The notes under the pieces were generated by a model that ran no database searches, was not told where the DNA came from, and saw only the letters and a list, made by a program, of their open reading frames with translations. The position numbers and the translations under genes were made by a program. From NCBI GenBank assembly GCA_904377855.1, contig CAJFGS010000006.1, positions 1-64,000 on the forward strand: a stretch of DNA of 64,000 nt, in the 5' to 3' direction. Positions 1 to 64,000 of this stretch are shown here, one piece after another; position 1 is the first letter of the stretch, and the number at the start of each line of letters is the position of its first letter. The stretch comes from Candidatus Avimonas merdigallinarum (GTDB lineage: Bacteria; Bacillota; Clostridia; Oscillospirales; Acutalibacteraceae).

Positions 1-72
1 TGCGCGGATTCGTGACATCACTTCTTCCCGTATCCCTGCTGCATACTTTTTCATTCCTTTTTTCCCTGCCAT
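1..72 (-). CDS. N-terminal fragment of a probable transposase (runs off the left edge)
   Basis: On the minus strand an ATG at 72 opens 24 codons, MAGKKGMKKYAAGIREEVMS and onward, to the window edge without a stop. The basic start followed by a helix resembles the first residues of IS3-type OrfA/helix-turn-helix transposases, but only 24 residues are visible, so the family is an inference. A strong Shine-Dalgarno (AGGGGG) lies 7 nt before the ATG, inside the stem of the hairpin at 80-113. Upstream lie a possible -10 (TACAAT, complement of 124-129) and a 14-bp palindrome. The fragment could instead be another small DNA-binding protein. Confidence 0.45.
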   Translation of the reverse strand, partial: MAGKKGMKKYAAGIREEVMSRIRA

Positions 73-79
73 ACAAATA

Positions 80-119
80 CCCCCTATGTAGTTCTATTTC
101 CCTACATAGGGGGCTTTTT
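80..119 (+). terminator. 12-bp hairpin with T-run, also covering the minus-strand RBS
   Basis: CCCCCTATGTAG (80-91) pairs perfectly with CTACATAGGGGG (102-113) around a 10-nt loop and is followed on the plus strand by CTTTTTG. It reads as a rho-independent terminator for plus-strand transcripts. On the minus strand the same stem contains the AGGGGG ribosome binding site of the fragment at 1-72, so it can mask translation initiation in read-through RNA. Confidence 0.75.
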
Positions 120-137
120 GTCTATTGTACGGTTTTT

Positions 138-151
138 CTGAACCGGTTCAG
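138..151. promoter_or_regulatory. 14-bp perfect palindrome, operator-like
   Basis: CTGAACCGGTTCAG is self-complementary over all 14 bases. It lies about 10 bp upstream of a possible minus-strand -10 box (TACAAT, complement of 124-129), where a repressor would block the -35/spacer region. The binding protein is unknown. Confidence 0.4.
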
Positions 152-216
152 TCTCGGCAGGGCGGCCTTTTCCTGCGGTTGGAGGGATGCCCCTTTGTGA
201 AAAGGCGCCGGATATG

Positions 217-918
217 CTACAATGGCCGGGTAGGGGAGGATGGCCCGTCTGCCGGCTCGCCGTCCCGGATTAAGGCGTATCCGCCGCTTCGCAGCGCCGC
301 CAGCAGCTCTGCGTTGGTGGAAACCGGGTCAGGCAGGAGGAGGCCGCCCCGAGCCAGATCTTCGTACTCGTGGTAATCGCTGCCGGAAGAAATGGGCAGC
401 GAATGGCGGCGGGCAAAAGCAGCGGCGTTGGGGTTATGGTTTTGGTGCCGGCAATTCCCGTTGTATGCCTCCACCCCGTCCAGGAAGGCGGGGTCGCGGG
501 GGGCGCAGGGGATGCGGCAGGGATGCGCCTGGAACAGCAGCGCGCCGTAATCGTGGCAGGCACGGTAGACCTCCTCCTGCGTCATGTCGTACAGGCGGGG
601 ATACTCGTACAGGAAGTCCCGGCCGATCCCGTAAAGGAGGAAATCCTCCGGCCCCCCGGCGAGGCAGCTCTCGGCCCCGAGCAGGACGGCGACGCCCTCC
701 CGTTCGCCCGCCTCCCGCGCCGTCTCAAAGCCGCGCAGGTAGCGCCCGACCTTTTCCCGCGGGGAGCCGGGGAAGCTTTCCAGCACGTACCGGTTGAAAT
801 GATCGGTGATGACGACGGCGCCGTACCCCGCCCGGGCGTATTCCCGCACGGCCGCCGCCGCGGGGACGGAACCGCAGGGGCTGGTTTCGCTGGTGTGGCA
901 GTGCATTTCGATTTTCAT
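217..918 (-). CDS. PHP-domain metal-dependent phosphoesterase
   Basis: A 233-residue cytoplasmic protein of the PHP superfamily. The metal site is recognisable: HCH at residues 6-8, ITDH ending at 40, GAES near 100, QAHP in the middle and SGSDYHE near 185. Members hydrolyse phosphoesters (histidinol-phosphatase-like, nucleotide 3'-5' phosphatases, polymerase-associated PHP); the sequence does not fix the substrate. Length is normal for a stand-alone PHP protein. It lies 52 bp downstream of the MATE gene on the same strand, so the two may share a transcript. The start ATG gives the canonical MKIEMHCH opening. Confidence 0.85.
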   Translation of the reverse strand: MKIEMHCHTSETSPCGSVPAAAAVREYARAGYGAVVITDHFNRYVLESFPGSPREKVGRYLRGFETAREAGEREGVAVLLGAESCLAGGPEDFLLYGIGRDFLYEYPRLYDMTQEEVYRACHDYGALLFQAHPCRIPCAPRDPAFLDGVEAYNGNCRHQNHNPNAAAFARRHSLPISSGSDYHEYEDLARGGLLLPDPVSTNAELLAALRSGGYALIRDGEPADGPSSPTRPL

Positions 919-970
919 GGGAAGCCTTCCTTTCCTGGATGCGATGGAGTGACGGGGCGGCCCGCTGCCT

Positions 971-2323
971 TTAGCGGGTAAGGCGGCGGATCCAGCGCCC
1001 GCGGTTGACCTTCACCACCGCGACAAAACATTTGAGAATCTGATCGGATTTCAGGCAGATAAAGACAATCAGCGGGGACAGATGGAATGCGAACGCCGAC
1101 AGCGCCGCGCTGGGGAGGACGATGAGCCACATGAAGATAAAGTCGTTTATCAGCACAAAGGTGGTGTCGCCCCCTCCGCGGACGATGCCGGTCAGCACCG
1201 CCACCTGGTAGGAGGTGCCGACCACGGTGACGCAGAGCACCGTGATAAACTGGGCGGCGAGCGCCCGGGTTTCGCCCGAAATCTGGTAAAAGCTGAGGAT
1301 GACGTCCCGGCAGGCGAAGAGGAGCAGCCCTGTGCCGACGCCGATGCACAGATAAAGGATCTGCAGGGTTTTCGAGTAGGCTTTCACATCCTCCAGCCGG
1401 CCCTCCCCGATGGTTTTGCCCACGATCACCGCGCTCGCGCTCGCGGCGCCGTAGGACACCACCGTCAGGATCTGGAACACGGTGGTGGCGATGCTGTTAG
1501 CCGCAATGGTCGCCTGCCCCATGTGGCCGAGGATGGCGGTCTGGATGGCCATGGCCAGCCCCCACATGGTGTTGGAGAGGATGACCGGCAGCCCGACGCG
1601 CAGGTAGTCCCGCAGGAGCGCCCCGTCGATTTTCCGGAAATCCCGCGGACGGGTACGCAGCTTTTTGTCCGCAAGCTGGGTGTACAGCACCATAATCAGG
1701 AATTCCACCACCCGGGAAACCAGGGTGGCGATGGCCGCCCCGCGGATCCCCAGTTCCGGCGCGCCGAAGCTGCCAAAAATCAACAGATAATTGAGGCAGC
1801 AGTTGATAAGCAGGGTGGAACCGGAGACCAGGAAACTGATTTTGACCGTCTCCACGCTGCGCAGGGAAGCCAGCAGGATATTGGTCATGGCAAAAAAGAC
1901 ATAGGAAAAGCAGATGATCTGCAGGTATTTCGTCCCCTCGGCAATCACGGCGCGGTCGTCGGTCAGCAGCCCCAGGCATCCGCCGGGCAGGAAAAAGACC
2001 AGCGCCCACAGCACGAGGGAGGCGCCCACGGCAATCCGCATGCCGATATTCTGGATCCGCCGGATCGGTGCGGTTTCCCGCCGGCCCCAGTACTGGGAGG
2101 ACAGCACCACAATCCCTTCTCCTACCCCCATGACGATCATCTGGAGGAGGAACTGGATCTGGTTGACCAGCGCGCTGCCCGCCAGGGCGGTTTCGCTATA
2201 TGCGCCCAGCATCACATTGTCCGCGAGGTTGACGCTGAAGGTGAGGATGTTCTGCAAAGCGATCATCCCCGTCAGGCGGAAGAAGGAACGGTAAAAGCGG
2301 GAATCTTTGACGAAAAAACGCAT
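971..2323 (-). CDS. MATE-family multidrug/cation exporter
   Basis: A 450-residue membrane protein with about 12 hydrophobic segments and MATE (NorM/DinF-type) features: the N-terminal LADNVMLG segment near residue 33 and the internal repeat of two six-helix halves. MATE proteins expel cationic drugs or metabolites in exchange for Na+ or H+. The start MRFFVKDSRFYRSFF is an ATG on the minus strand, divergent from the U32 gene with about 80 bp between the starts. The PHP gene follows 52 bp downstream. The substrate cannot be read from sequence. Confidence 0.9.
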   Translation of the reverse strand: MRFFVKDSRFYRSFFRLTGMIALQNILTFSVNLADNVMLGAYSETALAGSALVNQIQFLLQMIVMGVGEGIVVLSSQYWGRRETAPIRRIQNIGMRIAVGASLVLWALVFFLPGGCLGLLTDDRAVIAEGTKYLQIICFSYVFFAMTNILLASLRSVETVKISFLVSGSTLLINCCLNYLLIFGSFGAPELGIRGAAIATLVSRVVEFLIMVLYTQLADKKLRTRPRDFRKIDGALLRDYLRVGLPVILSNTMWGLAMAIQTAILGHMGQATIAANSIATTVFQILTVVSYGAASASAVIVGKTIGEGRLEDVKAYSKTLQILYLCIGVGTGLLLFACRDVILSFYQISGETRALAAQFITVLCVTVVGTSYQVAVLTGIVRGGGDTTFVLINDFIFMWLIVLPSAALSAFAFHLSPLIVFICLKSDQILKCFVAVVKVNRGRWIRRLTR

Positions 2324-2401
2324 GGCGCACCCATCCTTACAGAAAAATCAGGATTTATTCAACACAATATCTTGGATCCCATTGAAAAGGAGAACCCCCC
2401 C

Positions 2402-3646
2402 ATGGTTCAGCACTCTGCAAAATACCCCGAAATCCTGGCGCCGGCCGGCGACCGCGGCCGCCTGGAGGCCGCGCTGCGGTACGGCGCGAACGCCGTTTAT
2501 CTGGCGGGCACCCGTTTCGGGATGCGTTCCGCCCCCGCCAATTTTACCGAGGAGGGCCTGCGGGAAGCGATCCGGCTGGCCCATGCCGCCGGGGCAAAGG
2601 TGTATGTAACCGTGAACATCCTCCCCCGCAGCCGGGAGATGGACGAGCTGCCGCCCTACCTGGAACTGGTGCAGGACGCGGGGGCGGACGCCCTCATCAT
2701 CGCCGACCTGGGGGCGCTGGATTTCGCAAAGCGGTACGCGCCCCGCTGCGCGCTCCACGTCTCGACCCAGGCGGGGGTGGTGAACTATGCCGCCGCCCGC
2801 ATGCTGCACAGCCTGGGGGCGTCCCGCGTCGTCCTGGCGCGGGAGCTTTCCCTGGAGGAGATCGCGGAAATCCGCGCCCGCACGCCCAAAGAACTGGAAA
2901 TCGAATGCTTTGTCCACGGGGCGATGTGCGTGTCGGTATCGGGGCGCTGCCTTTTGTCCAATTACCTGGCCGGGCGGGACGCCAACCACGGGGACTGTGC
3001 CCAGCCCTGCCGCTGGAAATACCGGCTCCTGGAAGAAAAGAGGCCCGGCGAGGAATACGAAATCGGGGAAGGGGAAGACGGCGCGTATATCCTCAACGCC
3101 AACGATCTGTGCATGCTGGAGCATATCGCCGATTTAGCCCGGGCCGGGGTGGATTCCCTGAAAATCGAGGGGCGGGCCAAGGCCGCCTATTACGTGGCGG
3201 TGGCGACCAACGCCTACCGCTGTGCGGTGGATTCCTACCGGGCGGCGGGGTTTCCGCCGGACTTCCGCCCCGCCCCCTGGATGCGGGAGGAGCTGGATAA
3301 AATCAGCCACCGGCCGTACGGCACCGGCTTTTATTATGGAGCGCCGGAGCAGAACACCCGCTTCGGCGGGTACATCCGGGAGTACGAGGCGGCGGCGGTG
3401 GCCGAAGGCTACGAAAACGGGCGGCTCCTGCTTTCCCAGCGGAACCATTTCCGCCGGGGCGAGACGCTGGACGTGCTGGAACCGGGAAAGCCGCCCTTCC
3501 TCCTCACTGTGGAGGAACTGTACGACGGGGAGGGCGCGCCGCTGGAGGCCGCGCCCCACCCGCTCATGAAGCTGCAGGTCCCGTACCCCCGCCCGCTGGC
3601 GGCGGGAAGCTATCTGCGGCGCAAGACCGGGGAAGAGGCTTTGTAG
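2402..3646 (+). CDS. Peptidase U32 family protein, TrhP-like tRNA hydroxylation factor
   Basis: A 414-residue protein opening KYPEILAPAGDRGRLEAAL and carrying the U32 signature ECFVHGAMCVSVSGRC (near 165-180), then GDCAQPCRWKY and KIEGRAKAAYYVA. Despite the old peptidase label, this branch (YegQ/YrrO/TrhP) supports prephenate-dependent 5-hydroxyuridine formation at the tRNA wobble position and binds an Fe-S cluster through conserved cysteines, which are present. The longer open frame reaches back over the divergent MATE gene. I chose ATG 2402 because GGAG sits about 8 nt upstream and the family starts here. The length matches the YrrO-type partner; no second U32 gene is adjacent. Confidence 0.87.
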   Translation: MVQHSAKYPEILAPAGDRGRLEAALRYGANAVYLAGTRFGMRSAPANFTEEGLREAIRLAHAAGAKVYVTVNILPRSREMDELPPYLELVQDAGADALIIADLGALDFAKRYAPRCALHVSTQAGVVNYAAARMLHSLGASRVVLARELSLEEIAEIRARTPKELEIECFVHGAMCVSVSGRCLLSNYLAGRDANHGDCAQPCRWKYRLLEEKRPGEEYEIGEGEDGAYILNANDLCMLEHIADLARAGVDSLKIEGRAKAAYYVAVATNAYRCAVDSYRAAGFPPDFRPAPWMREELDKISHRPYGTGFYYGAPEQNTRFGGYIREYEAAAVAEGYENGRLLLSQRNHFRRGETLDVLEPGKPPFLLTVEELYDGEGAPLEAAPHPLMKLQVPYPRPLAAGSYLRRKTGEEAL

Positions 3647-3967
3647 CCGGGATTCCCGGCCCCCGGAAAGCTGCCCGTCCTCCACAGGCGGGGACGGCGC
3701 GGGGGGGACAACCGGCGGCCGGACGGAAAGCGTCTCTGCCGCCCGCGGGCAGGGTGTTCCCTCCGCCGGAATGCGCCGCCGTGCGTTTCCGGCGGGTATG
3801 TGACTGTGTGTTCCCGCAGGATGCCCCTGCGCGCAGGCCTGCACCAGTATACCACCCCTTTTCCCTTATTACAAGCACGCCGGCTGTTTAATTTCTCCCG
3901 AAATCGGGCAGACTAACCGCATGGATTCCCGGACGCCTGCCCGGGAAAATCGGTGGGAGGGATGGCT
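3647..3967. other. Intergenic region, no gene seen
   Basis: About 320 bp between the U32 and PBP genes. A 6-bp GC hairpin (3646-3660) directly follows the U32 stop but has no T-run. TTCCCGG/CCGGGAA can fold just upstream of the PBP ribosome binding site. Short minus-strand frames here have arginine/proline-rich composition typical of antisense GC-rich DNA. I see no convincing promoter. Confidence 0.5.
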
Positions 3968-5638
3968 ATGCGCCGGCGTTCAATCAGCTTTTTTGTGATT
4001 TCCCTTTTTTTAATGGGCGGGTTAATCCTGCGCCTGTATACCCTGACGGACGGGGCGTATACGCAGGCGGCTGAGCAGCAGTCCAGCCTGACGGTGGCCA
4101 TAGCCAATGCCCGGGGGACGATTTACGACACCAATCTCAAGCCGCTGGTAAACCGGGGTACGGAATGCCGCGCGAGCCTCACCGCCACGCCGGAAGCGCT
4201 GGCGGCGGTGTCCGGCTCCCTGACGGGGGAGGAACTCGCCGCACTGACCGAACGGCTGCAGGGCGGGAAGCCGGTCGCGGTGACGCTGAACGGCTTCCCC
4301 GCTTCGGCGGACGGGCTGGTGTTCCTGGACGCGCCGGTCCGCTATACCGAGCCGCTGCTGGCCCCCCATGTGCTGGGATATCTGGACGGGGACGGCCTGC
4401 ACGGGGTGAGCGGCGCGGAATTGGTGTTCGACGAGTGGCTGAACGCCTGCGCCGGCAAGGCGGAAGCGACGTATACGGTGGACGCGGTGGGGCGGCCTCT
4501 GCAGGGGATCCCGCCGGTGGTGAGCAATACGCTGGATTCCGCCAGGGCGGGGATCGCCCTGACGCTGGACAGTGAAATCCAGAAAATCGCGGAAAACGCG
4601 GCGAAGGAGCATATCGCCAAGGGCGCGGTGGTGGTCATGGAACCCGACACCGGCCGGATCCTGGCCATGGTCAGCCTGCCGGACTACCAGCCGTCTACGG
4701 TGGCGGAGAACCTGGAAAACGAGGACGCGCCGCTCCTCAACCGCGCGCTGGCCAACTACAACTGCGGGTCGGTGTTTAAAATCGTGACGGCCGCGGCTGC
4801 GATTGAGGCGGGAATCCCGCTCGACACCGCCTTTACCTGCACCGGGAAGGTGGACGTGGGCGGGGTGACCTTCCACTGCCACAACCGGCTGGGGCACGGC
4901 ACGCTGGATATGACCGAAGCGTTCGCCCAGTCCTGCAACCCGTATTTTATCCGGCTGGCGCAGCGAATGGGCGGGCAGACGCTGTATAACATGGCGGTGG
5001 CGCTGGGCTTCGACCGCCCGATCATCCTGGCCGAGGGGTGGAAGACCGCCCGGGCGGTCCTCCCCAGCGAAACCGAGCTGCTTTCCCCGGCGGCGGTCGC
5101 GAATCTGGCGTTCGGCCAGGGGGCGCTCATGGCGTCGCCGGTGCATATCGCCCAGCTGGTGGCCGCGGTGGTCAACGACGGGGAGATTATCCGCCCCACC
5201 CTGCTCAAGGGGATCGTGGACGCCCAGGGGAATTTGACGGAGGAAGCGATCGCCCCTGCGCAGTCGGCCTTCTCGGCCTCCACCGCCCGGACGCTGCGGG
5301 AGATGATGCGGGTGGTGGTGGACGAAGGGACCGGCCGCTCCGCCCGCCCGTTCGAGCTGGGGGGCGGCGGGAAGACCGGGACGGCGGAAACCGGATGGGA
5401 GCAGGACGGGAAAGCGGTGGTGCAGAGCTGGTTCGGCGGCTTTTACCCGTCGGAGGATCCGGAATATGTCGTGGTGGTGCTGGCGGAGGATGCGGAAAAC
5501 ACCGGCGGCCAGTCCTCCCCGGTGTTTAAGCAGATCTGCGAGGAACTGACCATGCTGGAAAAGCAGCGGGAAGCAGAACGGGAGGCGGAACAGGAGGAAC
5601 AGGAGGCGGAAGGCGGGGAATCCCAGCCCCTGCCGTAA
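3968..5638 (+). CDS. Class B penicillin-binding protein (D,D-transpeptidase)
   Basis: A 556-residue enzyme that cross-links peptidoglycan outside the membrane. One N-terminal transmembrane anchor (FFVISLFLMGGLILRLY) is followed by a dimerisation-type domain (ARGTIYDTN) and the transpeptidase domain. Catalytic motifs are SVFK (Ser about 268), SCN (about 322) and KTG (about 469). It ends in a Glu/Gln-rich tail. Starts at 3953 and 3962 are possible, but GGGAGG at 3955-3960 gives a 7-nt spacing only to ATG 3968. It is smaller than the PBP in the dcw cluster (21.2 kb) and lacks PASTA domains. It stands alone, so a sporulation or elongation role is possible but unproven. Confidence 0.9.
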   Translation: MRRRSISFFVISLFLMGGLILRLYTLTDGAYTQAAEQQSSLTVAIANARGTIYDTNLKPLVNRGTECRASLTATPEALAAVSGSLTGEELAALTERLQGGKPVAVTLNGFPASADGLVFLDAPVRYTEPLLAPHVLGYLDGDGLHGVSGAELVFDEWLNACAGKAEATYTVDAVGRPLQGIPPVVSNTLDSARAGIALTLDSEIQKIAENAAKEHIAKGAVVVMEPDTGRILAMVSLPDYQPSTVAENLENEDAPLLNRALANYNCGSVFKIVTAAAAIEAGIPLDTAFTCTGKVDVGGVTFHCHNRLGHGTLDMTEAFAQSCNPYFIRLAQRMGGQTLYNMAVALGFDRPIILAEGWKTARAVLPSETELLSPAAVANLAFGQGALMASPVHIAQLVAAVVNDGEIIRPTLLKGIVDAQGNLTEEAIAPAQSAFSASTARTLREMMRVVVDEGTGRSARPFELGGGGKTGTAETGWEQDGKAVVQSWFGGFYPSEDPEYVVVVLAEDAENTGGQSSPVFKQICEELTMLEKQREAEREAEQEEQEAEGGESQPLP

Positions 5639-5973
5639 AGGGGACCCGGCGTCTTCCTCCCTCTGAAGCGGCGCGGAAGAACCGGCTGTTCCGGCTGGAG
5701 CGGCAGGCCGCCGCTGGCGCGCCTGCATGCGCGCCGTCTCCGCCCGGAACGTCCGTTTTCCGAAGCGCAAATGCCTGCCCCCGGCGGATACAGCCGCCGG
5801 GGGCTTTTCTCTGCCGCGGAACCCTCGAAAATCCGGAAAAGGGGCCGGGACTCAAGCGCGGCTTTTCTTTCCCTTTTTCGTAACCGTATATCATTACAAA
5901 CTGTGCAAAAATACAATCGTATACATTCCCATCTGCCCGGTAGAATAAAGGGGGAAAGGGTGGGATACAAGTT
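5639..5973. other. Intergenic region with one terminator
   Basis: About 335 bp. The terminator at 5777-5810 closes the PBP transcript. The rest turns AT-rich near 5880-5950, with two CGTATA motifs about 33 bp apart flanking TACAAT, as would suit the promoter/operator of the XRE gene; I could not settle a clean -35/-10 pair. Confidence 0.4.
5777..5810 (+). terminator. Rho-independent terminator after the PBP gene
   Basis: GCCCCCGGCGG (5777-5787) pairs with CCGCCGGGGGC (5794-5804) around ATACAG, followed by TTTTCT. It lies about 140 bp past the PBP stop. Confidence 0.85.
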
Positions 5974-6294
5974 ATGCTTGACAGAGACGACGAGGTTTAC
6001 GATTTTGGCCGGCGCCTTCGCGCCTTGCGGGAAGAACAGCGGCTGTCCCAGGCGAAAGCGGCAAAGAAGGTCGGCGTCAGCAAAAATTCCCTGTACCGGT
6101 ATGAGAATAACCTCCAGGAACCGACCTTCAGCACGCTGGTCCGGTTTGCCGTTTGCTACCACACATCCCTGGATTATCTGGCCGGGCTGGATAACGCCGC
6201 GGTTGTTACCGTGCAGGGCCTCTCTCCGGAGAAAAAGAAGCTGGTCTGCGATTTTATGCGCTGTTTCGTGGAAGGGCAGGCGGCCGATAAATAA
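5974..6294 (+). CDS. XRE-family helix-turn-helix regulator
   Basis: A 106-residue DNA-binding protein. Residues about 10-70 form a Cro/C1 HTH (FGRRLRALREEQRLSQAKAA, then VSKNSLYRYE as recognition helix, then LDYLAGLD). The short C-terminal helix LSPEKKKLVCDFMRCF is common in stand-alone XRE repressors. A purine-rich GGGTGGG precedes the ATG. It is monocistronic between a terminator and the T-box promoter; no obvious target or partner gene (toxin, phage) is adjacent. Autoregulation is typical but not shown. Confidence 0.88.
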   Translation: MLDRDDEVYDFGRRLRALREEQRLSQAKAAKKVGVSKNSLYRYENNLQEPTFSTLVRFAVCYHTSLDYLAGLDNAAVVTVQGLSPEKKKLVCDFMRCFVEGQAADK

Positions 6295-6325
6295 CCGGGC
6301 GGCCCAAAGCGGGAGCGGGGACGGT

Positions 6326-6346
6326 CGGCCGGGACGCTCCCGGCCG
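6326..6346. other. GC-rich hairpin downstream of the XRE gene
   Basis: CGGCCGGGA (6326-6334) pairs with TCCCGGCCG (6338-6346) over a CGC loop, about 30 nt after the XRE stop. There is no T-run, so it is either a weak terminator or a 3'-end stabiliser. The remaining 6347-6500 shows no gene. Confidence 0.4.
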
Positions 6347-6505
6347 TGAGACGGCAGGCGGACGCTTCCCAGCAGCCGCCCGGATCGGGCGCGTCTTTGC
6401 CCGCCTGCGCCCCTTTGGCAAAGCGGTCGGGACCAAGCCGCGCTGCGTTTCCGGCTCCGGCGCGCCGCCGCCTGTCCAGAGCCATCGGCGGGCGAAAAAT
6501 TATGC

Positions 6506-6534
6506 TTGACAAATAAGCGGGGATTCGGTACAAT
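6506..6534 (+). promoter_or_regulatory. SigA-type promoter of the ilvB operon
   Basis: TTGACA (6506-6511), a 17-bp spacer and TACAAT (6529-6534). Transcription should start near 6541, at the first base of the T-box leader. Confidence 0.9.
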
Positions 6535-6540
6535 AAATCC

Positions 6541-6839
6541 AAATAACAGAAAAGCGATGACGGGGACAAGTACAGCGCCTTCCTCATTCAGAGAGCCGCC
6601 GGTTGGTGCAAGACGGCTGAGCGGGCGTTCGAATATCACCTCCCGAGCTTTCCGCTCAAACGGCTTCGGTCGGAGTAAGCGAGAACGGTTTTCCCGCCGT
6701 TATCGGGGATCGCATTCGGCTGGCTTTGCGCCCGCCCGATGCGCTGAGCGGCCCGTTTCCGGGCAAAAAGAGTGGTACCGCGGAGTAGGATTTGGAAGTC
6801 CCTTCGCCTCTTAAAGGAGAGGCGAAGGGGCTTTTTTTC
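6541..6839 (+). ncRNA. T-box riboswitch, isoleucine specifier
   Basis: The leader shows the ordered T-box elements: AGTA of the specifier-loop 5' side (6569-6572), AGAGAG and GGTTGGTGCAA of the stem I head (6590-6611), GAA-T-ATC-A at 6631-6638 on the specifier side, the T-box AGAGTGGTACCGCG (6769-6782), and a terminator stem (6800-6811 with 6818-6829) ending in seven Ts. By position against known leaders (GAA, one base, codon, A), the specifier is ATC at 6635-6637, so the sensed RNA is tRNA-Ile(GAU). Uncharged tRNA would pair with the T-box bulge and favour the antiterminator, turning the operon on during isoleucine shortage. Confidence 0.92.
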
Positions 6840-6930
6840 AACCGTTTGGCCCGCCTTTGGACTCAGAGGCGGAAATCCCGAAGCCCCGGCGGAGCCGCGG
6901 TGGTGGGAATCGAGAAAGGATGGTTTCGAT

Positions 6931-8601
6931 ATGCTGAAGAACGGATCGGACGTGCTGGTGGAATGCCTGCTCGAGCAGGGGGTAGATACCGTGTTCGGGT
7001 ATCCCGGCGGCGCGGTGCTGAATATTTACGATGCGCTGTATAAATACAGCGACCGCATCCGCCATGTGCTCACGGCGCATGAGCAGGGGGCCTCCCACGC
7101 GGCGGACGGCTATGCCCGCGCGACGGGGAAGGTCGGGGTCTGCATCGCCACCTCAGGGCCCGGGGCGACCAACCTGGTCACCGGGATCGCGACCGCGTAT
7201 ATGGATTCCGTCCCGCTGGTGGCGATTACCGGCAATGTGGCCGCCCCGCTGTTAGGGCGGGATTCGTTCCAGGAAGTGGACATCACCGGCATCACCATGC
7301 CGATTACCAAGCATAACTTCATTGTGAAAAGGGTGGAGGAACTGGCGGATACCGTCCGCAAGGCCTTCTGCATCGCGCAGAGCGGGCGGCCGGGGCCGGT
7401 GCTCATCGACATCCCGAAGGATATCACCGCGGCAATGACCGAGTACGAACCGGCTCCCGCCGCGCAGCCGAGGCCCTGCCCCCCTCCCAAGGAGGAGCGG
7501 CTTGGGATGACGCTGGAAAAGCTCGCGGCGTGCGAGCGGCCGCTCATCTATTTCGGCGGGGGCGTGATTTCCTCCAGCGCCGAGGCTCAGCTGCTCGCCC
7601 TGGCGGAAAAGCTGGACATCCCGGTGTGCGCATCCATGATGGGGCTGGGCGGCTTCCCGCCGGACCACCGGCTCTGGCTGGGGATGGTCGGGATGCACGG
7701 GACCCTCGCCGCGAACAAGGCGGCCAAGGACTGCGACCTGCTGCTGGTGTGCGGCGCCCGTTTTTCCGACCGGGTCGCGGGGAGCCGCACCGGCTTCTCC
7801 CCCAACGCGCAGGTGATCCATATCGACATTGACCATGCGGAATTTGATAAAAACGTCACCGCCGCCGTCCGGCTGGCGGGGGATTTAAAAGAGGTGCTTG
7901 CCCTGCTCGTCGAGCGGGCGGAGGGCGCTTCCCACCCCGCCTGGGTGGAGGAGGTGGCCGGCCGCCGGCACGCCTGGACCCCCTATACCGCCGATCCGGC
8001 GACCGCGCCCGATCCGCTGTACATCCTCCACACCCTGCGGAAGCTGACACCGGACGATGCGATTATCGCCACCGACGTGGGACAGCACCAGATGTGGACG
8101 GCGCAGCATTATGAGTTCCGCCAGCCCCGCACCCTGCTCTCCTCGGGCGGACTGGGGACGATGGGCTACGGCCTGGGGGCGGCGATCGGCGCGCAGAGCG
8201 CCTTCCCGGGCCGCCGGGTGGTGCTGGTGTCGGGGGACGGCAGCTTCCATATGAACCTCAATGAACTGACTACCCTGGCCTCTTACGATCTGCCGATTGT
8301 GGTGCTGGTGATGAACAACCAGGTGCTCGGCATGGTCCGCCAGTGGCAGAAGGTGTTCTACGGCCGCCGCTTCTCCGCGACCGATCCCCACCGGAAGACC
8401 GACCTGGTCAAGCTGGCCGAGGCCTTCGGCTGCAAAGGGATGCGGATCACCCGCACCGACGAGGTGGAGCCGGTGCTGTCCGCGGCGCTGGCGGCGGGCG
8501 GGCCGGTGGTGGTGGACTGCCGGATTTCGCCGGATGTGAACGTCCTGCCGATGATCCCGCCCGGCGGCACGGTGGACGATACCATTGAAACCATGGATTG
8601 A
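6931..8601 (+). CDS. ilvB: Acetolactate synthase (AHAS), large catalytic subunit
   Basis: A 556-residue ThDP enzyme joining two pyruvates, or pyruvate and 2-oxobutyrate, in the first shared step of valine/leucine and isoleucine synthesis. Seen are the pyrimidine-domain glutamate in TAHEQGASHAADGYARA (about residue 51), the central FAD/DHS-like domain, and the ThDP motif GDGSF...NN (GDGSFHMN then VMNNQVLGMVRQWQ). I chose ATG 6931, where MLKNGSDVLVECL matches family starts; the open frame extends upstream into the T-box leader. It is first gene of the T-box operon, 15 bp before ilvN. Confidence 0.96.
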   Translation: MLKNGSDVLVECLLEQGVDTVFGYPGGAVLNIYDALYKYSDRIRHVLTAHEQGASHAADGYARATGKVGVCIATSGPGATNLVTGIATAYMDSVPLVAITGNVAAPLLGRDSFQEVDITGITMPITKHNFIVKRVEELADTVRKAFCIAQSGRPGPVLIDIPKDITAAMTEYEPAPAAQPRPCPPPKEERLGMTLEKLAACERPLIYFGGGVISSSAEAQLLALAEKLDIPVCASMMGLGGFPPDHRLWLGMVGMHGTLAANKAAKDCDLLLVCGARFSDRVAGSRTGFSPNAQVIHIDIDHAEFDKNVTAAVRLAGDLKEVLALLVERAEGASHPAWVEEVAGRRHAWTPYTADPATAPDPLYILHTLRKLTPDDAIIATDVGQHQMWTAQHYEFRQPRTLLSSGGLGTMGYGLGAAIGAQSAFPGRRVVLVSGDGSFHMNLNELTTLASYDLPIVVLVMNNQVLGMVRQWQKVFYGRRFSATDPHRKTDLVKLAEAFGCKGMRITRTDEVEPVLSAALAAGGPVVVDCRISPDVNVLPMIPPGGTVDDTIETMD

Positions 8602-8616
8602 GGGAGGAGACGGACA

Positions 8617-9123
8617 ATGAGCGACAACAAAGCGGTTTTCGCTGTGCTGGCGGTCAACCATCCCGGCGTGCTGCTGCGGGTGGCGGGGCTTTTTTCCCGG
8701 CGCGGCTTCAATATTGATTCCATCGTGGCCTGTACCACGGAAAACCCGGCCTATTCCCGCCTGACCCTGCTGGTGACGGGGGATGAGGCCACCTTCGCCC
8801 AGCTGACCCGGCAGCTTCTTAAGCTGGAGGATATCCTCACCGTGAAGGTGCTCGAGCCGGAGGAGTGCTCCAACAGCGAGCTGCTGCTGGTGAAGGTGCG
8901 GGCGGCCGGCCCGGCGAGGAGCACGGTGCTCAAGATGGTGCAGGCGTACGGGGCGCGGGTGCTGGATATCGGGGAGGCGACGGTTACCCTCGAAATGACC
9001 GGGCAGACCGAGGAAGTGGACGTGTTTGTCGGCCAGCTGGAGCGGTACGGCATCCTGGAAATGGCCCGCACCGGCATCAACGCCCTCCAGCGGGGGGACG
9101 GCACCATTCACGACGAGAACTGA
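8617..9123 (+). CDS. ilvN: Acetolactate synthase, small regulatory subunit
   Basis: A 168-residue subunit that activates IlvB and gives it feedback control. An N-terminal ACT domain (FAVLAVNHPGVLLRVAGLFS, then GFNIDSI) is followed by the AHAS small-subunit C-terminal domain (RTGINALQRG at the end). Valine binds the ACT interface in characterised homologues. It follows ilvB by 15 bp, with GGGAGGAG just upstream. Length is normal for the short bacterial IlvN/IlvH form. Confidence 0.95.
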   Translation: MSDNKAVFAVLAVNHPGVLLRVAGLFSRRGFNIDSIVACTTENPAYSRLTLLVTGDEATFAQLTRQLLKLEDILTVKVLEPEECSNSELLLVKVRAAGPARSTVLKMVQAYGARVLDIGEATVTLEMTGQTEEVDVFVGQLERYGILEMARTGINALQRGDGTIHDEN

Positions 9124-9160
9124 GCCCGGCCGAAGGCTGTGCGAAAGGGAGGTCCAACCC

Positions 9161-10741
9161 ATGAAACCATTGGTGGAAATATTCGATTCAACCCTGCGCG
9201 ACGGCGCGCAGGGGGAGGGAATTTCGTTTTCGGTGGAGGATAAGCTGGCGGTGGCCCGCCTTCTCGACGGGCTGGGCGTCGCGTATATCGAGGCGGGGAA
9301 TCCCGGCTCCAACCCCAAGGATTTGGAGTTTTTCCGCCGGTCGGGGGAATTAAAGCTGCAGAATTCCCGCTTGGTAGCCTTCGGTTCTACCCGGCGCAAA
9401 GGGATCCGGGCCGAGGAGGACGCCAACGTCCAGGCGCTGCTGACGGCGAACACCGACGCGGTGGCCCTGTTCGGCAAGTGCTGGGACCTGCACGTGCGGG
9501 ATATCCTCCAGACGACCGAGGAGGAGAACTTCGCGATGATTGCGGACACCGTCGCCTTTTTCAAGGGGCGGGGCAAACGGGTGGTGTTCGACGCGGAGCA
9601 TTTCTTCGACGGGTACAAAGCCAATCCCCGGTTCGCCATGAAAGCGCTGGAGGCCGCCGCCGACGCCGGGGCGGACGTGCTCGCCCTGTGCGACACCAAC
9701 GGCGGCGCATTCCCCCAGGAAATCTACGATATTACCCGCGCGGTGGTGGAACGGTTCGGCCCGATGGTGGGCATCCACACCCACAATGACGGGGGGATGG
9801 CGGTGGCCAACTCCATCATGGCGGTGACGGCCGGCGCCACCCATGTGCAGGGGACGTATCTCGGCTTTGGGGAGCGGAGCGGCAACGCGAACCTTTCCAC
9901 CATCATCCCGAACCTGCAGCTTAAGCTGGGGTATGCCTGCATCCCCGAAAACAATATGCCCCGGCTGACCGAGACCGCCCGCAGCATGGCGGAGGTGGCG
10001 AACATCCGGCTGGGCCGGGGGGAGCCGTACGTCGGCTCGAGCGCCTTCGCCCACAAGGCGGGGATGCACGCCGACGGGGTGCTGAAAAACTCCGCTACCT
10101 TTGAACATATCAACCCCGAGGCGGTGGGGAACGAGCGGCGCTTCCTCATGAGCGAGGTGAGCGGCCGGGGGGCGGTGCTGGAAAAGATCCGCCGCTTCTG
10201 CCCTGCTATCCAGAAGAGTTCGCCGGAGCTTAAGGATATCATCGACCAACTCAAGCGGATGGAACTGGAAGGCTATCAGTACGAGGGGGCGGACGGCAGC
10301 TTCGAACTGCTGGTGCGCAAATGCCTGGGCCGGGTCGCCTCGTATTTTGACCTGGTGTATTACCGGATCACCGGCGAAAAGCCCCACGCCCCGGAGCAGA
10401 GCGCGGTCGCGACCCTGAAGGTGCAGGTCGGGGAGCAGTCCCAGATTGCCGCCGGGGAAGGGAACGGCCCGGTCAACGCCCTGGACAAGGCGCTGCGCAG
10501 CGCGCTGGCCGGCTTTTATCCGTCCCTCGCCAACGTCCACCTGGTGGACTACAAGGTGCGGGTGATGGATTCCAAGCAGGCGACGGCGGCCCGGGTGCGG
10601 GTCCTGATTACCTCCACCGACGGGGTGAAGGAATGGACGACGGTCGGGGTCGCCGGGGACGTCATCGAGGCCAGCTGGGCGGCTCTCAGCGATTCCATCG
10701 AATATAAACTGGTTTCCGAGGAGGAAGCGGCCGCCGGCTGA
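9161..10741 (+). CDS. cimA: (R)-citramalate synthase
   Basis: A 526-residue member of the LeuA/CimA family that condenses pyruvate with acetyl-CoA to citramalate, the threonine-independent entry to isoleucine. The opening [20 protein letters not shown] is the CimA form of the HMGL-like TIM barrel. Metal ligands GIHTHND lie near residue 204, followed by [11 protein letters not shown] and the C-terminal LeuA dimer domain that binds the feedback inhibitor. GGGAGG lies 8 nt before the ATG. CimA rather than isopropylmalate synthase fits both the [11 protein letters not shown] signature and the isoleucine specifier of the leader. Confidence 0.92.
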
Positions 10742-10815
10742 CGGCGGGGGTTCCTATCCTGAACATATATAGGCGGAAAACGGATTCTTTATCAAAACTA
10801 GGAGGCATCAGAATT

Positions 10816-12078
10816 ATGGGCATGACAATGACGCAGAAAATTCTGGCGGCCCACGCGGGCCTGCCGGAGGTCAAGGCCGGGCAGCTGATTGAGGCCAAGC
10901 TCGACCTCTGCCTGGGCAACGACATCACCTCGCCGGTGGCGGTCAACGAGTTTGAGCGCTGCGGCGCCTGCGGCGTGTTTGACAAATCCCGCGTCGCGCT
11001 GGTAATGGATCACTTCACCCCCAACAAGGACATCAAAGCGGCCGAACAGGTCAAGCGGGTGCGGGAATTTGCGTCGAAGTACGACGTGGAGAACTTCTTT
11101 GACGTGGGGCGCATGGGCGTCGAGCACGCCGTCCTGCCCGAGCAGGGGCTGGTCGGCCCCGGCGACTGCATCATCGGCGCGGACAGCCATACCTGCACCT
11201 ACGGCGCGCTGGGTGCATTTTCGACCGGCGTGGGCTCCACCGACCTGGCGGCCGGCATGGCGACCGGCACCGCGTGGTTCAAGGTGCCCTCCGCGCTGAA
11301 AATCGTGCTGACCGGCAAGCCGGGGAAATACGTCGGCGGCAAGGACGTCATCCTGCATCTCATCGGGATGATCGGGGTGGACGGCGCGCTCTACCGTTCG
11401 CTGGAATTCACCGGCCCGGGGGTTGCCAACCTGACCATGGACGACCGCCTGTGCATTGCGAACATGGCGATCGAGGCCGGGGCGAAAAACGGCATCTTCC
11501 CGGTGGACGCGGTGACCATGGCCTATGTGGAGGGCCGCTTCCAGCGCACCCCGGTGGTGTATGAGGCGGACGCCGACGCGGAATACGACGAGGTAATCGA
11601 GATCGACCTCGCTTCCCTGCGTCCCACCGTGGCCTTCCCCCACCTGCCGGAGAACACCAAGACCATCGACGAATGCAGCGGGCAGGTGAAAATCGACCAG
11701 GCGGTCATCGGCTCCTGCACCAACGGGCGGATCGAGGACCTGCGCGCCGCGGCGGAAATCCTGAAGGGCCGCAAGGTGGCCAAGGGGGTGCGCTGCATTG
11801 TGATCCCCGCCACCCAGCAGATCTGGCTGGATGCCATGCACGAAGGGCTGTTCGACATCTTTGTCGAGGCCGGTGCGGTGGTTTCCACCCCGACCTGCGG
11901 CCCCTGCCTGGGCGGGCATATGGGCATCCTCGCCGCGGGCGAGCGGGCGGTTTCCACCACCAACCGCAACTTTGTGGGGCGGATGGGCCATGTGGACAGC
12001 GAAGTCTACCTCTCCAACCCCTATGTGGCGGCGGCGTCCGCCGTTACCGGCTATATCACCGATCCGGCGTCGCTGTAA
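10816..12078 (+). CDS. leuC: 3-isopropylmalate/citramalate dehydratase, large subunit
   Basis: A 420-residue aconitase-family subunit binding a 4Fe-4S cluster through GSCTNGR and PTCGPCLGG, with the [10 protein letters not shown] motif near residue 117. With LeuD it isomerises 2-isopropylmalate and, in the citramalate route, citramalate to 3-methylmalate. It is the shorter prokaryotic HACN/LeuC type. AGGAGG (10800-10805) precedes ATG 10816; a second ATG two codons later is an alternative. It is separated from cimA by a 74-bp AT-rich gap. Confidence 0.94.
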
Positions 12079-12126
12079 CGGCGGCGCGGCGGAAGGCTCA
12101 ATCAGCGTGAAAGGATGGTCATCAAT

Positions 12127-12615
12127 ATGATTGCACAGGGCAAAGTCCATAAATACGGCGATAACGTCGACACCGACGTCATCATCCCCGCGCGGTACCT
12201 CAATACCTCCAAGCATGAGGAACTGGCCGCGCACTGTATGGAAGACATCGACAAGGATTTCGTGAAGAACGTGAGGGCCGGCGACATCATGGTGGCGCGG
12301 AAGAATTTCGGCTGCGGCTCCTCCCGCGAGCACGCCCCCATTGCGATTAAGGCGAGCGGCATCTCCTGCGTTATCGCTTCCACCTTCGCCCGGATTTTCT
12401 ACCGCAACGCCATCAACATCGGGCTGGCGATCCTCGAATGCGACGAAGCGGCCCAGGACATCCAGGACGGCGATGAGGTCAAGGTGGATTTCGACACGGG
12501 GGTCATCCAGAACCTCACCACCGGGAAAACCTACCAGGCCGAGCCCTTCCCGCCCTTTATCCAGAACATCATCGAAAAGGGCGGCCTGCTCAATTCCATC
12601 AAAGACCGGCTGTAA
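12127..12615 (+). CDS. leuD: 3-isopropylmalate/citramalate dehydratase, small subunit
   Basis: A 162-residue swivel-domain partner of LeuC. Seen are [18 protein letters not shown] at the start and the [10 protein letters not shown] loop near residue 60, which contacts the substrate. An ATG at 12115 is in frame but has no room for a ribosome binding site; ATG 12127 matches family starts. It is last gene of the operon, followed by a terminator. leuB, which would be needed to finish either pathway, is not in this window. Confidence 0.94.
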
Positions 12616-12630
12616 GCCCGGCATCTGCTC

Positions 12631-12665
12631 AAACAGCACACGGCAAGCGCCGTGTGCTGTTTGTC
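12631..12665 (+). terminator. Terminator of the ilvB-leuD operon
   Basis: A 14-bp perfect stem (12631-12644 with 12649-12662) with loop AAGC begins 15 nt after the leuD stop. The arm ends in GCTGTTT, followed by GTCT. Confidence 0.85.
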
Positions 12666-12793
12666 TCAGGGGAAGAGGAAGGGAGCGGGGAGGCCAAGCC
12701 TCCGCACGCCGGGCGCCGGGGGAATGGCGCTTCCCCCCTTTATCGCCGGCGCGGCGGCGATGCAGCCGGACAGCCCCAGCTTTCAGGCGCAGA

Positions 12794-12836
12794 ATACAAG
12801 CAGGGCCCCCGCCTCAGGCAGGGGCCCTGCTTGTAT
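12794..12836 (-). terminator. 16-bp hairpin terminator of the MATE gene
   Basis: 12794-12809 pairs with 12821-12836 (ATACAAGCAGGGCCCC and complement), with a small GCC/GGC inner stem. It lies 40 bp past the end of the minus-strand MATE gene. The T-run is weak in both directions, so it may be bidirectional. The 130 bp between it and the leuD terminator show no gene. Confidence 0.7.
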
Positions 12837-12875
12837 AATATATCGAGCGGTGTGCGCCGGCTGCTAAAGCGGCCG

Positions 12876-14261
12876 TCAGATGACGTGGATGTTCATCCAC
12901 TTCCCCTGGATAAAGCGGATGACAAAGGCGACGTCCCGGACAATCCAGTCGATGAACATGGCCAGCCATACGCCGAGCAGCCCGAGAGCGAGCCCGGTGG
13001 GATTGGCCAGGACATAGCTCAGCCCGATCCGGAAAACAAACATCGAAACCATGGACACCACCATGGTGAATACGGCATCGCCGGCGGCGCGCAGGGCGTT
13101 GGGCAGGGTGAAGGCGAGCGGCCAGAACAGCATGGTGAAGACCGCGCACCAGCGCAGCACTTCGGCGGCCATTGCCGCAGAAGCCGGCTCCAGGTTAAAC
13201 AGGGAGACCAGGGGATCGGCTATCAAGAGCAGGATTAGGCAAAGCACGCCCATGGAAAGGTAGGTTGCGCCCATGAGCTTTTTGGTATAGGAAACCGCTT
13301 CCTTTGCACGGCCTGCGCCAATGCATTGCCCGACGACGGTGATCATTGCCAGCCCGATCGCCTGGCCGGGAACGTTGATGACGCTGGCGACGCTGTTGGC
13401 GATGGCGTTTGCCGCCACGGCGTTGGTGCCAAAGGAGGTGATCAGGCTGAGCACCAGCAGCTTGCCGATTTGGAACAGGCCGTTTTCCAGCCCGTTGGGG
13501 ATGCCTACCACCAGGATCCGGCGCACCATCCCTCCCTGAAACTCCGGACGGAAGAGCTTTTCCATCCGCAGCAGGCAGTTGTGCCGCTGCAAAAGCACAA
13601 GGATCACCACCGCCGCGACGATGCGGGAAACCAGGGTGCCGATGCCGGCGCCCAGCGCTCCCATTTGGAACCCATAGATCAAAAGGGCGTTCACCGAGAT
13701 ATTCACAATGTTGACCAGCAGGGAGTTGAACATGGATACCTTGCTGTTCCCCATGGCGCGGAAGAGGGCGGCGCCGGCATTGTAAACCGCCATAAACGGA
13801 TATGCCAGCGCGGTGGAGAGGAAATACGCCAGGGCGCTGTCCATGACGTCCGGCTCGATATTCCCGAAAATCAGGGAGAGGATATGTTCCCGGAAGACAA
13901 GCGCCAGGACCATCAGCGCGGTAGAGACAACCGTCACCGTATACAGCAGCTGCTTGGCGGCGGTTCGGGCATTGTGGATGTCCTGCCGCCCCAGATACTG
14001 CGAAACAATCACCGTTCCGCCGGTGGAGAGGGCGGTAAATATCTGGATGAGCAGAAGGTTGATGTTGTCCACCAGGGATACGCCGGATACGGCGGCTTCA
14101 CCGGTGGCGGTCACCATGACGGTGTCGGCCATACCTACGCTCATGAGCAAAAACTGCTCGATTATCAGAGGAATAATAAGACGAATTAAAGACTGCCGGT
14201 TGAACAAAGGGGTGCTCGGCTCCTCTTGGCTTGTCCCGGCCGGGGATAACGCCGCTTTCAC
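12876..14261 (-). CDS. MATE-family exporter
   Basis: A 461-residue, roughly 12-helix membrane protein of the MATE family. N-terminal IIPLIIEQFLLMSVGMADTV and the repeat-half boundary VVGIPNGLENGLF near residue 255 are typical of clostridial MATE exporters. It probably exports cationic drugs or metabolites with Na+ or H+ antiport. It is transcribed divergently from the marR-ABC operon, with about 250 bp between starts that carry MarR-like dyads nearer marR, so co-regulation is possible. It differs clearly from the MATE at 971-2323. Confidence 0.92.
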   Translation of the reverse strand: MKAALSPAGTSQEEPSTPLFNRQSLIRLIIPLIIEQFLLMSVGMADTVMVTATGEAAVSGVSLVDNINLLLIQIFTALSTGGTVIVSQYLGRQDIHNARTAAKQLLYTVTVVSTALMVLALVFREHILSLIFGNIEPDVMDSALAYFLSTALAYPFMAVYNAGAALFRAMGNSKVSMFNSLLVNIVNISVNALLIYGFQMGALGAGIGTLVSRIVAAVVILVLLQRHNCLLRMEKLFRPEFQGGMVRRILVVGIPNGLENGLFQIGKLLVLSLITSFGTNAVAANAIANSVASVINVPGQAIGLAMITVVGQCIGAGRAKEAVSYTKKLMGATYLSMGVLCLILLLIADPLVSLFNLEPASAAMAAEVLRWCAVFTMLFWPLAFTLPNALRAAGDAVFTMVVSMVSMFVFRIGLSYVLANPTGLALGLLGVWLAMFIDWIVRDVAFVIRFIQGKWMNIHVI

Positions 14262-14441
14262 TGCTGACCAATCCCTTCTCGCTGGAATTGCTGCGGGGCG
14301 CCGCGGAGCATCCGCGGGGATGCCGATTGGACAGAAACGTTCCTTTTTCGCCCCAATCCTACATTATAACAGCACCTTCCCTATTGTACAACCAGAATTT
14401 TCTGACCTACTGGCAGACAGGCTGCCTGTATACGTCCGCCC

Positions 14442-14469
14442 TTGACAAAACGCGCAGGCCGCCTATAAT
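14442..14469 (+). promoter_or_regulatory. Promoter of the marR-ABC operon
   Basis: TTGACA (14442-14447), 16-bp spacer, TATAAT (14464-14469). The last T of the -10 is the first base of the first dyad, so bound repressor would block polymerase. Confidence 0.88.
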
Positions 14470-14495
14470 TGATATATCAATCGTTGATGTGTCAA
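14468..14495. promoter_or_regulatory. Tandem MarR-type operators
   Basis: ATTGATATATCAAT (14468-14481) is a perfect palindrome and TTGATGTGTCAA (14484-14495) an imperfect copy, with centres 15 bp apart. They run from the -10 through the start site, just before the marR ribosome binding site. TTGAT-n-ATCAA dyads are typical of MarR autorepression. Confidence 0.75.
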
Positions 14496-14510
14496 TGGGA
14501 GGGGAACGGT

Positions 14511-14936
14511 GTGGAGAAAACGTTCCACATGCTGCTGTACCGTGCTTTTCACGCGCAGCGGAATTATCTGCGCCCCTTTGTGGGGGAGATTGGCCTGGGC
14601 TCCGGCCAGCCGAAACTGGTCGCGTACCTGGCGGAGCGGGGGCCCTGCCGCCAGCGGGAACTGGCCGGGTATTTTGAAATCGACCCGGCGGCGGTCAGCC
14701 GGATGCTGGACGCGCTGGAAAAGGGCGGGTTCGTCACCCGGCGGGTGGACGAGAGCAACCGCCGGGCGGATATCATTTCGCTGACGGAGCAGGGGCTTCA
14801 GGCGAATGCGGCGTGGCAGGGCCACTGCCGGGAGGCGGAGGAACTGATGCTGGATGGGTTTACGGCGGCGGAAAAGGAACAGTTTGCGCAGTATCTTACG
14901 CGGGCTTACCATAACCTGCGCCGGCATAAGGGGTAA
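14511..14936 (+). CDS. MarR-family transcriptional regulator
   Basis: A 141-residue winged-helix repressor: RELAGYFEIDPAAVSRMLDA is the HTH, followed by the wing VTRRVDESNRRADIISLTEQG. Such proteins repress their own operon until a ligand or drug binds. The frame is open from TTG 14469, but that lies inside the promoter. GTG 14511 has GGGAGGGG 6 nt upstream and gives a normal N-terminus (MEKTFHMLLYRAF). It is followed 12 bp later by two ABC half-transporters, whose control it most likely exerts. Confidence 0.9.
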   Translation: MEKTFHMLLYRAFHAQRNYLRPFVGEIGLGSGQPKLVAYLAERGPCRQRELAGYFEIDPAAVSRMLDALEKGGFVTRRVDESNRRADIISLTEQGLQANAAWQGHCREAEELMLDGFTAAEKEQFAQYLTRAYHNLRRHKG

Positions 14937-14948
14937 GGAGGGTCTTGC

Positions 14949-16700
14949 GTGAACGATTTGAAGCGGCTGTTTGGTTACCTCGGCCCGTACCGCCGGGATT
15001 TGGTGCTGGGGGCCCTCCTGGTGCTGGTGGAAACTGTTTTTGAACTGGTGATCCCGATCCTCATGGCGGATATTATCGACGTGGGGGTCGTCAATCACGA
15101 CGTCCCGTATATCCTGCGGCAGGGAGGGCTGATGGGCCTTTGCGCGCTCATGGCTTTGCTGACCGGCCTGCTGTACGCCCGGTATGCCGCCCGCGCGGCC
15201 TACGGGCTGGGCGCCCGGGTGCGGGAGGCGGAATTTGCGAAGGTGCAGCAGTATGCCTTCTCCAACCTGGACCATTTTGAAACATCCTCACTCGTCACCC
15301 GGATGACCACCGACGTCACCGTGCTGCAGAACGCCTTCACCGGCGGGCTGCGGCCGATGGTGCGCGGGCCGTCGATGCTCATCCTCGGCGTGGGGCTGTC
15401 CATTTATATGAACGCCCAGCTTTCCCTGGTCTTTTTTGTCAGCGCGCCGATCCTCGCCCTGATCCTCTTTTTCATCGTGCGCAGGATCGCCCCCATGTAT
15501 TCCCGGCTGCAAAAGGCGGTGGATCGGCTGAACAATGTGGTGCAGGAGGGGCTGACGGCCATCCGCGCGGTCAAGGCGTTTGTCCGCGGGGAATATGAGG
15601 AGGAAAAGTTCCGGGCAGTGAACGAGAACCTGCAGCAGACCAGCCAGAAGACCTTCCATTACGCGGTGCTCAACCTGCCGGCGTTCCAGTTCACCATGTA
15701 CGCCGCCGCGGTGCTGATTATGTGGTTCGGCGGGAACATGATCCTGAACGGGCGCCTCCAGGTGGGGGAACTGACCGGCTTTATGAGCTATGTGCTCCAG
15801 GTGATGAATTCCCTGATGATGATCTCCAACGTCTTTCTCCTCCTTACCCGTTCGCTGGCCAGCGCCAAGCGGGTGGTGGAGGTGCTGGAGGAAACGCCGG
15901 AGGTTTCCTCCCCGGAAGGGGCGGCTGCCGACGTGCCCGACGGCAGCGTCGAGTTCCGGGACGTTTCCTTCAAATACCACCGGGACGCGCAGGAATACGC
16001 GCTGTCCCATGTCAGCCTTCGGATTTCCGCCGGCCAGACGGTGGGGATTATCGGCGGCACCGGCTCGGCCAAAAGCACCCTGGTCCAGCTGATCCCCCGG
16101 CTGTACGACGTGACCGAAGGGCAGGTGCTCGTCGGCGGGCGGGACGTGCGGGAGTACGATCTGCAGGCGCTCCGGGATGCGGTGGGGATTGTCCTTCAGA
16201 AGAACGTGCTCTTTTCCGGCACCGTGCGGGAGAACCTGCTTTGGGGGAACCCGCAGGCGGACGATGAAACCCTCTGGGAGGCCTGCCGGGACGCCTGCGC
16301 GGACGAATTCCTCGAGCGGATGCCCGAGGGGCTGGACACCGACCTCGGCCAGGGCGGGGTGAACGTATCCGGCGGGCAGAAGCAGCGGCTCTGCATCGCG
16401 CGGACCCTGCTCAAGCAGCCGAAAATCCTGATTTTCGACGATTCCACCAGCGCGGTGGATACCGCGACGGAGGCGAAAATCCGGGCGGCCCTCGCAAGGC
16501 GCCGGGACGTGACCAAAATCATTATCGCCCAGCGGGTTACGTCGGTGATGAATGCGGACAGGATTGTTATCCTGGACGACGGCCGGGTCCACGCGGCGGG
16601 GACCCACCGTGAGCTGCTGGCGTCCGACCCGATTTATCAGGAAATTTACGCTTCGCAGAGGAAGGGGGCGGAAGAGCATGGCGCGGATACTGAGCGGTAA
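14949..16700 (+). CDS. ABC exporter half, TMD-NBD, with degenerate catalytic site (BmrC/YheI-like)
   Basis: A 583-residue protein with six N-terminal helices (to about 310), then an ATPase domain. Walker A GGTGSAKST starts near 368, signature NVSGGQKQR near 470, and Walker B reads LIFDD, with Asp where the catalytic Glu normally lies. That substitution marks one half of heterodimeric exporters such as BmrCD and TM287/288. It starts at GTG 14949, with AAGGAGG upstream. Its stop overlaps the next gene, so the halves are translationally coupled. Predicted role: multidrug or lipid export at the cytoplasmic membrane. Confidence 0.93.
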   Translation: MNDLKRLFGYLGPYRRDLVLGALLVLVETVFELVIPILMADIIDVGVVNHDVPYILRQGGLMGLCALMALLTGLLYARYAARAAYGLGARVREAEFAKVQQYAFSNLDHFETSSLVTRMTTDVTVLQNAFTGGLRPMVRGPSMLILGVGLSIYMNAQLSLVFFVSAPILALILFFIVRRIAPMYSRLQKAVDRLNNVVQEGLTAIRAVKAFVRGEYEEEKFRAVNENLQQTSQKTFHYAVLNLPAFQFTMYAAAVLIMWFGGNMILNGRLQVGELTGFMSYVLQVMNSLMMISNVFLLLTRSLASAKRVVEVLEETPEVSSPEGAAADVPDGSVEFRDVSFKYHRDAQEYALSHVSLRISAGQTVGIIGGTGSAKSTLVQLIPRLYDVTEGQVLVGGRDVREYDLQALRDAVGIVLQKNVLFSGTVRENLLWGNPQADDETLWEACRDACADEFLERMPEGLDTDLGQGGVNVSGGQKQRLCIARTLLKQPKILIFDDSTSAVDTATEAKIRAALARRRDVTKIIIAQRVTSVMNADRIVILDDGRVHAAGTHRELLASDPIYQEIYASQRKGAEEHGADTER

Positions 16701-18519
16701 GCGCCCGCAGAATCTCAAATTCACCGTCCAGTCCCTCCTGTCCTATATGGGGCGCCACAAGGCCCTGCTGGGCGTCGTCGCAGTGCTGGTGACGATCAGC
16801 GCGCTGGCGAACCTGCTGGGCACCTATATGCTCCGGCCGGTGGTGAATTCCCTGGCCTCCGGCAATATGGGGGATCTGGTGCGGGGGGTGGCGGTCACCG
16901 CCCTCATTTACGGGGTGGGGGTCCTGGCCGCCTACGGCTATACCCAGACCATGGTCAAGGCGGCCCAGAAGGTGCTGTTCGACATCCGGCGGGATCTGTT
17001 CGCCCATCTGCAGAAGCTGCCGCTGCGCTTCTTCGATTCCCGGCGGCACGGCGATATCATGAGCTATTTCACCAACGACGTGGACACCATCTCGGACGCG
17101 CTCAACAACAGCTTCGCCATGGTCATCCAGAGCTTTATCCAGATCGTGGGGACCCTGACGCTGCTGTTCATCCTCAACTGGCGGCTGACCCTGGTGGCGG
17201 TCGTCTGCTACATTGTGATGTTCTGGTATATCCGGTACAGCGGCAAGCGCAGCAAGGCGTATTTCAACCGCCAGCAGGCCTGCCTGGGCGATCTGGACGG
17301 CTATATCGAAGAGATGGTCAACGGCCAGAAGGTGGTCAAGGTCTTCAACCATGAGGCGGAAAACCTGCGGGCTTTCCGGGAGAAGAACGAAAAGCTCCGC
17401 CAGGCGGGGACCGGCGCGCAGAGCTACGCGGCCACCATGGTGCCGGCGGTGGTCAGCATCTCGTATGTCAACTACGCGATTGCGGCGGTGCTGGGCGGCA
17501 TCATGGCCATGCAGGGCATGACCGACGTGGGAAGCCTGGCCAGCTACCTGGTTTTCGTCCGGCAGGCGGCCATGCCGATTAACCAGTTCACCCAGCAGAG
17601 CAATTTCCTGCTGGCGGCGCTGGCCGGCGCGGAGCGCATCTTTACCGTGATGCTGCAAAAGCCCGAGGCGGACGACGGGAAAATCGACCTGGTCAACGTC
17701 CGGCAGGAAGCCGGGCGGCTTGTCCCCTGCGGGGAAAAGACCGGCCTCTGGGCGTGGCGCAGGACGGACGGCGGGCTGGTCCCGCTGCGGGGGGACGTGC
17801 GCTTCGAGCATGTGAGCTTCGGCTATGAGGATTCCCGCCGGATTCTGAAGGACGTCAGCCTGTATGCCAAGCCGGGGCAGAAAATCGCCTTCGTCGGCTC
17901 GACCGGCGCGGGGAAAACCACCATCACCAACCTCATCAACCGCTTTTACGACGTGCAGGGGGGGCGGGTGGTTTACGACGGGATTGACGTCAGGGATATC
18001 CGCAAGGATTCGCTGCGGCGCTCGCTGGGGATTGTGCTGCAGGACACCCACCTCTTCACCGGCACCATCGCGGACAATATCCGCTTCGGCAAGCTGGACG
18101 CTACCGAGGAGGAGATTGTGGAAGCGGCGAAAATCGCCAATGCCGATTCCTTCATCCGCCGCCTGCCGCAGGGGTACCGCACCATGGTGACGGCGGACGG
18201 CGCAAACCTCTCCCAGGGCCAGCGGCAGCTTCTGGCCATCGCCCGCGCGGCGGTGGCCGATCCGCCCGTGCTCATTCTGGACGAGGCGACCTCCAGCATC
18301 GATACCCGCACCGAGGCGCTGATTGAAAAGGGGATGGACCGGCTTATGGAGGGGCGGACCGTTTTCGTCATCGCCCACCGCCTTTCCACCGTGCGCAACG
18401 CGGACGCCATCATGGTACTGGAGCACGGGGAGATCGTGGAGCGGGGGAGCCACGACGATCTGCTGGCAAAAAAAGGGGAGTACTACCAGCTTTATACCGG
18501 GATGTTCGAGCTTTCCTAG
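16678..18519 (+). CDS. ABC exporter half, TMD-NBD, with consensus catalytic site (BmrD/YheH-like)
   Basis: A 613-residue partner of the preceding half. Walker A GSTGAGKTT lies near 405, signature NLSQGQRQL near 511 and Walker B VLILDEATSS near 533, with the catalytic Glu present. An extra linker (about residues 330-375) between the membrane domain and ATPase contains an acidic/basic insert also known in YheH-type subunits. The frame is open from 16552, but ATG 16678 (MARILSGKRPQN) overlaps the upstream gene by 23 bp, as usual in this pair. One full ATPase site per heterodimer is expected to be competent. Confidence 0.93.
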   Translation: MARILSGKRPQNLKFTVQSLLSYMGRHKALLGVVAVLVTISALANLLGTYMLRPVVNSLASGNMGDLVRGVAVTALIYGVGVLAAYGYTQTMVKAAQKVLFDIRRDLFAHLQKLPLRFFDSRRHGDIMSYFTNDVDTISDALNNSFAMVIQSFIQIVGTLTLLFILNWRLTLVAVVCYIVMFWYIRYSGKRSKAYFNRQQACLGDLDGYIEEMVNGQKVVKVFNHEAENLRAFREKNEKLRQAGTGAQSYAATMVPAVVSISYVNYAIAAVLGGIMAMQGMTDVGSLASYLVFVRQAAMPINQFTQQSNFLLAALAGAERIFTVMLQKPEADDGKIDLVNVRQEAGRLVPCGEKTGLWAWRRTDGGLVPLRGDVRFEHVSFGYEDSRRILKDVSLYAKPGQKIAFVGSTGAGKTTITNLINRFYDVQGGRVVYDGIDVRDIRKDSLRRSLGIVLQDTHLFTGTIADNIRFGKLDATEEEIVEAAKIANADSFIRRLPQGYRTMVTADGANLSQGQRQLLAIARAAVADPPVLILDEATSSIDTRTEALIEKGMDRLMEGRTVFVIAHRLSTVRNADAIMVLEHGEIVERGSHDDLLAKKGEYYQLYTGMFELS

Positions 18520-18597
18520 GAGCGCGCCGCGTCCATAACCGGAAGGACAGGAACGGCGCAGGCCGCGAAAGCGGGCCGAAAAAAGGAAAAAGCCGCA

Positions 18598-18635
18598 GGG
18601 CTGCTGCAAAATGGAAATTTTGCAGCAGCCCTTTT
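18598..18635 (+). terminator. Terminator of the marR-ABC operon
   Basis: A 15-bp perfect stem (18598-18612 with 18617-18631), loop GGAA, then TTTTG. It lies 78 bp after the second ABC stop. Confidence 0.9.
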
Positions 18636-18875
18636 GCATGCCCGGGCGCCGGCAAAGGCCTTCCAGCGCGGCGCGGCCCCGGCAGCGTGCGGCGGATAAG
18701 GGCAAAAGCGGGCATAAACGGGAGAAAGCCGGCGAAGGCCCTCGAAAGCGGTGATTCTGTGGAAAACCGGCGGGCTTGGGACGGACTTTGGGGGAATGCG
18801 GGGTGAATTCAGGGAAATGATGGAAAAATCCACAAATTTGCTTGAAAAACATTGTCTGAAAAATTAACTGAACCC

Positions 18876-18904
18876 TTGCAATTTCATAAAACAGCCTTTA
18901 TAAT
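18876..18904 (+). promoter_or_regulatory. Promoter of the dcw cluster (PmraZ)
   Basis: TTGCAA (18876-18881), 17-bp spacer, TATAAT (18899-18904). The expected start is near 18911, the first base of the MraZ decamer array. Confidence 0.88.
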
Positions 18905-18910
18905 GATAGT

Positions 18911-18950
18911 TAAGTGGTGGAAAGTAGTGGTAAGTGGTGGAGAGTGGAGG
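18911..18950 (+). promoter_or_regulatory. MraZ operator: four direct 10-bp repeats
   Basis: Four consecutive decamers share the core AGTGGTGG/AGTAGTGG: 18911-18920, 18921-18930, 18931-18940 and 18941-18950. The one-turn spacing and GTG core match MraZ boxes described in other bacteria, where a ring-shaped MraZ oligomer contacts several repeats. The array begins at the predicted start site, consistent with repression. Confidence 0.78.
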
Positions 18951-19073
18951 ATATCAACACTTTCCACGCAGTTTTCCACAGCAGTTCACAGAGGGAACGG
19001 ACTTTTCCACACAGACCGCCCGATTCCTTCCGCCGGAGGCGGAACATGGAACAGGAAAGACAGGAAGACGCCG

Positions 19074-19493
19074 ATGCTGTACGGACGCTATCAACACAAT
19101 ATCGATGCGAAGGGGCGCATCTTTGTGCCCGCGAAGCTTCGGGAAAAGCTGGGCGAACAGTTTATCGCCGCGGCCGTGATGGATCATTGCGTCAGCCTGT
19201 ATTCCATGGAGGAATGGGACAAGCTTCAGCAGGGGCTGGCCGATATGCCGTTCACCAAGGCGCGCAGGCTTCAGCGGTACCTGTCCTCCAACGCGGCGGA
19301 CGTCCAGGTGGATTCCCAGGGGCGGATCCTTCTCCCCAAACACCTGCTGGCCTATGCCTCCCTGGAAAAGGAGGCGCTGGTGATCGGCGCCGGCAACCGC
19401 GCGGAGATCTGGAACCCGGCCAGTTATGAAGAGGACAGCGGCGCCATGACGCCGGAAGAGGTGGAAGCCGAGTTTATGGAATTGGGCTTCTGA
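19074..19493 (+). CDS. mraZ: Transcriptional regulator MraZ
   Basis: A 139-residue protein with two SpoVT/AbrB-like half domains: NIDAKGRIFVPAKLRE near the start and VDSQGRILLPKHLLAYA near 80-97. It oligomerises into rings and represses the dcw promoter from upstream decamers, which are present here. Longer in-frame starts exist back to 18852 but would lie upstream of the promoter. ATG 19074 gives the family opening MLYGRYQHNIDAKGR. First gene of the division/cell-wall cluster, 42 bp before rsmH. Confidence 0.95.
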   Translation: MLYGRYQHNIDAKGRIFVPAKLREKLGEQFIAAAVMDHCVSLYSMEEWDKLQQGLADMPFTKARRLQRYLSSNAADVQVDSQGRILLPKHLLAYASLEKEALVIGAGNRAEIWNPASYEEDSGAMTPEEVEAEFMELGF

Positions 19494-19535
19494 TTCGGAC
19501 AAGCCGGGTCCGGGAGAAAGGGCGGTGCACGGCGC

Positions 19536-20501
19536 ATGGAAGAAAACCGGGCGGGGACATACCACATCCCCGTACTGCTGGAGGAGACGCTCTGTGCGCT
19601 GGATATCCGTCCGGACGGCCTATACCTGGATGGGACTGCCGGGGGCGGCGGGCATTCCCTCGCCATTGCCTCCCGGCTGGACGGCGGCCGCCTCATCGCC
19701 CTGGACCAGGATCCCGACGCGGTGCGGGAAGCCGGCGCACGGCTGGCAGGCCTTCCGGCGGCGGTGGTACAGGCAAACTTCACCGAAATGGGCCGGGTGC
19801 TGGCCGAACAGGGGCTGGGCCGGGCGGACGGGATCCTGCTGGATATCGGGGTATCCTCCCACCAGCTGGACACCCCGGAAAGGGGATTTTCCTACCACGC
19901 GGACGCCCCTTTGGATATGCGCATGAGCCAGAGCGGCCGGACGGCCGCCGACCTGGTGAATACGCTGGACGCGCAGGAACTGTCCTCCATTTTTTACCGG
20001 TATGGGGAAGAAAAATACGCCCGGCCGATCGCCCGCGCCATTGTCGAGGCGCGCCGGACGGCGCCGGTGGAAACCACGGGACGGCTGGCGGACATCATCC
20101 GGGAAGCGGTACCGGCATCCTACCGGAGGGACGGGCATCCCGCCCGCCGGGTGTTCCAGGCGCTGCGGATCGCCGTCAACGGGGAACTGGACTGCCTTTC
20201 GGAGGCGCTGGACACCGCGTTCGACTGCCTGAAGCCGGGCGGAAGGCTGGCGGTCATCACCTTCCACTCGCTGGAGGACCGCATGGTCAAGCAGCGGTTC
20301 GCCGCTTTCTGCCGGGGATGCACCTGCCCGCCGGATTTCCCGGTGTGCGTCTGCGGGAAAACGCCGGCTGCACGGCTGGTGCTCCGCAAGCCGGCGGAAG
20401 CCTCGGCGGAGGAGCTGGAGAGGAACCCCCGGGCGCGCAGCGCGAAACTCCGCTGCGTCGAAAAAGTCCACGAAGCCAATCGGGATACGGAAGCGGGATA
20501 A
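19536..20501 (+). CDS. rsmH: 16S rRNA (cytosine-1402 N4)-methyltransferase
   Basis: A 321-residue SAM-dependent methyltransferase modifying C1402 in the ribosomal P site. Seen are HIPVLLEE at the start, the SAM motif LDGTAGGGGHS, ILLDIGVSSHQLD, and ITFHSLEDRMVK towards the C-terminus, with a CxC...C cluster (RGCTCPPDFPVCVCG). The length is normal. Its position right after mraZ is conserved across bacteria although the product acts on ribosomes. Confidence 0.96.
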   Translation: MEENRAGTYHIPVLLEETLCALDIRPDGLYLDGTAGGGGHSLAIASRLDGGRLIALDQDPDAVREAGARLAGLPAAVVQANFTEMGRVLAEQGLGRADGILLDIGVSSHQLDTPERGFSYHADAPLDMRMSQSGRTAADLVNTLDAQELSSIFYRYGEEKYARPIARAIVEARRTAPVETTGRLADIIREAVPASYRRDGHPARRVFQALRIAVNGELDCLSEALDTAFDCLKPGGRLAVITFHSLEDRMVKQRFAAFCRGCTCPPDFPVCVCGKTPAARLVLRKPAEASAEELERNPRARSAKLRCVEKVHEANRDTEAG

Positions 20502-20550
20502 CCGATAAGGGCAACCGTTTTCGATGAATATAAAGGAAAGGGGACGCGTT

Positions 20551-21054
20551 ATGGCGGACAATCGGGGCACGGAAGCCTATGATCTTTCTCTGTTCGAGCC
20601 GAAACCGGCGAAAATCGTCGAACTCAAGCCGAACAAGAAGCTGATAAAGGCACAGAAGAAAAAAGCGAAAATCCAATCCATCCTGAATACCATGGCGACC
20701 CTTTCGGTGGCCGCGCTCACAGTGACGGTCCTGGGGCTGATGCTTGCCAGCCGGATCCGGATGACCGAATTGGACAGCGCCATCAACGCCCGCGAGGAAC
20801 AGCTGGTGGTCCTCCAGAGCGAGGAAACCCGCCTGTCCGACGAACTGGCCCGCAAGGTTTCGGCAAAAAGCGTGGAGGAATATGCGCAGAATACGCTGGG
20901 CATGCAGAAGATAGAAAGCTATCAGGTGGAATATATCAGCGTGGAAAGCGGAGACAAGGTGGAATTGGCGGCCGAGGACAACGGCAGCATCCTGGAGTCG
21001 ATTGGCTCCGCAATCTCGAATTTTTTTGCTCAGCTGGCATACCTGTTTGAGTAA
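20551..21054 (+). CDS. FtsL-like division protein (single-pass, coiled coil)
   Basis: A 167-residue protein with a basic cytoplasmic N-terminus (KKLIKAQKKKAK), one transmembrane helix at about 55-75, then a periplasmic-side coiled coil (MTELDSAINAREEQLVVLQS) and a weakly conserved tail. This is the architecture and position of FtsL, which bridges FtsB/DivIC, FtsQ/DivIB and the septal PBP. An in-frame ATG at 20524 exists, but AAGGAAAGGGG lies at the right distance only for ATG 20551. Sequence conservation is low, so the call rests on topology and synteny. Confidence 0.82.
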   Translation: MADNRGTEAYDLSLFEPKPAKIVELKPNKKLIKAQKKKAKIQSILNTMATLSVAALTVTVLGLMLASRIRMTELDSAINAREEQLVVLQSEETRLSDELARKVSAKSVEEYAQNTLGMQKIESYQVEYISVESGDKVELAAEDNGSILESIGSAISNFFAQLAYLFE

Positions 21055-21190
21055 ATCCATAAGTATGAGGTGGGGAACACCCCCTCGCTGCGCTGAGAGT
21101 TGGGATGAACAGTCTTGACTCTCGTTTTCTTATCGGAGGGCGAAGGCCTCCGCACTCGCACATCTGCACGGGAAAGAAAGGACCGATGAT

Positions 21191-23461
21191 ATGGCAAAAC
21201 CCAAAAAGGCTCCGGTGAATAACACCCCCACCACCAAAGCCCCCACCCGCCAGATGTGGCGGCGTTCGATTGTCGTGCTGGTCATCCTCATCGGCTTCTG
21301 CTTTTCCGCGGTGATCGGCAAGCTGTCGATTCTGCAGATTGCGCAGGCGGACGAATGGCGGGAGCGCGCCGTGGCGCAGCAGATGAGCGACAGCATCATT
21401 TCCCCGAAGCGGGGGACGATTTACGATACGAATATGACGGTGCTCGCGCAGTCGGCCACGGTGTGGACGGTCATCATGTCCCCCAAGGACATCAAGGATG
21501 AGGATACCCGGGTGAAAATTGCGGACGAATTATCCGCCATGCTGGAAGTTGACCGGGATACCCTGTATAAAAAGACGTTAAAAACCAATAGTCAGTATGA
21601 GGTCGTGAAATCCAAGATCGAGCACCCCCTCGCCGAAACCCTGTCCACCTGGATTCAGGATAACGACCTGACCGGCGTGTTCCGGATTATCGAGGATTAC
21701 AAGCGGTATTATCCCCTGAATTCCCTGGCGTCGGAGGTGCTCGGCTTCACCGGCACCGACAACAACGGCCTGTACGGGCTGGAGGCGTATTACGAGGAGA
21801 CCCTGGCCGGCAAGCCGGGGCGGATCGTCACTGCTAAAAACGGCTGGGGCGACGAGCTGTCCGCCAAGCTGAAATTTGAAAAGACGGTGGACGCCGAGGA
21901 CGGCAACTCCCTGGTGCTGACCATTGACAGCACCGTCCAGTATTATGCGGAAAAATACCTGGAAATCGCGGTCAAGGAAAACGGCTGCACCAACCGCGGC
22001 GCCTGCATTATCATGGACGTCAACACCGGCGCGATTGTCGCCATGGCCACCAAGGGGGACTTCGATCCCAACGACCCAATGACCGTCACCGATCCCGACG
22101 CGGCGGCGGCCATCGCCCTGCTTTCGGGGGACGAGCGCTCGGAGGCGCTGATAAAGGCCCGGGAGGCGCAGTGGGTCAACAAGCCGATTTCGGATTATTA
22201 TGAGCCGGGTTCGGTCTTCAAGGTGTTCACCTCCGCCATGGCGCTGGAGGAAGGGGTGGTCAACGAAGAGACCCCCTTTTACTGCAACGGGTATATCAAC
22301 GTTGCCGGGGAGAGGATCGGCTGCCATAAGCGTACCGGCCATGGCTCGGAGAACTTTGCCCAGGCGGTGTCCAATTCCTGCAACCCGGCGTTCGCGGAAA
22401 TCGGGCAGAAGCTGGGGCGGACGCTCTTCTGGAAGTATTACCAGGGGTTCGGGTTCACGGAGCGCACAGGGATCGATATGCTCAGCGAGTCCCGCGTTAC
22501 CTCGGCCCTGTATCACAACGAGGAACAGCTGGACATCGTGCAGCTGTCGGTCTCCGCGTTCGGGCAGACGTTCAAGGTGACCCCGATCCAGATGATCACC
22601 GCCATGGCGGCGGTGGCCAACGGCGGCAAGCTGATGCAGCCCTACGTGGTGCAGCAGGTCCTGGACGCGGACGGCAACGTGGTGGAGAATACCGAGCCCG
22701 TCGTCAAGCGCCAGGTGATTTCGGAGGAGACCAGCGATCGGCTGTGCAAGATACTGGACGTGTCGGTCAACAGCGGCTCCAAAAACGCGTATGTGGCGGG
22801 ATACCGCGTGGCGGGGAAAACCGGCACCTCCGATAAGACCGACCAGAACCTCCAGACCGGGTCCAACGACGTCGTCGCGTCCTTCGCCGGTTTTGCCCCT
22901 TCGGATAACCCGCAGTATGCGATCCTCGTCCTGCTCGACGAACCGCAGGTGTCCGTCCGTTTCGGGGGCACGATTTCCGCGCCGGTCGCGCAGAAAATCA
23001 TGGCGGAAGCACTGCCCTATCTCGGGGTGGAGCCGGTGTACACCGACGAGGAAATCGCGTCGATGGAGCGCACCACGCCCGATGTGATGGACAAAGAAGT
23101 TTCCACCGCCCAGACCATGCTGACCAACAGCGAGCTGCGCTATAAGGTGGTGGGCAGCGGGTCCACCGTCATCAAGCAGGTGCCCGGCAAAGGGGAAACC
23201 ATCCCCAAGAACGGGATCGTCGTCCTGTACACCGAGGAAGGGGAGCTTTCCAGGACGACGACGGTGCCGAATTTCAGCGGCATGACCCTGGCCCAGGCGA
23301 ACGTGGCCGCGGCGAATGCCAACATCAATATTCAGATGTCCGGCCTGGGGTTGGAGAGCGGCGAAGCCAAAGCGTCGACCCAGAGCATCGCAGAAGGGAC
23401 TTCCGTCCCGCTCGGGACCGTGGTGGAAGTGGATTTCCTCTACCAGGACGCGATTGAATAA
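21191..23461 (+). CDS. Class B PBP with PASTA domains (FtsI/SpoVD type)
   Basis: A 756-residue septal or spore-cortex transpeptidase. One membrane anchor at about 22-45, a dimerisation domain (PKRGTIYDTN), then the transpeptidase domain with SVFK (Ser about 341), SCN (about 396) and KTG (about 543). After about 640 come two PASTA-like repeats (NSELRYKVVGSGSTV and TVPNFSGMTLAQANVAA). Position between ftsL and murE is where both pbpB/ftsI and spoVD occur; sequence alone does not separate them. No second copy is nearby, so it may serve vegetative division. Confidence 0.93.
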   Translation: MAKPKKAPVNNTPTTKAPTRQMWRRSIVVLVILIGFCFSAVIGKLSILQIAQADEWRERAVAQQMSDSIISPKRGTIYDTNMTVLAQSATVWTVIMSPKDIKDEDTRVKIADELSAMLEVDRDTLYKKTLKTNSQYEVVKSKIEHPLAETLSTWIQDNDLTGVFRIIEDYKRYYPLNSLASEVLGFTGTDNNGLYGLEAYYEETLAGKPGRIVTAKNGWGDELSAKLKFEKTVDAEDGNSLVLTIDSTVQYYAEKYLEIAVKENGCTNRGACIIMDVNTGAIVAMATKGDFDPNDPMTVTDPDAAAAIALLSGDERSEALIKAREAQWVNKPISDYYEPGSVFKVFTSAMALEEGVVNEETPFYCNGYINVAGERIGCHKRTGHGSENFAQAVSNSCNPAFAEIGQKLGRTLFWKYYQGFGFTERTGIDMLSESRVTSALYHNEEQLDIVQLSVSAFGQTFKVTPIQMITAMAAVANGGKLMQPYVVQQVLDADGNVVENTEPVVKRQVISEETSDRLCKILDVSVNSGSKNAYVAGYRVAGKTGTSDKTDQNLQTGSNDVVASFAGFAPSDNPQYAILVLLDEPQVSVRFGGTISAPVAQKIMAEALPYLGVEPVYTDEEIASMERTTPDVMDKEVSTAQTMLTNSELRYKVVGSGSTVIKQVPGKGETIPKNGIVVLYTEEGELSRTTTVPNFSGMTLAQANVAAANANINIQMSGLGLESGEAKASTQSIAEGTSVPLGTVVEVDFLYQDAIE

Positions 23462-23529
23462 CGCAGGCCGATCATCAGGGCTCGGCTCAGCAGGGGAATG
23501 AGCGGCTTTTAGAAGGGGATGAAGCCATC

Positions 23530-25002
23530 GTGAAGCTATATGAGTTGTTGCGGGATATCCCGTCGTCCGCCCTCGGGGACGCCGGCGGGCAGGATATCGC
23601 CGGTATTACCTGCGATTCCCGGCGCGCAGGGCCGGGATGGGTGTTTGTGTGCATCCGGGGGGTAAAGGCCGACGGGCACCGCTATGCCGCCCAGGCGGAA
23701 CAGGCGGGGGCCTCCGTCATCGTGGCGGAGGAGGCGATCGGCTGTCCCGGCTGTACGGGGAGCGCGGCGCAGGTCCTGGTTCCCTCCACCCGGAAGGCCT
23801 GGGCGCAGATGTGCGCCAACTGGTTCGGCCGTCCGGCGGAACGGCTGCATCTGATCGGCATCACCGGCACCAATGGGAAAACGTCCGTCACGTATATGCT
23901 CAAAACCATCTTGGAAGCCTGCGGGCATAAAGTGGGGCTCATCGGCACCATTCAGAATATGATCGGGGATCGGGTGCTCCCCTCCGCGCACACCACCCCG
24001 GATCCTTACGACCTGCACAGCATGTTTGCGCTCATGGCGGCGGAGGGCTGCTCCCATGCGGTAATGGAGGTTTCCTCCCATGCGCTGGATCAGGAGCGGG
24101 TGAGCGGGTGCGCCTTTGACGCCGCGGTGTTCACCAACCTGACCCAGGATCATCTGGACTATCACGGGACGATGGAAAATTACCTCGCCGCGAAAAAGAA
24201 GCTGTTCCAGATGTGCCGCTGCGCGGTGGTCAACGCGGACGATCCCTGGGCCGGGAAGCTGACGGAAGGCCTTTCCTGCCCGATCGTCACCTTTTCCGCT
24301 CAGCGGGACGAGGCGGATTATGTTGCAAAAAACATCCGTCCGCGGCCGGACGGCGTGGACTTTGAACTGGTGGGCACCGCCCGCATCGGCCGGGTCCGCC
24401 TGGCGATCCCGGGGATGTTTTCGGTGTATAACGCGCTGGCGGCCGCGGCCTGCGGCCTGACGCTTTCCCTGCCGTTCGACAGGCTGGTGGAAGCCCTCTG
24501 CCATGCCAAAGGGGTGAAGGGCCGCGCCGAGGTCGTGCCGACCGGCCGGGATTTCACCGTGGTGATCGATTATGCCCATACCCCCGACGGGCTGGAGAAG
24601 ATCTGCAAAACCATGAAGGAATGCTGCCGCGGCCGCCTGGTGACCCTGTTCGGCTGCGGCGGGGACAGGGACCGCAGCAAGCGGCCCAAGATGGCGGCTG
24701 CGGCCGCCGCCCTCTCGGATTATCTGGTGATTACCTCGGATAACCCCCGTACGGAAGAGCCGGAGGCGATTATCGCGGATATCCTCGCCGGCCTGCCTTC
24801 CGGGGAGGATGCCGTGCCCTATACGGTGATCCCGGGCCGGGTGGAAGCCATCCACTGGGCTGTCCGGAACGCGCAGCCGGGGGACACCCTGCTGCTGGCC
24901 GGGAAGGGCCATGAAACGTACCAGGTCCTGAAAGAGGAAGTGATCCATCTCGACGAGCGCGAGGTGGTGGCGGACGCGCTCCGGGAGCTGGGGCAGCCGT
25001 AG
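23530..25002 (+). CDS. murE: UDP-MurNAc-L-Ala-D-Glu : meso-diaminopimelate ligase
   Basis: A 490-residue Mur ligase adding the third residue of the stem peptide. ATP loop GITGTNGKTS lies near 112-121, with DYAHTPDGLEKI in the central domain. The specificity loop DNPR (about 404-407) indicates meso-diaminopimelate rather than lysine. It starts at GTG 23530. murF, normally next, is absent: mraY follows after 90 bp. Confidence 0.95.
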   Translation: MKLYELLRDIPSSALGDAGGQDIAGITCDSRRAGPGWVFVCIRGVKADGHRYAAQAEQAGASVIVAEEAIGCPGCTGSAAQVLVPSTRKAWAQMCANWFGRPAERLHLIGITGTNGKTSVTYMLKTILEACGHKVGLIGTIQNMIGDRVLPSAHTTPDPYDLHSMFALMAAEGCSHAVMEVSSHALDQERVSGCAFDAAVFTNLTQDHLDYHGTMENYLAAKKKLFQMCRCAVVNADDPWAGKLTEGLSCPIVTFSAQRDEADYVAKNIRPRPDGVDFELVGTARIGRVRLAIPGMFSVYNALAAAACGLTLSLPFDRLVEALCHAKGVKGRAEVVPTGRDFTVVIDYAHTPDGLEKICKTMKECCRGRLVTLFGCGGDRDRSKRPKMAAAAAALSDYLVITSDNPRTEEPEAIIADILAGLPSGEDAVPYTVIPGRVEAIHWAVRNAQPGDTLLLAGKGHETYQVLKEEVIHLDEREVVADALRELGQP

Positions 25003-25092
25003 GCGGCATGCACGGTAAGAAAATGAGGGGAACACCGCGGGGCGGACGGCAAAGGGAAACGATGGCGCCCCTGCGTGCGGAAAGGAATGGCC

Positions 25093-26115
25093 ATGCCAAT
25101 GGAGATAACAAAACTGACGACGGTAGCCGCCACAGCGCTGGCCGGCTTCCTGATTTCGGCGATAGCGGGGCGCTGGGTGATCCCGGCGCTGCGGCGCCTG
25201 CATTTCGGACAGACCATCCGCGAGGAGGGGCCCTCCTGGCATAAAAAGAAGCAGGGGACGCCGACAATGGGCGGGCTGCTTTTTATCGCGGCGACGGTGC
25301 TGGCGTTTTTGCTGGCGGTCGGGGTATCCCAGCTTTTCCTGCGGGAAAAGGTGCTCGAGTCCACCCCCCTGGTCCTGACCCGGCTGTTCGGCGGGCTGCT
25401 GATGGCCCTGTGCTGCGGGGCGATCGGCTTTGCGGACGATTATATCAAGGTGGTTAAAAAGCAGAACCTCGGCCTGACGGCCCGGCAGAAAATGTTCGCC
25501 CAGCTGCTGGTTGCGCTCGGCTACGCCCTGTCCCTGTGGATGGCGGGGGGCACCGAGGTGTACGTCCCGTTCGTCGGGACGGTGGATTTCGGGCTCTGGT
25601 TTATCCCCTTCTGCATGTTCATTGTCGTGGCGGCCACCAACGCGGTCAACCTGACCGACGGGATCGACGGGCTCTGCGGGACGGTCAGCTTTGTGGCGAC
25701 CCTGTTTTTCCTGATCGCGGCGGGGATTACCGGCTATTTCGGCCAGGGCCTGCTGTCCGCGGCGCTGGCCGGCGGAGTGGCCGGCTTCCTGGTGTGGAAC
25801 CTCTACCCGGCGAAGGTGTTCATGGGGGACACCGGCTCGCTTTTCCTCGGGGGGATGCTGACCGCGCTGGCCTTTGGCATCAACCAGCCCTTCCTTTTAA
25901 TCCCGGTGGGGATCGTGTACATCGTGGAAACGCTGTCGGTGATCCTCCAGGTGACCTATTTCAAGCTCACCCACGGAAAGCGCCTGCTGAAAATGAGCCC
26001 GCTGCATCACCATTTTGAAATGTGCGGCTGGAGCGAGAATAAAATTGTGCTGGTCTTTTCCCTGGTCACCCTGTTCGGCGGCCTGCTTTCCTGGTATCTG
26101 CTGCTGGTGGCTTAA
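25093..26115 (+). CDS. mraY: Phospho-MurNAc-pentapeptide transferase (lipid I synthase)
   Basis: A 340-residue polytopic enzyme (about 10 helices) transferring phospho-MurNAc-pentapeptide to undecaprenyl phosphate. Catalytic segments visible are GFADDYIKV, NAVNLTDGIDGL, FMGDTGSL and the histidine loop MSPLHHHFE. Several starts compete: GTG 25075 and ATGs at 25087, 25093 and 25099. AAAGGA at 25081-25086 best suits 25093. It stands directly after murE without the usual intervening murF. Confidence 0.95.
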   Translation: MPMEITKLTTVAATALAGFLISAIAGRWVIPALRRLHFGQTIREEGPSWHKKKQGTPTMGGLLFIAATVLAFLLAVGVSQLFLREKVLESTPLVLTRLFGGLLMALCCGAIGFADDYIKVVKKQNLGLTARQKMFAQLLVALGYALSLWMAGGTEVYVPFVGTVDFGLWFIPFCMFIVVAATNAVNLTDGIDGLCGTVSFVATLFFLIAAGITGYFGQGLLSAALAGGVAGFLVWNLYPAKVFMGDTGSLFLGGMLTALAFGINQPFLLIPVGIVYIVETLSVILQVTYFKLTHGKRLLKMSPLHHHFEMCGWSENKIVLVFSLVTLFGGLLSWYLLLVA

Positions 26116-26226
26116 GCCGCGTTTGTGCGGCGCTTGTGCATAAATTCCGCCTGATTCCGCATACTGTGTAAGGGTTCCTGCGTTTTGAGTAAGCCGCCCG
26201 GCGGCTGGAAAGGCGAGGTCGATTTC

Positions 26227-27420
26227 ATGGCGTCAACCAAACCCGCGGCGCTCCCGGCCGCATCTCCAAAACCGAAGAAGCGATTTCGCCTGTTCTCCGT
26301 TTCCCAGGGGTTCGACATGCCGTTTTTGATCATCCTGATGATCATCCTGGTGGTGGGGCTCATCAGCCAGTTTTCCGCCGGATACGCCTACTCGTACTAC
26401 TGGAACGACGGGGACAGCTTCTATTTTATCAAGCGTCAGCTGGTTTTCGCCCTGATCGGGGTGGTGGCGATGCTGGTGATCTCCACGGTGGACTACCATA
26501 TCCTGCATCACTTCGCCATCCCGCTGATGCTGGTTTCCCTCGCCCTTCTGGCTGTTGTGCTGTTCCTGCCGAGCTCGACCGGCATCCACCGCTGGATCCG
26601 GCTGCCCGGCCTCCAATTCCAGCCGTCGGAAATTGCGAAATTCGCGCTGATCCTTCTGTTTGCCCACCTGATATCCCTGAACCACAAAAAGATGAAGACC
26701 TTTTTGGGGGGATACCTGCCCTTTATGCTGATTCTCGGCCTCACCTGCGGCCTGGTGTTTATCGAACCCCACCTCTCCGGCACCATCCTGCTGCTGGGGA
26801 TCGGCATCGTGATGATGTACGTGGGCGGCACCCGCCTGGCCTACCTGCTCGGGACCCTGGGGCTCGGCGGCGCGGCGGTCTTTTATATGATCTTTGTCAA
26901 AGGCTATGAGCAGGACCGGATCAGCGTGTGGCTGGACCCGATGAAGGCCTACGCCGAGAACCCGAACCAGGCCTGGCAGACCGTCCAGTCGCTGTACGCC
27001 ATCGGCTCCGGCGGCGTGATGGGGCAGGGGCTGGGCAATTCCCGGCAGAAGCACCTCTTCCTCCCCGAACCGCAGAACGATTTTATCTTTTCGGTCATCT
27101 GCGAGGAAATGGGCTTTGTCGGCGCGGTGCTGGTGATTATCCTTTTCGCCCTGCTGCTCTGGCGGGGGATTACCATCGGCATGAAATCACCGGATAAGTT
27201 CGGCTCCATGCTGGCGGTCGGGCTAACGGCCCAAATCGGCCTGCAGGCGTTCATGAACATGGCGGTGGTCACCAACACCATCCCCAACACCGGCATCAGC
27301 CTTCCGTTTTTCAGCTACGGCGGCACGTCGCTGGTCATGCTGCTCGCCCAGATGGGGGTGGTGCTTTCGGTCTCCCGGAATGCGTCGCTCGGGCGGGAAC
27401 GGGAAAAACGGGATTTATGA
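26227..27420 (+). CDS. ftsW: SEDS peptidoglycan polymerase FtsW/SpoVE
   Basis: A 397-residue, about 10-helix SEDS protein that polymerises lipid II together with a class B PBP. Diagnostic stretches are FLPSSTGIHRWIRLPGLQFQPSEIA split across helices 3-4, YEQDRISVWLDP, and NTIPNTGISLPFFSYGGTS split near the C-terminus. ATG 26227 follows AAAGGCGAGG. murD, usually between mraY and ftsW, is absent; the 111-bp gap has no coding potential. FtsW and the sporulation paralogue SpoVE cannot be separated here. Confidence 0.93.
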   Translation: MASTKPAALPAASPKPKKRFRLFSVSQGFDMPFLIILMIILVVGLISQFSAGYAYSYYWNDGDSFYFIKRQLVFALIGVVAMLVISTVDYHILHHFAIPLMLVSLALLAVVLFLPSSTGIHRWIRLPGLQFQPSEIAKFALILLFAHLISLNHKKMKTFLGGYLPFMLILGLTCGLVFIEPHLSGTILLLGIGIVMMYVGGTRLAYLLGTLGLGGAAVFYMIFVKGYEQDRISVWLDPMKAYAENPNQAWQTVQSLYAIGSGGVMGQGLGNSRQKHLFLPEPQNDFIFSVICEEMGFVGAVLVIILFALLLWRGITIGMKSPDKFGSMLAVGLTAQIGLQAFMNMAVVTNTIPNTGISLPFFSYGGTSLVMLLAQMGVVLSVSRNASLGREREKRDL

Positions 27421-27537
27421 CGGGGAAACGGGCCGCGAAGGCGCCGGGGGGGAATCCCTGGCGCTCGGGGGATGCGGCCTGTGAACGGCAGACATTCTGC
27501 CTGCCATAAAACGGGAAGCTTCCTGGGAGGAATCCTC

Positions 27538-28674
27538 ATGCGCGTATTGATGACAGGCGGCGGGACAGCGGGGCATATCAATCCCGCGCTGGCGATCGCC
27601 GCCAAGATCCGGGCTGAGCAGCCGGATGCCGAAATCCTTTTCGTAGGGGCGAAGGGCCGGATGGAAACCCGCCTGGTGCCTGCGGCCGGATACCGGATTG
27701 TGACGGTGGACGTGCGGGGATTCCAGCGCAGGCTGTCTTTGAAAAACATCGGCCGCAATATCTCGGCGGCGGTCCATGCGGTGACGGCGGAGGCCGCTTC
27801 CTCCGGGATCCTGCGGGATTTCCGCCCCGACATCGCCATCGGGACGGGCGGCTATGTGAGCGGCCCGATTCTGCGGAAAGCCGCCAAGATGGGGATCCCC
27901 GTGCTGGTGCACGAATCGAACGCCTTCCCCGGGGTCACGGTGAAGATGCTGGCGAAATACGCCGCGGTGACCATGCTCGCTTCGGAGGAGGCGCGCAAAT
28001 ACCTCCCTGCCGGGGCGAAGGCGACGGTGACCGGCAACCCGCTGCGCCCGGAATTCCTCCACCTGGACCGGGAGAAGGCCCGCCGGGAACTGGGGGCGGA
28101 CGACCGGCCGCTCATTTTGTCGGTCGGGGGCAGCCTGGGGGCGGCCCGGGTGAACGCGGCGATGGCGGAGGTGCTCGCCCGCAGCGCCAAGGACGGCCGG
28201 TTCCAGCATATCCACGCGACCGGCAGCGCGGGCTGGGAATCCACCTGCGCCCGCCTGCGGGAGCTGGGCGTGCCGGAAAATGCCCCCGGGATTACCGTGC
28301 GGGAGTACATCGACGATATGCCCCGCTGCATGGCGGCTGCCGATCTGGTGGTTTCCCGCTGCGGGGCGATGACCCTCAGCGAACTGCCGGCGGCGGGGAA
28401 GCCCGCCATCCTGATCCCCTCCCCCAACGTGGCGGAAAACCATCAGTTCCACAACGCTATGGCGCTGGTGAAAAAGGGGGCGGCCGTCTGCCTGGAGGAA
28501 AAGGATCTCACTGCCGAACGCCTGTGGGGGGAAATCGAGAAGCTGGCCTCCTCGCCGGCGGAGCTCCGCCGGATGGCGGAAAACGCGCGCAAAGACGCGA
28601 TCCTGGACGCCGACGACCGGATTTACGCCGTGGTGGAGTCGGTGATGAAAAACGGCGGCCGCTGGCCGGGATAA
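27538..28674 (+). CDS. murG: UDP-GlcNAc : lipid I GlcNAc transferase
   Basis: A 378-residue GT28 glycosyltransferase making lipid II on the inner membrane face. The N-terminal glycine loop GGGTAGHINPALAIA, the central HESNAFPG and the C-terminal donor site RCGAMTLSELPAAGKPAILIP are clear. ATG 27538 follows GGGAGG by 7 nt; the longer frame back to 27472 is not needed. Two hairpin terminators follow, so it probably ends the first dcw transcript. Confidence 0.95.
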   Translation: MRVLMTGGGTAGHINPALAIAAKIRAEQPDAEILFVGAKGRMETRLVPAAGYRIVTVDVRGFQRRLSLKNIGRNISAAVHAVTAEAASSGILRDFRPDIAIGTGGYVSGPILRKAAKMGIPVLVHESNAFPGVTVKMLAKYAAVTMLASEEARKYLPAGAKATVTGNPLRPEFLHLDREKARRELGADDRPLILSVGGSLGAARVNAAMAEVLARSAKDGRFQHIHATGSAGWESTCARLRELGVPENAPGITVREYIDDMPRCMAAADLVVSRCGAMTLSELPAAGKPAILIPSPNVAENHQFHNAMALVKKGAAVCLEEKDLTAERLWGEIEKLASSPAELRRMAENARKDAILDADDRIYAVVESVMKNGGRWPG

Positions 28675-28710
28675 CGGTACTTAAAATAGAATCCAATGAA
28701 AATATATCAT

Positions 28711-28761
28711 AAAACACCGCGAAAGCTGGCCGGACCCCGGCTGGCTGGAAGCGGTGTTTTT
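28711..28761 (+). terminator. Terminator 1 after murG
   Basis: AAAACACCGC (28711-28720) pairs with GCGGTGTTTT (28751-28760), enclosing a second imperfect GC hairpin; Ts continue to 28761. It lies 37 nt past the murG stop. Confidence 0.75.
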
Positions 28762-28807
28762 GCTTTGCGGGAAGGGGCCGTCCGGCTCTTGCCCGCCTGC
28801 ATGCCGC

Positions 28808-28837
28808 AACCCACCGTTCCCTGGTGGGTTTTTGTTT
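28808..28837 (+). terminator. Terminator 2 before murA
   Basis: AACCCACC (28808-28815) pairs with GGTGGGTT (28823-28830), followed by TTTGTTT. It is either a back-up terminator or an attenuator ahead of murA. The rest of the 333-bp gap (28675-29007) holds no gene; the frame open from 28696 has no support upstream of 28996. Confidence 0.65.
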
Positions 28838-29007
28838 GCCCTGCGGCAGAAAAAGAGAGCGAAAACGCCCTCTTTTCACCTTTTCCGCCCCCTTCGCATA
28901 GGATAGGCTTGCAGGCGCGGCATCGCGCGCCGACGGGGCGGGCGGTTTCCCGCAGAAAACCCCTGCTGCTTTTCCGGACTATCTTCTGCGGAGAAATGGG
29001 GCTGAAT

Positions 29008-30267
29008 ATGGAGATACTCAGAATTGACGGCGGCCGCCGCCTGGACGGGGCCGTCACTATCCACGGCGCCAAAAACAGCGCGCTGCCGCTGCTGGCGGCA
29101 TCCCTGCTGGCCCGGGGCACCAGTGAGATAACCAACTGCCCGCAACTGTCCGACGTCGCGGCTTCGGTGAACATCCTCCGGCACCTCGGTTGCCGGGTGG
29201 AGCGTTCCGAGGGCACGGTGGCGGTGGATTCCCTCCCGCTCAGCCGCAGCGACGTGCCGGACAGCCTGATGCGGGAAATGCGCTCCTCCATCATCTTCCT
29301 CGGCGCGTTGATCGCCCGCACGGGGGAAGCCCATATGTCCTTCCCAGGCGGCTGCGAACTGGGGGCGCGCCCGATCGATCTCCATCTGGCTGCCCTGCGG
29401 CAGCTGGGCGTGAAAATCATCGAGGAGCGGGGACGGCTCCTATGCCGCGCCGGCGGCCGGCTGAAGGGGACGGCCATCGCCCTGGATTTCCCCAGCGTGG
29501 GGGCGACCGAGAATATCCTGCTGGCCGCGTCCACCGCCGAGGGGAAGACCACGATCCTGAATGCGGCGCGGGAACCGGAAATTGTGGATCTCTGCGCCTA
29601 TCTCTCCCGCTGCGGGGCCAGGATCCAGGGCGCGGGGGAGGGGGCGATTACCGTGGAAGGGGTGGAACGGCTGACGGCCGCCCCGTACCGGGTCATGCCC
29701 GACCGCATTGAAACGGTCACTTACCTTGCCGCCGGGGCGGTCACCGGCGGCCGCCTTGCCCTGCGGGGCGCGGAGCCGGCGCATATCGCCACCGTGCTCC
29801 CTGTGTTTGAGGAGGCGGGATGCGAATTGACCTGCCGGCCGGGGGAACTGGAAATCCGGGCGCCCGCACGCCTGCGCCGGGTCCGCTCTATCCGCACCAT
29901 GCCCTATCCCGGTTTCCCCACCGACGCCCAGGCGCCGCTTATGGCCATGACCAGCGTGGCGGACGGGACCAGCGTCTTTGTGGAAAATATTTTTGAAAAC
30001 CGCTATAAACACGCCGGGGAATTGATCCGCATGGGGGCGAATATCAAGGTGGAAGGCCGGGTCGCCGTGGTGGAGGGGGTTGAATCCCTTTCCGGCGCGC
30101 CGGTGGAATGCACCGATCTGCGGGGAGGCGCGGCGCTGGTCATCGCCGGGCTGGCGGCGGACGGAACGACCTCTTTGCGGGAAATCCACCACCTGGACCG
30201 GGGATACGAAGGGCTGGATTCCGCCTTGCAGGGACTCGGGGCCCATATCCAGCGGATTGAAGAATAA
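29008..30267 (+). CDS. murA: UDP-GlcNAc 1-carboxyvinyltransferase
   Basis: A 419-residue enoylpyruvyl transferase making UDP-GlcNAc-enolpyruvate, the committed step of peptidoglycan synthesis and the fosfomycin target. The active-site loop FPGGCELGARP carries the nucleophilic Cys at about 116. HGAKNSALPLLAA lies near the start and PGFPTDAQAPLMA holds the catalytic Asp. ATG 29008 (MEILRIDGG) is preferred; ATG 28996 is four codons upstream. In Bacillus murA sits in or near this cluster, and here it follows two terminators, so its own promoter is expected but was not identified. Confidence 0.95.
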   Translation: MEILRIDGGRRLDGAVTIHGAKNSALPLLAASLLARGTSEITNCPQLSDVAASVNILRHLGCRVERSEGTVAVDSLPLSRSDVPDSLMREMRSSIIFLGALIARTGEAHMSFPGGCELGARPIDLHLAALRQLGVKIIEERGRLLCRAGGRLKGTAIALDFPSVGATENILLAASTAEGKTTILNAAREPEIVDLCAYLSRCGARIQGAGEGAITVEGVERLTAAPYRVMPDRIETVTYLAAGAVTGGRLALRGAEPAHIATVLPVFEEAGCELTCRPGELEIRAPARLRRVRSIRTMPYPGFPTDAQAPLMAMTSVADGTSVFVENIFENRYKHAGELIRMGANIKVEGRVAVVEGVESLSGAPVECTDLRGGAALVIAGLAADGTTSLREIHHLDRGYEGLDSALQGLGAHIQRIEE

Positions 30268-30274
30268 TAAAATA

Positions 30275-30290
30275 TAATTTAATTAAATTA
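30275..30290. promoter_or_regulatory. 16-bp AT palindrome upstream of the DUF2089 promoter
   Basis: TAATTTAATTAAATTA is perfectly self-complementary and lies in a 40-bp stretch almost free of G/C, directly after murA and upstream of the -35. It could be an UP element or an operator; its composition contrasts sharply with the GC-rich surroundings. Confidence 0.5.
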
Positions 30291-30305
30291 AAAATAAAAT
30301 AAATA

Positions 30306-30334
30306 TTGACATAAACAAAATTAAACTTTATACT
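30306..30334 (+). promoter_or_regulatory. Promoter of the DUF2089 gene
   Basis: TTGACA (30306-30311), 17-bp spacer, TATACT (30329-30334). It makes DUF2089, and possibly ftsQ-ftsZ, independent of the mraZ promoter. Confidence 0.85.
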
Positions 30335-30364
30335 GTACTTAATGGAGCAGCGGGAGGGAGTGCG

Positions 30365-30667
30365 TTGGCGGAGGTTCCCGAATGGATGCAGGGCTTGGAA
30401 TCGGAAGATTTCGAGTTTATCCGGCATTTTCTGCTGTCTTCCGGCTCCCTGAAGGAGATGGCGGCGATTTACGGCGTCACCTACCCGACCATCCGCCTGC
30501 GCCTGGACCGCCTGATTCAGAAAATCCGGTTGAATGAAGAAAGGGCCGGCGACCCGTTTGCCGCCTTGGTCCGGCAAATGACGCTGGACGGCAGGCTGAA
30601 CATGGACGCGGCGGACACCCTTCTCAAGGAGTACCGGCGGCCGAAAGGGGGAGGAGGCTCATCCTGA
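30365..30667 (+). CDS. DUF2089-type HTH protein without zinc ribbon
   Basis: A 100-residue protein. LESEDFEFIRHFLLSSGSL and ITYPTIRLRLD-like GVTYPTIRLRLDRLI match the DUF2089 helix-turn-helix core. Usual members carry an N-terminal CPxC zinc ribbon, which is missing here. It starts at TTG 30365, with GGGAGGGAG 4 nt upstream. Unusually it sits between murA and ftsQ and has its own strong promoter with an AT-palindrome, suggesting autoregulation or a role in setting ftsQ-ftsZ expression. That role is inference; the family is largely uncharacterised. Confidence 0.75.
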   Translation: MAEVPEWMQGLESEDFEFIRHFLLSSGSLKEMAAIYGVTYPTIRLRLDRLIQKIRLNEERAGDPFAALVRQMTLDGRLNMDAADTLLKEYRRPKGGGGSS

Positions 30668-30696
30668 TGGACGGGGGCGTGGGATTTTCTTAAGAG

Positions 30697-30716
30697 AGGC
30701 TTAAAAAAGCCTTTCC
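30697..30716 (+). terminator. Weak hairpin after the DUF2089 gene
   Basis: AGGCTT (30697-30702) pairs with AAGCCT (30707-30712) over AAAA, then TTCC. The short stem and poor T-run would allow read-through into ftsQ. Confidence 0.4.
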
Positions 30717-30824
30717 GGGGACGGAATTCGGCGTTTTCCCCTTTTCTTTTCTCCTGCGTTTTGGTATGATGTTTGGTATTGGACAGCCTAAAAATCCCCC
30801 GATGCGGAAAGGCAAGGAACGGAA

Positions 30825-31802
30825 ATGAAGGATCCGAAACAGAAGGCGGCGCCTCCCAAGGCGGCGCCGCCGAAAAAGAGGAAAAAGCGCCGTTTAAAGC
30901 CGGCGCGGGTCGCCGTTTTCGTGCTGATCCTGCTTTTGCTGATCGCGGGGATCGTCGCGGCGGTTGTGCTCCTCCTCCGGCCGGGGTCCCCGTCTTCCGA
31001 AGAGGGAGGCGGCAACCAGGCGGTCTTCGGCCTGAAAAGCATCGTGGTGGAGGGCGACACCCGCTACACGCAGGAGGAAATCATCGCGGCGAGCGGCCTG
31101 TCCGTGGGGCAGAGCATTTTCTCCGTGAAAAAGCGGGAGGCCGCGGAAAAGATTCTGCAGGCGTTCCCTTATGTGGAACGCGTCAGCGTGGACAGCCCGT
31201 CTTTCAGCACCATCAAGATTACCATTGAAGAGGCGGAGCCAATCGCCGTGGTGGAAGCAGAGAACGGCTGGTTCATCCTCGGCGGGAACGGCAAAGGGCT
31301 GGAGCTGCTGCCCGACGGCAGCGGGCGGCTGGACGGCTATATGAAAATCCGCTGCACCCTGGCGGACGGCGCCGGCGTGGGGAACACGCTGATGAGCGAC
31401 GAGGATATGGAACTCCTGCAGTCCCTGTTTACCTCGATTTCGGATCATTCGCTCCAAAATGTCCAGGAGATCGATCTGCAGGATCCGACCGATATCCGTC
31501 TGCTCTGGAACGATCAAATCACCGTCCTTCTAGGCAACGATCTCAATTTGGATCACAAGATTGCCATGTATGCTTCCACGCTGCCCCGGATTCTGGAGAA
31601 GTATGGGGAGGATACCCGGGGGCAGATGGATCTCCGGGCCTATTCCAACTCCGATCCGGATCAGCAGCAGGCGGTGTATACGCCCGAAGAAGCTCTGACC
31701 ACGGCTCCGCCAGCCGGCACCACCACCGGGACGGGCAGTACAACCGGCACAGGCAGCACGACCGGGACAACCGGGACGTCGACAGCGGCGCCCGCCGCCT
31801 GA
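30825..31802 (+). CDS. ftsQ: Cell-division protein FtsQ/DivIB
   Basis: A 325-residue bitopic protein: a Lys/Pro-rich cytoplasmic N-terminus (about 1-27), one membrane helix (VFVLILLLLIAGIVAAVV), a POTRA domain (LKSIVVEGDTRYTQEEIIAA) and the DivIB beta domain. It links FtsL/FtsB to the divisome. The last 35 residues are a low-complexity Gly/Thr tail (TTGTGSTTGTGSTTGTTGT) coded by short imperfect repeats, which may vary between strains. The ATG at 30825 lies about 160 bp after DUF2089. Confidence 0.9.
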   Translation: MKDPKQKAAPPKAAPPKKRKKRRLKPARVAVFVLILLLLIAGIVAAVVLLLRPGSPSSEEGGGNQAVFGLKSIVVEGDTRYTQEEIIAASGLSVGQSIFSVKKREAAEKILQAFPYVERVSVDSPSFSTIKITIEEAEPIAVVEAENGWFILGGNGKGLELLPDGSGRLDGYMKIRCTLADGAGVGNTLMSDEDMELLQSLFTSISDHSLQNVQEIDLQDPTDIRLLWNDQITVLLGNDLNLDHKIAMYASTLPRILEKYGEDTRGQMDLRAYSNSDPDQQQAVYTPEEALTTAPPAGTTTGTGSTTGTGSTTGTTGTSTAAPAA

Positions 31803-32018
31803 GAGATGGGAACCGGCTGAGGCGCCCGAGCGCCAAAGGGAGATTTTTCCGGATTTTCTTTGGGGTGAATTTGCCGGGAACGGTTGAATTTGGACACGGG
31901 GCATGATAAGATAAAGGATAAGAATAAAAAGGCAGTACATATAGGATGTATGGAAAGTTTGGCATAAGAAATTCAGCCGCTGGGCCGGCTTCAGGAAATA
32001 AAGCTGGGAGGAAGTTAC

Positions 32019-33107
32019 ATGGGTTTTGAATTTGACAACGATTTTATGGACGGCGTTCAGATAAAAGTGGTCGGCGTCGGCGGCGGCGGCGGGAACGCGG
32101 TCAACCGCATGGTGCGCGCCGGCGTGCAGGGCGTGGAATTCGTCACGATCAACACCGACCGGCAGGCGCTGGCCCTTTCGCAGGCCACGCAGAAAATCCA
32201 GATCGGCGAAAAGCTGACCCGCGGGGAAGGGGCCGGCTCCAAGCCGGAGATCGGCCAGCGCGCGGCGGAGGAAAGCCGGGACGAGATCATGGCGGCGCTC
32301 AAGGGGACCGACATGGTGTTCATCACCGCCGGCATGGGCGGCGGCACCGGCACCGGCGCGGCGCCGGTGGTGGCGGAAATCGCCCGGGATTTGGGGATCC
32401 TCACCGTGGGCATCGTGACCAAGCCGTTTGCGTTTGAGGGCCGGAAGCGGATGGAACAGGCCGAAAACGGCATTACCGCGCTGCGGGAGCAGGTGGACAG
32501 CCTGGTGGTGATCCCGAACGAGCGCCTGAAAATGGTGAGCGAGCAGCGCATCACCCTGGCCAACGCCTTTGAAATTGCGGACGACGTGCTGCGCCAGGGC
32601 GTGCAGAGCATCTCCCAGCTGATTAAGGTGCCCGGCCTGGTCAACCTTGACTTTGCGGACGTTACCGCCGTCATGAAGGACGCCGGTTACGCCCACATGG
32701 GCGTTGGCCGCGCGGAAGGGAAGGAAAAGGCGGAGGCTGCCGCGAAGGCGGCGATTTCCAGCCCGCTGCTGGAGACTTCGATCGACGGGGCGAACGGCGT
32801 GATTATCAATATCACCTCCTCCCCGGATATCGACCTGGAAGATGTGGAACTGGCCTCGTCGATGATTTCCCGCGCCGCCCACCCGGATGCGAATATTATC
32901 TGGGGCGCGGCCTTTGACGAAACCATGGACGATGAGATCTGCGTGACGGTCATTGCCACCGGCTTTGCAAACGACGGCCCCTATACAGCGCCGGAAATCG
33001 GGGCTTCTTCCACGGGGGCGTCGGGTGCGGGCAGTTCCTCCTCTTCCACGCTGGATGATCCCGATTTTACCAGCATCATGGATATTTTCAAGAAAAAGCG
33101 GGATTAA
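32019..33107 (+). CDS. ftsZ: Cell-division GTPase FtsZ
   Basis: A 362-residue tubulin homologue forming the Z ring. Seen are [15 protein letters not shown] near the start, the tubulin signature [10 protein letters not shown] at about 107-116, and NERL and NLDFADV of the GTPase/T7 region. A short Ser-rich linker leads to the C-terminal peptide [14 protein letters not shown], which binds FtsA/SepF/ZipA-type anchors. ftsA and sepF are not in this window. GGGAGG lies 8 nt before the ATG. A possible promoter (TTGAAT-17-TAAGAT) sits near 31884-31912. A strong terminator follows. Confidence 0.97.
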
Positions 33108-33162
33108 AACCGGGCGGCGTCCGGGCAAACGGGCCGCAAAAGAAAAAACGGATAGGGATTGG

Positions 33163-33197
33163 GCCGGCGCGGGGCATATGCCCCGCGCCGGCTTTTC
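33163..33197 (+). terminator. Terminator of ftsZ
   Basis: A 30-nt perfect palindrome (33163-33192; arms GCCGGCGCGGGGCAT and its complement) followed by TTTTCG. It lies 55 bp past the ftsZ stop. Confidence 0.92.
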
Positions 33198-33295
33198 GCT
33201 TTGTCCCGACATTGGTCAAATTGAGCGGTTTTGGCCGGAATTTGTCCGCTTGGTCGGGTGAGATCGCTTGATTTCCTGAAATCGCTCCATTTCGC

Positions 33296-33323
33296 TTGCA
33301 ATCTTTCCGTTTTGTGCTATAAT
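33296..33323 (+). promoter_or_regulatory. Promoter of the corA leader
   Basis: TTGCAA (33296-33301), 16-bp spacer, TATAAT (33318-33323). The start near 33330 gives a leader of about 180 nt before corA. Confidence 0.85.
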
Positions 33324-33329
33324 AGCGAA

Positions 33330-33509
33330 TGGAAAAGCCGGCGATATGGTGATAGGGGAGCGATGCTGTGCAAATCCCCTGCCGGCCTTAAAAACGATGG
33401 AGGTGGAGACGGTGAGCCCTGACCCTGGCCGAAGTTGCCTGAAAAATCACATAACCGGGGCGCGCCGGTTTCCTTAAGGCGGCGCATCCCGGGAAAGGGG
33501 GATGCGCGT
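33330..33509 (+). ncRNA. Structured corA leader, candidate translational riboswitch
   Basis: Visible pairings include a closing helix formed by ATATGGTGAT (33344-33353) with ATCACAT (33447-33453), flanked by CCGG on both sides. Inside it, GGGGA (33355-33359) can pair with TCCCC (33375-33379) and CCGGC with GCCGG (33382-33385). At the end GCGCATCCC (33482-33490) pairs with GGGATGCGC (33499-33507), holding the Shine-Dalgarno GGGAAAGGGGG in loop and 3' arm, 2 nt from the corA ATG. I could not match the leader to the M-box or any other riboswitch class I know. A metal-sensing role is inferred only from corA. Confidence 0.55.
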
Positions 33510-34436
33510 ATGCTGCATTTTTACAAGACGGTGAACGGCCGGATCCGCGAGCTGGAAGAGCTGGAGGACGGCTGCTGGATTGACGCGGTCAATCCGGACG
33601 AAAAAGAGATCAATTTCCTGATTCAGCGGTTTTCCCTGGAGCCGGATTTCCTCCGCGCGTCGCTGGACGAAGAGGAATCCTCCCGTATCGAGAGCGAGGA
33701 CGGGGTCACGCTGATAATCATCGACGCGCCGGTTGCCGAGAAGGGCGATACCGGAATCACCTATTACACGATGCCGATGGGGATTCTGGTGACCAAGAGC
33801 AATGTCATCACGGTTTCCCTGCGGGAAAACACGATAATCGCGGAATTTGCCGAGGGAGTGGTCCGCGGCGTCCAGACCGAACTCAAGACGCAGTTTGTGC
33901 TGAAAATCATCCTGCGGGTCGCTACCCGGTATCTGCAGTACCTCAAGCAGATCGATAAGGTGTCCAACCTGCTGGAACGGCAGCTGCGCAAATCCATGAA
34001 AAACAAAGAGCTCATCCAGCTTCTCGATGTGGAGAAATCGCTGGTGTACTTCTCCACCTCCCTGAAGTCGGACGAGACCACCCTGGAAAAGCTGATGCGG
34101 GGCCGGTATATCAAGCTGTATGAAGAGGATCAGGATCTTCTGGAGGATGTGCTGATTGAAATCAAGCAGGCCATCGAAATGTCCGGCATCTACCTGAACA
34201 TCCTTTCCGGCACCATGGACGCCTTTGCGTCGGTCATTTCCAATAACCTGAATATTGTCATGAAGGTGCTGGCTTCCATCACCATCGTGATTTCCATCCC
34301 CAATATCATCGCCGGGTTTTACGGCATGAATGTGGAAGGCCTGCCGTTATCCCAGTTTTTCTGGTTCCCGATCGTCCTGGCGCTGGCGCTCATGGGCGTG
34401 GTCGGGTTTATCCTCCATAAAAAGGATATGCTCTAA
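33510..34436 (+). CDS. corA: CorA-family Mg2+ (divalent metal) transporter
   Basis: A 308-residue channel subunit; CorA forms pentamers passing Mg2+ or Co2+. A long acidic/helical cytoplasmic domain (about 1-245) is followed by two C-terminal helices, with the GMN selectivity motif in FYGMNVEGLP at about 271-273. The open frame begins at 33435, but ATG 33510 (MLHFYKTVNGRI) is the family start and follows GGGGG closely. It has its own promoter and structured leader and is flanked by terminators on both sides, so it is monocistronic. Confidence 0.93.
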   Translation: MLHFYKTVNGRIRELEELEDGCWIDAVNPDEKEINFLIQRFSLEPDFLRASLDEEESSRIESEDGVTLIIIDAPVAEKGDTGITYYTMPMGILVTKSNVITVSLRENTIIAEFAEGVVRGVQTELKTQFVLKIILRVATRYLQYLKQIDKVSNLLERQLRKSMKNKELIQLLDVEKSLVYFSTSLKSDETTLEKLMRGRYIKLYEEDQDLLEDVLIEIKQAIEMSGIYLNILSGTMDAFASVISNNLNIVMKVLASITIVISIPNIIAGFYGMNVEGLPLSQFFWFPIVLALALMGVVGFILHKKDML

Positions 34437-34644
34437 AGGGTGCGCCGCGTTTCGCCTCCCGGCCGATATGCGGCCGGGCGCCGGCTGGTCCTTCGATGCA
34501 GGCACAGACGCTGCCGCGGTACAGCGGCGGGGCGGTATCCCCGAAGGATCCCCTATAAGCGCGGGGGACATTTTTCGGTATATTGCGCCCTTGGCAGGCG
34601 TCCCCGGCCAAGGGGAAACGGTTGCCGCGCCGTTCTGAATTATC

Positions 34645-34671
34645 AAAAGCCGCCCAAGGGGCGGCTTTTTT
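34645..34671 (+). terminator. Terminator of corA
   Basis: AAAAGCCGCCC (34645-34655) pairs with GGGCGGCTTTT (34659-34669) around AAG, then TT. The roughly 200 nt between corA and this hairpin contain no recognisable gene. Confidence 0.88.
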
Positions 34672-34897
34672 CAACGCCCGAAACGGAGGAAGCCTCCGCA
34701 GAATCCACGCCGCAGCAAAGGCGCCGCGCCGTTTTGGACAGCGCTTTCCCTTTTGCGCGCGGCGGGAGAGCGCGGCGCCTCCGGCGGATTGGGCAGGCGG
34801 CAGCGGAAGCCCTTCGTCCAAAACGGCCTTTGCTGCCTGGAAATCTGCGGAAAAAAGCAGGGCGGCAGCGGAAAATGGAAAAATACGAGAAGCCCTA
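34672..34897. other. Intergenic region, no gene seen
   Basis: GC-rich DNA between the corA terminator and the next promoter. Short frames on both strands have the Arg/Ala/Pro composition of non-coding high-GC sequence. Nothing functional was recognised. Confidence 0.4.
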
Positions 34898-35012
34898 TTG
34901 ACAAGCGGCAGGGGAGTATGATACGATAAGCTTAGTTAGTTTAAACTAACGTTAAAAAGCAGGGGATAGAGAGGGGTTCTTTTTTATTCCCTTAAAGTTA
35001 GTTTACGCTAAC
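34898..35012 (+). promoter_or_regulatory. Promoter with two DtxR-like dyads
   Basis: TTGACA (34898-34903), 18-bp spacer, TACGAT (34922-34927). GTTAGTTTAAACTAAC (34935-34950) is a perfect palindrome at the start site, and GTTAGTTTACGCTAAC (34997-35012) is a near copy 62 bp downstream. TTAG(G)TTAG-n-CTAAC dyads resemble DtxR/IdeR-family metal-regulator boxes. Between dyad 2 and the DUF2325 start lie about 230 bp without a gene, including a hairpin-like CCGG...CCGG plus TTTTTTT at 35107-35130 that could attenuate transcription. Confidence 0.65.
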
Positions 35013-35243
35013 TAAAACGGCGGAATTCTCCGCTTTCTCGGCGTTTCCCGAGGTACCGGAAGGCGGGTCCGCCAAAGCCCGTGGCAAAGGGAGGCCAGCC
35101 GGGCGGCCGGCGGATAAAACCGGTTTTTTTAGGCAAAAGCGCGTCTCCCATGTGGAACACGAACGCACACTGCTTTTCCGTATGCGGGCTGCTAAGCTGC
35201 ACGGTGCGGCGCTGCGGACGCCGGAAGGAAAGGGGTCAAAGCC

Positions 35244-35531
35244 ATGAGCGTAGTTATCGTGGGCGGGAACGAACGGATGGCCTGCCAATATGAGACCATC
35301 TGCAAGGGGTATGGCTGCAAAGCCAAGGTGTTTACCAAGGAAAACGGCTCCCTGAAGAAAAAGATGGGTTGCCCGGATTTGCTGATTCTGTTTACCAATA
35401 CCGTATCCCATAAGATGGTGATCAGCGCCTTCCAGGAGGCGAAGCGCAACAACATCCCGGTGGCAAGGATCCACACCAGCAGCGCCGCAGCCCTGCACAC
35501 CGTATTGTCCGAACACTGCGCCGCTGTTTAA
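35244..35531 (+). CDS. DUF2325 protein
   Basis: A 95-residue protein, MSVVIVGGNERMACQYETIC..., of the DUF2325 family: a Rossmann-like small domain with VIVGG at the start and conserved CPDLLILFTNTVSH and ARIHTSS segments. Function is unknown. GGAAAGGGG precedes the ATG. It is first of three genes (DUF2325-DUF3793-flavodoxin) with 13-bp and 32-bp gaps. The operon's metal-type operators suggest expression under iron or metal stress (inference). Confidence 0.85.
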   Translation: MSVVIVGGNERMACQYETICKGYGCKAKVFTKENGSLKKKMGCPDLLILFTNTVSHKMVISAFQEAKRNNIPVARIHTSSAAALHTVLSEHCAAV

Positions 35532-35544
35532 GGGAGGGAGCGTT

Positions 35545-36096
35545 TTGCTCGAAAAGTATTTGATTGCGCATTGTTCCCCCACCCTGGCTTCCCTGAAAAC
35601 CGCCAGCCTGTTCCGCCTTCCCGTTCCCTCGGCGGCGGATTTGCAGGCGCAGCTGACGCAGTGGAACCGGACGCTGGCGGGAAAAGGGATCACCCTGCTG
35701 GCTTTGCAGCGGTGCGGGGGCACGGCGCTTGTCTACGTTTTCCGGAAATCCCGCCTGCGGGAGGATTTGTGCAAGCCGGAGGTGGCGCGGTTCCTTTCGG
35801 CATATGGGTATGAAAGCGCGGAACCGGATGCTGCCATCGGGACCCTCAAGAGCCGGCTGGAGGCGGAGGGGGGATTCCCCCATGAAATCGGCCTGTTCCT
35901 GGGGTATCCCCTGGGGGATGTGGCCGGGTTTATCCGCAACGCGGGCCGGAATTTCAAATGCGCCGGCTGCTGGAAGGTATACGGCGACGAGCAGGAAGCC
36001 GCCCGGCAGTTCGCCCGGTACAAAAAGTGCCGGGAGGTTTACGGGCGGCTCTGGAAAGAAGGACGGAGTGTTTGGCAGCTCATCGTAGCCGCTTGA
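35545..36096 (+). CDS. DUF3793 protein
   Basis: A 183-residue protein matching DUF3793: HCSPTLASLKTASLF near the start and HEIGLFLGYPLGDVAGFI about residues 113-130, then CAGCWKVYGDE. It has no signal peptide or membrane helix. Function is unknown; in clostridia the family is often next to flavodoxin genes, as here. It starts 13 bp after DUF2325, with GGGAGGGAG upstream. The start could be TTG 35545 (LEKYLIAHCSP). Confidence 0.85.
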   Translation: MLEKYLIAHCSPTLASLKTASLFRLPVPSAADLQAQLTQWNRTLAGKGITLLALQRCGGTALVYVFRKSRLREDLCKPEVARFLSAYGYESAEPDAAIGTLKSRLEAEGGFPHEIGLFLGYPLGDVAGFIRNAGRNFKCAGCWKVYGDEQEAARQFARYKKCREVYGRLWKEGRSVWQLIVAA

Positions 36097-36128
36097 CATA
36101 ATTTTTGACAGGAAAGAGGCATAGGATC

Positions 36129-36563
36129 ATGAGTAAAATCGCTGTTGTATACTGGAGCGGCACCGGGAATACCGAGCAGATGGCGCAGAAGGTCGCGGAA
36201 GGGGCGAAAGAGGCCGGGGCGGAGGTCACGCTGTTCTCCGCCGCGGCGTTCGACGGGGCGAAGATGGACGATTTTGACGCGGTAGCCTTCGGCTGCCCCT
36301 CAATGGGGGCGGAGCAGCTGGAAGAGGGCGAGTTTGAGCCGATGTTTGCCGGCTGTGAGCCCAGGCTGAGCGGGAAGAAGATCGCCCTGTTCGGTTCCTA
36401 CGGCTGGGGGGACGGCGAATGGATGCGCGCCTGGGAGGAGACCTGCGCCGGGGACGGCGCAGTCCTGGCGTGTGCGAGCGTCATCTGCAACGAAGCCCCG
36501 GACGATGCCGCGCAGGAGGCGTGCGCCGCTATGGGCCGGGCGCTGGCCGGAATTGTGGAATAG
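36129..36563 (+). CDS. Short-chain flavodoxin
   Basis: A 144-residue FMN electron carrier. The phosphate-binding loop WSGTGNTEQMA lies at about 8-18. The isoalloxazine loops are GCPSMGAEQLEE and FGSYGWGDGEWM. Flavodoxins replace ferredoxin when iron is scarce, which suits the DtxR-like dyads upstream and the neighbouring DUF3793. ATG 36129 is chosen over an in-frame ATG at 36105, which starts inside a ribosome-site-poor region. Two terminators follow. Confidence 0.93.
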   Translation: MSKIAVVYWSGTGNTEQMAQKVAEGAKEAGAEVTLFSAAAFDGAKMDDFDAVAFGCPSMGAEQLEEGEFEPMFAGCEPRLSGKKIALFGSYGWGDGEWMRAWEETCAGDGAVLACASVICNEAPDDAAQEACAAMGRALAGIVE

Positions 36564-36574
36564 GCGGGTATGAG

Positions 36575-36618
36575 AAAAACAGGAGGCGGGAAGCATTGGC
36601 TTCCCGCCTCCTGTTTTT
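36575..36618. terminator. 20-bp bidirectional terminator
   Basis: 36575-36594 pairs perfectly with 36599-36618 around ATTG; one arm begins AAAAAC and the other ends GTTTTT, so it can act in both directions. It lies between flavodoxin (+) and the surface-protein gene (-). Confidence 0.93.
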
Positions 36619-36626
36619 CCAGGGAA

Positions 36627-36666
36627 GGGGCGCCGGCCGAGCGAAAAGCGGCCGGCGCCCCGTTTT
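36627..36666 (+). terminator. Second terminator after flavodoxin
   Basis: GGGGCGCCGGCC (36627-36638) pairs with GGCCGGCGCCCC (36650-36661), followed by GTTTTG. It acts as back-up to the preceding stem. Confidence 0.7.
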
Positions 36667-36714
36667 GCCGAATTGACACCGAATCGGCGCCTGCCGGCAG
36701 GCGGTCTCCGCTTT

Positions 36715-37520
36715 TTAGCGGCGCTTTTTCCCGATAAGGACCGCGCCGCCGGAGACAGCCGCCAGAGCAAAGGCTGCCGTCGGGAGGGCTACGCCGGTCT
36801 TGGGGCTGTCGGTCTTGCCGTCATTCCCGTTGGCGTCGCCGTCCCCCGTATTCTCATCGCCGTCGTCCGGCTCGCCGGGATCTTCCGGCGGCGTGGTCTC
36901 GGTGTATTCCACCAGGGAGAGGTCATCCCAATAGATCGCGTTTACAGGGAAGGTAACGCCCTCCTGCGGCATGGAATACTGGGCGAACAGGCCCATTCGT
37001 TGGAGGTGACCAGCTTGGCGTCAAGGGCCGCGTCCTCGCTGGCCATGGAAAAGACGATCTCAAACGGCTGCCACTCCGTGGTGACGTTCAGCCCGGTTTC
37101 CGCCGAAGTGATGCACAGGCCGTAGTAGGTTTCCATGATATGTTTCTGCTGGTTGGCGGGATGATAGGCCTGGACGTCCAGGATCAGGTTTTCTTCGCCC
37201 TTGACATAGCCGGAGAACTTGTAGGTTTTCCCCTTTTCCAGGGACAGGTTGCCTACCCGCATGTTGATCCAGGCCGGCCAGCTGTCGCCGTTTTTGTCGC
37301 CGCCCATCTGCAGCGCCTTGGATCCGTCGCGGCCGGCGCCGTCCACAATGATGGGGTTGTTTTCCGGCATCCCGAGCTGGAAGCCGTTTAACTGGGACAG
37401 GTCGCTCCCTTCAAAGTCGCCGTTTTTGATGAGGTTGCTCTCCTCGGCCGAGGCGCTCAGGCAGAGGGTGAGGGCCGCCGCTGCCGCGACGAGGGTGCTG
37501 AACAGTTTCTTCATTTCCAT
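36715..37520 (-). pseudogene. Frameshifted cell-surface protein with CBM-like domain and sorting signal
   Basis: The 5' part (36942-37520) starts MEMKKLFSTLVAAAAALTLC, a signal peptide, then a carbohydrate-binding-like jelly roll (NLIKNGDFEGSDLSQLNGFQ; GKTYKFSGYVKGEE). The reading then jumps frame at about 36990-37000: the product continues MGLFAQYSMPQEG..., ending in an Asp/Gly/Asn-rich linker and a sortase-type tail SPKTGVALP, a hydrophobic stretch and KKRR. One missing base (such as restoring GAGATG) would join them into about 268 residues. Intact, it would be a sortase-anchored glycan-binding surface protein, downstream of the URO-D-like gene on the same strand. Confidence 0.8.
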
Positions 37521-37552
37521 TCTCCTTCTTCCTTATTTTAAGCTCCATGAGC

Positions 37553-38020
37553 TCAAAGGCTGCGTTTTGCGGTTTCAATCATTGCCAGGTAGTTTTCAAA
37601 CGGCACGTACTCTGGGATGCTGTTCCCGCTGCCCAGGGCGTACCCGCGGCAGCCGGTCTTTTGCAGGATGGCCTCGCAGCGTTCCCGGATTTGCTCGGGG
37701 GAGGAACGGACCAGGAAATCCATATCGATCCCGCCCATGACCGCGATTTTCCCCTGGAACTGCTCGTATGCCTTTTCCACCGGGATGATGTTGTCCTCAT
37801 AGGAATGCCGGCCGTCGTAGCCCAGGGAGAAAAGATCGTCGAGGATCATGGTGTAGTTGCCGCAGGAATGCAGGATGACGGGCCGGCCGCAGGAATGGGC
37901 CAGATCGATAATCGCTTTGTGCCACGGGAAAACGTACCGGCGCAGCTGGGACGGCGACAGCATCGGCTGGGTGTTGAATCCCCAGTCGTCGTTGAGGACG
38001 ATCGCCCCGACGTTATCCGC
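37553..38020 (-). pseudogene. URO-D/MtaA-like protein, N-terminal half missing
   Basis: About 155 C-terminal residues of the uroporphyrinogen decarboxylase/methyltransferase superfamily: VLNDDWGFNTQPMLSPSQL, PVILHSCGNYTMILDD, GYDGRHSYED and ALGSGNSIPEYVPFENYLA. Full proteins are about 330-370 residues. Upstream of DNVGAIVLNDDWGF the frame ends after four more codons. At that same point plus-strand cyclase sequence begins, so the gene is cut at about 38014-38020. The internal ATG at 37963 is not the natural start. Such proteins in sugar clusters are probably not heme enzymes; their substrate is unknown. Confidence 0.8.
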
Positions 38021-38475
38021 TGGACCGGCTCATAGGCAATTGCATCGCGGTGGATTTCACCGACAAGGCCCCCGGCGAGATGATGACCCTGCCCGAGATG
38101 CAGGAGCGGGCCGCCGGCGTGCAGAAGGGGGATATCGTATTCCTCAAAACCGGCATGGATAAGCATTTCAAGACCCCCGACTGGGAGCTGCAGCCCTATC
38201 TGGCCGAGGATGCGATGGCTTGGTTAATCCAGGAGAAAGCCCCCCACATCATCGGCACGGACGCCTCCGGCTTCGAGGTGCCCGGCACCGAATACCAGCC
38301 CAACCACCTCAAAATGTTCCAGCACGGCATCGCCATGATCGAATCCGCGACCAACCTGGACGCGCTGGGGGAGGGCCGCGCCCTCTGCTTCGTCCTCCCG
38401 CTGCGGCTCAAGGGCGTGGACGCCTGCCCGGTCCGCATTGTCGCCGTGCGGGAAGGAGGGATCATCGATGGATAA
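38014..38475 (+). pseudogene. Cyclase-family (KynB-like) metal hydrolase, N-terminus missing
   Basis: The readable frame begins YPLDRLIGNCIAVDF and continues DKAPGEMMTLPEMQ, FLKTGMDKHF, IIGTDASGFEVPG and RIVAVREGG. This is the latter two thirds of the cyclase fold (kynurenine-formamidase/isatin-hydrolase relatives). The lost N-terminus would carry the metal-binding HxGTHxDxP-like motif, so the remnant should be inactive. The break coincides with the break in the minus-strand URO-D gene. The 3' end is intact and overlaps the E1 alpha start by 8 bp, so it headed this operon. Confidence 0.8.
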
Positions 38476-39430
38476 GGAAAAGCTGCTCTCGTATTACCGG
38501 AAAATGACCCTCCTGCGCAAGGCGGATGAGCATTGCCTGGAGCTCAAGATGAAGGATTTGGTGATGGACGGCTTCCATCCCTACCGCGGGGAGGAAGCCT
38601 GCGCCGTCGGGGTCAGCGAGTCGCTCCGCAAGGACGACGTGGTGATTTCCAACCACCGCCCCCAGGGGCACAGCCTGGCCAAGGGTTCCCCGCCCGAAAA
38701 AATCCTGGCCGAAATGCTCGGCCGGCGCGGCGGGGTGAGCGACGGCATCGGCGGGCCGATGCAGTGGATCGACACCGAAAACAACTTTTACTGCGGCTCC
38801 ATTGTGGGCAGCGGGATCTCCATTGCCACCGGGGTGGCCATGGCCATGAAGCGGGAAGGCAAAGGCCGCGTCTGCGTCTGCTATTTCGGGGACGGGGCCT
38901 CCAACACCGGCTCCTTCCACGAGGGGCTCAACCTCGCCGCCATCTGGGAGCTGCCCGTGGTGTACATCCTGGAAAACAACCAGTATGCGGAAGCGATGCC
39001 GGTCGGGGAGTTCGTTTCCTGCCAGCCGATTTCCAAGCGGGGCGCCGCCTACGGCCTGGAGGGGATCACCATCGACGGCAACGATGTGGAACTGGTCGCG
39101 GACACGGTGGCCAAAGCGGTGGAAAAGGCGCGCACCGGCGTCGGCCCCTTCCTCATTGAGTGCGTCACCTGCCGCACCCGGGGGCATTACGGCGGCGACC
39201 CGGAGCATACCTACCGCACCCGCGAAGAGGTGGCGGAATGGGAGGAAAAATGCCCCATCCTCCGCCTCAAGGGGAAGCTGCTCTCCCTGGGCGTCGACCC
39301 GCAGGAGCTTTCCGCGGTGGAGGACGAGGTGGAAGCCGAGGTGGAACAGGCGGAGGCCTGGGCGCCGGCCCAGCCCTATCCGACGGTGGAACAGGCGACG
39401 TCGCACGTCATGCTCCCGCTTGATGAATAA
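38468..39430 (+). CDS. 2-oxo-acid (acetoin/pyruvate-type) dehydrogenase E1, alpha subunit
   Basis: A 320-residue ThDP subunit of the AcoA/PdhA type. HRPQGHSLAKG lies near 65. The ThDP motif runs GDGASNTGSFHEGLN to ENNQYA (about 141-180), and the C-terminal part carries CRTRGHYGGDPEHTYR with the usual loop. With E1 beta it decarboxylates a 2-oxo acid or cleaves acetoin and passes the acyl group to lipoyl domains. ATG 38468 follows GGAAGGAGG and overlaps the cyclase stop. Sequence resembles acetoin-type E1, but the substrate is not determined. Confidence 0.9.
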   Translation: MDKEKLLSYYRKMTLLRKADEHCLELKMKDLVMDGFHPYRGEEACAVGVSESLRKDDVVISNHRPQGHSLAKGSPPEKILAEMLGRRGGVSDGIGGPMQWIDTENNFYCGSIVGSGISIATGVAMAMKREGKGRVCVCYFGDGASNTGSFHEGLNLAAIWELPVVYILENNQYAEAMPVGEFVSCQPISKRGAAYGLEGITIDGNDVELVADTVAKAVEKARTGVGPFLIECVTCRTRGHYGGDPEHTYRTREEVAEWEEKCPILRLKGKLLSLGVDPQELSAVEDEVEAEVEQAEAWAPAQPYPTVEQATSHVMLPLDE

Positions 39431-39442
39431 GGAGGAACAGCC

Positions 39443-40420
39443 ATGGAAACCAAACGGATGACCTACTGCGACGCGCTGCGGCTGACCACTGCGGAGGAAA
39501 TGCGCCGCGATAAAAACGTATACCTGATTGGGGAGGACGTCGGCCGGTGGGGGAACCTGTTCGGCGCCTCCAAGGGGCTTTTGCAGGAATTTGGGCCGGA
39601 GCAGGTGAAGGACTGCCCGATTTCCGAAGCGGCCCTGGCCGGCTGCGCGGTCGGCTCGGCGATGATGGGGATGCGCCCCATTGCGGAAATCATGTACATC
39701 GACTTTATCAGCATTTCGATGGATCAGATCATCAACCACGCGGCGAAGTACCACCAGATAAGCGGCGGCAAGGTGCGCATGCCGGTTGTGTTCCGCACCG
39801 AGCAGGGGGTGGGGATGCGCAATTCCTCCCAGCATTCGGCCTGCTACGAGAACTGGTTTACGGCGGTGCCCGGCCTGGTGGTGGTCGCCCCCTCCACCCC
39901 GGCGGATATGAAGGGGCTGCTGACAACGGCCGTGCGCAGCGACAACCCGGTGGTGCTCATTGAACATAAGATGCTGTACTTCACCAAAGGGGAGGTGCCG
40001 GTGGGCGAATATACCGTCCCCTTCGGCGTGGCCGACGTCAAGCGGGAGGGGAAGGATCTCACGATCATCGCCACCTCCTGGATGGTGGTCAACGCGCTGA
40101 AGGCCGCGGAGGAGCTGGAGAAGGAAGGGATCTCCTGCGAGGTGGTGGATCCCCGCACCCTCTGGCCGCTGGACAGGGAGACCCTGGTGAATTCGGCCCG
40201 GAAAACCGGCCGCTGCATGGTGGTGGGCGAGGCGCCCGCCGAAGGGAGCGTCGCCGCCGACATCGCTTCGGTGGTGGCGGAAGGGGCTTTTAGCGAACTG
40301 AAAAAGCCGGTGAAAAAGGTGTGCGGGATGCGCACCGGCATCCCATACGGGAAAATCGAGCGGGAGGTTGTCCCGAGCCCCGGCTGGATTGTCGAGGCGG
40401 CCCGCGAACTGATGAAATAA
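39443..40420 (+). CDS. 2-oxo-acid (acetoin/pyruvate-type) dehydrogenase E1, beta subunit
   Basis: A 325-residue partner of the previous gene (AcoB/PdhB type). Seen are LIGEDVGRWGNLFGASKGL with the catalytic-site Glu, SEAALAGCAVGSAMMGMRPI, QHSACYENWFTAVPGL and the C-terminal transketolase-type domain (CEVVDPRTLWPLD). It starts 12 bp after E1 alpha, following GGAGGAA. Both E1 genes are intact although the neighbouring lipoyl, E3 and regulator genes are not. Confidence 0.92.
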   Translation: METKRMTYCDALRLTTAEEMRRDKNVYLIGEDVGRWGNLFGASKGLLQEFGPEQVKDCPISEAALAGCAVGSAMMGMRPIAEIMYIDFISISMDQIINHAAKYHQISGGKVRMPVVFRTEQGVGMRNSSQHSACYENWFTAVPGLVVVAPSTPADMKGLLTTAVRSDNPVVLIEHKMLYFTKGEVPVGEYTVPFGVADVKREGKDLTIIATSWMVVNALKAAEELEKEGISCEVVDPRTLWPLDRETLVNSARKTGRCMVVGEAPAEGSVAADIASVVAEGAFSELKKPVKKVCGMRTGIPYGKIEREVVPSPGWIVEAARELMK

Positions 40421-40434
40421 AAGGGGGAGAGCGT

Positions 40435-40662
40435 ATGGATTTCGTAATGCCCAAGATGGATCACCTGTCGGAGGAGGCCACCATCGTGGAGTGGCTGAAG
40501 GCCGAAGGGGATCCGGTGGAAAAAGGGGAAATTCTGCTCCGGGTGGAGACCAACAAGGCGGAGCTGGAGGTGTAGGCCGACCGCAGCGGGGTGCTCACCG
40601 CGATTTACCACCAGGCGGGCGAAGAGGTGCCGGTCCTGACGCCGATTGCGGATATCACATGA
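40435..40662 (+). pseudogene. Free lipoyl-domain protein interrupted by an amber codon
   Basis: MDFVMPKMDHLSEEATIVEW and onward gives the front of a lipoyl domain with the attachment lysine in ETNKAE. After VETNKAELEV a TAG (40573-40575) stands where relatives have Glu. The same frame then continues ADRSGVLTAIYHQ and APIADIT-like TPIADIT to TGA 40662, completing a normal 75-residue domain. The next gene's ATG overlaps that second stop (ATGA), so the full frame was the translated one. One G-to-T change (GAG to TAG) explains it. No E2 catalytic domain follows in frame: this is a separate carrier protein. Confidence 0.82.
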
Positions 40663-41147
40663 GCGGGCGGGAAAAAACGGCCGAGCGGCTGAGCGAAGCC
40701 GGCTTCGCCCCCTTTGGGGTTTATCTGCGCCGCCCCGTCCGGACGCCGGACGACGGGGACCCCTTCCACGATTACTGGCACGGGACCGCCGCCAGCTTCT
40801 TCCAGGGGGAAACGCTAACCACGGGATACCTGGAAATCCGTTCCCATGAACCGCGGGTGCGGGAAATGGAGCGGCACCCCGCCTGCGCGGAGGTTTTTGT
40901 CGCCGTAGAGGGGGAAAGCGTGCTGGCCGTGGCCGATCCGGAGGAACTGGCCGGCGCTGCGGACAAAGCACAGGCCCTGCGGTATTTCCGGCTGGAGCCG
41001 GGAGATGCGGTGCTCATACGCCGCGGGGTGTGGCATAAGCTGCCCGTCCCCGCGGGGGAGCGGGCCGGTTTTCTGATGCTGGTGCCCGACCGCATTTTGC
41101 AGGATATGGAAAAGGCCGCGGTGGATGCGGCGGTGCCGCACTTCTGA
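40659..41147 (+). CDS. Ureidoglycolate-lyase (AllA)-like cupin protein
   Basis: A 162-residue beta-barrel protein resembling the AllA family: SEAGFAPFGVYL at the start, EIRSHEPRVREMERHPACAEVF with the metal/substrate His-Glu pattern, and LEPGDAVLIRRGVWHKLPVP near 115-135. AllA splits ureidoglycolate, but related proteins occur in sugar and hydroxy-acid clusters with other substrates, and no allantoin genes are nearby. Its start overlaps the lipoyl gene stop by ATGA. Role here unknown. Confidence 0.75.
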   Translation: MSGREKTAERLSEAGFAPFGVYLRRPVRTPDDGDPFHDYWHGTAASFFQGETLTTGYLEIRSHEPRVREMERHPACAEVFVAVEGESVLAVADPEELAGAADKAQALRYFRLEPGDAVLIRRGVWHKLPVPAGERAGFLMLVPDRILQDMEKAAVDAAVPHF

Positions 41148-41291
41148 TACGGGACGGCGGCCGATTCCGGCCGGCGCGGGCTGCGCAGGGACGGAAAGCC
41201 TGGATGCGCCGCCGGCCGGCGCCGCCCTCCTCCCGCGGGGAAGCGGGAGGCCCGGGCGATGACCCATGATGAACAGGGAGGCGGGGGAGCG

Positions 41292-42248
41292 ATGGATACG
41301 GGAAAAGCGGCGCAGATACTGACTGCCGGGGAGATCCTGGCGGAGATTATGACCGTGGCGGACGATCAGCCCCTGAACGCCCCGGGGGAACTGGCGGGGC
41401 CGTTCCCTTCGGGTGCGCCGGCGATTTTCGCCGATTCCGCCGCAAAGATCGGCGGGGACGTGGGGATTATCTCCTGCGTGGGGAAGGACGCCTTCGGCGC
41501 GCTCTGCCTGTCGCGGCTGAAATCGGACGGCGTGGATGTGAGCGGGGTGCAGGTGGATCCGCAAAAGACCACGGGGACGGCGTTCGTCACCTACCGTTCG
41601 GACGGGGAGAGGGAGTTCCTCTTCCACTTTGCCGAGGCGGCGGCGGGAAACATCCGGCTGAGTGAGCGCGACGAGGAACGGCTGCGCCGCTGCCGGTATT
41701 TCCACGTTATGGGCTGCTCGATTACCGGAAGCGACGCCAACGCGCGGGCAATCGCACGGGCGGTGCGGATAGCGGCCGGGAACGGGGCGGTGGTGTCCTT
41801 CGACCCCAACATCCGCCGGGAGCTTCCCATGACCGAAACGGCGCGGCAGGCGACCGAGCAGGTGCTGGCGGCCGCCTCCATCCTTCTGTCCGGGAAGGAG
41901 GAACTCTGCTGGCTGAGCGGCCGGGACACCCCGGACGAGGCGGCGGCCTTTTTCCTGGACGGCGGGGCGGACATCGTGGTCCTCAAAAACGGCGCGGGCC
42001 CGGTGCGCCTGCTGACCAGGGGGGAGGAGCTGGTCTGCCCGTCCCGCTCCTTCGGGAAAGCCGTGGATCCGACCGGCGCGGGCGACTGCTTCGACGGCGC
42101 CTTTATCGCGGCGGTTTCGCAGGGGCGCCCCTATGGGGAGGCGCTGCGGATCGCGACGGCGGCAGGCGGGCTGAGCGTGCTGAAAAAGGGCCCGATGGAG
42201 GGGGCGGCAACCCTCCGGCAGGTCGAACAGGCGCTGTCGGAAAGGTAA
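41292..42248 (+). CDS. PfkB-family sugar kinase, tagatose-kinase-like
   Basis: A 318-residue ribokinase-fold enzyme. LTAGEILAEIM opens it, GPFPSGAPAIFADSAAKIGG lies near 50, and the catalytic signature DPTGAGDCFDGAF near 260 holds the base Asp. The SGAPAIF region resembles tagatose kinase/KDG-kinase relatives. ATG 41292 is preferred to ATG 41259 because GGGAGG (41276-41281) suits it. A class II aldolase follows 126 bp later, so kinase and aldolase may act in sequence on a ketose phosphate; the sugar is inferred, not shown. Confidence 0.85.
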   Translation: MDTGKAAQILTAGEILAEIMTVADDQPLNAPGELAGPFPSGAPAIFADSAAKIGGDVGIISCVGKDAFGALCLSRLKSDGVDVSGVQVDPQKTTGTAFVTYRSDGEREFLFHFAEAAAGNIRLSERDEERLRRCRYFHVMGCSITGSDANARAIARAVRIAAGNGAVVSFDPNIRRELPMTETARQATEQVLAAASILLSGKEELCWLSGRDTPDEAAAFFLDGGADIVVLKNGAGPVRLLTRGEELVCPSRSFGKAVDPTGAGDCFDGAFIAAVSQGRPYGEALRIATAAGGLSVLKKGPMEGAATLRQVEQALSER

Positions 42249-42374
42249 CGCAGCCGGCTTTGAAAAAGGGCTTTTGGACGCCGCGCGCTTCTGCGTCCGG
42301 CGGCGCCGCGGAGGGCTCCGCGTCCCCCGGCGCCGGATACTGCCGCACAGCGCGGGAAAGGAAGGGTTGCAACA

Positions 42375-43212
42375 ATGGGGCTTCTATCTTCGCGGGAACT
42401 GCTGGCGGACGCCAAATGGCACGGCTATGCCGTCCCCGCCTTCAATTTTGAAAACCTGGAAATGGCGCAGGCGATATCCCGGGCCGCCGCCGCGGCCCGC
42501 TGCCCGGTGATCCTGCAGACCACCCCCTCCACCGTCCGGTATATCGGCCTGGAAGCCGCCAAAGGGATCGCGGAAGGGGTGGCCGCCCAGACCGGGGCGG
42601 ATCTGGCCCTGCACCTGGATCACGGGAACAGCCTCCTTCTGCTGAAAAAGGCGGCGGCCGCCGGCTATTCCTCGGTGATGATCGACGGCTCCCGGCTGCC
42701 GCTGCCGCAGAATATCGCCCTCACCCGGAGGGCGCGGGCCCTGTGCGGCGGCATCCCTCTGGAAGCGGAACTGGGCCGGGTCGGGGGGAAGGAAGACGAC
42801 CTGGCGGACGCCGGCGCTTTCCGGACCGATCCGGACGAGGCGGCGGCGTTCGTGGAACAGACCGGGGTGGATTCCCTGGCCGTAGGGGTGGGGACCGCCC
42901 ACGGCATCTACCAGGGCACCCCCCTGCATCCAGATGGAGCTGATCTCGGCCCTGTCCACCCTTCTGCCGGTGCCGCTGGTACTCCACGGCGCGTCGGGGC
43001 TGAAGGACGAAGTGGTCCGGGAGTGTATCCGCCGGGGAATGCAGAAGGTCAATTTCGCCACCGAACTGCGCATCGCCTTTTCCGACGGGGCGCGGGAAGC
43101 GCTGCGCGCCGACGAAAAGGCGTTCGACCCCAAAAAATACCTGGCGGCGGCCCGGGAACGCGTGGAAGCATTGGCGGCGGAAAAAATCGCCCTGTGCTAT
43201 CGCCGCGGATAA
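42375..43212 (+). pseudogene. Class II fructose/tagatose-bisphosphate aldolase, frameshifted
   Basis: Frame 1 (from ATG 42375) reads VPAFNFENLEMAQAIS, LHLDHGNS (zinc ligands), DGSRLPLPQNIALT, EAELGRVGGKEDDL and VGTAHGIYQGTP. At a run of six Cs (42919-42924) it loses the frame. The product resumes in another frame as QMELISALSTLLPVPLVLHG, SGLKDEVVREC and KVNFATELR to the stop at 43212. Five Cs would restore one 278-residue Zn-dependent aldolase of normal length (KbaY/GatY/FbaA). Either a homopolymer sequencing error or a real indel. Confidence 0.85.
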
Positions 43213-43243
43213 GCGCCGCATTTGCAAAGGGAGGAAGACGGCT

Positions 43244-45322
43244 ATGGGAAACCCCGCTTGGTTCCGAAGCGCGTACCACCGCAATGTGGTGGATATGCAT
43301 ATATCCGACTGCGACGAACGCTTCCTGACGGAATTTGACCCGCAGGCGTACGTAAAATGCCTGAAAGAAGCCAATGTGGAGGCGGCGGTGGTCTACACCC
43401 ACCCCCACGTGGGGATGACCTATTTCCCCACCCGCTGCGGCTACATGCACCCGAACCTGAAGGGGCGGGATCTGTTCGGCGAGGTCAGTTCCCTGCTCAA
43501 ACGGGAAGGGATCGCGGTCATTGCCTATTTCAGCCTGATTTTTGACAATTTCGCGTATAACAACCATCCCGACTGGCGCATGAAGACATGGACGGATAAG
43601 CATTGGGGGGAAAACGGGCGTTTCGGTGTCTGCTGCCCCAACGCGGAGGGGTACCGCCGCTACCTGAAAAACATCGTGACCGAGCTGTGCCGGGGGTACG
43701 ACTTTGACGGGATCCGCTTCGACATGACCTTTTGGCCCGGCTACTGCTACTGCCAAAACTGCCGGGAGCGGTACCGGAAGGAATACGGGGCGGAGCTTCC
43801 CGAAACGGTGAACTGGCGTTCCCCCGAGTGGGTGCGGTTCCAGCGGGCGAGGGAACGCTGGCTGACCGAGTTTGCGGGATATATGACCGACGTGGTGCGC
43901 TCCGTCCGCCGGGACGTCACGGTGGAGCACCAGGCCTCCACCTTCAACCAGAACAGCGGCTACGGCGTTTCGGCCGACCTTGCGGGCACGGTGGATTTCC
44001 TGCAGGGGGATTTTTACGGGGGCTACCTCCAGGGCTCCATGGCCTGCAAAATGTTTTACAACCTGAGCCCCAACCTGCCCTTCGGCTATGAAACCTGCTG
44101 CAATGAAACCCTGCGGGACCACACCACCCTGAAGACCCCCGCCATGCTGGAAGCGAAAACCTATATGGCGCTGGCCAACGGGGGCGCCTTTGTATTCATC
44201 GACGCCATTGACCCGCTGGGGACGCTGAATCCCCATGTGTATCACACTTTCCGGGATATTTTCGCCCGTTCCCGCCGGTACGAGAAGGAATTGGGCGGCC
44301 GGATGGTGCAGGATGTGGGGATTTATCTCAGCACGGAATCCAAATGCGATTTTGCGGATAACGGCAAACCGGTGTCGGCGCTGGCCAACGGGCAGCATTC
44401 CGCGCACGGGGACGCCCCGCTGGGGGCCTCGGGGGCGCTGATAAAAAACCATATCCCCTTCGGGGTGATTACCCGCCGCAACCTGGATCGGCTTTCCGAC
44501 TATCCGGCGATTCTGCTCCCCTCGGTGCTGATGATGAGCCGGGAGGAAGCGGAGGCCTTCCGCGCCTATGTCGCGGGGGGCGGGGTGCTCTACGCCAGCG
44601 GCTACACCGCCCTGACCGACGCCCAGGGGAATCCGCAGCCGGATTTTCTGCTCGCCGACGTGTTCGGGCTCCACTACGCGGGGGAAGAGACGGATAAGAT
44701 AACCTTTATCGCTCCGGCGGCGGAGGGGGACGCCCTGCTCCCGGACTATGTCACCGACCGGTACCCGCTGCATCTGGACGACGGGCAGATCCTGGTCAAA
44801 GCCGACGGCGCGCAGGTCCGCTGGCGGATGGGGAAAGCCTATGCCACGCCGTACGCCGCCTGGCCCTTCGCTTCTATCCACTCGGATCCGCCGGGTAGCA
44901 TCACCGACTGGCCTTCCCTGACGGTGAACGCCTATGGAAAAGGCCGGGCCTATTACTGCGCGGGGCGGCTGGAAAGCCAGCCCTATCAGGGGGATGTTTT
45001 CGCCTCGCTGGTCCGGGAGATGCTGGGGGACGGCCTTTCCGCCGGAGGGACGCTCCCGCGGCAGGCCGAAATCACCCTGTTTGAGGGGGAGGATTTCCTG
45101 CGCGTCAACCTGCTGACCTTCCAGCAGGAGCTTCCCAACCTGCCGATCCCGCCGTCCGAGATTTGGGTGAAGCGCCGCGGCAGGGACGTTGCCCGCGTCC
45201 TCCACTGCCCGGACGACCGGCCGGTGGATTTCCGCGTGGAGGGCGACCGCGTCCTCTTTACGGCGGAGGCGTTCGACACCTTTGCCATGTACCGGGTGGA
45301 ATGGGCTGAGCAAGAGGGATGA
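43244..45322 (+). CDS. GHL6-like putative glycoside hydrolase with trimerisation-type domain
   Basis: A 692-residue cytoplasmic protein (no signal peptide) with a TIM-barrel front: VVDMHISDCDERFL, VVYTHPHVGMTYFP and DFDGIRFDMTFWPGYCYCQN, whose Asp residues and CYCQNC site recall GH42/GHL families. After about residue 380 comes a flavodoxin-like beta-galactosidase-trimerisation domain (YPAILLPSVLMMSREEAEAF, GGVLYASGYTAL) and a short beta domain. The closest family I can name is hypothetical glycosyl hydrolase 6. Substrate unknown. It starts 31 bp after the aldolase, with GGGAGG upstream. Confidence 0.78.
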   Translation: MGNPAWFRSAYHRNVVDMHISDCDERFLTEFDPQAYVKCLKEANVEAAVVYTHPHVGMTYFPTRCGYMHPNLKGRDLFGEVSSLLKREGIAVIAYFSLIFDNFAYNNHPDWRMKTWTDKHWGENGRFGVCCPNAEGYRRYLKNIVTELCRGYDFDGIRFDMTFWPGYCYCQNCRERYRKEYGAELPETVNWRSPEWVRFQRARERWLTEFAGYMTDVVRSVRRDVTVEHQASTFNQNSGYGVSADLAGTVDFLQGDFYGGYLQGSMACKMFYNLSPNLPFGYETCCNETLRDHTTLKTPAMLEAKTYMALANGGAFVFIDAIDPLGTLNPHVYHTFRDIFARSRRYEKELGGRMVQDVGIYLSTESKCDFADNGKPVSALANGQHSAHGDAPLGASGALIKNHIPFGVITRRNLDRLSDYPAILLPSVLMMSREEAEAFRAYVAGGGVLYASGYTALTDAQGNPQPDFLLADVFGLHYAGEETDKITFIAPAAEGDALLPDYVTDRYPLHLDDGQILVKADGAQVRWRMGKAYATPYAAWPFASIHSDPPGSITDWPSLTVNAYGKGRAYYCAGRLESQPYQGDVFASLVREMLGDGLSAGGTLPRQAEITLFEGEDFLRVNLLTFQQELPNLPIPPSEIWVKRRGRDVARVLHCPDDRPVDFRVEGDRVLFTAEAFDTFAMYRVEWAEQEG

Positions 45323-45455
45323 AAGGGACGCTGCATCCCCGGCCGCCGTCCCCAGCGGGCGCGGCGGCCGGGAGGCCTCCGCCGTCGGCGAAGAGCCCGC
45401 GTGCTCTGCGCGAACAGGCGGAGCGGGCGGTTCCGGAAGAAAGGGGGCGCCGGCC

Positions 45456-46501
45456 ATCGCTACGATGAAAGACGTCGCCAGGGAGGCCGGGGTTTCCATC
45501 GCCACGGTCTCCAATGTGATAAACCACACCCGCCCTGTCAGCGATCCCCTTCGGGAACGGGTCCTGGAAAGCATGGAAAAGCTGAATTATTCCGTCAACC
45601 CAATGGCCAAAAACCTCCGCAGCGGCGCCAGCCACCTCCTGGGCGTCGTGCTGCAGAGCGTGAACGATGTTTTTTTCTCCGAACTGCTCATGGGGCTGGA
45701 GGCGCGGGTGAGGGAAAGCCGGTACCGCCTGCTGTTTATCAATACGAATTACAGCCTGGAACAGGAAAAAAGGCGATTCAGGATCTACACGGCCTGTGGA
45801 TCGACGGGATCCTCTTGGACAGCTGCGCGCAGGAGAGCGACCTGCCCGCTTACCGGAAGTATCTGGAGGAAACGGGCAGCGGGGGCAAGCGGGTCCCGAT
45901 CGTTTCGCTGGAGCGGGACCTGGGGTTCGGCTGCAACGCGGTGGAGGCTGAAAATTATCAGGGGGCCGCGGCCGCAGCCGGTCACCTGTTTGCCAATGGC
46001 AGGCGGCGCATCTTGTTCCTCACCGGCGACAGGGACTGGAAGATGCTCAGCGAAAGGGCCCGCGGCTATCGGGAGGCCCTCGAGCCGCACGGCCTGCCCG
46101 CCGTCGTCCTCGCGGAGGAGGGCGGCATGTCGATGCCTGCCGGCTATCAGGCGATCCGCCGGGCAATCGAGCAGGGCCGGGAATTCGACGCGGTTTTCGC
46201 CGCAAACGATCGGATGGCGGTGGGGGCGATCCTGGCCCTGAAGCAGTACGGGCGGGCCGTCCCGCAGGAGGTTTCGGTCGTCGGCTTTGACAATATCGAC
46301 GTATACCAGCTGTTTGAGCCGGCGCCCAGCACCGTGAATGTCCCGAAATATCTCATGGGATACCGCGCGGCCGAAATGATGATCCACCTGGTGGAAGGCC
46401 GCGCCCGGACGCTGCCGGTGGTGCGGCTGAAAACCGACTTGGTCGTCCGGCGTTCCTCGGACAAAGACGCCCGGGGGAGCCTTGTCCTCACGGGCCTGTA
46501 A
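45456..46501 (+). pseudogene. LacI-family regulator, frameshifted
   Basis: The HTH MKDVAREAGVSIATVSNVIN and hinge SVNPMAKNLRSGASHLLGVV are clear, followed by the periplasmic-binding-like core. At six As (45766-45771) the frame breaks. Seven As would give EQEKKAIQDLHGLWIDG and rejoin the other frame through VPIVSLERD, FAANDRMAVGAI and VSVVGFDNIDVYQLF to 46501 (about 348 residues). The usual family start ATG-Ala-Thr appears here as ATC GCT ACG at 45456, 8 nt after AAAGGGGG; the next ATG (45465) has a 17-nt gap. It probably controlled this island. Confidence 0.85.
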
Positions 46502-46566
46502 CGGCCGGGCATATTCGCGGCGCCGGCCGGATAGGGCGCGGGCTTGGATTTTGTGGAAGGAAGAAA

Positions 46567-47933
46567 ATGAAAACGGATCTCTTTGTAATCGGCGGAGGGC
46601 CGGCGGGCTATAACGCGGCGAAACGGGCGGCGGAGCAGGGGATGTCGGTTGTCCTGGCGGAGGAGCGGCGTTTGGGCGGCGTCTGCCTGAACGAAGGCTG
46701 CATCCCCACCAAATCCCTGCTCCACGCGGCCAAGATTTTTGACCAGGGGAAAAAGGCGGCGGATTTCGGCGTCGCTTTCGACGGGGGGGGGCGTTCCAGC
46801 ATGCCATGGCGGCCGCGCACAAGGACAGGGTGGTTGCCTCCCTGATCCGCGGCGTGGCCGCGCAGATGAAGGCGGCGGGGGTGGCGGTCGTCAGCGCGCG
46901 GGCGGCCCTGCAGGGCAGGAACCCGGACGGCACCTTCGCCGTTTCCGCGGGCGGGCAGGAGTTCACCGCCCGGTTTGTACTGCTCTGCACCGGTTCGCAG
47001 GCGGCGATCCCGCCGATCCCGGGGATACGGGAGGCGCTGCAGAGCGGATTTGCCGTCACCAGCCGGGAACTGCTCGAGCGCACGGAGGCGCCCGCCCGCC
47101 TGGTGGTGATCGGCGGCGGGGTGATCGGGCTGGAGATGGCGTCTTACTTCCGCAGCGCCGGTTCGCAGGTGACGGTGGTGGAGATGCTCGAGGAGATAGG
47201 GGGCGGCATCGACGGCGACATGGCCGCCGTCCTGCGGAAAAATTACGAGAAGGCCGGCGTCGTTTTCCATACCGGCGCCCGGGTGGAATCGCTGGAAAAC
47301 GGCCGGGTCCTCGCCGCCTGCAAGGAAGGGCCGCAGGCGCTGGAGGCGGACTGCGTCCTGGTCTGTACCGGCCGGCGCCCGGCGCTGGAAGGGGCGGGGC
47401 TGGAGACCGTCGGCGTCCTGACGCAGGACGGGCGGATCCCGGCCGACGAATACGGGCGGACCAACATCCCCGGCCTGTACGCGGCCGGCGACGTCCTCGG
47501 CCGGTATATGCTGGCCCACGCCGCCTACCGGGAGGGGGAGGTGTGCGTTTCCCACATGCTGGGGAAGGAGGACGCCATGAGCTACCGGGCGATCCCTTCG
47601 GTGATTTACACCAGCCCTGAGGCGGCGGCCGTCGGTCTGACCGAGCGGCAGGCAGCCGAGCAGGGGCGGGCCGTAAAGGTCCGCCGCCTCCCCCTTGCTT
47701 ACAGCGGGCGGTATGTGGCGGAAAACGGGATGGGGGACGGATTCTGCAAATTGCTGACGGATCCGCAAACGCATACCCTGCTGGGCGGGCAGATGGTCGG
47801 CCCGTATGCGTCGGAATGCATCACCGCCGTCACCGCCCTGATTGATAAGGATGTTACGGCGGAAGAGGCGAGAAAAATCGTGTTCCCCCACCCGACCGTG
47901 TGCGAGGTGTTCCGGGAATGCCTGTTTGGATAA
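46567..47933 (+). pseudogene. lpdA: Dihydrolipoamide dehydrogenase (E3), frameshifted
   Basis: The front carries the FAD loop VIGGGPAGYNAAKRAAEQG and redox-active disulfide GVCLNEGCIPTKSLL. At a run of nine Gs (46783-46791) the frame shifts. Seven or ten Gs would give DGGAFQHAMAAAHKD and continue with the NAD loop VIGGGVIGLEMASYF, YAAGDVLGRYMLAHAA and the C-terminal FPHPTVCE (catalytic His-Glu) to 47933, about 455 residues. E3 reoxidises the lipoyl group of the complex encoded around it. Everything else in the sequence is normal, so error or recent change is likely. Confidence 0.87.
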
Positions 47934-47946
47934 GGAGGGACAGAGG

Positions 47947-48645
47947 ATGGAAAAGAGACGGCCCCTGGCAGGGATGCGAAAGACCATCGCCCAGCGTATG
48001 CGCCTCAGCCTGGACACCGCGGCCCAGGCGTCCCACCATGTCCGGGTGGATATGTCCGCCCTGATAAAGGCCCGCGCCGCGTATAACGCCGCCCACCCGG
48101 AGGATAAGGTGTCGGTGACCGACATCCTGGTTTCCTGCACGGCCGACGCCCTGCGGCGCAACCCCTCGCTGAACGTCTCCCTGCAGGAAAAAGAGATCGT
48201 CGCCTACGAGGAAATCCATATCGGGGTAGCGGTAGCGGTGGAAAACGGGCTGGTGGTTCCCGTCGTGAGGGACTGCGGAGGAAAATCCATCCCGGCGATC
48301 CATAACGAGCTGCGGGAACTGGTGCGGCGGGTGCGGGAAAAGCGGTTCACCCCCGCGGATATCACCGGCGGGACCTTCACGGTGACCAACCTGGGGATGT
48401 ACGGCATCGACGGCTTCACCGCGATTATCAACCCGCCGGAAGCGGCGATTCTGGCGGTGGGCGCGACGAGCAGGCAGCCGGTGGTGCGGGACGGGGACAT
48501 CGTCGTCCGGGATGTGTGCGAATTGACGCTGACCTACGACCACCGGGTAGTGGACGGCGCGCCGGCCGCGCAGTTTTTAAGCGATCTGCGGGGAATTATC
48601 GAGAATTTCTCCGCCGTGGAACAGCGGCCGGAAACAGGGGCATAA
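47947..48645 (+). CDS. 2-oxo-acid dehydrogenase acyltransferase, E2 catalytic domain only
   Basis: A 232-residue protein consisting only of the CAT-like acyltransferase core: PLAGMRKTIAQRM at the start, EIHIGVAVAVENGLVVPVV, FTVTNLGMYGIDGFTAIINPP and the active-site DHRVVDG (His about 199). Lipoyl and E1/E3-binding domains, normally fused upstream, are absent. The upstream frame (from 47842) is antisense-like and overlaps E3. ATG 47947 follows AAGGAGGG. It probably uses the free lipoyl protein encoded 7 kb upstream. How E1 and E3 dock without a binding domain is not evident. Confidence 0.88.
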   Translation: MEKRRPLAGMRKTIAQRMRLSLDTAAQASHHVRVDMSALIKARAAYNAAHPEDKVSVTDILVSCTADALRRNPSLNVSLQEKEIVAYEEIHIGVAVAVENGLVVPVVRDCGGKSIPAIHNELRELVRRVREKRFTPADITGGTFTVTNLGMYGIDGFTAIINPPEAAILAVGATSRQPVVRDGDIVVRDVCELTLTYDHRVVDGAPAAQFLSDLRGIIENFSAVEQRPETGA

Positions 48646-48689
48646 ATGGGCGCATAAATGGGCGCATAAATGGGCGCATAAATGGGCGC
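48642..48689. repeat. Four tandem copies of a 12-bp unit, each carrying stop and start
   Basis: The unit ATAAATGGGCGC is repeated exactly at 48642-48653, 48654-48665, 48666-48677 and 48678-48689, beginning at the E2 stop codon. In the E2 frame each unit reads stop, ATG, GGC, GCA, so the array forms a string of three-codon open frames (M-G-A) before lplA. It is likely variable in copy number. Confidence 0.9.
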
Positions 48690-48751
48690 ATTAAGATAAA
48701 AAGAAAGGCAAAAAGGCAGAATAAAGCCGGAGGGAAACAGGAGGGAACAGC

Positions 48752-49801
48752 ATGCTTTTATGGGAAAGCCCCTCGACCGATCCCACCTACAACCTGGCGA
48801 TGGAAGAGGTCTTTTTTACCCGGAAAACGGAGGAGATGGTTTTCCTGTGGCGGAACGCCCCTTCGGTAATCGTCGGGGTGAACCAGAACACGGCGGCCGA
48901 GGTGAACGCCCCCTTCCTGGCTGAAAGGGGGATCCCGGTGGTGCGCCGGCTGACAGGGGGCGGGGCGGTATACCACGATCTGGGGAATATCAATTTTTCC
49001 TTTCTCCAGCGCTGCCCGGAGCAGCCGGCGCTCGGCCGGTGGGAAGCGTTCACCCGCCCGGTCCGGGATTATCTGTGCCGGCTGGGGGTGCGGGCGGAGC
49101 TGCAGGGGCGCAACGACATCGCGGTGGACGGGCGGAAGATTTCCGGCAACGCGCAGGCCGTCCGCCAGGGCCGGATCCTCCATCACGGCACGCTGCTGTA
49201 TCAGGCGGATACGGCCGATATCGCCCAGGCGCTCCGGGTCCGGCGGATAAAATGGGAGAATAAGGGGATCCGTTCGGTCTCCGCCCGGATAGCGAATATT
49301 GCCGACTTTCTGGAATCTCCTCTGCCGGCGCAGGACTTCCTGGCCGGCCTGTACGCCTATTTCGCCGCCATGGACGGCGTCCAGGAATATACGCCGTCCG
49401 CGGAGGAAGAGCAGGAGGCCCGTCAGCTCCAACGGGAAAAATACCGCACCTGGGAGTGGAATTACGGGCGGTCGCCGGCCTGCGGCTTTACGGTGGAGCA
49501 GGCGTTCCCCTCCGGGCTTGTGGAGGCCGGCCTCACCCTGAAAAACGGGCGGATCGCCCGGCTGCGCATCCGGGGGGATTTTTTCGGGCTCCGCCCCGCC
49601 GCGGAACTGGAGCGGGCCCTGGAGGGGACGCCGTTTGCGGCGGAGGAATTGGCGGCCCGGCTGGACGCCCTCCATCCGGAGGAATATATCCACGGCGTAA
49701 GTGCGCGGGAATTCCTCGCCCTTCTCCTGTATCAGGAGAGGGACGGGGCCGCAGAGGAAGAAAAGGGGGATACCGATGAACGGGAACGAGAAGGCTATTA
49801 A
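48752..49801 (+). CDS. lplA: Lipoate-protein ligase A
   Basis: A 349-residue ligase that activates free lipoate with ATP and attaches it to lipoyl lysines. Seen are NLAMEEVFF, WRNAPSVIVGVNQNTAAEVN, the RRLTGGGAVYHDLGN loop, GRNDIAVDGRKISGNAQ and the small C-terminal domain. A full C-terminal domain favours true LplA over octanoyltransferase LipM/LipL. It follows the E2 gene and repeat array and overlaps the next gene by 26 bp. It supplies lipoylation for the island's carrier by scavenging; no LipA or LipB is seen. Confidence 0.93.
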   Translation: MLLWESPSTDPTYNLAMEEVFFTRKTEEMVFLWRNAPSVIVGVNQNTAAEVNAPFLAERGIPVVRRLTGGGAVYHDLGNINFSFLQRCPEQPALGRWEAFTRPVRDYLCRLGVRAELQGRNDIAVDGRKISGNAQAVRQGRILHHGTLLYQADTADIAQALRVRRIKWENKGIRSVSARIANIADFLESPLPAQDFLAGLYAYFAAMDGVQEYTPSAEEEQEARQLQREKYRTWEWNYGRSPACGFTVEQAFPSGLVEAGLTLKNGRIARLRIRGDFFGLRPAAELERALEGTPFAAEELAARLDALHPEEYIHGVSAREFLALLLYQERDGAAEEEKGDTDEREREGY

Positions 49802-52118
49802 GCTGCGGGTGGCGGAAATCGGCGGGGCCATGGGCGCTTATATCGAGCGGGACGGGAAAGAGCCGGAGCTGTACGACGATATCCAGTACAATACCTACCA
49901 GTACGCCCCCGGCAGCGAGCTGGCGGAGCATCTGATCCAGACCATGGCGGACAACGGGACGAGCACCTTCGGTTTCATGGTCAGCCTGGCGGAATGGCCC
50001 CAGCGCTGGACCGAACCGGTCTGGCGGTATCAGGAGGGGGAAAACCAATACGATTTTTCCCAGATTGACGACCGGATTGCCATGACGCTGCGCTGCTGCC
50101 CGGAGGCGAAAATCATCGTCCGCCTTTTTGTGGGGGTGGATCCTGTCTGGCTGGCGGAGCATCCGGACGAGCGGGTGGTGACCATGCGGGCGGACGGGAG
50201 CCGGTCCCACCGGTACGATCCCACCGTCATCGCCGACCCGTCGCTGGATTACGTCTCCATTGCCTCCGCCCCGTGGCGGGAAGCCGCCGGCGAAGCGCTG
50301 GCGGCGGCCATTTCCCATACCGAGGAACGGTACGGGGACCATGTAATTGCCTACTGCATTTCCGGCATGTCCTCGGAGGAATGGTACCACCACGGCTGGC
50401 ATACCGCCTCCCTGGACGATTACAGCCCGCCGATGCAAAATGCCTTCCGCGCCTTTGTGCAGCGGAAATACGGGGGGGATCCGTCCCGCCTGCAGGCGGC
50501 CTGGGGGAAGGGGGAGGGCTTCGCCTTTGACCAGGTGGAAATCCCCGCCTATCACCGCCGCATCACCGAACTGACCTCCACCTTTTACCGGCTGCCGGAG
50601 GAACAGGACGTGGTGGATTTTTACCTGTTTTACAATGAGATCATCCCGGAGACAATCGAGAGCTTCGCCCGCTATGCAAAGCGGGCCGCGCCGGATAAGC
50701 TGATAGGCGCGCTGTATGCCTATCAGCTGGAATTCGGCGAAATCGTTTCGGGGCACCACCGGCTGGGGCGGTTTCTGGAAATCGAGGAGATCGATTATAT
50801 CCTGGTGGAAACCGGGTATGTGCGGCGGCACCCGTCCCGGGGCGGGGACAATGTCCGCAACCCCTTCACCTCGATCCGCCTGCATGGGAAGATCGATATC
50901 AACGACAACGATACGGCGACCTGCCGGTTTGACGAGATCCACCCCGAAACGCCCCTTCGGGAAACCTACCGCCAGCAGCTCGGCGTGGCGGATACGCCGG
51001 AGATCTCGGGCGAGGTGATCAAGCGGATCACCGGCTTTGCCATGGCCAACGGCTTCCTGTCCACCTTTTTCGACCTGCACGGCGGGTACTACGATCATCC
51101 CGTCATCCTGCAGAAGGCGGCGCAGGCGCAGGGGGCCTACCGGAAGCACCTGCGCATGGACCGCACCTCCGCGGCCGAAATCCTGATGGTGTTCGACGAG
51201 AAGAGCGATATGCATGTGCGGATAAGCCCGGTGGACGACAACAGCGGGAATACCTTCCTGCGCACCCAGCTGACGGTGATGTCCTCCTCCGCGGTGAAGC
51301 TGTGCGCGCCGTTCGACGCGGTCCTTCTGCAGGATCTGCCCCGGCTGGACTGCTCCCGGTACAAAACCCTCTTTTTCGTGAACGCCTATGCCCTCACGCA
51401 GGAAGAATACGGGTGGATTGAAGCCCTGAAAGGGGGCGGGCGCACCCTGGTATTCGGCTATGCGCCCGGCCTGTTCCTGGACGAGGAGCGGGATATCCGC
51501 CGGGTGGAACGGCTGACCGGGATCCATGTCGAGGAGGGGACCCGGGTTGCGCAGACGGCGTATTTTTTCCGCCCGTCGTCCGATCCACTGGGTGACGCGC
51601 TGTATCGGGTGACGGGGCAGGAAGCGGAAACAGGGTGGATGTCGGGGTACCGGTACGGGGAGTACTCGGTAGCCCTCCGTCCCTCGCTGGCCGGGGAGAA
51701 GCATTGTTATGCGGCGCCCGGGGCTTTTGTCACCGAGATGTGGGCGGACGATCCCCGGGCCGTCCCGCTGGCCTTCCAGACCCTGTACGACGGCCGGGAA
51801 GCCGCCGCGTTCGCCTGCCGCCGGTTCCCGGATTACACCACCGTGTACATGAATACCATGGCGGTGACCTCCGCCGTGCTGCGCACCCTGTGCGAACAGG
51901 CGGGCGTCCTGCTCTATTCCGACCGGGAGGACACGGTTTTCGCCAACGCGAGCCTGGCGGTCATCCACGCCTTCGGGGACGGCGTGCGCCGCATTACCCT
52001 GCCGTCCCCGGTGCGGCGGGCCTATGACCTGGTTACCGGGGAGACCCTGGCGGATTCTGCCTCCTTCCCCCTTGCCCTGCAGGACGGGCACACGATATAC
52101 ATCGGGATAGAGCGCTGA
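49776..52118 (+). CDS. GH42-like glycoside hydrolase
   Basis: A 780-residue protein without signal peptide. The N-terminal TIM barrel shows FGFMVSLAEWPQRW, IIVRLFVGVDPVWL, VIAYCISGMSSEEWYHHGW (likely acid/base Glu) and DYILVETGYVRRHPS (likely nucleophile Glu). A trimerisation-type domain follows (LDCSRYKTLFFVNAYALTQE, GGGRTLVFGYAPG), as in beta-galactosidases of clan GH-A. ATG 49776 overlaps lplA by 26 bp, with AAAGGGGGA before it. Galactosidase activity is plausible but not proven. It ends the island's plus-strand genes; a strong terminator follows. Confidence 0.82.
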   Translation: MNGNEKAIKLRVAEIGGAMGAYIERDGKEPELYDDIQYNTYQYAPGSELAEHLIQTMADNGTSTFGFMVSLAEWPQRWTEPVWRYQEGENQYDFSQIDDRIAMTLRCCPEAKIIVRLFVGVDPVWLAEHPDERVVTMRADGSRSHRYDPTVIADPSLDYVSIASAPWREAAGEALAAAISHTEERYGDHVIAYCISGMSSEEWYHHGWHTASLDDYSPPMQNAFRAFVQRKYGGDPSRLQAAWGKGEGFAFDQVEIPAYHRRITELTSTFYRLPEEQDVVDFYLFYNEIIPETIESFARYAKRAAPDKLIGALYAYQLEFGEIVSGHHRLGRFLEIEEIDYILVETGYVRRHPSRGGDNVRNPFTSIRLHGKIDINDNDTATCRFDEIHPETPLRETYRQQLGVADTPEISGEVIKRITGFAMANGFLSTFFDLHGGYYDHPVILQKAAQAQGAYRKHLRMDRTSAAEILMVFDEKSDMHVRISPVDDNSGNTFLRTQLTVMSSSAVKLCAPFDAVLLQDLPRLDCSRYKTLFFVNAYALTQEEYGWIEALKGGGRTLVFGYAPGLFLDEERDIRRVERLTGIHVEEGTRVAQTAYFFRPSSDPLGDALYRVTGQEAETGWMSGYRYGEYSVALRPSLAGEKHCYAAPGAFVTEMWADDPRAVPLAFQTLYDGREAAAFACRRFPDYTTVYMNTMAVTSAVLRTLCEQAGVLLYSDREDTVFANASLAVIHAFGDGVRRITLPSPVRRAYDLVTGETLADSASFPLALQDGHTIYIGIER

Positions 52119-52235
52119 GGCGAGCGGGAAACAGCCGGACGGGAGGCGGAGGGGCCCTCTGCCGTGCGGCGGACAGGCGGGGCGGGAAGGGCATCCGATG
52201 CCGCTCCCGCCGGGTGAGCCTGCCCTTCCCGTCAT

Positions 52236-52296
52236 GGATAAAAACAAAAAAGAAGGGGACGGACAAAAGCCGTCCCCTTCTTTTTTGTTTTTATCC
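52236..52296. terminator. 27-bp perfect bidirectional terminator
   Basis: 52236-52262 pairs without mismatch with 52270-52296 around ACAAAAG. Each arm holds an A-rich or T-rich end (ACAAAAAAG / CTTTTTTGT), so it can stop the plus-strand GH42-like gene and the minus-strand glycosyltransferase alike. Confidence 0.93.
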
Positions 52297-52400
52297 GTCT
52301 GCTTCCCCGGGCCCCCGGATTTCTGCCGCCGGGACAGGCCTTCCCGCCCCGAAAAGGAACGGCCGAGGTCCGCCGGCTGCGCACAAGAAAGGAAGCGTGC

Positions 52401-53507
52401 TTATTCCGCCTGCGTCAGCTTCCGGTAGATCGTCTGGGCCGCGTTGGCAGGCTGTATCCGCTTTAAGCTGTCGGCCATCTTCGCCCTCTCGTCGTCGTCC
52501 AATAAAATGCGGGTGCAGTGATCCACCAGGGCGTCGGGCGTGTCGGCCTCCACCGCCGCGCCCCGGTCGAGGAAGAAGCGCATATTATACGATTCGCACC
52601 CGGCCACGGCGTTAATGAACGCCATGGGCAGCCCCTTGACCATCGCTTCGGTGACGCTGATGCCGCCCGGCTTGGTCAGATAGAGATCCGCGCTGTCCAT
52701 AAGCAGCGGGATGGAATCCACATACCCGTATATGTGGATCCGCCCGTTCGAAGCGAATTCCTTTTGCAGCTGCTCCTGCAGCCGGGTGTTGGTGCCGCAC
52801 ACCACCGATGCTTCGATCTGGGGCACGGTGCTCAGCTTTTCCACCATTTTTTGTATGGGGCCGCAGCCCATGCTCCCGCACATCAGCAGGATGTGCTTGT
52901 GCCCGGCGGAGATACCCAGCTGCGCCTTGGCCTCCTCCTTATCGATGTGCGAGTAAAATTTTTCCCGCACCGGGATCCCGCTGGGGATTATCCGCTGGGC
53001 CGGGATCCCGTTCTGGACAAATTCGCCTTCCAGGTCGCCGTCCGGGATGAAGTACCAGTCCAGCCGGCTTTCCCCGGCGCTCGGGCTGCAGGTATAGTCG
53101 GTGGCGACAAACGCGGTTTTGATGGAGGGCGAATATTTCTGCAGGATTTTCGTCATGATCAGCGCAGAAAAGACGTGGGTGCAGATGACCAGTTCATATT
53201 CCCCGTCGCAGAGATAACGGTACAGGCGGTCCGCCCCCGCGGTCAGGAATTTGTAAACCCCCGACGACTTCTTGAAAACCTTCGAATGCTGCTCGCTGTA
53301 CCGGTATCCCCAGCGGAACAGCCCCGGCATATACCGGTAAATTCGGGTGTGCCAGCCGCAGATGAAGCGGGACGCCCTTTCGGAAATAAAGCCCAGGGCG
53401 TCCACCGTATCGCAGGAATCGCCGTGGTTGAGAAAGACTTCCTTCACCGCCGCTGAGCAGGAATTGTGCCCCTCGCCGGTGTTACAGCTCAATATTGCCA
53501 CTTTCAT
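52401..53507 (-). CDS. MGDG-synthase/UgtP-like glycosyltransferase
   Basis: A 368-residue GT28/GT4-like enzyme: ILSCNTGEGHNSCSAAVKE at the start (acceptor domain), TDYTCSP near 140, LLMCGSMGCGPIQKMVE at the domain junction and the UDP-binding TKPGGISVTEAMVKGLPMAF. It resembles processive diacylglycerol glucosyltransferases that make membrane glycolipids and the lipoteichoic-acid anchor. ATG 53507 is used; the frame runs 13 codons further upstream. A -10 like TATAAT lies at 53545-53550 on the complement, with a poor -35. It is monocistronic. Confidence 0.87.
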   Translation of the reverse strand: MKVAILSCNTGEGHNSCSAAVKEVFLNHGDSCDTVDALGFISERASRFICGWHTRIYRYMPGLFRWGYRYSEQHSKVFKKSSGVYKFLTAGADRLYRYLCDGEYELVICTHVFSALIMTKILQKYSPSIKTAFVATDYTCSPSAGESRLDWYFIPDGDLEGEFVQNGIPAQRIIPSGIPVREKFYSHIDKEEAKAQLGISAGHKHILLMCGSMGCGPIQKMVEKLSTVPQIEASVVCGTNTRLQEQLQKEFASNGRIHIYGYVDSIPLLMDSADLYLTKPGGISVTEAMVKGLPMAFINAVAGCESYNMRFFLDRGAAVEADTPDALVDHCTRILLDDDERAKMADSLKRIQPANAAQTIYRKLTQAE

Positions 53508-53625
53508 AGGTAAACTCCCGTCCCCAAACCAATATTTTGGCATCATTATACCCCGAAAACCCGAACAACGGAAGAAGCTTAATCAAAAATTAAACAGAAA
53601 ATAATCCCAAAAGTCTTTCGGCCTG

Positions 53626-53685
53626 CCCTTTGCGGCGCGTCCGGCAGAAAGCCTGGACGCGCCCCTCCGGCCCCGCCGCAAAGGG
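53626..53685 (-). terminator. Large GC hairpin between the DegV and glycosyltransferase genes
   Basis: CCCTTTGCGGCG (53626-53637) pairs with CGCCGCAAAGGG (53674-53685); an alternative inner stem is GGCGCGTCC (53634-53642) with GGACGCGCC (53654-53662). On the minus strand it follows the degV stop and precedes AAAGACTTTT. It is a likely but not textbook terminator. Confidence 0.5.
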
Positions 53686-53693
53686 GCCTTCGG

Positions 53694-54575
53694 TCAAAGA
53701 TAGCGGTCGATTTTCTTCGAACAGGCAATGGCGAGCGCCCCGGGCCCGATATGGCAGGAGACGCTCAGCGACAGCGGATCGCAGTAGACGATTTCCGTCC
53801 CCAATTCCTTTGCCACCATCTCCGCAAAGGAATTGGCCGCCGCCTCGTTATTGGTGTGCGCCACATAAACCCGCACCTGATCGATGCCGCCGAAGCGGGT
53901 GTCGATGTCCTTGCGCATGGCGTCCAGCATGATCGCCCAGGCCAGCTTTTCGTTCCGTGCTTTGGCAAAGGCGTCCAGCTTTTCGCCCTGGATCTGCAGC
54001 ACCGGCTTAATCCGCAGGACGGTGGCGACCGCAGCCGCCGCAGGGGTGACGCGTCCGCCCTTTTTGAGATATTTCAGCGTATCCAGCATGATGTAAATGC
54101 TGGACTCGAACTTGACTTCCTCCAGGATGTCCCGGATCTCCGCGGCGGATTTCCCCGCTTCGGCAAGGGCCAGCGCATCCATGACCGATTGGCGCTGGGT
54201 GACGGAAATCCGCTGGTTGTTCACCACGACCACCCGGCCGTCGTAATCCTCGGCAAGGGCGGCCGCCGTCGCGCAGGAGCCGGAGAGGCCGCTGGACATC
54301 GGGATATGCACCAGGGCGTCGTATTCCTCCAACACCCGGTCCCAAAGATCCAGGACGTCCCCGACCATCGGCTGGGAGGTGGAAATTTCGGCGTCGTTTT
54401 GCAGCTTCTCATAAAACTCAGCCTGTGAAAGGCTGATATCCTCATAATAGGTTTCTTCATTGATGACAAACGGCATAGGGAGGACAAAAACCCCCAGCTC
54501 TTTCGCCAAATCCTGCGTGATGCCGCTGTTGCTGTCGGTTACCACCGCTATTCTGGGAGGCATATCGCTGTTCAC
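53694..54575 (-). CDS. DegV-family fatty-acid-binding protein
   Basis: A 293-residue protein: AVVTDSNSGITQDLAKELG at the start, EISTSQPMVGD near 66, IPMSSGLSGSCATA near 94 and CHIGPGALAI near the end, all DegV hallmarks. DegV (FakB-type) proteins hold a fatty acid for phosphorylation by FakA during uptake of exogenous lipids. No fakA gene is in the window, and the family has diverse members. It lies 25 bp downstream of the HAD gene on the same strand, so the two probably form an operon. Confidence 0.92.
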   Translation of the reverse strand: MNSDMPPRIAVVTDSNSGITQDLAKELGVFVLPMPFVINEETYYEDISLSQAEFYEKLQNDAEISTSQPMVGDVLDLWDRVLEEYDALVHIPMSSGLSGSCATAAALAEDYDGRVVVVNNQRISVTQRQSVMDALALAEAGKSAAEIRDILEEVKFESSIYIMLDTLKYLKKGGRVTPAAAAVATVLRIKPVLQIQGEKLDAFAKARNEKLAWAIMLDAMRKDIDTRFGGIDQVRVYVAHTNNEAAANSFAEMVAKELGTEIVYCDPLSLSVSCHIGPGALAIACSKKIDRYL

Positions 54576-54600
54576 TTCCTTATCCTTGTTGGGCGGCGCC

Positions 54601-55314
54601 TTATCGGGCGCGGCCGCCTTTTATATACCGGCGCAGCTCGTCGAAACCGCCGCGCTCGAATACCGTAATGTCCCTGGATCCTTTGTTTATCAAACAATCG
54701 GTCAGCAAAAAAACATTCATTCCCACCGACTGGGCGGCCATATCCTCCTGCACGTCGTTGCCCACCATCAGGCACTCCTCCGCGCCGGCCCCGAGCCTGG
54801 AAAGAACCTCGCGGTAATAGGCGGGGTTCGGCTTGCAGTAATGGGAATTTTCGTAGGTGGTGTACAGCGCGAAATCCTCCGGCTCCAGCCCCGCCCAGCG
54901 GATCCGGCTTTGGGTGGCAGCCGTGGGGAAGATGGGGTTGGTGGCGAGCGCGACGCGATATCCCGCCCTTTTCAATTCGTCCACGATTTCCCTTGCCTGC
55001 GGATTAAAGCCGCAGGCCGGCGCGACCTGCTGGAATTCCACCCGGTAGTATTCGTCAAAGACGGGTCCGTCCTGCAGGACCCTGTCCCCGCATTTTTCGG
55101 AAAAGCGCTTCCAGAACGCTTCCTCGTTGGTGCGGCCGCCGTCGTTTTCCACCATGGCGGTCATGCCAGCCCAAATGCCGTCAATCAGCGCTTTCGGCTC
55201 ATACCCATGCGGCGCGAGCTTGGCCGCCAGGCTGTGGAAATACGCTCTGGTAAAGACATCCTGATCCATTGGCAGCAGGGTGCCGTCCAGATCGAACAGA
55301 ACCGTTTTCAGCAT
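54601..55314 (-). CDS. HAD-family phosphatase
   Basis: A 237-residue hydrolase with the HAD motifs: FDLDGTLL at 7-14 (nucleophile Asp), ATNP near 124 (motif II), KPNPAYYREVL (motif III Lys) and VGNDVQEDM (motif IV). A helical cap between motifs I and II makes it a type I HAD (phosphoglycolate-phosphatase-like); substrate unknown. It has a promoter on the minus strand just upstream and is followed by degV. Confidence 0.9.
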   Translation of the reverse strand: MLKTVLFDLDGTLLPMDQDVFTRAYFHSLAAKLAPHGYEPKALIDGIWAGMTAMVENDGGRTNEEAFWKRFSEKCGDRVLQDGPVFDEYYRVEFQQVAPACGFNPQAREIVDELKRAGYRVALATNPIFPTAATQSRIRWAGLEPEDFALYTTYENSHYCKPNPAYYREVLSRLGAGAEECLMVGNDVQEDMAAQSVGMNVFLLTDCLINKGSRDITVFERGGFDELRRYIKGGRAR

Positions 55315-55346
55315 ACCGTGACCCCCGCGTAAAAAGTCCGGGCAAT

Positions 55347-55375
55347 ATTATAGCACATTTGTAAAGAAACGTCAT
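55347..55375 (-). promoter_or_regulatory. Promoter of the HAD-degV operon
   Basis: On the minus strand ATGACG (complement of 55370-55375), a 17-bp spacer and TATAAT (complement of 55347-55352). The -10 is perfect and the -35 moderate. Confidence 0.7.
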
Positions 55376-55387
55376 GGCTTTTTTGCA

Positions 55388-55506
55388 AATTGTTTCTTTT
55401 CCTTTTTCCGCCCGGGATCCGGGCGGCGTGCAAGAATCATCAAAAAGGAAAGGAAAATGAGAAGGAATAGGAAGAATCGGGCTGCAAAAAGCGGTAAGAA
55501 ACAATT
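55388..55506. repeat. Nested inverted repeats between HAD and uxuA
   Basis: AATTGTTTCTT (55388-55398) is complementary to AAGAAACAATT (55496-55506). Inside, TTTCCTTTTT (55398-55407) matches AAAAAGGAAA (55442-55451). Innermost is the hairpin CCGCCCGG-GAT-CCGGGCGG (55408-55426). It lies in the divergent intergenic region upstream of uxuA and may act as operator or leader structure. Confidence 0.55.
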
Positions 55507-55578
55507 AGGGGGAAAATCCGGAGGATGGGAAAGGGCTCCTTTTCTCCGGAAACCAAACGTCAAGAAAGAAGGAAAAAT

Positions 55579-56655
55579 ATGAAGCTGTCTTTTCGTTGGT
55601 ACGGGGATGCCGATCCCGTGCCGCTTGCCTATATTCGGCAGATCCCCGGCATGCGCTCGGTGGTTTCGGCCGTCTACGCCGTGAAACCGGGACAGGTATG
55701 GCCGGAGGAAAGCCTGGCGCGGATCCAGGCGCAGTGCCGGGAGAACGGCCTGGTTTTCGATGTGGTGGAGTCTATCCCCGTGCCGGAAGATATCAAGCTG
55801 GGCCGCCCCAACCGGGATGAGCTGCTGGAAGTTTACTGCGAGAATATCCGGCGCTGTGGGAAGTACGGCGTCAAATGCGTGACCTATAACTTCATGCCGG
55901 TATTCGACTGGACGCGGACCCAGCTGGACAAAAAAGCGCCGGACGGCTCCACCAGCCTGGTGATGTACTGGGATCAGCTCAAGGATTTGGATCCGCTTAC
56001 CGACGATATTGATCTTCCCGGCTGGGACGCCAGCTACACCAAGGAGGAAATCAAGGAGCTTTTCGCCGCATACGCCGCCCTGGGGGAAGAGGGGCTGTGG
56101 GAAAACCTCGCCCGCTTTTTGGAGGCCGTGATCCCGGTCGCAGAGGAATGCGGGGTGCGCATGGCCATCCACCCTGACGATCCGCCCTATCCCCTGTTCG
56201 GGCTGCCCCGCATCGTCACCTGTGAGAAAAACCTCGACCGGCTGCTCAAGCTGGTCGACAGCCCGGCGAATTCCCTGTGCCTGTGCACCGGCAGCCTGGG
56301 CTGCGCCGGGTCGAACGATGTCCCGGCGCTGGTGCGCAAATACGCTGCAATGGACCGTATCGCGTTCATGCATATCCGTAATGTCAAGATTCTCGAGGAC
56401 GGCTCCTTTGAAGAACGGGCCCATCTGTCCGCCTGTGGGAGCCTGGATATGTACGCGATCGTCAAGGCGCTGGTGGACAACGGCTTCGACGGCTATGTCC
56501 GGCCGGATCACGGCCGGATGATCTGGGGCGAGACAGGGAAACCGGGCTACGGCCTGTATGACCGGGCGCTGGGCGCCGCCTATATCAACGGGCTTTTCGA
56601 AGCGTGCGAAAAAGCCGCCCGGGAAAACGGGAAAAAGGAAAACATGGGAATTTAA
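55579..56655 (+). CDS. uxuA: Mannonate dehydratase
   Basis: A 358-residue TIM-barrel enzyme removing water from D-mannonate to give 2-keto-3-deoxygluconate. [16 protein letters not shown] at the start, [17 protein letters not shown] near 112, [17 protein letters not shown] near 197, LCTGSLG and MHIRNVK supply the metal site and carboxylate contacts. ATG 55579 follows AAGAAGGA; the frame open from 55525 lacks a site. First of four sugar-acid genes with tight spacing (12, 17 and 49 bp). Confidence 0.95.
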
Positions 56656-56667
56656 GGAGGCATCGGT

Positions 56668-57519
56668 ATGGAAAAAAATGTATTGAGCACCGACCTTCAT
56701 GGGAAGGTCGCCGTGGTTACCGGCGCGGGCGGCGTACTCTGCTCCGGCTTTTCGAAAGCGCTGGCGCGCGCCGGGGCGAGGGTAGCCCTGCTGGACCGGA
56801 ACCTGGAAGCGGCTCGGAAATGGGCGGACGAAATCATCGCCGAGGGCGGGACGGCGCGTGCTTACTGCTGCGACGTGCTGGATAAAGCGGTTTGCTTGGA
56901 GACGGCGGCCGCGGTGGAAAAAGACCTGGGGCCGTGCGATCTGCTTATCAACGGCGCCGGGGGCAACAACCCGCGTGCCACGGTGGATAAGGAATATTAC
57001 GAACCGGGCGATCTGGACGCCGACACCAAAAGCTTTTTTGATCTGGATGCCGACGGGGTGGGCTTTGTCTTTAACCTGAATTTCCTTGGAACATTGATTC
57101 CCACCCAGGCCTTTGCTAGGCAGATGCTGGGACGGAAGGGCTGCAGCATCCTCAACGTATCCTCAATGAATGCGTTTACGCCGCTGACCAAGATTCCCGC
57201 CTATTCCGGCGCGAAGGCGGCGGTTTCGAATTTTACCCAATGGCTGGCCGTCCACTTTTCGAAGGCGGGCATCCGGGTAAACGCCATCGCGCCCGGATTT
57301 TTCTCCACGGCGCAGAATGCAGCGCTCCTGTGGAATGCCGACGGTACGCCCACCGCCCGAACCGGCAAGATCCTGGCCGCCACCCCGATGGGGCGTTTCG
57401 GCGAGCCGGAGGAGCTGGAGGGCGCGCTGCTTTTCCTGCTGGACGAGAAGGCAGCCTCCTTTATTACCGGCGTGGTCCTGCCGATAGACGGGGGCTTTTC
57501 CGCCTATTCCGGCGTATAA
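56668..57519 (+). CDS. uxuB: SDR-type fructuronate (mannonate) oxidoreductase
   Basis: A 283-residue short-chain dehydrogenase: nucleotide loop VVTGAGGVLCSGF near 16, INGAGG near 93, catalytic Ser in ILNVSSMNAFTPLTK and YSGAK (Tyr about 177). The insert after the NxAG motif (DADTKSFFDLDADGVGFVF) is typical of the UxuB/YjmF group, which reduces D-fructuronate to D-mannonate. It starts 12 bp after uxuA, whose substrate it makes. The classical E. coli UxuB is an unrelated long-chain enzyme; this is the Bacillus-type isofunctional protein. Confidence 0.88.
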   Translation: MEKNVLSTDLHGKVAVVTGAGGVLCSGFSKALARAGARVALLDRNLEAARKWADEIIAEGGTARAYCCDVLDKAVCLETAAAVEKDLGPCDLLINGAGGNNPRATVDKEYYEPGDLDADTKSFFDLDADGVGFVFNLNFLGTLIPTQAFARQMLGRKGCSILNVSSMNAFTPLTKIPAYSGAKAAVSNFTQWLAVHFSKAGIRVNAIAPGFFSTAQNAALLWNADGTPTARTGKILAATPMGRFGEPEELEGALLFLLDEKAASFITGVVLPIDGGFSAYSGV

Positions 57520-57536
57520 GGAAGGGGAAGAGCCGA

Positions 57537-58433
57537 ATGAATGCGATTTTGAATACGATCCATGTTATCGGCATCGTCCCGGTCATTGCCTTGGACGATG
57601 CGGCGCAGGCCGTTCCGCTGGCCAGGGCGCTCGCGGCCGGTGGCATCCCGGCGGCGGAGGTAACCTTCCGCACCGCGGCGGGGGAGGAGGCCATTGGCCG
57701 GATCGCCCGGGACTGTCCGGAAGTTCTGGTGGGAGCCGGTACCGTCCTGAATATTGAGCAGTGCCGCCGGGCGGTGGACGCGGGCGCCCGCTTCATTGTA
57801 TCGCCGGGGTATAACGAAGAGCTGGTGGCGTACTGCCTGGAGAATGGGCTCCCCGTCCTCCCCGGCTGCGTGAACGCTTCCGACATGACCAAAGCGGTCA
57901 ACGCCGGGCTGGAAGTGGTGAAGTTCTTCCCCGCCGAACAGTCGGGCGGTTTGCAGGGGATCCGCGCGCTCGCCCCGGTATTCCCTAAGCTGCGGTTTAT
58001 GCCCACCGGCGGGGTCAATACAAAGAATATGTTGGATTACCTCAGGGACGACCGGATTCTTGCGTGCGGCGGCACGTGGATGGTGAAGAAGGAATGGATC
58101 GCGGCCGGCGCGTGGGAGGAAATCACCCGGATAAGCCGGGAGGCGGTAACAGCCATGCTGGGCCTGTCCTTACGCCGTGCAGTCCTCCCCCGCACCTGTG
58201 GGGAGGGAGAGGACTGCTTGCCGCAGGCCCTGCGCGGCGCCGGCTTGGATGCCGGGGCGGACGGGGTGATCGAAGTCGCCGCCAACAGCGTTGAGCGGGC
58301 GGTCTATCACTTAGGACGGCAGGGGTTGCGTTTCGACGAGTCCACCCAGGAGACGGAAAAAAACGGACGGCTGGCCGCCGTTTCCCTTGCCGGGCGGTTT
58401 GGCGGCTTCACCCTCCGCCTGGTCCGGGCGTAA
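57537..58433 (+). CDS. KDPG/KHG aldolase with C-terminal VOC-like extension
   Basis: A 298-residue protein. Residues 1-205 are a class I KDPG aldolase: VIALDDAAQAVPLARAL, EVTFRTAAGEE, VGAGTVLN, the Schiff-base Lys in EVVKFFPAEQ and MPTGGVNTKNM. It cleaves 2-keto-3-deoxy-6-phosphogluconate to pyruvate and glyceraldehyde-3-phosphate. About 90 further residues (GVIEVAANSVERAVYHLG, GGFTLRLV) look like part of a VOC/glyoxalase fold, as in other clostridial KDPG aldolases, though shortened here. ATG 57537 (MNAILNTIHVIGIVPVI) is 17 bp after the SDR. Confidence 0.9.
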   Translation: MNAILNTIHVIGIVPVIALDDAAQAVPLARALAAGGIPAAEVTFRTAAGEEAIGRIARDCPEVLVGAGTVLNIEQCRRAVDAGARFIVSPGYNEELVAYCLENGLPVLPGCVNASDMTKAVNAGLEVVKFFPAEQSGGLQGIRALAPVFPKLRFMPTGGVNTKNMLDYLRDDRILACGGTWMVKKEWIAAGAWEEITRISREAVTAMLGLSLRRAVLPRTCGEGEDCLPQALRGAGLDAGADGVIEVAANSVERAVYHLGRQGLRFDESTQETEKNGRLAAVSLAGRFGGFTLRLVRA

Positions 58434-58482
58434 GCGGCGCCGGCGGCATCGGGAAATTTTTGGAAAGGAAGAAGGCAGGATC

Positions 58483-59505
58483 ATGGGAAAAATTGTCACC
58501 TTTGGAGAGATTATGCTGCGGCTTGCGCCCAACGGGTATTACCGCTTCTTTCAAAACGATCAGCTGCAGGCCACCTTTGGCGGAGGGGAAGCGAATGTCG
58601 CGGTCTCCCTCGCCAATTTTGGGGAGGATGCGGCCTTTGTAACTAAGCTCCCGGCCCACGCCATCGGGCAGGGGGCGGTCAACGCTCTGCGGGCATTGGG
58701 CGTGGATGTCTCCTGCATTGTGCGGGGCGGCGACCGTGTCGGCATTTATTATTTGGAGAAAGGGGCGTCCCAGCGGGGGAGCGTCTGCATCTACGACCGC
58801 GCGCACTCCGCTATCCAGGAAGCCGTGCCGGAGGATTTTGACTGGGACACGATTTTTGAGGGGGCGGACTGGTTTCATTTCACCGGGATCACCCCGGCGC
58901 TGGGACCCAACCTGGTCGAGATCTGCCGGCAGGCCTGCGCTGCGGCGAAAAAGCGGGGGGTCACGATTTCCTGCGATCTCAACTACCGGGGGAAGCTGTG
59001 GACGCGGGCGCAGGCGCGGGAAGCGATGACGGCGCTGTGCCGCTATGTGGATGTCTGCATTGCCAACGAGGAAGACGCCAAAGACGTGTTTGGCATCGAA
59101 GCGGAGGGCTCCGACATCACCGGCGGAAAACTGAACAAGGAAGGCTATCGGTCGGTGGCCGGGCAGCTGGCGGATATGTTTGGGTTTTCTCATGTGGCGA
59201 TCACCCTGCGCACTTCCCTGTCGGCGAGCGACAACAAATGGGCGGGCATGCTCTACGATGGGAAAACCTGTTGCTTCTCCAAAGAGTACTCCCTGCATAT
59301 CGTGGACCGGGTCGGCGGCGGGGACAGCTTCGGCGCAGGTCTCATCTATGCGCTGCGCCGCGGAAAACCGGCCCAGGAGTCTATCGAGTTTGCGGTAGCA
59401 GCCTCCGCCCTCAAGCATTCGATCGAAGGCGATTTCAACCGCGTTTCGGTCGCGGAGGTGGAGAAGCTCGCCGGGGGGGACGCTTCCGGCCGGGTGCAGC
59501 GCTGA
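58483..59505 (+). CDS. kdgK: 2-keto-3-deoxygluconate kinase
   Basis: A 340-residue PfkB/ribokinase-fold enzyme: TFGEIMLRLAPNGYYRFFQN at the start, FGGGEANVAVSLANFG near 32, SCDLNYRGKLW near 163 and VDRVGGGDSFGAGL with the catalytic Asp near 275. It phosphorylates 2-keto-3-deoxygluconate from UxuA to supply the aldolase. The frame is open from 58387, but ATG 58483 fits the family and follows GGCAGGA. Last gene of the sugar-acid operon. UxaC, which would feed it from glucuronate, is not in this window. Confidence 0.92.
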   Translation: MGKIVTFGEIMLRLAPNGYYRFFQNDQLQATFGGGEANVAVSLANFGEDAAFVTKLPAHAIGQGAVNALRALGVDVSCIVRGGDRVGIYYLEKGASQRGSVCIYDRAHSAIQEAVPEDFDWDTIFEGADWFHFTGITPALGPNLVEICRQACAAAKKRGVTISCDLNYRGKLWTRAQAREAMTALCRYVDVCIANEEDAKDVFGIEAEGSDITGGKLNKEGYRSVAGQLADMFGFSHVAITLRTSLSASDNKWAGMLYDGKTCCFSKEYSLHIVDRVGGGDSFGAGLIYALRRGKPAQESIEFAVAASALKHSIEGDFNRVSVAEVEKLAGGDASGRVQR

Positions 59506-59905
59506 CAGATGCCGACGATTATAGGGAAAAGCCCCAAGGGGGCGCCGTCCAATCGGAGGGCGCCCCTCCCTTTGATGTCGTCCGGCCCGGCAGCGTCTTT
59601 TGCCCTGAAGGGCTTGGGAATTTGCATCTTGTTTTAACGGGGACCTGAGACCCGGGCTTAACATTTTTTAATCGGCGAAATAGGCTTGCTCCCTACCCAG
59701 CGCTGTCCGGCTTGGCCGCCCTCCGAAGCGTGGCGCGGCAGCCTGTCCCGACGCGGCGGGTCCTTTCCTTCGGCCATCGGCGGTTTATTACGGATAGTGG
59801 TATATTTCCATAATATTTGAAAAGAAACCGATTTCTCCGGCTGGTATGATAAAAATGAATCCTTGGTAATGTTGAAAACTATTGTTGAAAGAAGGTGTTC
59901 CCTGT
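59506..59905. other. Intergenic region with weak hairpin and candidate operator
   Basis: About 400 bp. GGGGCGCC near 59540 pairs with GGCGCCCC near 59560, followed by TCCCTTTGATG; this is a poor terminator for kdgK. From 59780 the sequence becomes AT-rich and holds the regulatory site described at 59824-59851. No gene was recognised. Confidence 0.45.
59824..59851 (+). promoter_or_regulatory. LacI-type dyad and -10 upstream of the GH20-like gene
   Basis: AGAAACCGATTTCT (59824-59837) is a near-palindrome centred on CG, the form bound by LacI/GalR/CcpA proteins. TATGAT (59846-59851) follows as a likely -10. No good -35 lies 17 bp upstream, so an activator or weak promoter is possible. Confidence 0.45.
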
Positions 59906-61729
59906 ATGGCGATGATCCCCCGGCCGAAGCAGACGGAAATCTTTCCGGCTCAAATGCCCGCATGGCGATATGCCGCGACCAATGCCGGTCCCTGGGCTGA
60001 ACGCTGGCTGACGTCTCGCAGCAGCGGCAGCCTTTCCATAAAAGCGGACGGTTTGTTTTACGCGGTGCTGTCTACGCAGGAGCGGGATGATACGCCCTTT
60101 GCGCTGCCCGATGTGCTGCGTGGAACGGGACGGGAGGACGGCTATTACATAGAGGCGCAGGCACAGTATGTGCACATCCTCTCCGCGCATCCCCGCGGCG
60201 TCATCTACGGCTTGCGCGCTTATGAAGATTTGCTGGTGGAGAATGGGCCTTTTCATGGGACAGTAATCGATTACTCCGACACTTCCTTCCGGGCGTTCCA
60301 TATGGATATGCGGTATGGGTTCCCCCGGGTAGAGCGGCTGCTGGAGATTCTGGAAGAGCTCTCGGCCGCCCGGTTCAACACCTTCCTGCTGGAATATGAG
60401 AACCGCTTTCCCTTTACCCGGCACGCGGATATCAGCGATCCCGCGCATTATTCGCCCGAGGATTTGCGACAGATCCAGGAAAAGGCGGCGGAGCTGTACA
60501 TCGAACTAATCCCGCTCCAGCAGACCATCGGGCATCTGGAGTATATGCTTAAGCTCCCGCAGTACTATCCGCTGCGGGAGATGCGGGAGTTCCCTTCCCT
60601 GCCGGAGCCGTACGGTTTCAATCCGACAGGTTTCAAGCATTTCAACGATATTGACGAGATCTGCGCCAGCAACGAAGAGGCCTACACCGTGGTGGAGAGC
60701 CTGCTGGACGACGTGATGGCGGCCCACCCGGCCAGCCGGTATGTCCATTTGGGCTGCGATGAGGCGTGGAACCTGCTCAGCTGCCCGGACTGCCGGGCGC
60801 GGTTCGGGGAAGACGGCAAGCACCGGCTGTATATCGGGCATATCAACCGTATGGCGGCCCGCGTGCTGGCCGCGGGGAAGATCCCGATTGTCTGGGACGA
60901 CATGCTCCGCGGGTTTTCGGACGAGGAGCTGGCGCAGCTTGACCGGCGGCTCGTCATCATGATCTGGCTGTATTACGAGAGCAATTACGCCCTGGCCAAA
61001 CGGCTGATCCGGCGTTTCCAAGCAGCCGGCTTTACTGTGCTGGGGGCGGCCGCCGCCAAGTGCGGCGAAGGGCCGGAACCCCAGTACCTGGATATGCCCT
61101 GGTACGAACTGCGGATGGGCAATGTGGATATGTGGGGCCGCCTTTGCGGCGAAGAAGGGCTGGACGGCTTCTGCATGACGGTTTGGTCGAATTACAGCGG
61201 CACCATCGCCCCGCCCCACCCCTTCTTTGATACGGTCTGGTACCCGGTCTTATTCGCTGCTGAGAAGCTGTGGAATCGGGACGCCGTGCGGGAGGGGTTT
61301 GACGGCCGCTTTTCTTCCGCTTTCTTTGGCGTGCAGCAGGAAAACCTTTTCCATGGCGGCAGTGCGGATCGTTATGAGCGCATCTGCCGGGTCTGCCGGA
61401 AGGCGGTGCGTCACCAGTATGAGGCGGAGGCGATCCGGGTGATGGAATTGGCCAGCGTTTACCGGCTGAAGGCCTTGGCAGTTGGCCGGGAACTGTACAA
61501 GCTTCGTATGGACGTCACCGAAGCCGAAAAGCGGATCGTCCGCAACCGGATGGCAGAAGTCAAGGCTATGAGGGAAGAACTCAAGCCGCAGGTCCGTCGG
61601 ATTGTAGAGACCCATTATACCAAAGAGGATGCGGAAGTCTTCGTCCGTTCCCGCTTTGACGCGGACGAGGAACTGTTCCGTCTGTATGCCGCCTCCGTCG
61701 GCAGCGATGCGGCGGAAGCGCAGGAATAA
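59906..61729 (+). CDS. GH20-like beta-N-acetylhexosaminidase
   Basis: A 607-residue protein without signal peptide. An N-terminal GH20b-like domain (about 1-120; PRGVIYGLRAYEDLL) leads into the barrel: FRAFHMDMRYGFPRVERLLE, FNTFLLEYENRFPF, PLQQTIGHLEYMLKLP and the Asp-Glu pair in VHLGCDEAWNLL (about 280), the expected catalytic residues of substrate-assisted hexosaminidases. A CPDCRARFG site follows the pair, as in relatives. Substrates would be terminal GlcNAc/GalNAc glycosides. It starts at ATG 59906 after AAAGAAGG; two secreted lipoproteins follow. Confidence 0.8.
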   Translation: MAMIPRPKQTEIFPAQMPAWRYAATNAGPWAERWLTSRSSGSLSIKADGLFYAVLSTQERDDTPFALPDVLRGTGREDGYYIEAQAQYVHILSAHPRGVIYGLRAYEDLLVENGPFHGTVIDYSDTSFRAFHMDMRYGFPRVERLLEILEELSAARFNTFLLEYENRFPFTRHADISDPAHYSPEDLRQIQEKAAELYIELIPLQQTIGHLEYMLKLPQYYPLREMREFPSLPEPYGFNPTGFKHFNDIDEICASNEEAYTVVESLLDDVMAAHPASRYVHLGCDEAWNLLSCPDCRARFGEDGKHRLYIGHINRMAARVLAAGKIPIVWDDMLRGFSDEELAQLDRRLVIMIWLYYESNYALAKRLIRRFQAAGFTVLGAAAAKCGEGPEPQYLDMPWYELRMGNVDMWGRLCGEEGLDGFCMTVWSNYSGTIAPPHPFFDTVWYPVLFAAEKLWNRDAVREGFDGRFSSAFFGVQQENLFHGGSADRYERICRVCRKAVRHQYEAEAIRVMELASVYRLKALAVGRELYKLRMDVTEAEKRIVRNRMAEVKAMREELKPQVRRIVETHYTKEDAEVFVRSRFDADEELFRLYAASVGSDAAEAQE

Positions 61730-61774
61730 AGCAAGCAGTCGAGGCTTTCAAACGGAGAAAGGCAGGTATTTTCC

Positions 61775-63058
61775 ATGAAACGGCGCAGAAAATTATGGAG
61801 TCGTGGTCTTGCCGCTGTGTCGGCGCTGCTTATCGTGTTGGCAGCCACGGGCTGCGGAAACGGGGAAACCTCATCGCCCGGCGAGACATCCGGTACATCG
61901 GGAAGCAGTACGTCCGACTCGCCGACATCCGGAAATTCAACGACGGACCCGTCCACAACGGAGGAAAGTATGATGACAACGACAACACAGGCGGCTACCA
62001 CCCCCGCCACGCAGTCCCCCACCACGTCCACCCCCGCCACCAATCCGCCCTCTACAAGCACGGAGGATCCCGGTGCCGCCCAGGTGGGAAGCGCGGATTT
62101 CCAGCCAGGCTCCTTGTACAAAGGGCCGACCATTGATTTCCGCAAGGACGGCGACGGCACTACACTCGGCGTTTGGTGGTGGACCTTAAGCGGCATTGTC
62201 AGTCCGGTGGACGGCGTGTCGGTGGATATGATTCTGGACATGCTGATCGCCAACAACGTGACCGAGATTTATCTGGACGTCAGCAAGATGCTGCCCTGGG
62301 ACGAGGAAGTCGCGCAGGGCGGCTTGAGCGAGGACGACATAGCGGCCGGCATGGTCAGTGAGCGGTATGTCCGGGGGTTTGTGAAGAAGTGCAACACATA
62401 CGGTATCCGGGTGGCGGCCTTGACCGGAGCGTCGGGGGACAGCGTCCTGCGTTGGATTGACCCGGACAAGAAATATTATTCGCTCACCTCCTTCGTCGAT
62501 AAAATCGGAGGGTATCAGAGCCGGGCTGCCTCGGACGAGAAATTCTATGCGATCCATCTGGATGTGGAGCCCCATACCATGGGCACCAAGTGGGACAACA
62601 ACCGTGCCAAGTATACGCAGTGGATGGCGGATATGGTGGTGGAAGCCCGCGAGCAGTGCGACAGCATCGGCGTGGAACTGGAATACGATATCTGGTCCTG
62701 GTTTACGCAGGAGGATACGGTGACCGATCCGAGCGGGGCGACGGTGAATATCCTCGACCTGATGACCACGCAGTGCCATTCACTGGGGATTATGTCCTAT
62801 TACAACACCGGCTCCGGCCAGTTTGACCGGGCGACCAACCTGGAGCTTGATTATGCCGAAAAGAATGGCTGCCGCCTGATTGCGGGGACGGAAACCATTC
62901 AGATCACCCCGACCAATATCACGTATTACTATTCCGGCAAGGATAAGCTGATTAAAGAGCAGGGCGTGCTGCGCTCCCTGCTGGATTCCACTGGCTACAA
63001 TAAGCTGGGCGGCGCTATCCACCATGTGTACTCCTGGTATGCTCTGATGACCAAATAG
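61775..63058 (+). CDS. Secreted lipoprotein, putative TIM-barrel glycosidase-like, paralogue 1
   Basis: A 427-residue protein with a lipoprotein signal peptide; the lipobox LAATGC puts the lipidated Cys at about 27. Residues about 28-100 are a Ser/Thr/Pro-rich linker. The folded part has GVWWWTLSG, VTEIYLDVSKMLPW, IRVAALTG, EKFYAIHLDVEPHTMG, LGIMSYYNTG and CRLIAGTETIQ. The pattern of Trp-rich first strand and Glu-bearing strands recalls barrel glycosidases, but I know no named family. It is 45 bp after the GH20-like gene and 71 bp before its paralogue. Confidence 0.82.
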   Translation: MKRRRKLWSRGLAAVSALLIVLAATGCGNGETSSPGETSGTSGSSTSDSPTSGNSTTDPSTTEESMMTTTTQAATTPATQSPTTSTPATNPPSTSTEDPGAAQVGSADFQPGSLYKGPTIDFRKDGDGTTLGVWWWTLSGIVSPVDGVSVDMILDMLIANNVTEIYLDVSKMLPWDEEVAQGGLSEDDIAAGMVSERYVRGFVKKCNTYGIRVAALTGASGDSVLRWIDPDKKYYSLTSFVDKIGGYQSRAASDEKFYAIHLDVEPHTMGTKWDNNRAKYTQWMADMVVEAREQCDSIGVELEYDIWSWFTQEDTVTDPSGATVNILDLMTTQCHSLGIMSYYNTGSGQFDRATNLELDYAEKNGCRLIAGTETIQITPTNITYYYSGKDKLIKEQGVLRSLLDSTGYNKLGGAIHHVYSWYALMTK

Positions 63059-63129
63059 GCAAAGGGCGCCCGCCAAACTTCTGCGGGCGGCGGATAAATC
63101 CAAACTATATGGAGAGGAAGGCGTTACCA

Positions 63130-64000
63130 ATGAAACAAGCAAAATGGGCGGCTGCTTTCACCTGCGCCTGCCTGGCGGCGTCACTGTTGGCCGGCTGCTC
63201 GTCCGAAGCGGGGGAATCGGAGGTTTCGGATTCCCCTGCGTCCGATCCCACGACAACCACGACAACGACGACGGAGGCTGCGGAAAAGAATACCACCATT
63301 CAGTTCCGCACCCAGGAAGATACCGATACCCTGGGGGTTTGGTGGTGGCAGATAAACACCATCCAGGATTCCGACGGCCTTCTGGGCTTCCTGCAGGATA
63401 ATGCGGTGAGCGAAATCTACCTGTGTGTGGACGGGATGGAGGACAACGACAGCGCGAGGGCGAGTTTTGCCGATGTGCGCGCGTTTGTGAAAAAGGCGGG
63501 CGATATGGGCATGCGGGTCGCCGCCTTGACCGGCGATTACAGCTGGATCGAACCGGACAGTACGGGTTTTGAAAGGTATGTGGAAAAATTCAACGCCTAT
63601 CAGCAGGCGGCTGCGGAGGACGAAAAATTCTACTCTATGCATCTGGATGTGGAACCGCACCAGCACCCGGAGTTCAAGACCGGCGACGAAGGCCGCGCCG
63701 AAGTGATGCAGATGTTTGCGGATTTCGCCGTGCAGAAAGCGGCCCCTGCCGCGGAGGAGTCGGGAACGATTTTGGAATGGGATATCCCCTTCTGGATGAC
63801 CGATATCGTTAAGGACGGGGACGGTCAGGAAATCGAGCTGGCACGGCTGATGGCGAGAACCTGCGATACCATCGCCATCATGTCCTACCGGGATACGGCG
63901 GAAAAAATCCTGGATGTAGCCAAAGAGGAGATAGAATACGCCAAGGAGTACGGCTGCAAGATCATCCTCGGCGTGGAAACCCGGTCCTCCGAAGGGGACG
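63130..64000 (+). CDS. Secreted lipoprotein, paralogue 2 (cut by the right edge)
   Basis: An ATG at 63130 (MKQAKWAAAFTCACLAASLL, then lipobox LLAGC) opens 290 codons to the window end with no stop. After a Thr-rich linker it repeats the motifs of the upstream gene: TLGVWWWQI, VSEIYLCVDG, MRVAALTGDY, EKFYSMHLDVEPHQH, IAIMSYRDTA and CKIILGVETRS. The two are tandem duplicates that have diverged, with the linker least conserved. It should be anchored outside the membrane. Function unknown; glycan handling is inferred from the GH20-like neighbour. Confidence 0.85.
   Translation, partial: MKQAKWAAAFTCACLAASLLAGCSSEAGESEVSDSPASDPTTTTTTTTEAAEKNTTIQFRTQEDTDTLGVWWWQINTIQDSDGLLGFLQDNAVSEIYLCVDGMEDNDSARASFADVRAFVKKAGDMGMRVAALTGDYSWIEPDSTGFERYVEKFNAYQQAAAEDEKFYSMHLDVEPHQHPEFKTGDEGRAEVMQMFADFAVQKAAPAAEESGTILEWDIPFWMTDIVKDGDGQEIELARLMARTCDTIAIMSYRDTAEKILDVAKEEIEYAKEYGCKIILGVETRSSEGD

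Follow-up and report, generated by a model that had tools for sequence, protein, structure and literature searches.

The window analysed here, the whole stretch of 64,000 nucleotides, contains a gene for a CorA-family divalent cation channel located after ftsZ and a strong terminator-like hairpin. The hairpin (33161-33194) has a very strong 15-bp stem behind ftsZ, then few T residues. This corA encodes the single CorA found in the host genome; at the thresholds used and in a genome that is 88% complete, MgtE was not found, nor was an M-box in the window leader or the host genome. The promoter, the corA leader and the channel gene comprise the following features.

33296..33323, + strand: sigma-70 promoter with extended -10 (TTGCAA, 16 nt, TGTGC-TATAAT), of a form that recurs in genus relatives
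near 33330, + strand: putative transcription start
33337..33386, + strand: 5' GC hairpin of the leader, variable and not conserved, differing or missing in 10 same-genus leaders
33399..33406, + strand: Shine-Dalgarno (SD) of the upstream open reading frame (uORF), GGAGGTGG, kept in relatives
33412..33477, + strand: uORF with GTG start and TAA stop, putative leader peptide MSPDPGRSCLKNHITGARRFP, conserved in relatives
33412..33426, + strand: codons for Met-Ser-Pro-Asp-Pro, the MgtL-like motif with its Asp4-Pro5 core
33455..33467, + strand: 5' arm of helix A (anti-sequestering), within the 3' end of the uORF
33480..33492, + strand: central strand, the 3' arm of helix A, common to helix B
33482..33507, + strand: helix B, the SD-sequestering hairpin, with arms 33482-33490 and 33499-33507
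33496..33502, + strand: corA SD, AGGGGGA
33510..34436, + strand: corA, CorA-family divalent cation channel (PF01544, E 2.5e-55)

Much of this layout agrees with an earlier sequence-only reading of the same DNA, which had described a strong promoter, seen here as the extended -10 element at 33296-33323 and also in genus relatives; a leader of about 180 nt, the length found in the window; and a final 9-bp hairpin holding the SD 2 nt from the ATG, which corresponds to helix B, whose nine pairs (33482-33490 with 33499-33507) contain the corA SD and end 2 nt before the start codon. The absence of M-box cores was also confirmed, the window and the genome giving no RF00380 match at the gathering score. 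The uORF at 33412-33477 and the competing helix formed by 33455-33467 and 33480-33492 had been overlooked.

Orthologues of corA were gathered from the genus, family, order, class and phylum, and the DNA upstream of them was read. Leaders of the genus differ freely in their 5' part and keep the SD GGAGGTGG, the GTG start and the Ser-Pro-Asp-Pro codons, except that one relative (L011) has Ser-Ser-Asp-Pro. Peptides among the relatives begin MSPDPAGRLC..., MKPDPLSR..., MNPDPYSR..., MDADPGEKR... and MTADPSGK.... With Asp4-Pro5 taken as the core for counting, Ser, Asn, Asp and Lys predominate at position 2, and position 3 is Pro or a small residue, close to half of cases having Ala, Ser, Gly, Cys or Thr there with Asp4 kept; positions 7-9 are often Ser or Gly, then Arg, and the remainder varies. 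Codons for Pro3, Asp4 and Pro5 show synonymous variation. An upstream in-frame GTG at 33403 (METVSPDP) was set aside as a start since it overlaps the SD and is missing from relatives of the form GGAGGTGGCATT-GTG.

When 300-nt upstream regions were searched for uORFs of 8-60 codons with an SD in front and Asp-Pro at positions 4-5, a Met-x-x-Asp-Pro uORF was found before corA in 119 of 255 distinct regions. Dinucleotide shuffles gave a mean of 0.1, reverse complements gave 0, and none of 777 other windows of the same loci held such a uORF; the next commonest dipeptides at positions 4-5 occurred 9 times each. Variants with Glu-Pro, Asn-Pro, Asp-Gly or Gly-Pro, or with the motif shifted, account for a further 34 regions, some perhaps by chance; the acidic-Pro variants include MSPEP, MNPEP and MEPNPEP. 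Counted by family label, the motif reaches at least 23 families, including four from beyond the class. By the criteria used, a sizeable share of corA homologues lack such a uORF, the share being larger in distant groups. An unconditioned DNA-pattern scan of 84,980 genomes with GAGGTGGN{3,6}RTGARNCCTGAYCCT returned 31 matches, of which 25 lie directly before corA (the corA coding match starting 59-172 nt downstream), two run off the end of their stretch and four are unrelated, close to the number of chance matches estimated for this pattern (about four). In the host genome a much looser pattern matched six times, this leader included, and a control pattern also matched six times, so that the loose pattern is uninformative by itself. 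Across class and phylum these comparisons leave a single conserved element, the predicted codons of a leader peptide whose Asp-Pro resembles that of MgtL, and the uORF almost certainly specifies a conserved corA leader peptide.

The closest likeness to this peptide is MgtL, encoded before mgtA in E. coli and Salmonella. Read from the E. coli MG1655 genome, MgtL begins MEPDP... with GGAGG in front, placing Asp4-Pro5 at the same positions as in the window peptide, and both are short SD-preceded uORFs in the leader of a Mg2+ importer with a Met-x-Pro-Asp-Pro start. The EPDP motif of MgtL causes ribosome drop-off at low Mg2+, which turns mgtA on, an effect lost when Glu2 and Asp4 are changed; the output of MgtL is Rho-dependent transcription termination (PMC11282234). 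Competing RNA structures lie downstream of MgtL, as they do here in the genus and close genera, where helices A and B are present; farther away these helices are not universal. However, the acidic-Pro motif of MgtL (residues 2-5) reads SPDP in the window, Glu2 not being kept, so that the window motif has a single acidic residue; the MgtL target is the P-type ATPase MgtA, whereas here it is corA; the output there is Rho-dependent, and here it would be a hairpin that sequesters the SD or a ribosome that occludes the start of corA; and the host belongs to another phylum. The common motif is too short to decide descent, target gene, output and phylum differ, and convergence with MgtL is as likely as homology.

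Three further systems bear comparison. CorL (YsgD), like the window peptide, is encoded by a uORF before corA; in enterobacteria it is tied to intracellular Mg2+, and uORF translation is inversely related to corA expression (PMC11552253). In contrast to the peptide described here, its MG1655 sequence (MDTPSRYWLTILSSRINS) is without Asp-Pro at positions 4-5, starts at TTG and has a Rho output, and its N-terminus, MDTPSR..., is not matched by the uORF studied here. The leader of gamma-proteobacterial corA was first proposed as a riboswitch candidate, the 'corA motif', with examples that are all gamma-proteobacterial (PMC6429828). MgtQ, from a uORF before Salmonella mgtB, offers a translational version: its acidic residues make translation of the very short uORF abort, and the choice between stem-loops decides whether the SD of mgtB is exposed or hidden (PMC8092293). 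It has 8 residues, is intergenic in the mgtC operon, follows a different, three-helix logic and is not reported to have Asp-Pro at positions 4-5. The M-box (RF00380) also controls Mg2+ transporter genes, including in Bacillota, but it is a Mg2+-binding RNA aptamer and was not found in the window or genome. Other Mg2+ transporter genes of the class were also inspected, and a similar uORF was present at 0 of 9 mgtA loci and, with a looser motif, at 2 of 30 mgtE loci; these two class relatives (L321 and L330) have uORFs beginning MDYDPLPILNT... and MDYPDPLPCSK..., and a similar acidic-Pro leader may also control mgtE.

The RNA downstream of the conserved codons was compared in 14 leaders from the genus and close genera, with registers set by hand on the alignment. 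For helix A (33455-33467/33480-33492), 152 of 182 cells are paired, both-sided changes occur at 8 of its 13 pairs and only 2 of 5000 arm permutations were as good; for helix B (33482-33490/33499-33507), 118 of 126 cells are paired with both-sided changes at 4 of 9 pairs, and 285 of 5000 permutations did as well. In these leaders the two helices use a common strand and are mutually exclusive. In a folding test on the window, opening the corA SD costs 4.7 kcal/mol with a ribosome at the uORF stop and 2.7 kcal/mol with one at the start. Across 81 leaders the difference in SD opening exceeds that of shuffles (p 7e-7), its mean being slightly negative (-0.4), and 22 of the 30 leaders whose uORF ends 30-70 nt upstream show the predicted sign. 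Ends of the uORFs range from far upstream to past the corA start, with 53 of 119 falling within 30 nt upstream of corA and 22 overlapping its start. One universal hairpin switch was rejected, because the position of the uORF stop ranges so widely and folding signs are mixed when the stop is closer than 30 nt. Several relatives (L014, L040, L044, L047 and others) have a uORF (MKPDP/MNPDP...) that runs across the SD and start of corA to about +56, with no SD hairpin switch. Where the uORF ends close by or overlaps the start, direct occlusion by the ribosome would be the simpler output. The peptide is the common element and the RNA output varies.

The exact position of the motif, the nature of the target gene and the pair of competing helices suggest a model, which we consider likely, in which MgtL-like destabilisation of the ribosome serves as the Mg2+ sensor and low Mg2+ switches corA on. 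A ribosome would initiate on the uORF at its strong SD and, at high Mg2+, pass Met-x-x-Asp-Pro and reach the uORF stop; its passage across the 3' end of the uORF would melt helix A, leaving the central strand to pair with the corA SD in helix B and keep corA off. At low Mg2+ the N-terminal Asp-Pro nascent chain would make the ribosome stall or fall off (intrinsic ribosome destabilisation). With the uORF's 3' end left free, helix A would form, the corA SD would be released and corA would be translated. In relatives whose uORF lies beside or overlaps the corA start, the translating ribosome may occlude that start directly, with the same sign. From these features we infer translation of the uORF, its abortion, Mg2+ as the signal and the sign of control. 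Several points stand against the model: the window peptide has one acidic residue, Asp4, where MgtL has Glu2 and Asp4; the RNA switch is not universal among leaders, with varied uORF ends and an 81-leader mean that is slightly negative although above that of shuffles; helix registers were set by hand; and a sizeable share of corA homologues lack the uORF.

The sequence-only reading had instead proposed a new riboswitch, and its picture of corA control by a cis-acting, SD-sequestering hairpin at the level of translation, plausibly metal-responsive, stands apart from that class assignment. A leader RNA that binds Mg2+, Co2+, Ni2+ or Mn2+ directly and thereby exposes or hides the corA SD would account for a structured leader, an SD within a hairpin and a divalent-metal channel gene downstream. 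However, Rfam 15 returned nothing for the window leader at gathering scores, with only chance-level opposite-strand matches at E up to 10, and nothing but tRNAs for 19 relatives' loci (from L003-L040); plasmids searched with the leader gave no match. The long-range pairing of ATATGGTGAT with ATCACAT exists in the window and is present in 0 of 10 same-genus leaders, and the CCGG...CCGG pairing falls in the variable 5' part, where it is different, short or absent in relatives. No conserved aptamer domain was found upstream of the expression platform in the 10 same-genus leaders, whose 5' region is unconserved; whole-leader folding was uninformative, being no better than chance (z -1.15, 26 of 200 shuffles equally good). 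Some relatives leave little room for an aptamer, as in L014, whose uORF begins 58 nt ahead of corA and extends into it. What is conserved is the leader-peptide coding sequence, at the codon level and with synonymous variation, and no part of the leader behaves as a conserved aptamer. With no Rfam match, and with relatives lacking both the 5' domain and the long-range pairing, a riboswitch is not supported, and direct metal binding by the leader is very improbable.

Other readings keep the leader peptide and change its role. Coupling of the opposite sign, in which completed uORF translation opens the SD hairpin or allows re-initiation to turn corA on and abortion turns it off, draws on the 53 of 119 uORFs that end less than 30 nt upstream of corA, the 22 that overlap its start and the folding test, where a ribosome at a close stop often frees the SD (L007, L011). 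It is nevertheless unlikely: it would reduce Mg2+ import at low Mg2+, MgtL, CorL and MgtQ all run the other way, and several overlapping uORFs extend to about +56, past the corA start. The uORF could also sense another translational input, such as charged tRNA-Pro, EF-P or ABCF activity, or ribosome-targeting drugs, given that Pro codons belong to the motif and that the ABCF protein EttA eases MgtL translation (PMC11282234), however Pro3 is the replaceable residue and Asp4 the one kept, the Pro codons do not form a run like that of amino-acid attenuators and the target gene encodes a Mg2+ channel, which leaves this reading with little probability. A conserved ORF tied to one gene would be expected of a small protein with a function of its own, for example binding CorA, but conservation stops after five to nine residues, the peptides differ in length and at the C-terminus, and some of the uORFs extend into corA; such a function is extremely improbable. 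Regulation by Mg2+-dependent abortion of uORF translation is preferred; what sequence analysis itself shows is the uORF, the conservation of Asp4-Pro5, the link to corA and, in the genus and close genera, the competing helices.

By these comparisons the leader is probably a new variant, in Bacillota, of MgtL/CorL-type leader-peptide Mg2+ sensing. The broader proposal, of a phylum-wide family of Bacillota corA leader peptides that arrived independently at Met-x-x-Asp-Pro and sense Mg2+ by nascent-chain ribosome abortion, with an output that can be an SD-sequestering switch, steric occlusion or start-codon overlap interchangeably, has in our estimate about an even chance of being correct. No report of such a Mg2+-sensing leader peptide in Bacillota was found in the searchable literature, which leaves out most subscription journals and preprints. 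If true, intrinsic ribosome destabilisation would be a widespread and repeatedly evolved metal sensor, with nascent-chain Mg2+ sensing, so far a matter of a few enterobacterial operons, suggested to occur in at least 23 bacterial families. The proposal also suggests how Bacillota may regulate corA without an M-box, none having been found in the host genome, and the dozens of natural peptide variants are available for testing which residues destabilise the ribosome.

Two further regulatory elements were noted elsewhere in the window. A T-box leader (RF00230) at 6548-6814 scores 108 bits, above the gathering score. Two operator-like palindromes, AGTTAGTTTAAACTAAC at 34934 and AGTTAGTTTACGCTAAC at 34996, lie 62 nt apart (34932-35015) and upstream of two small ORFs, one at 35244 and one at 36105 that looks flavodoxin-like by eye; they are perhaps candidate sites for a metal-responsive repressor.
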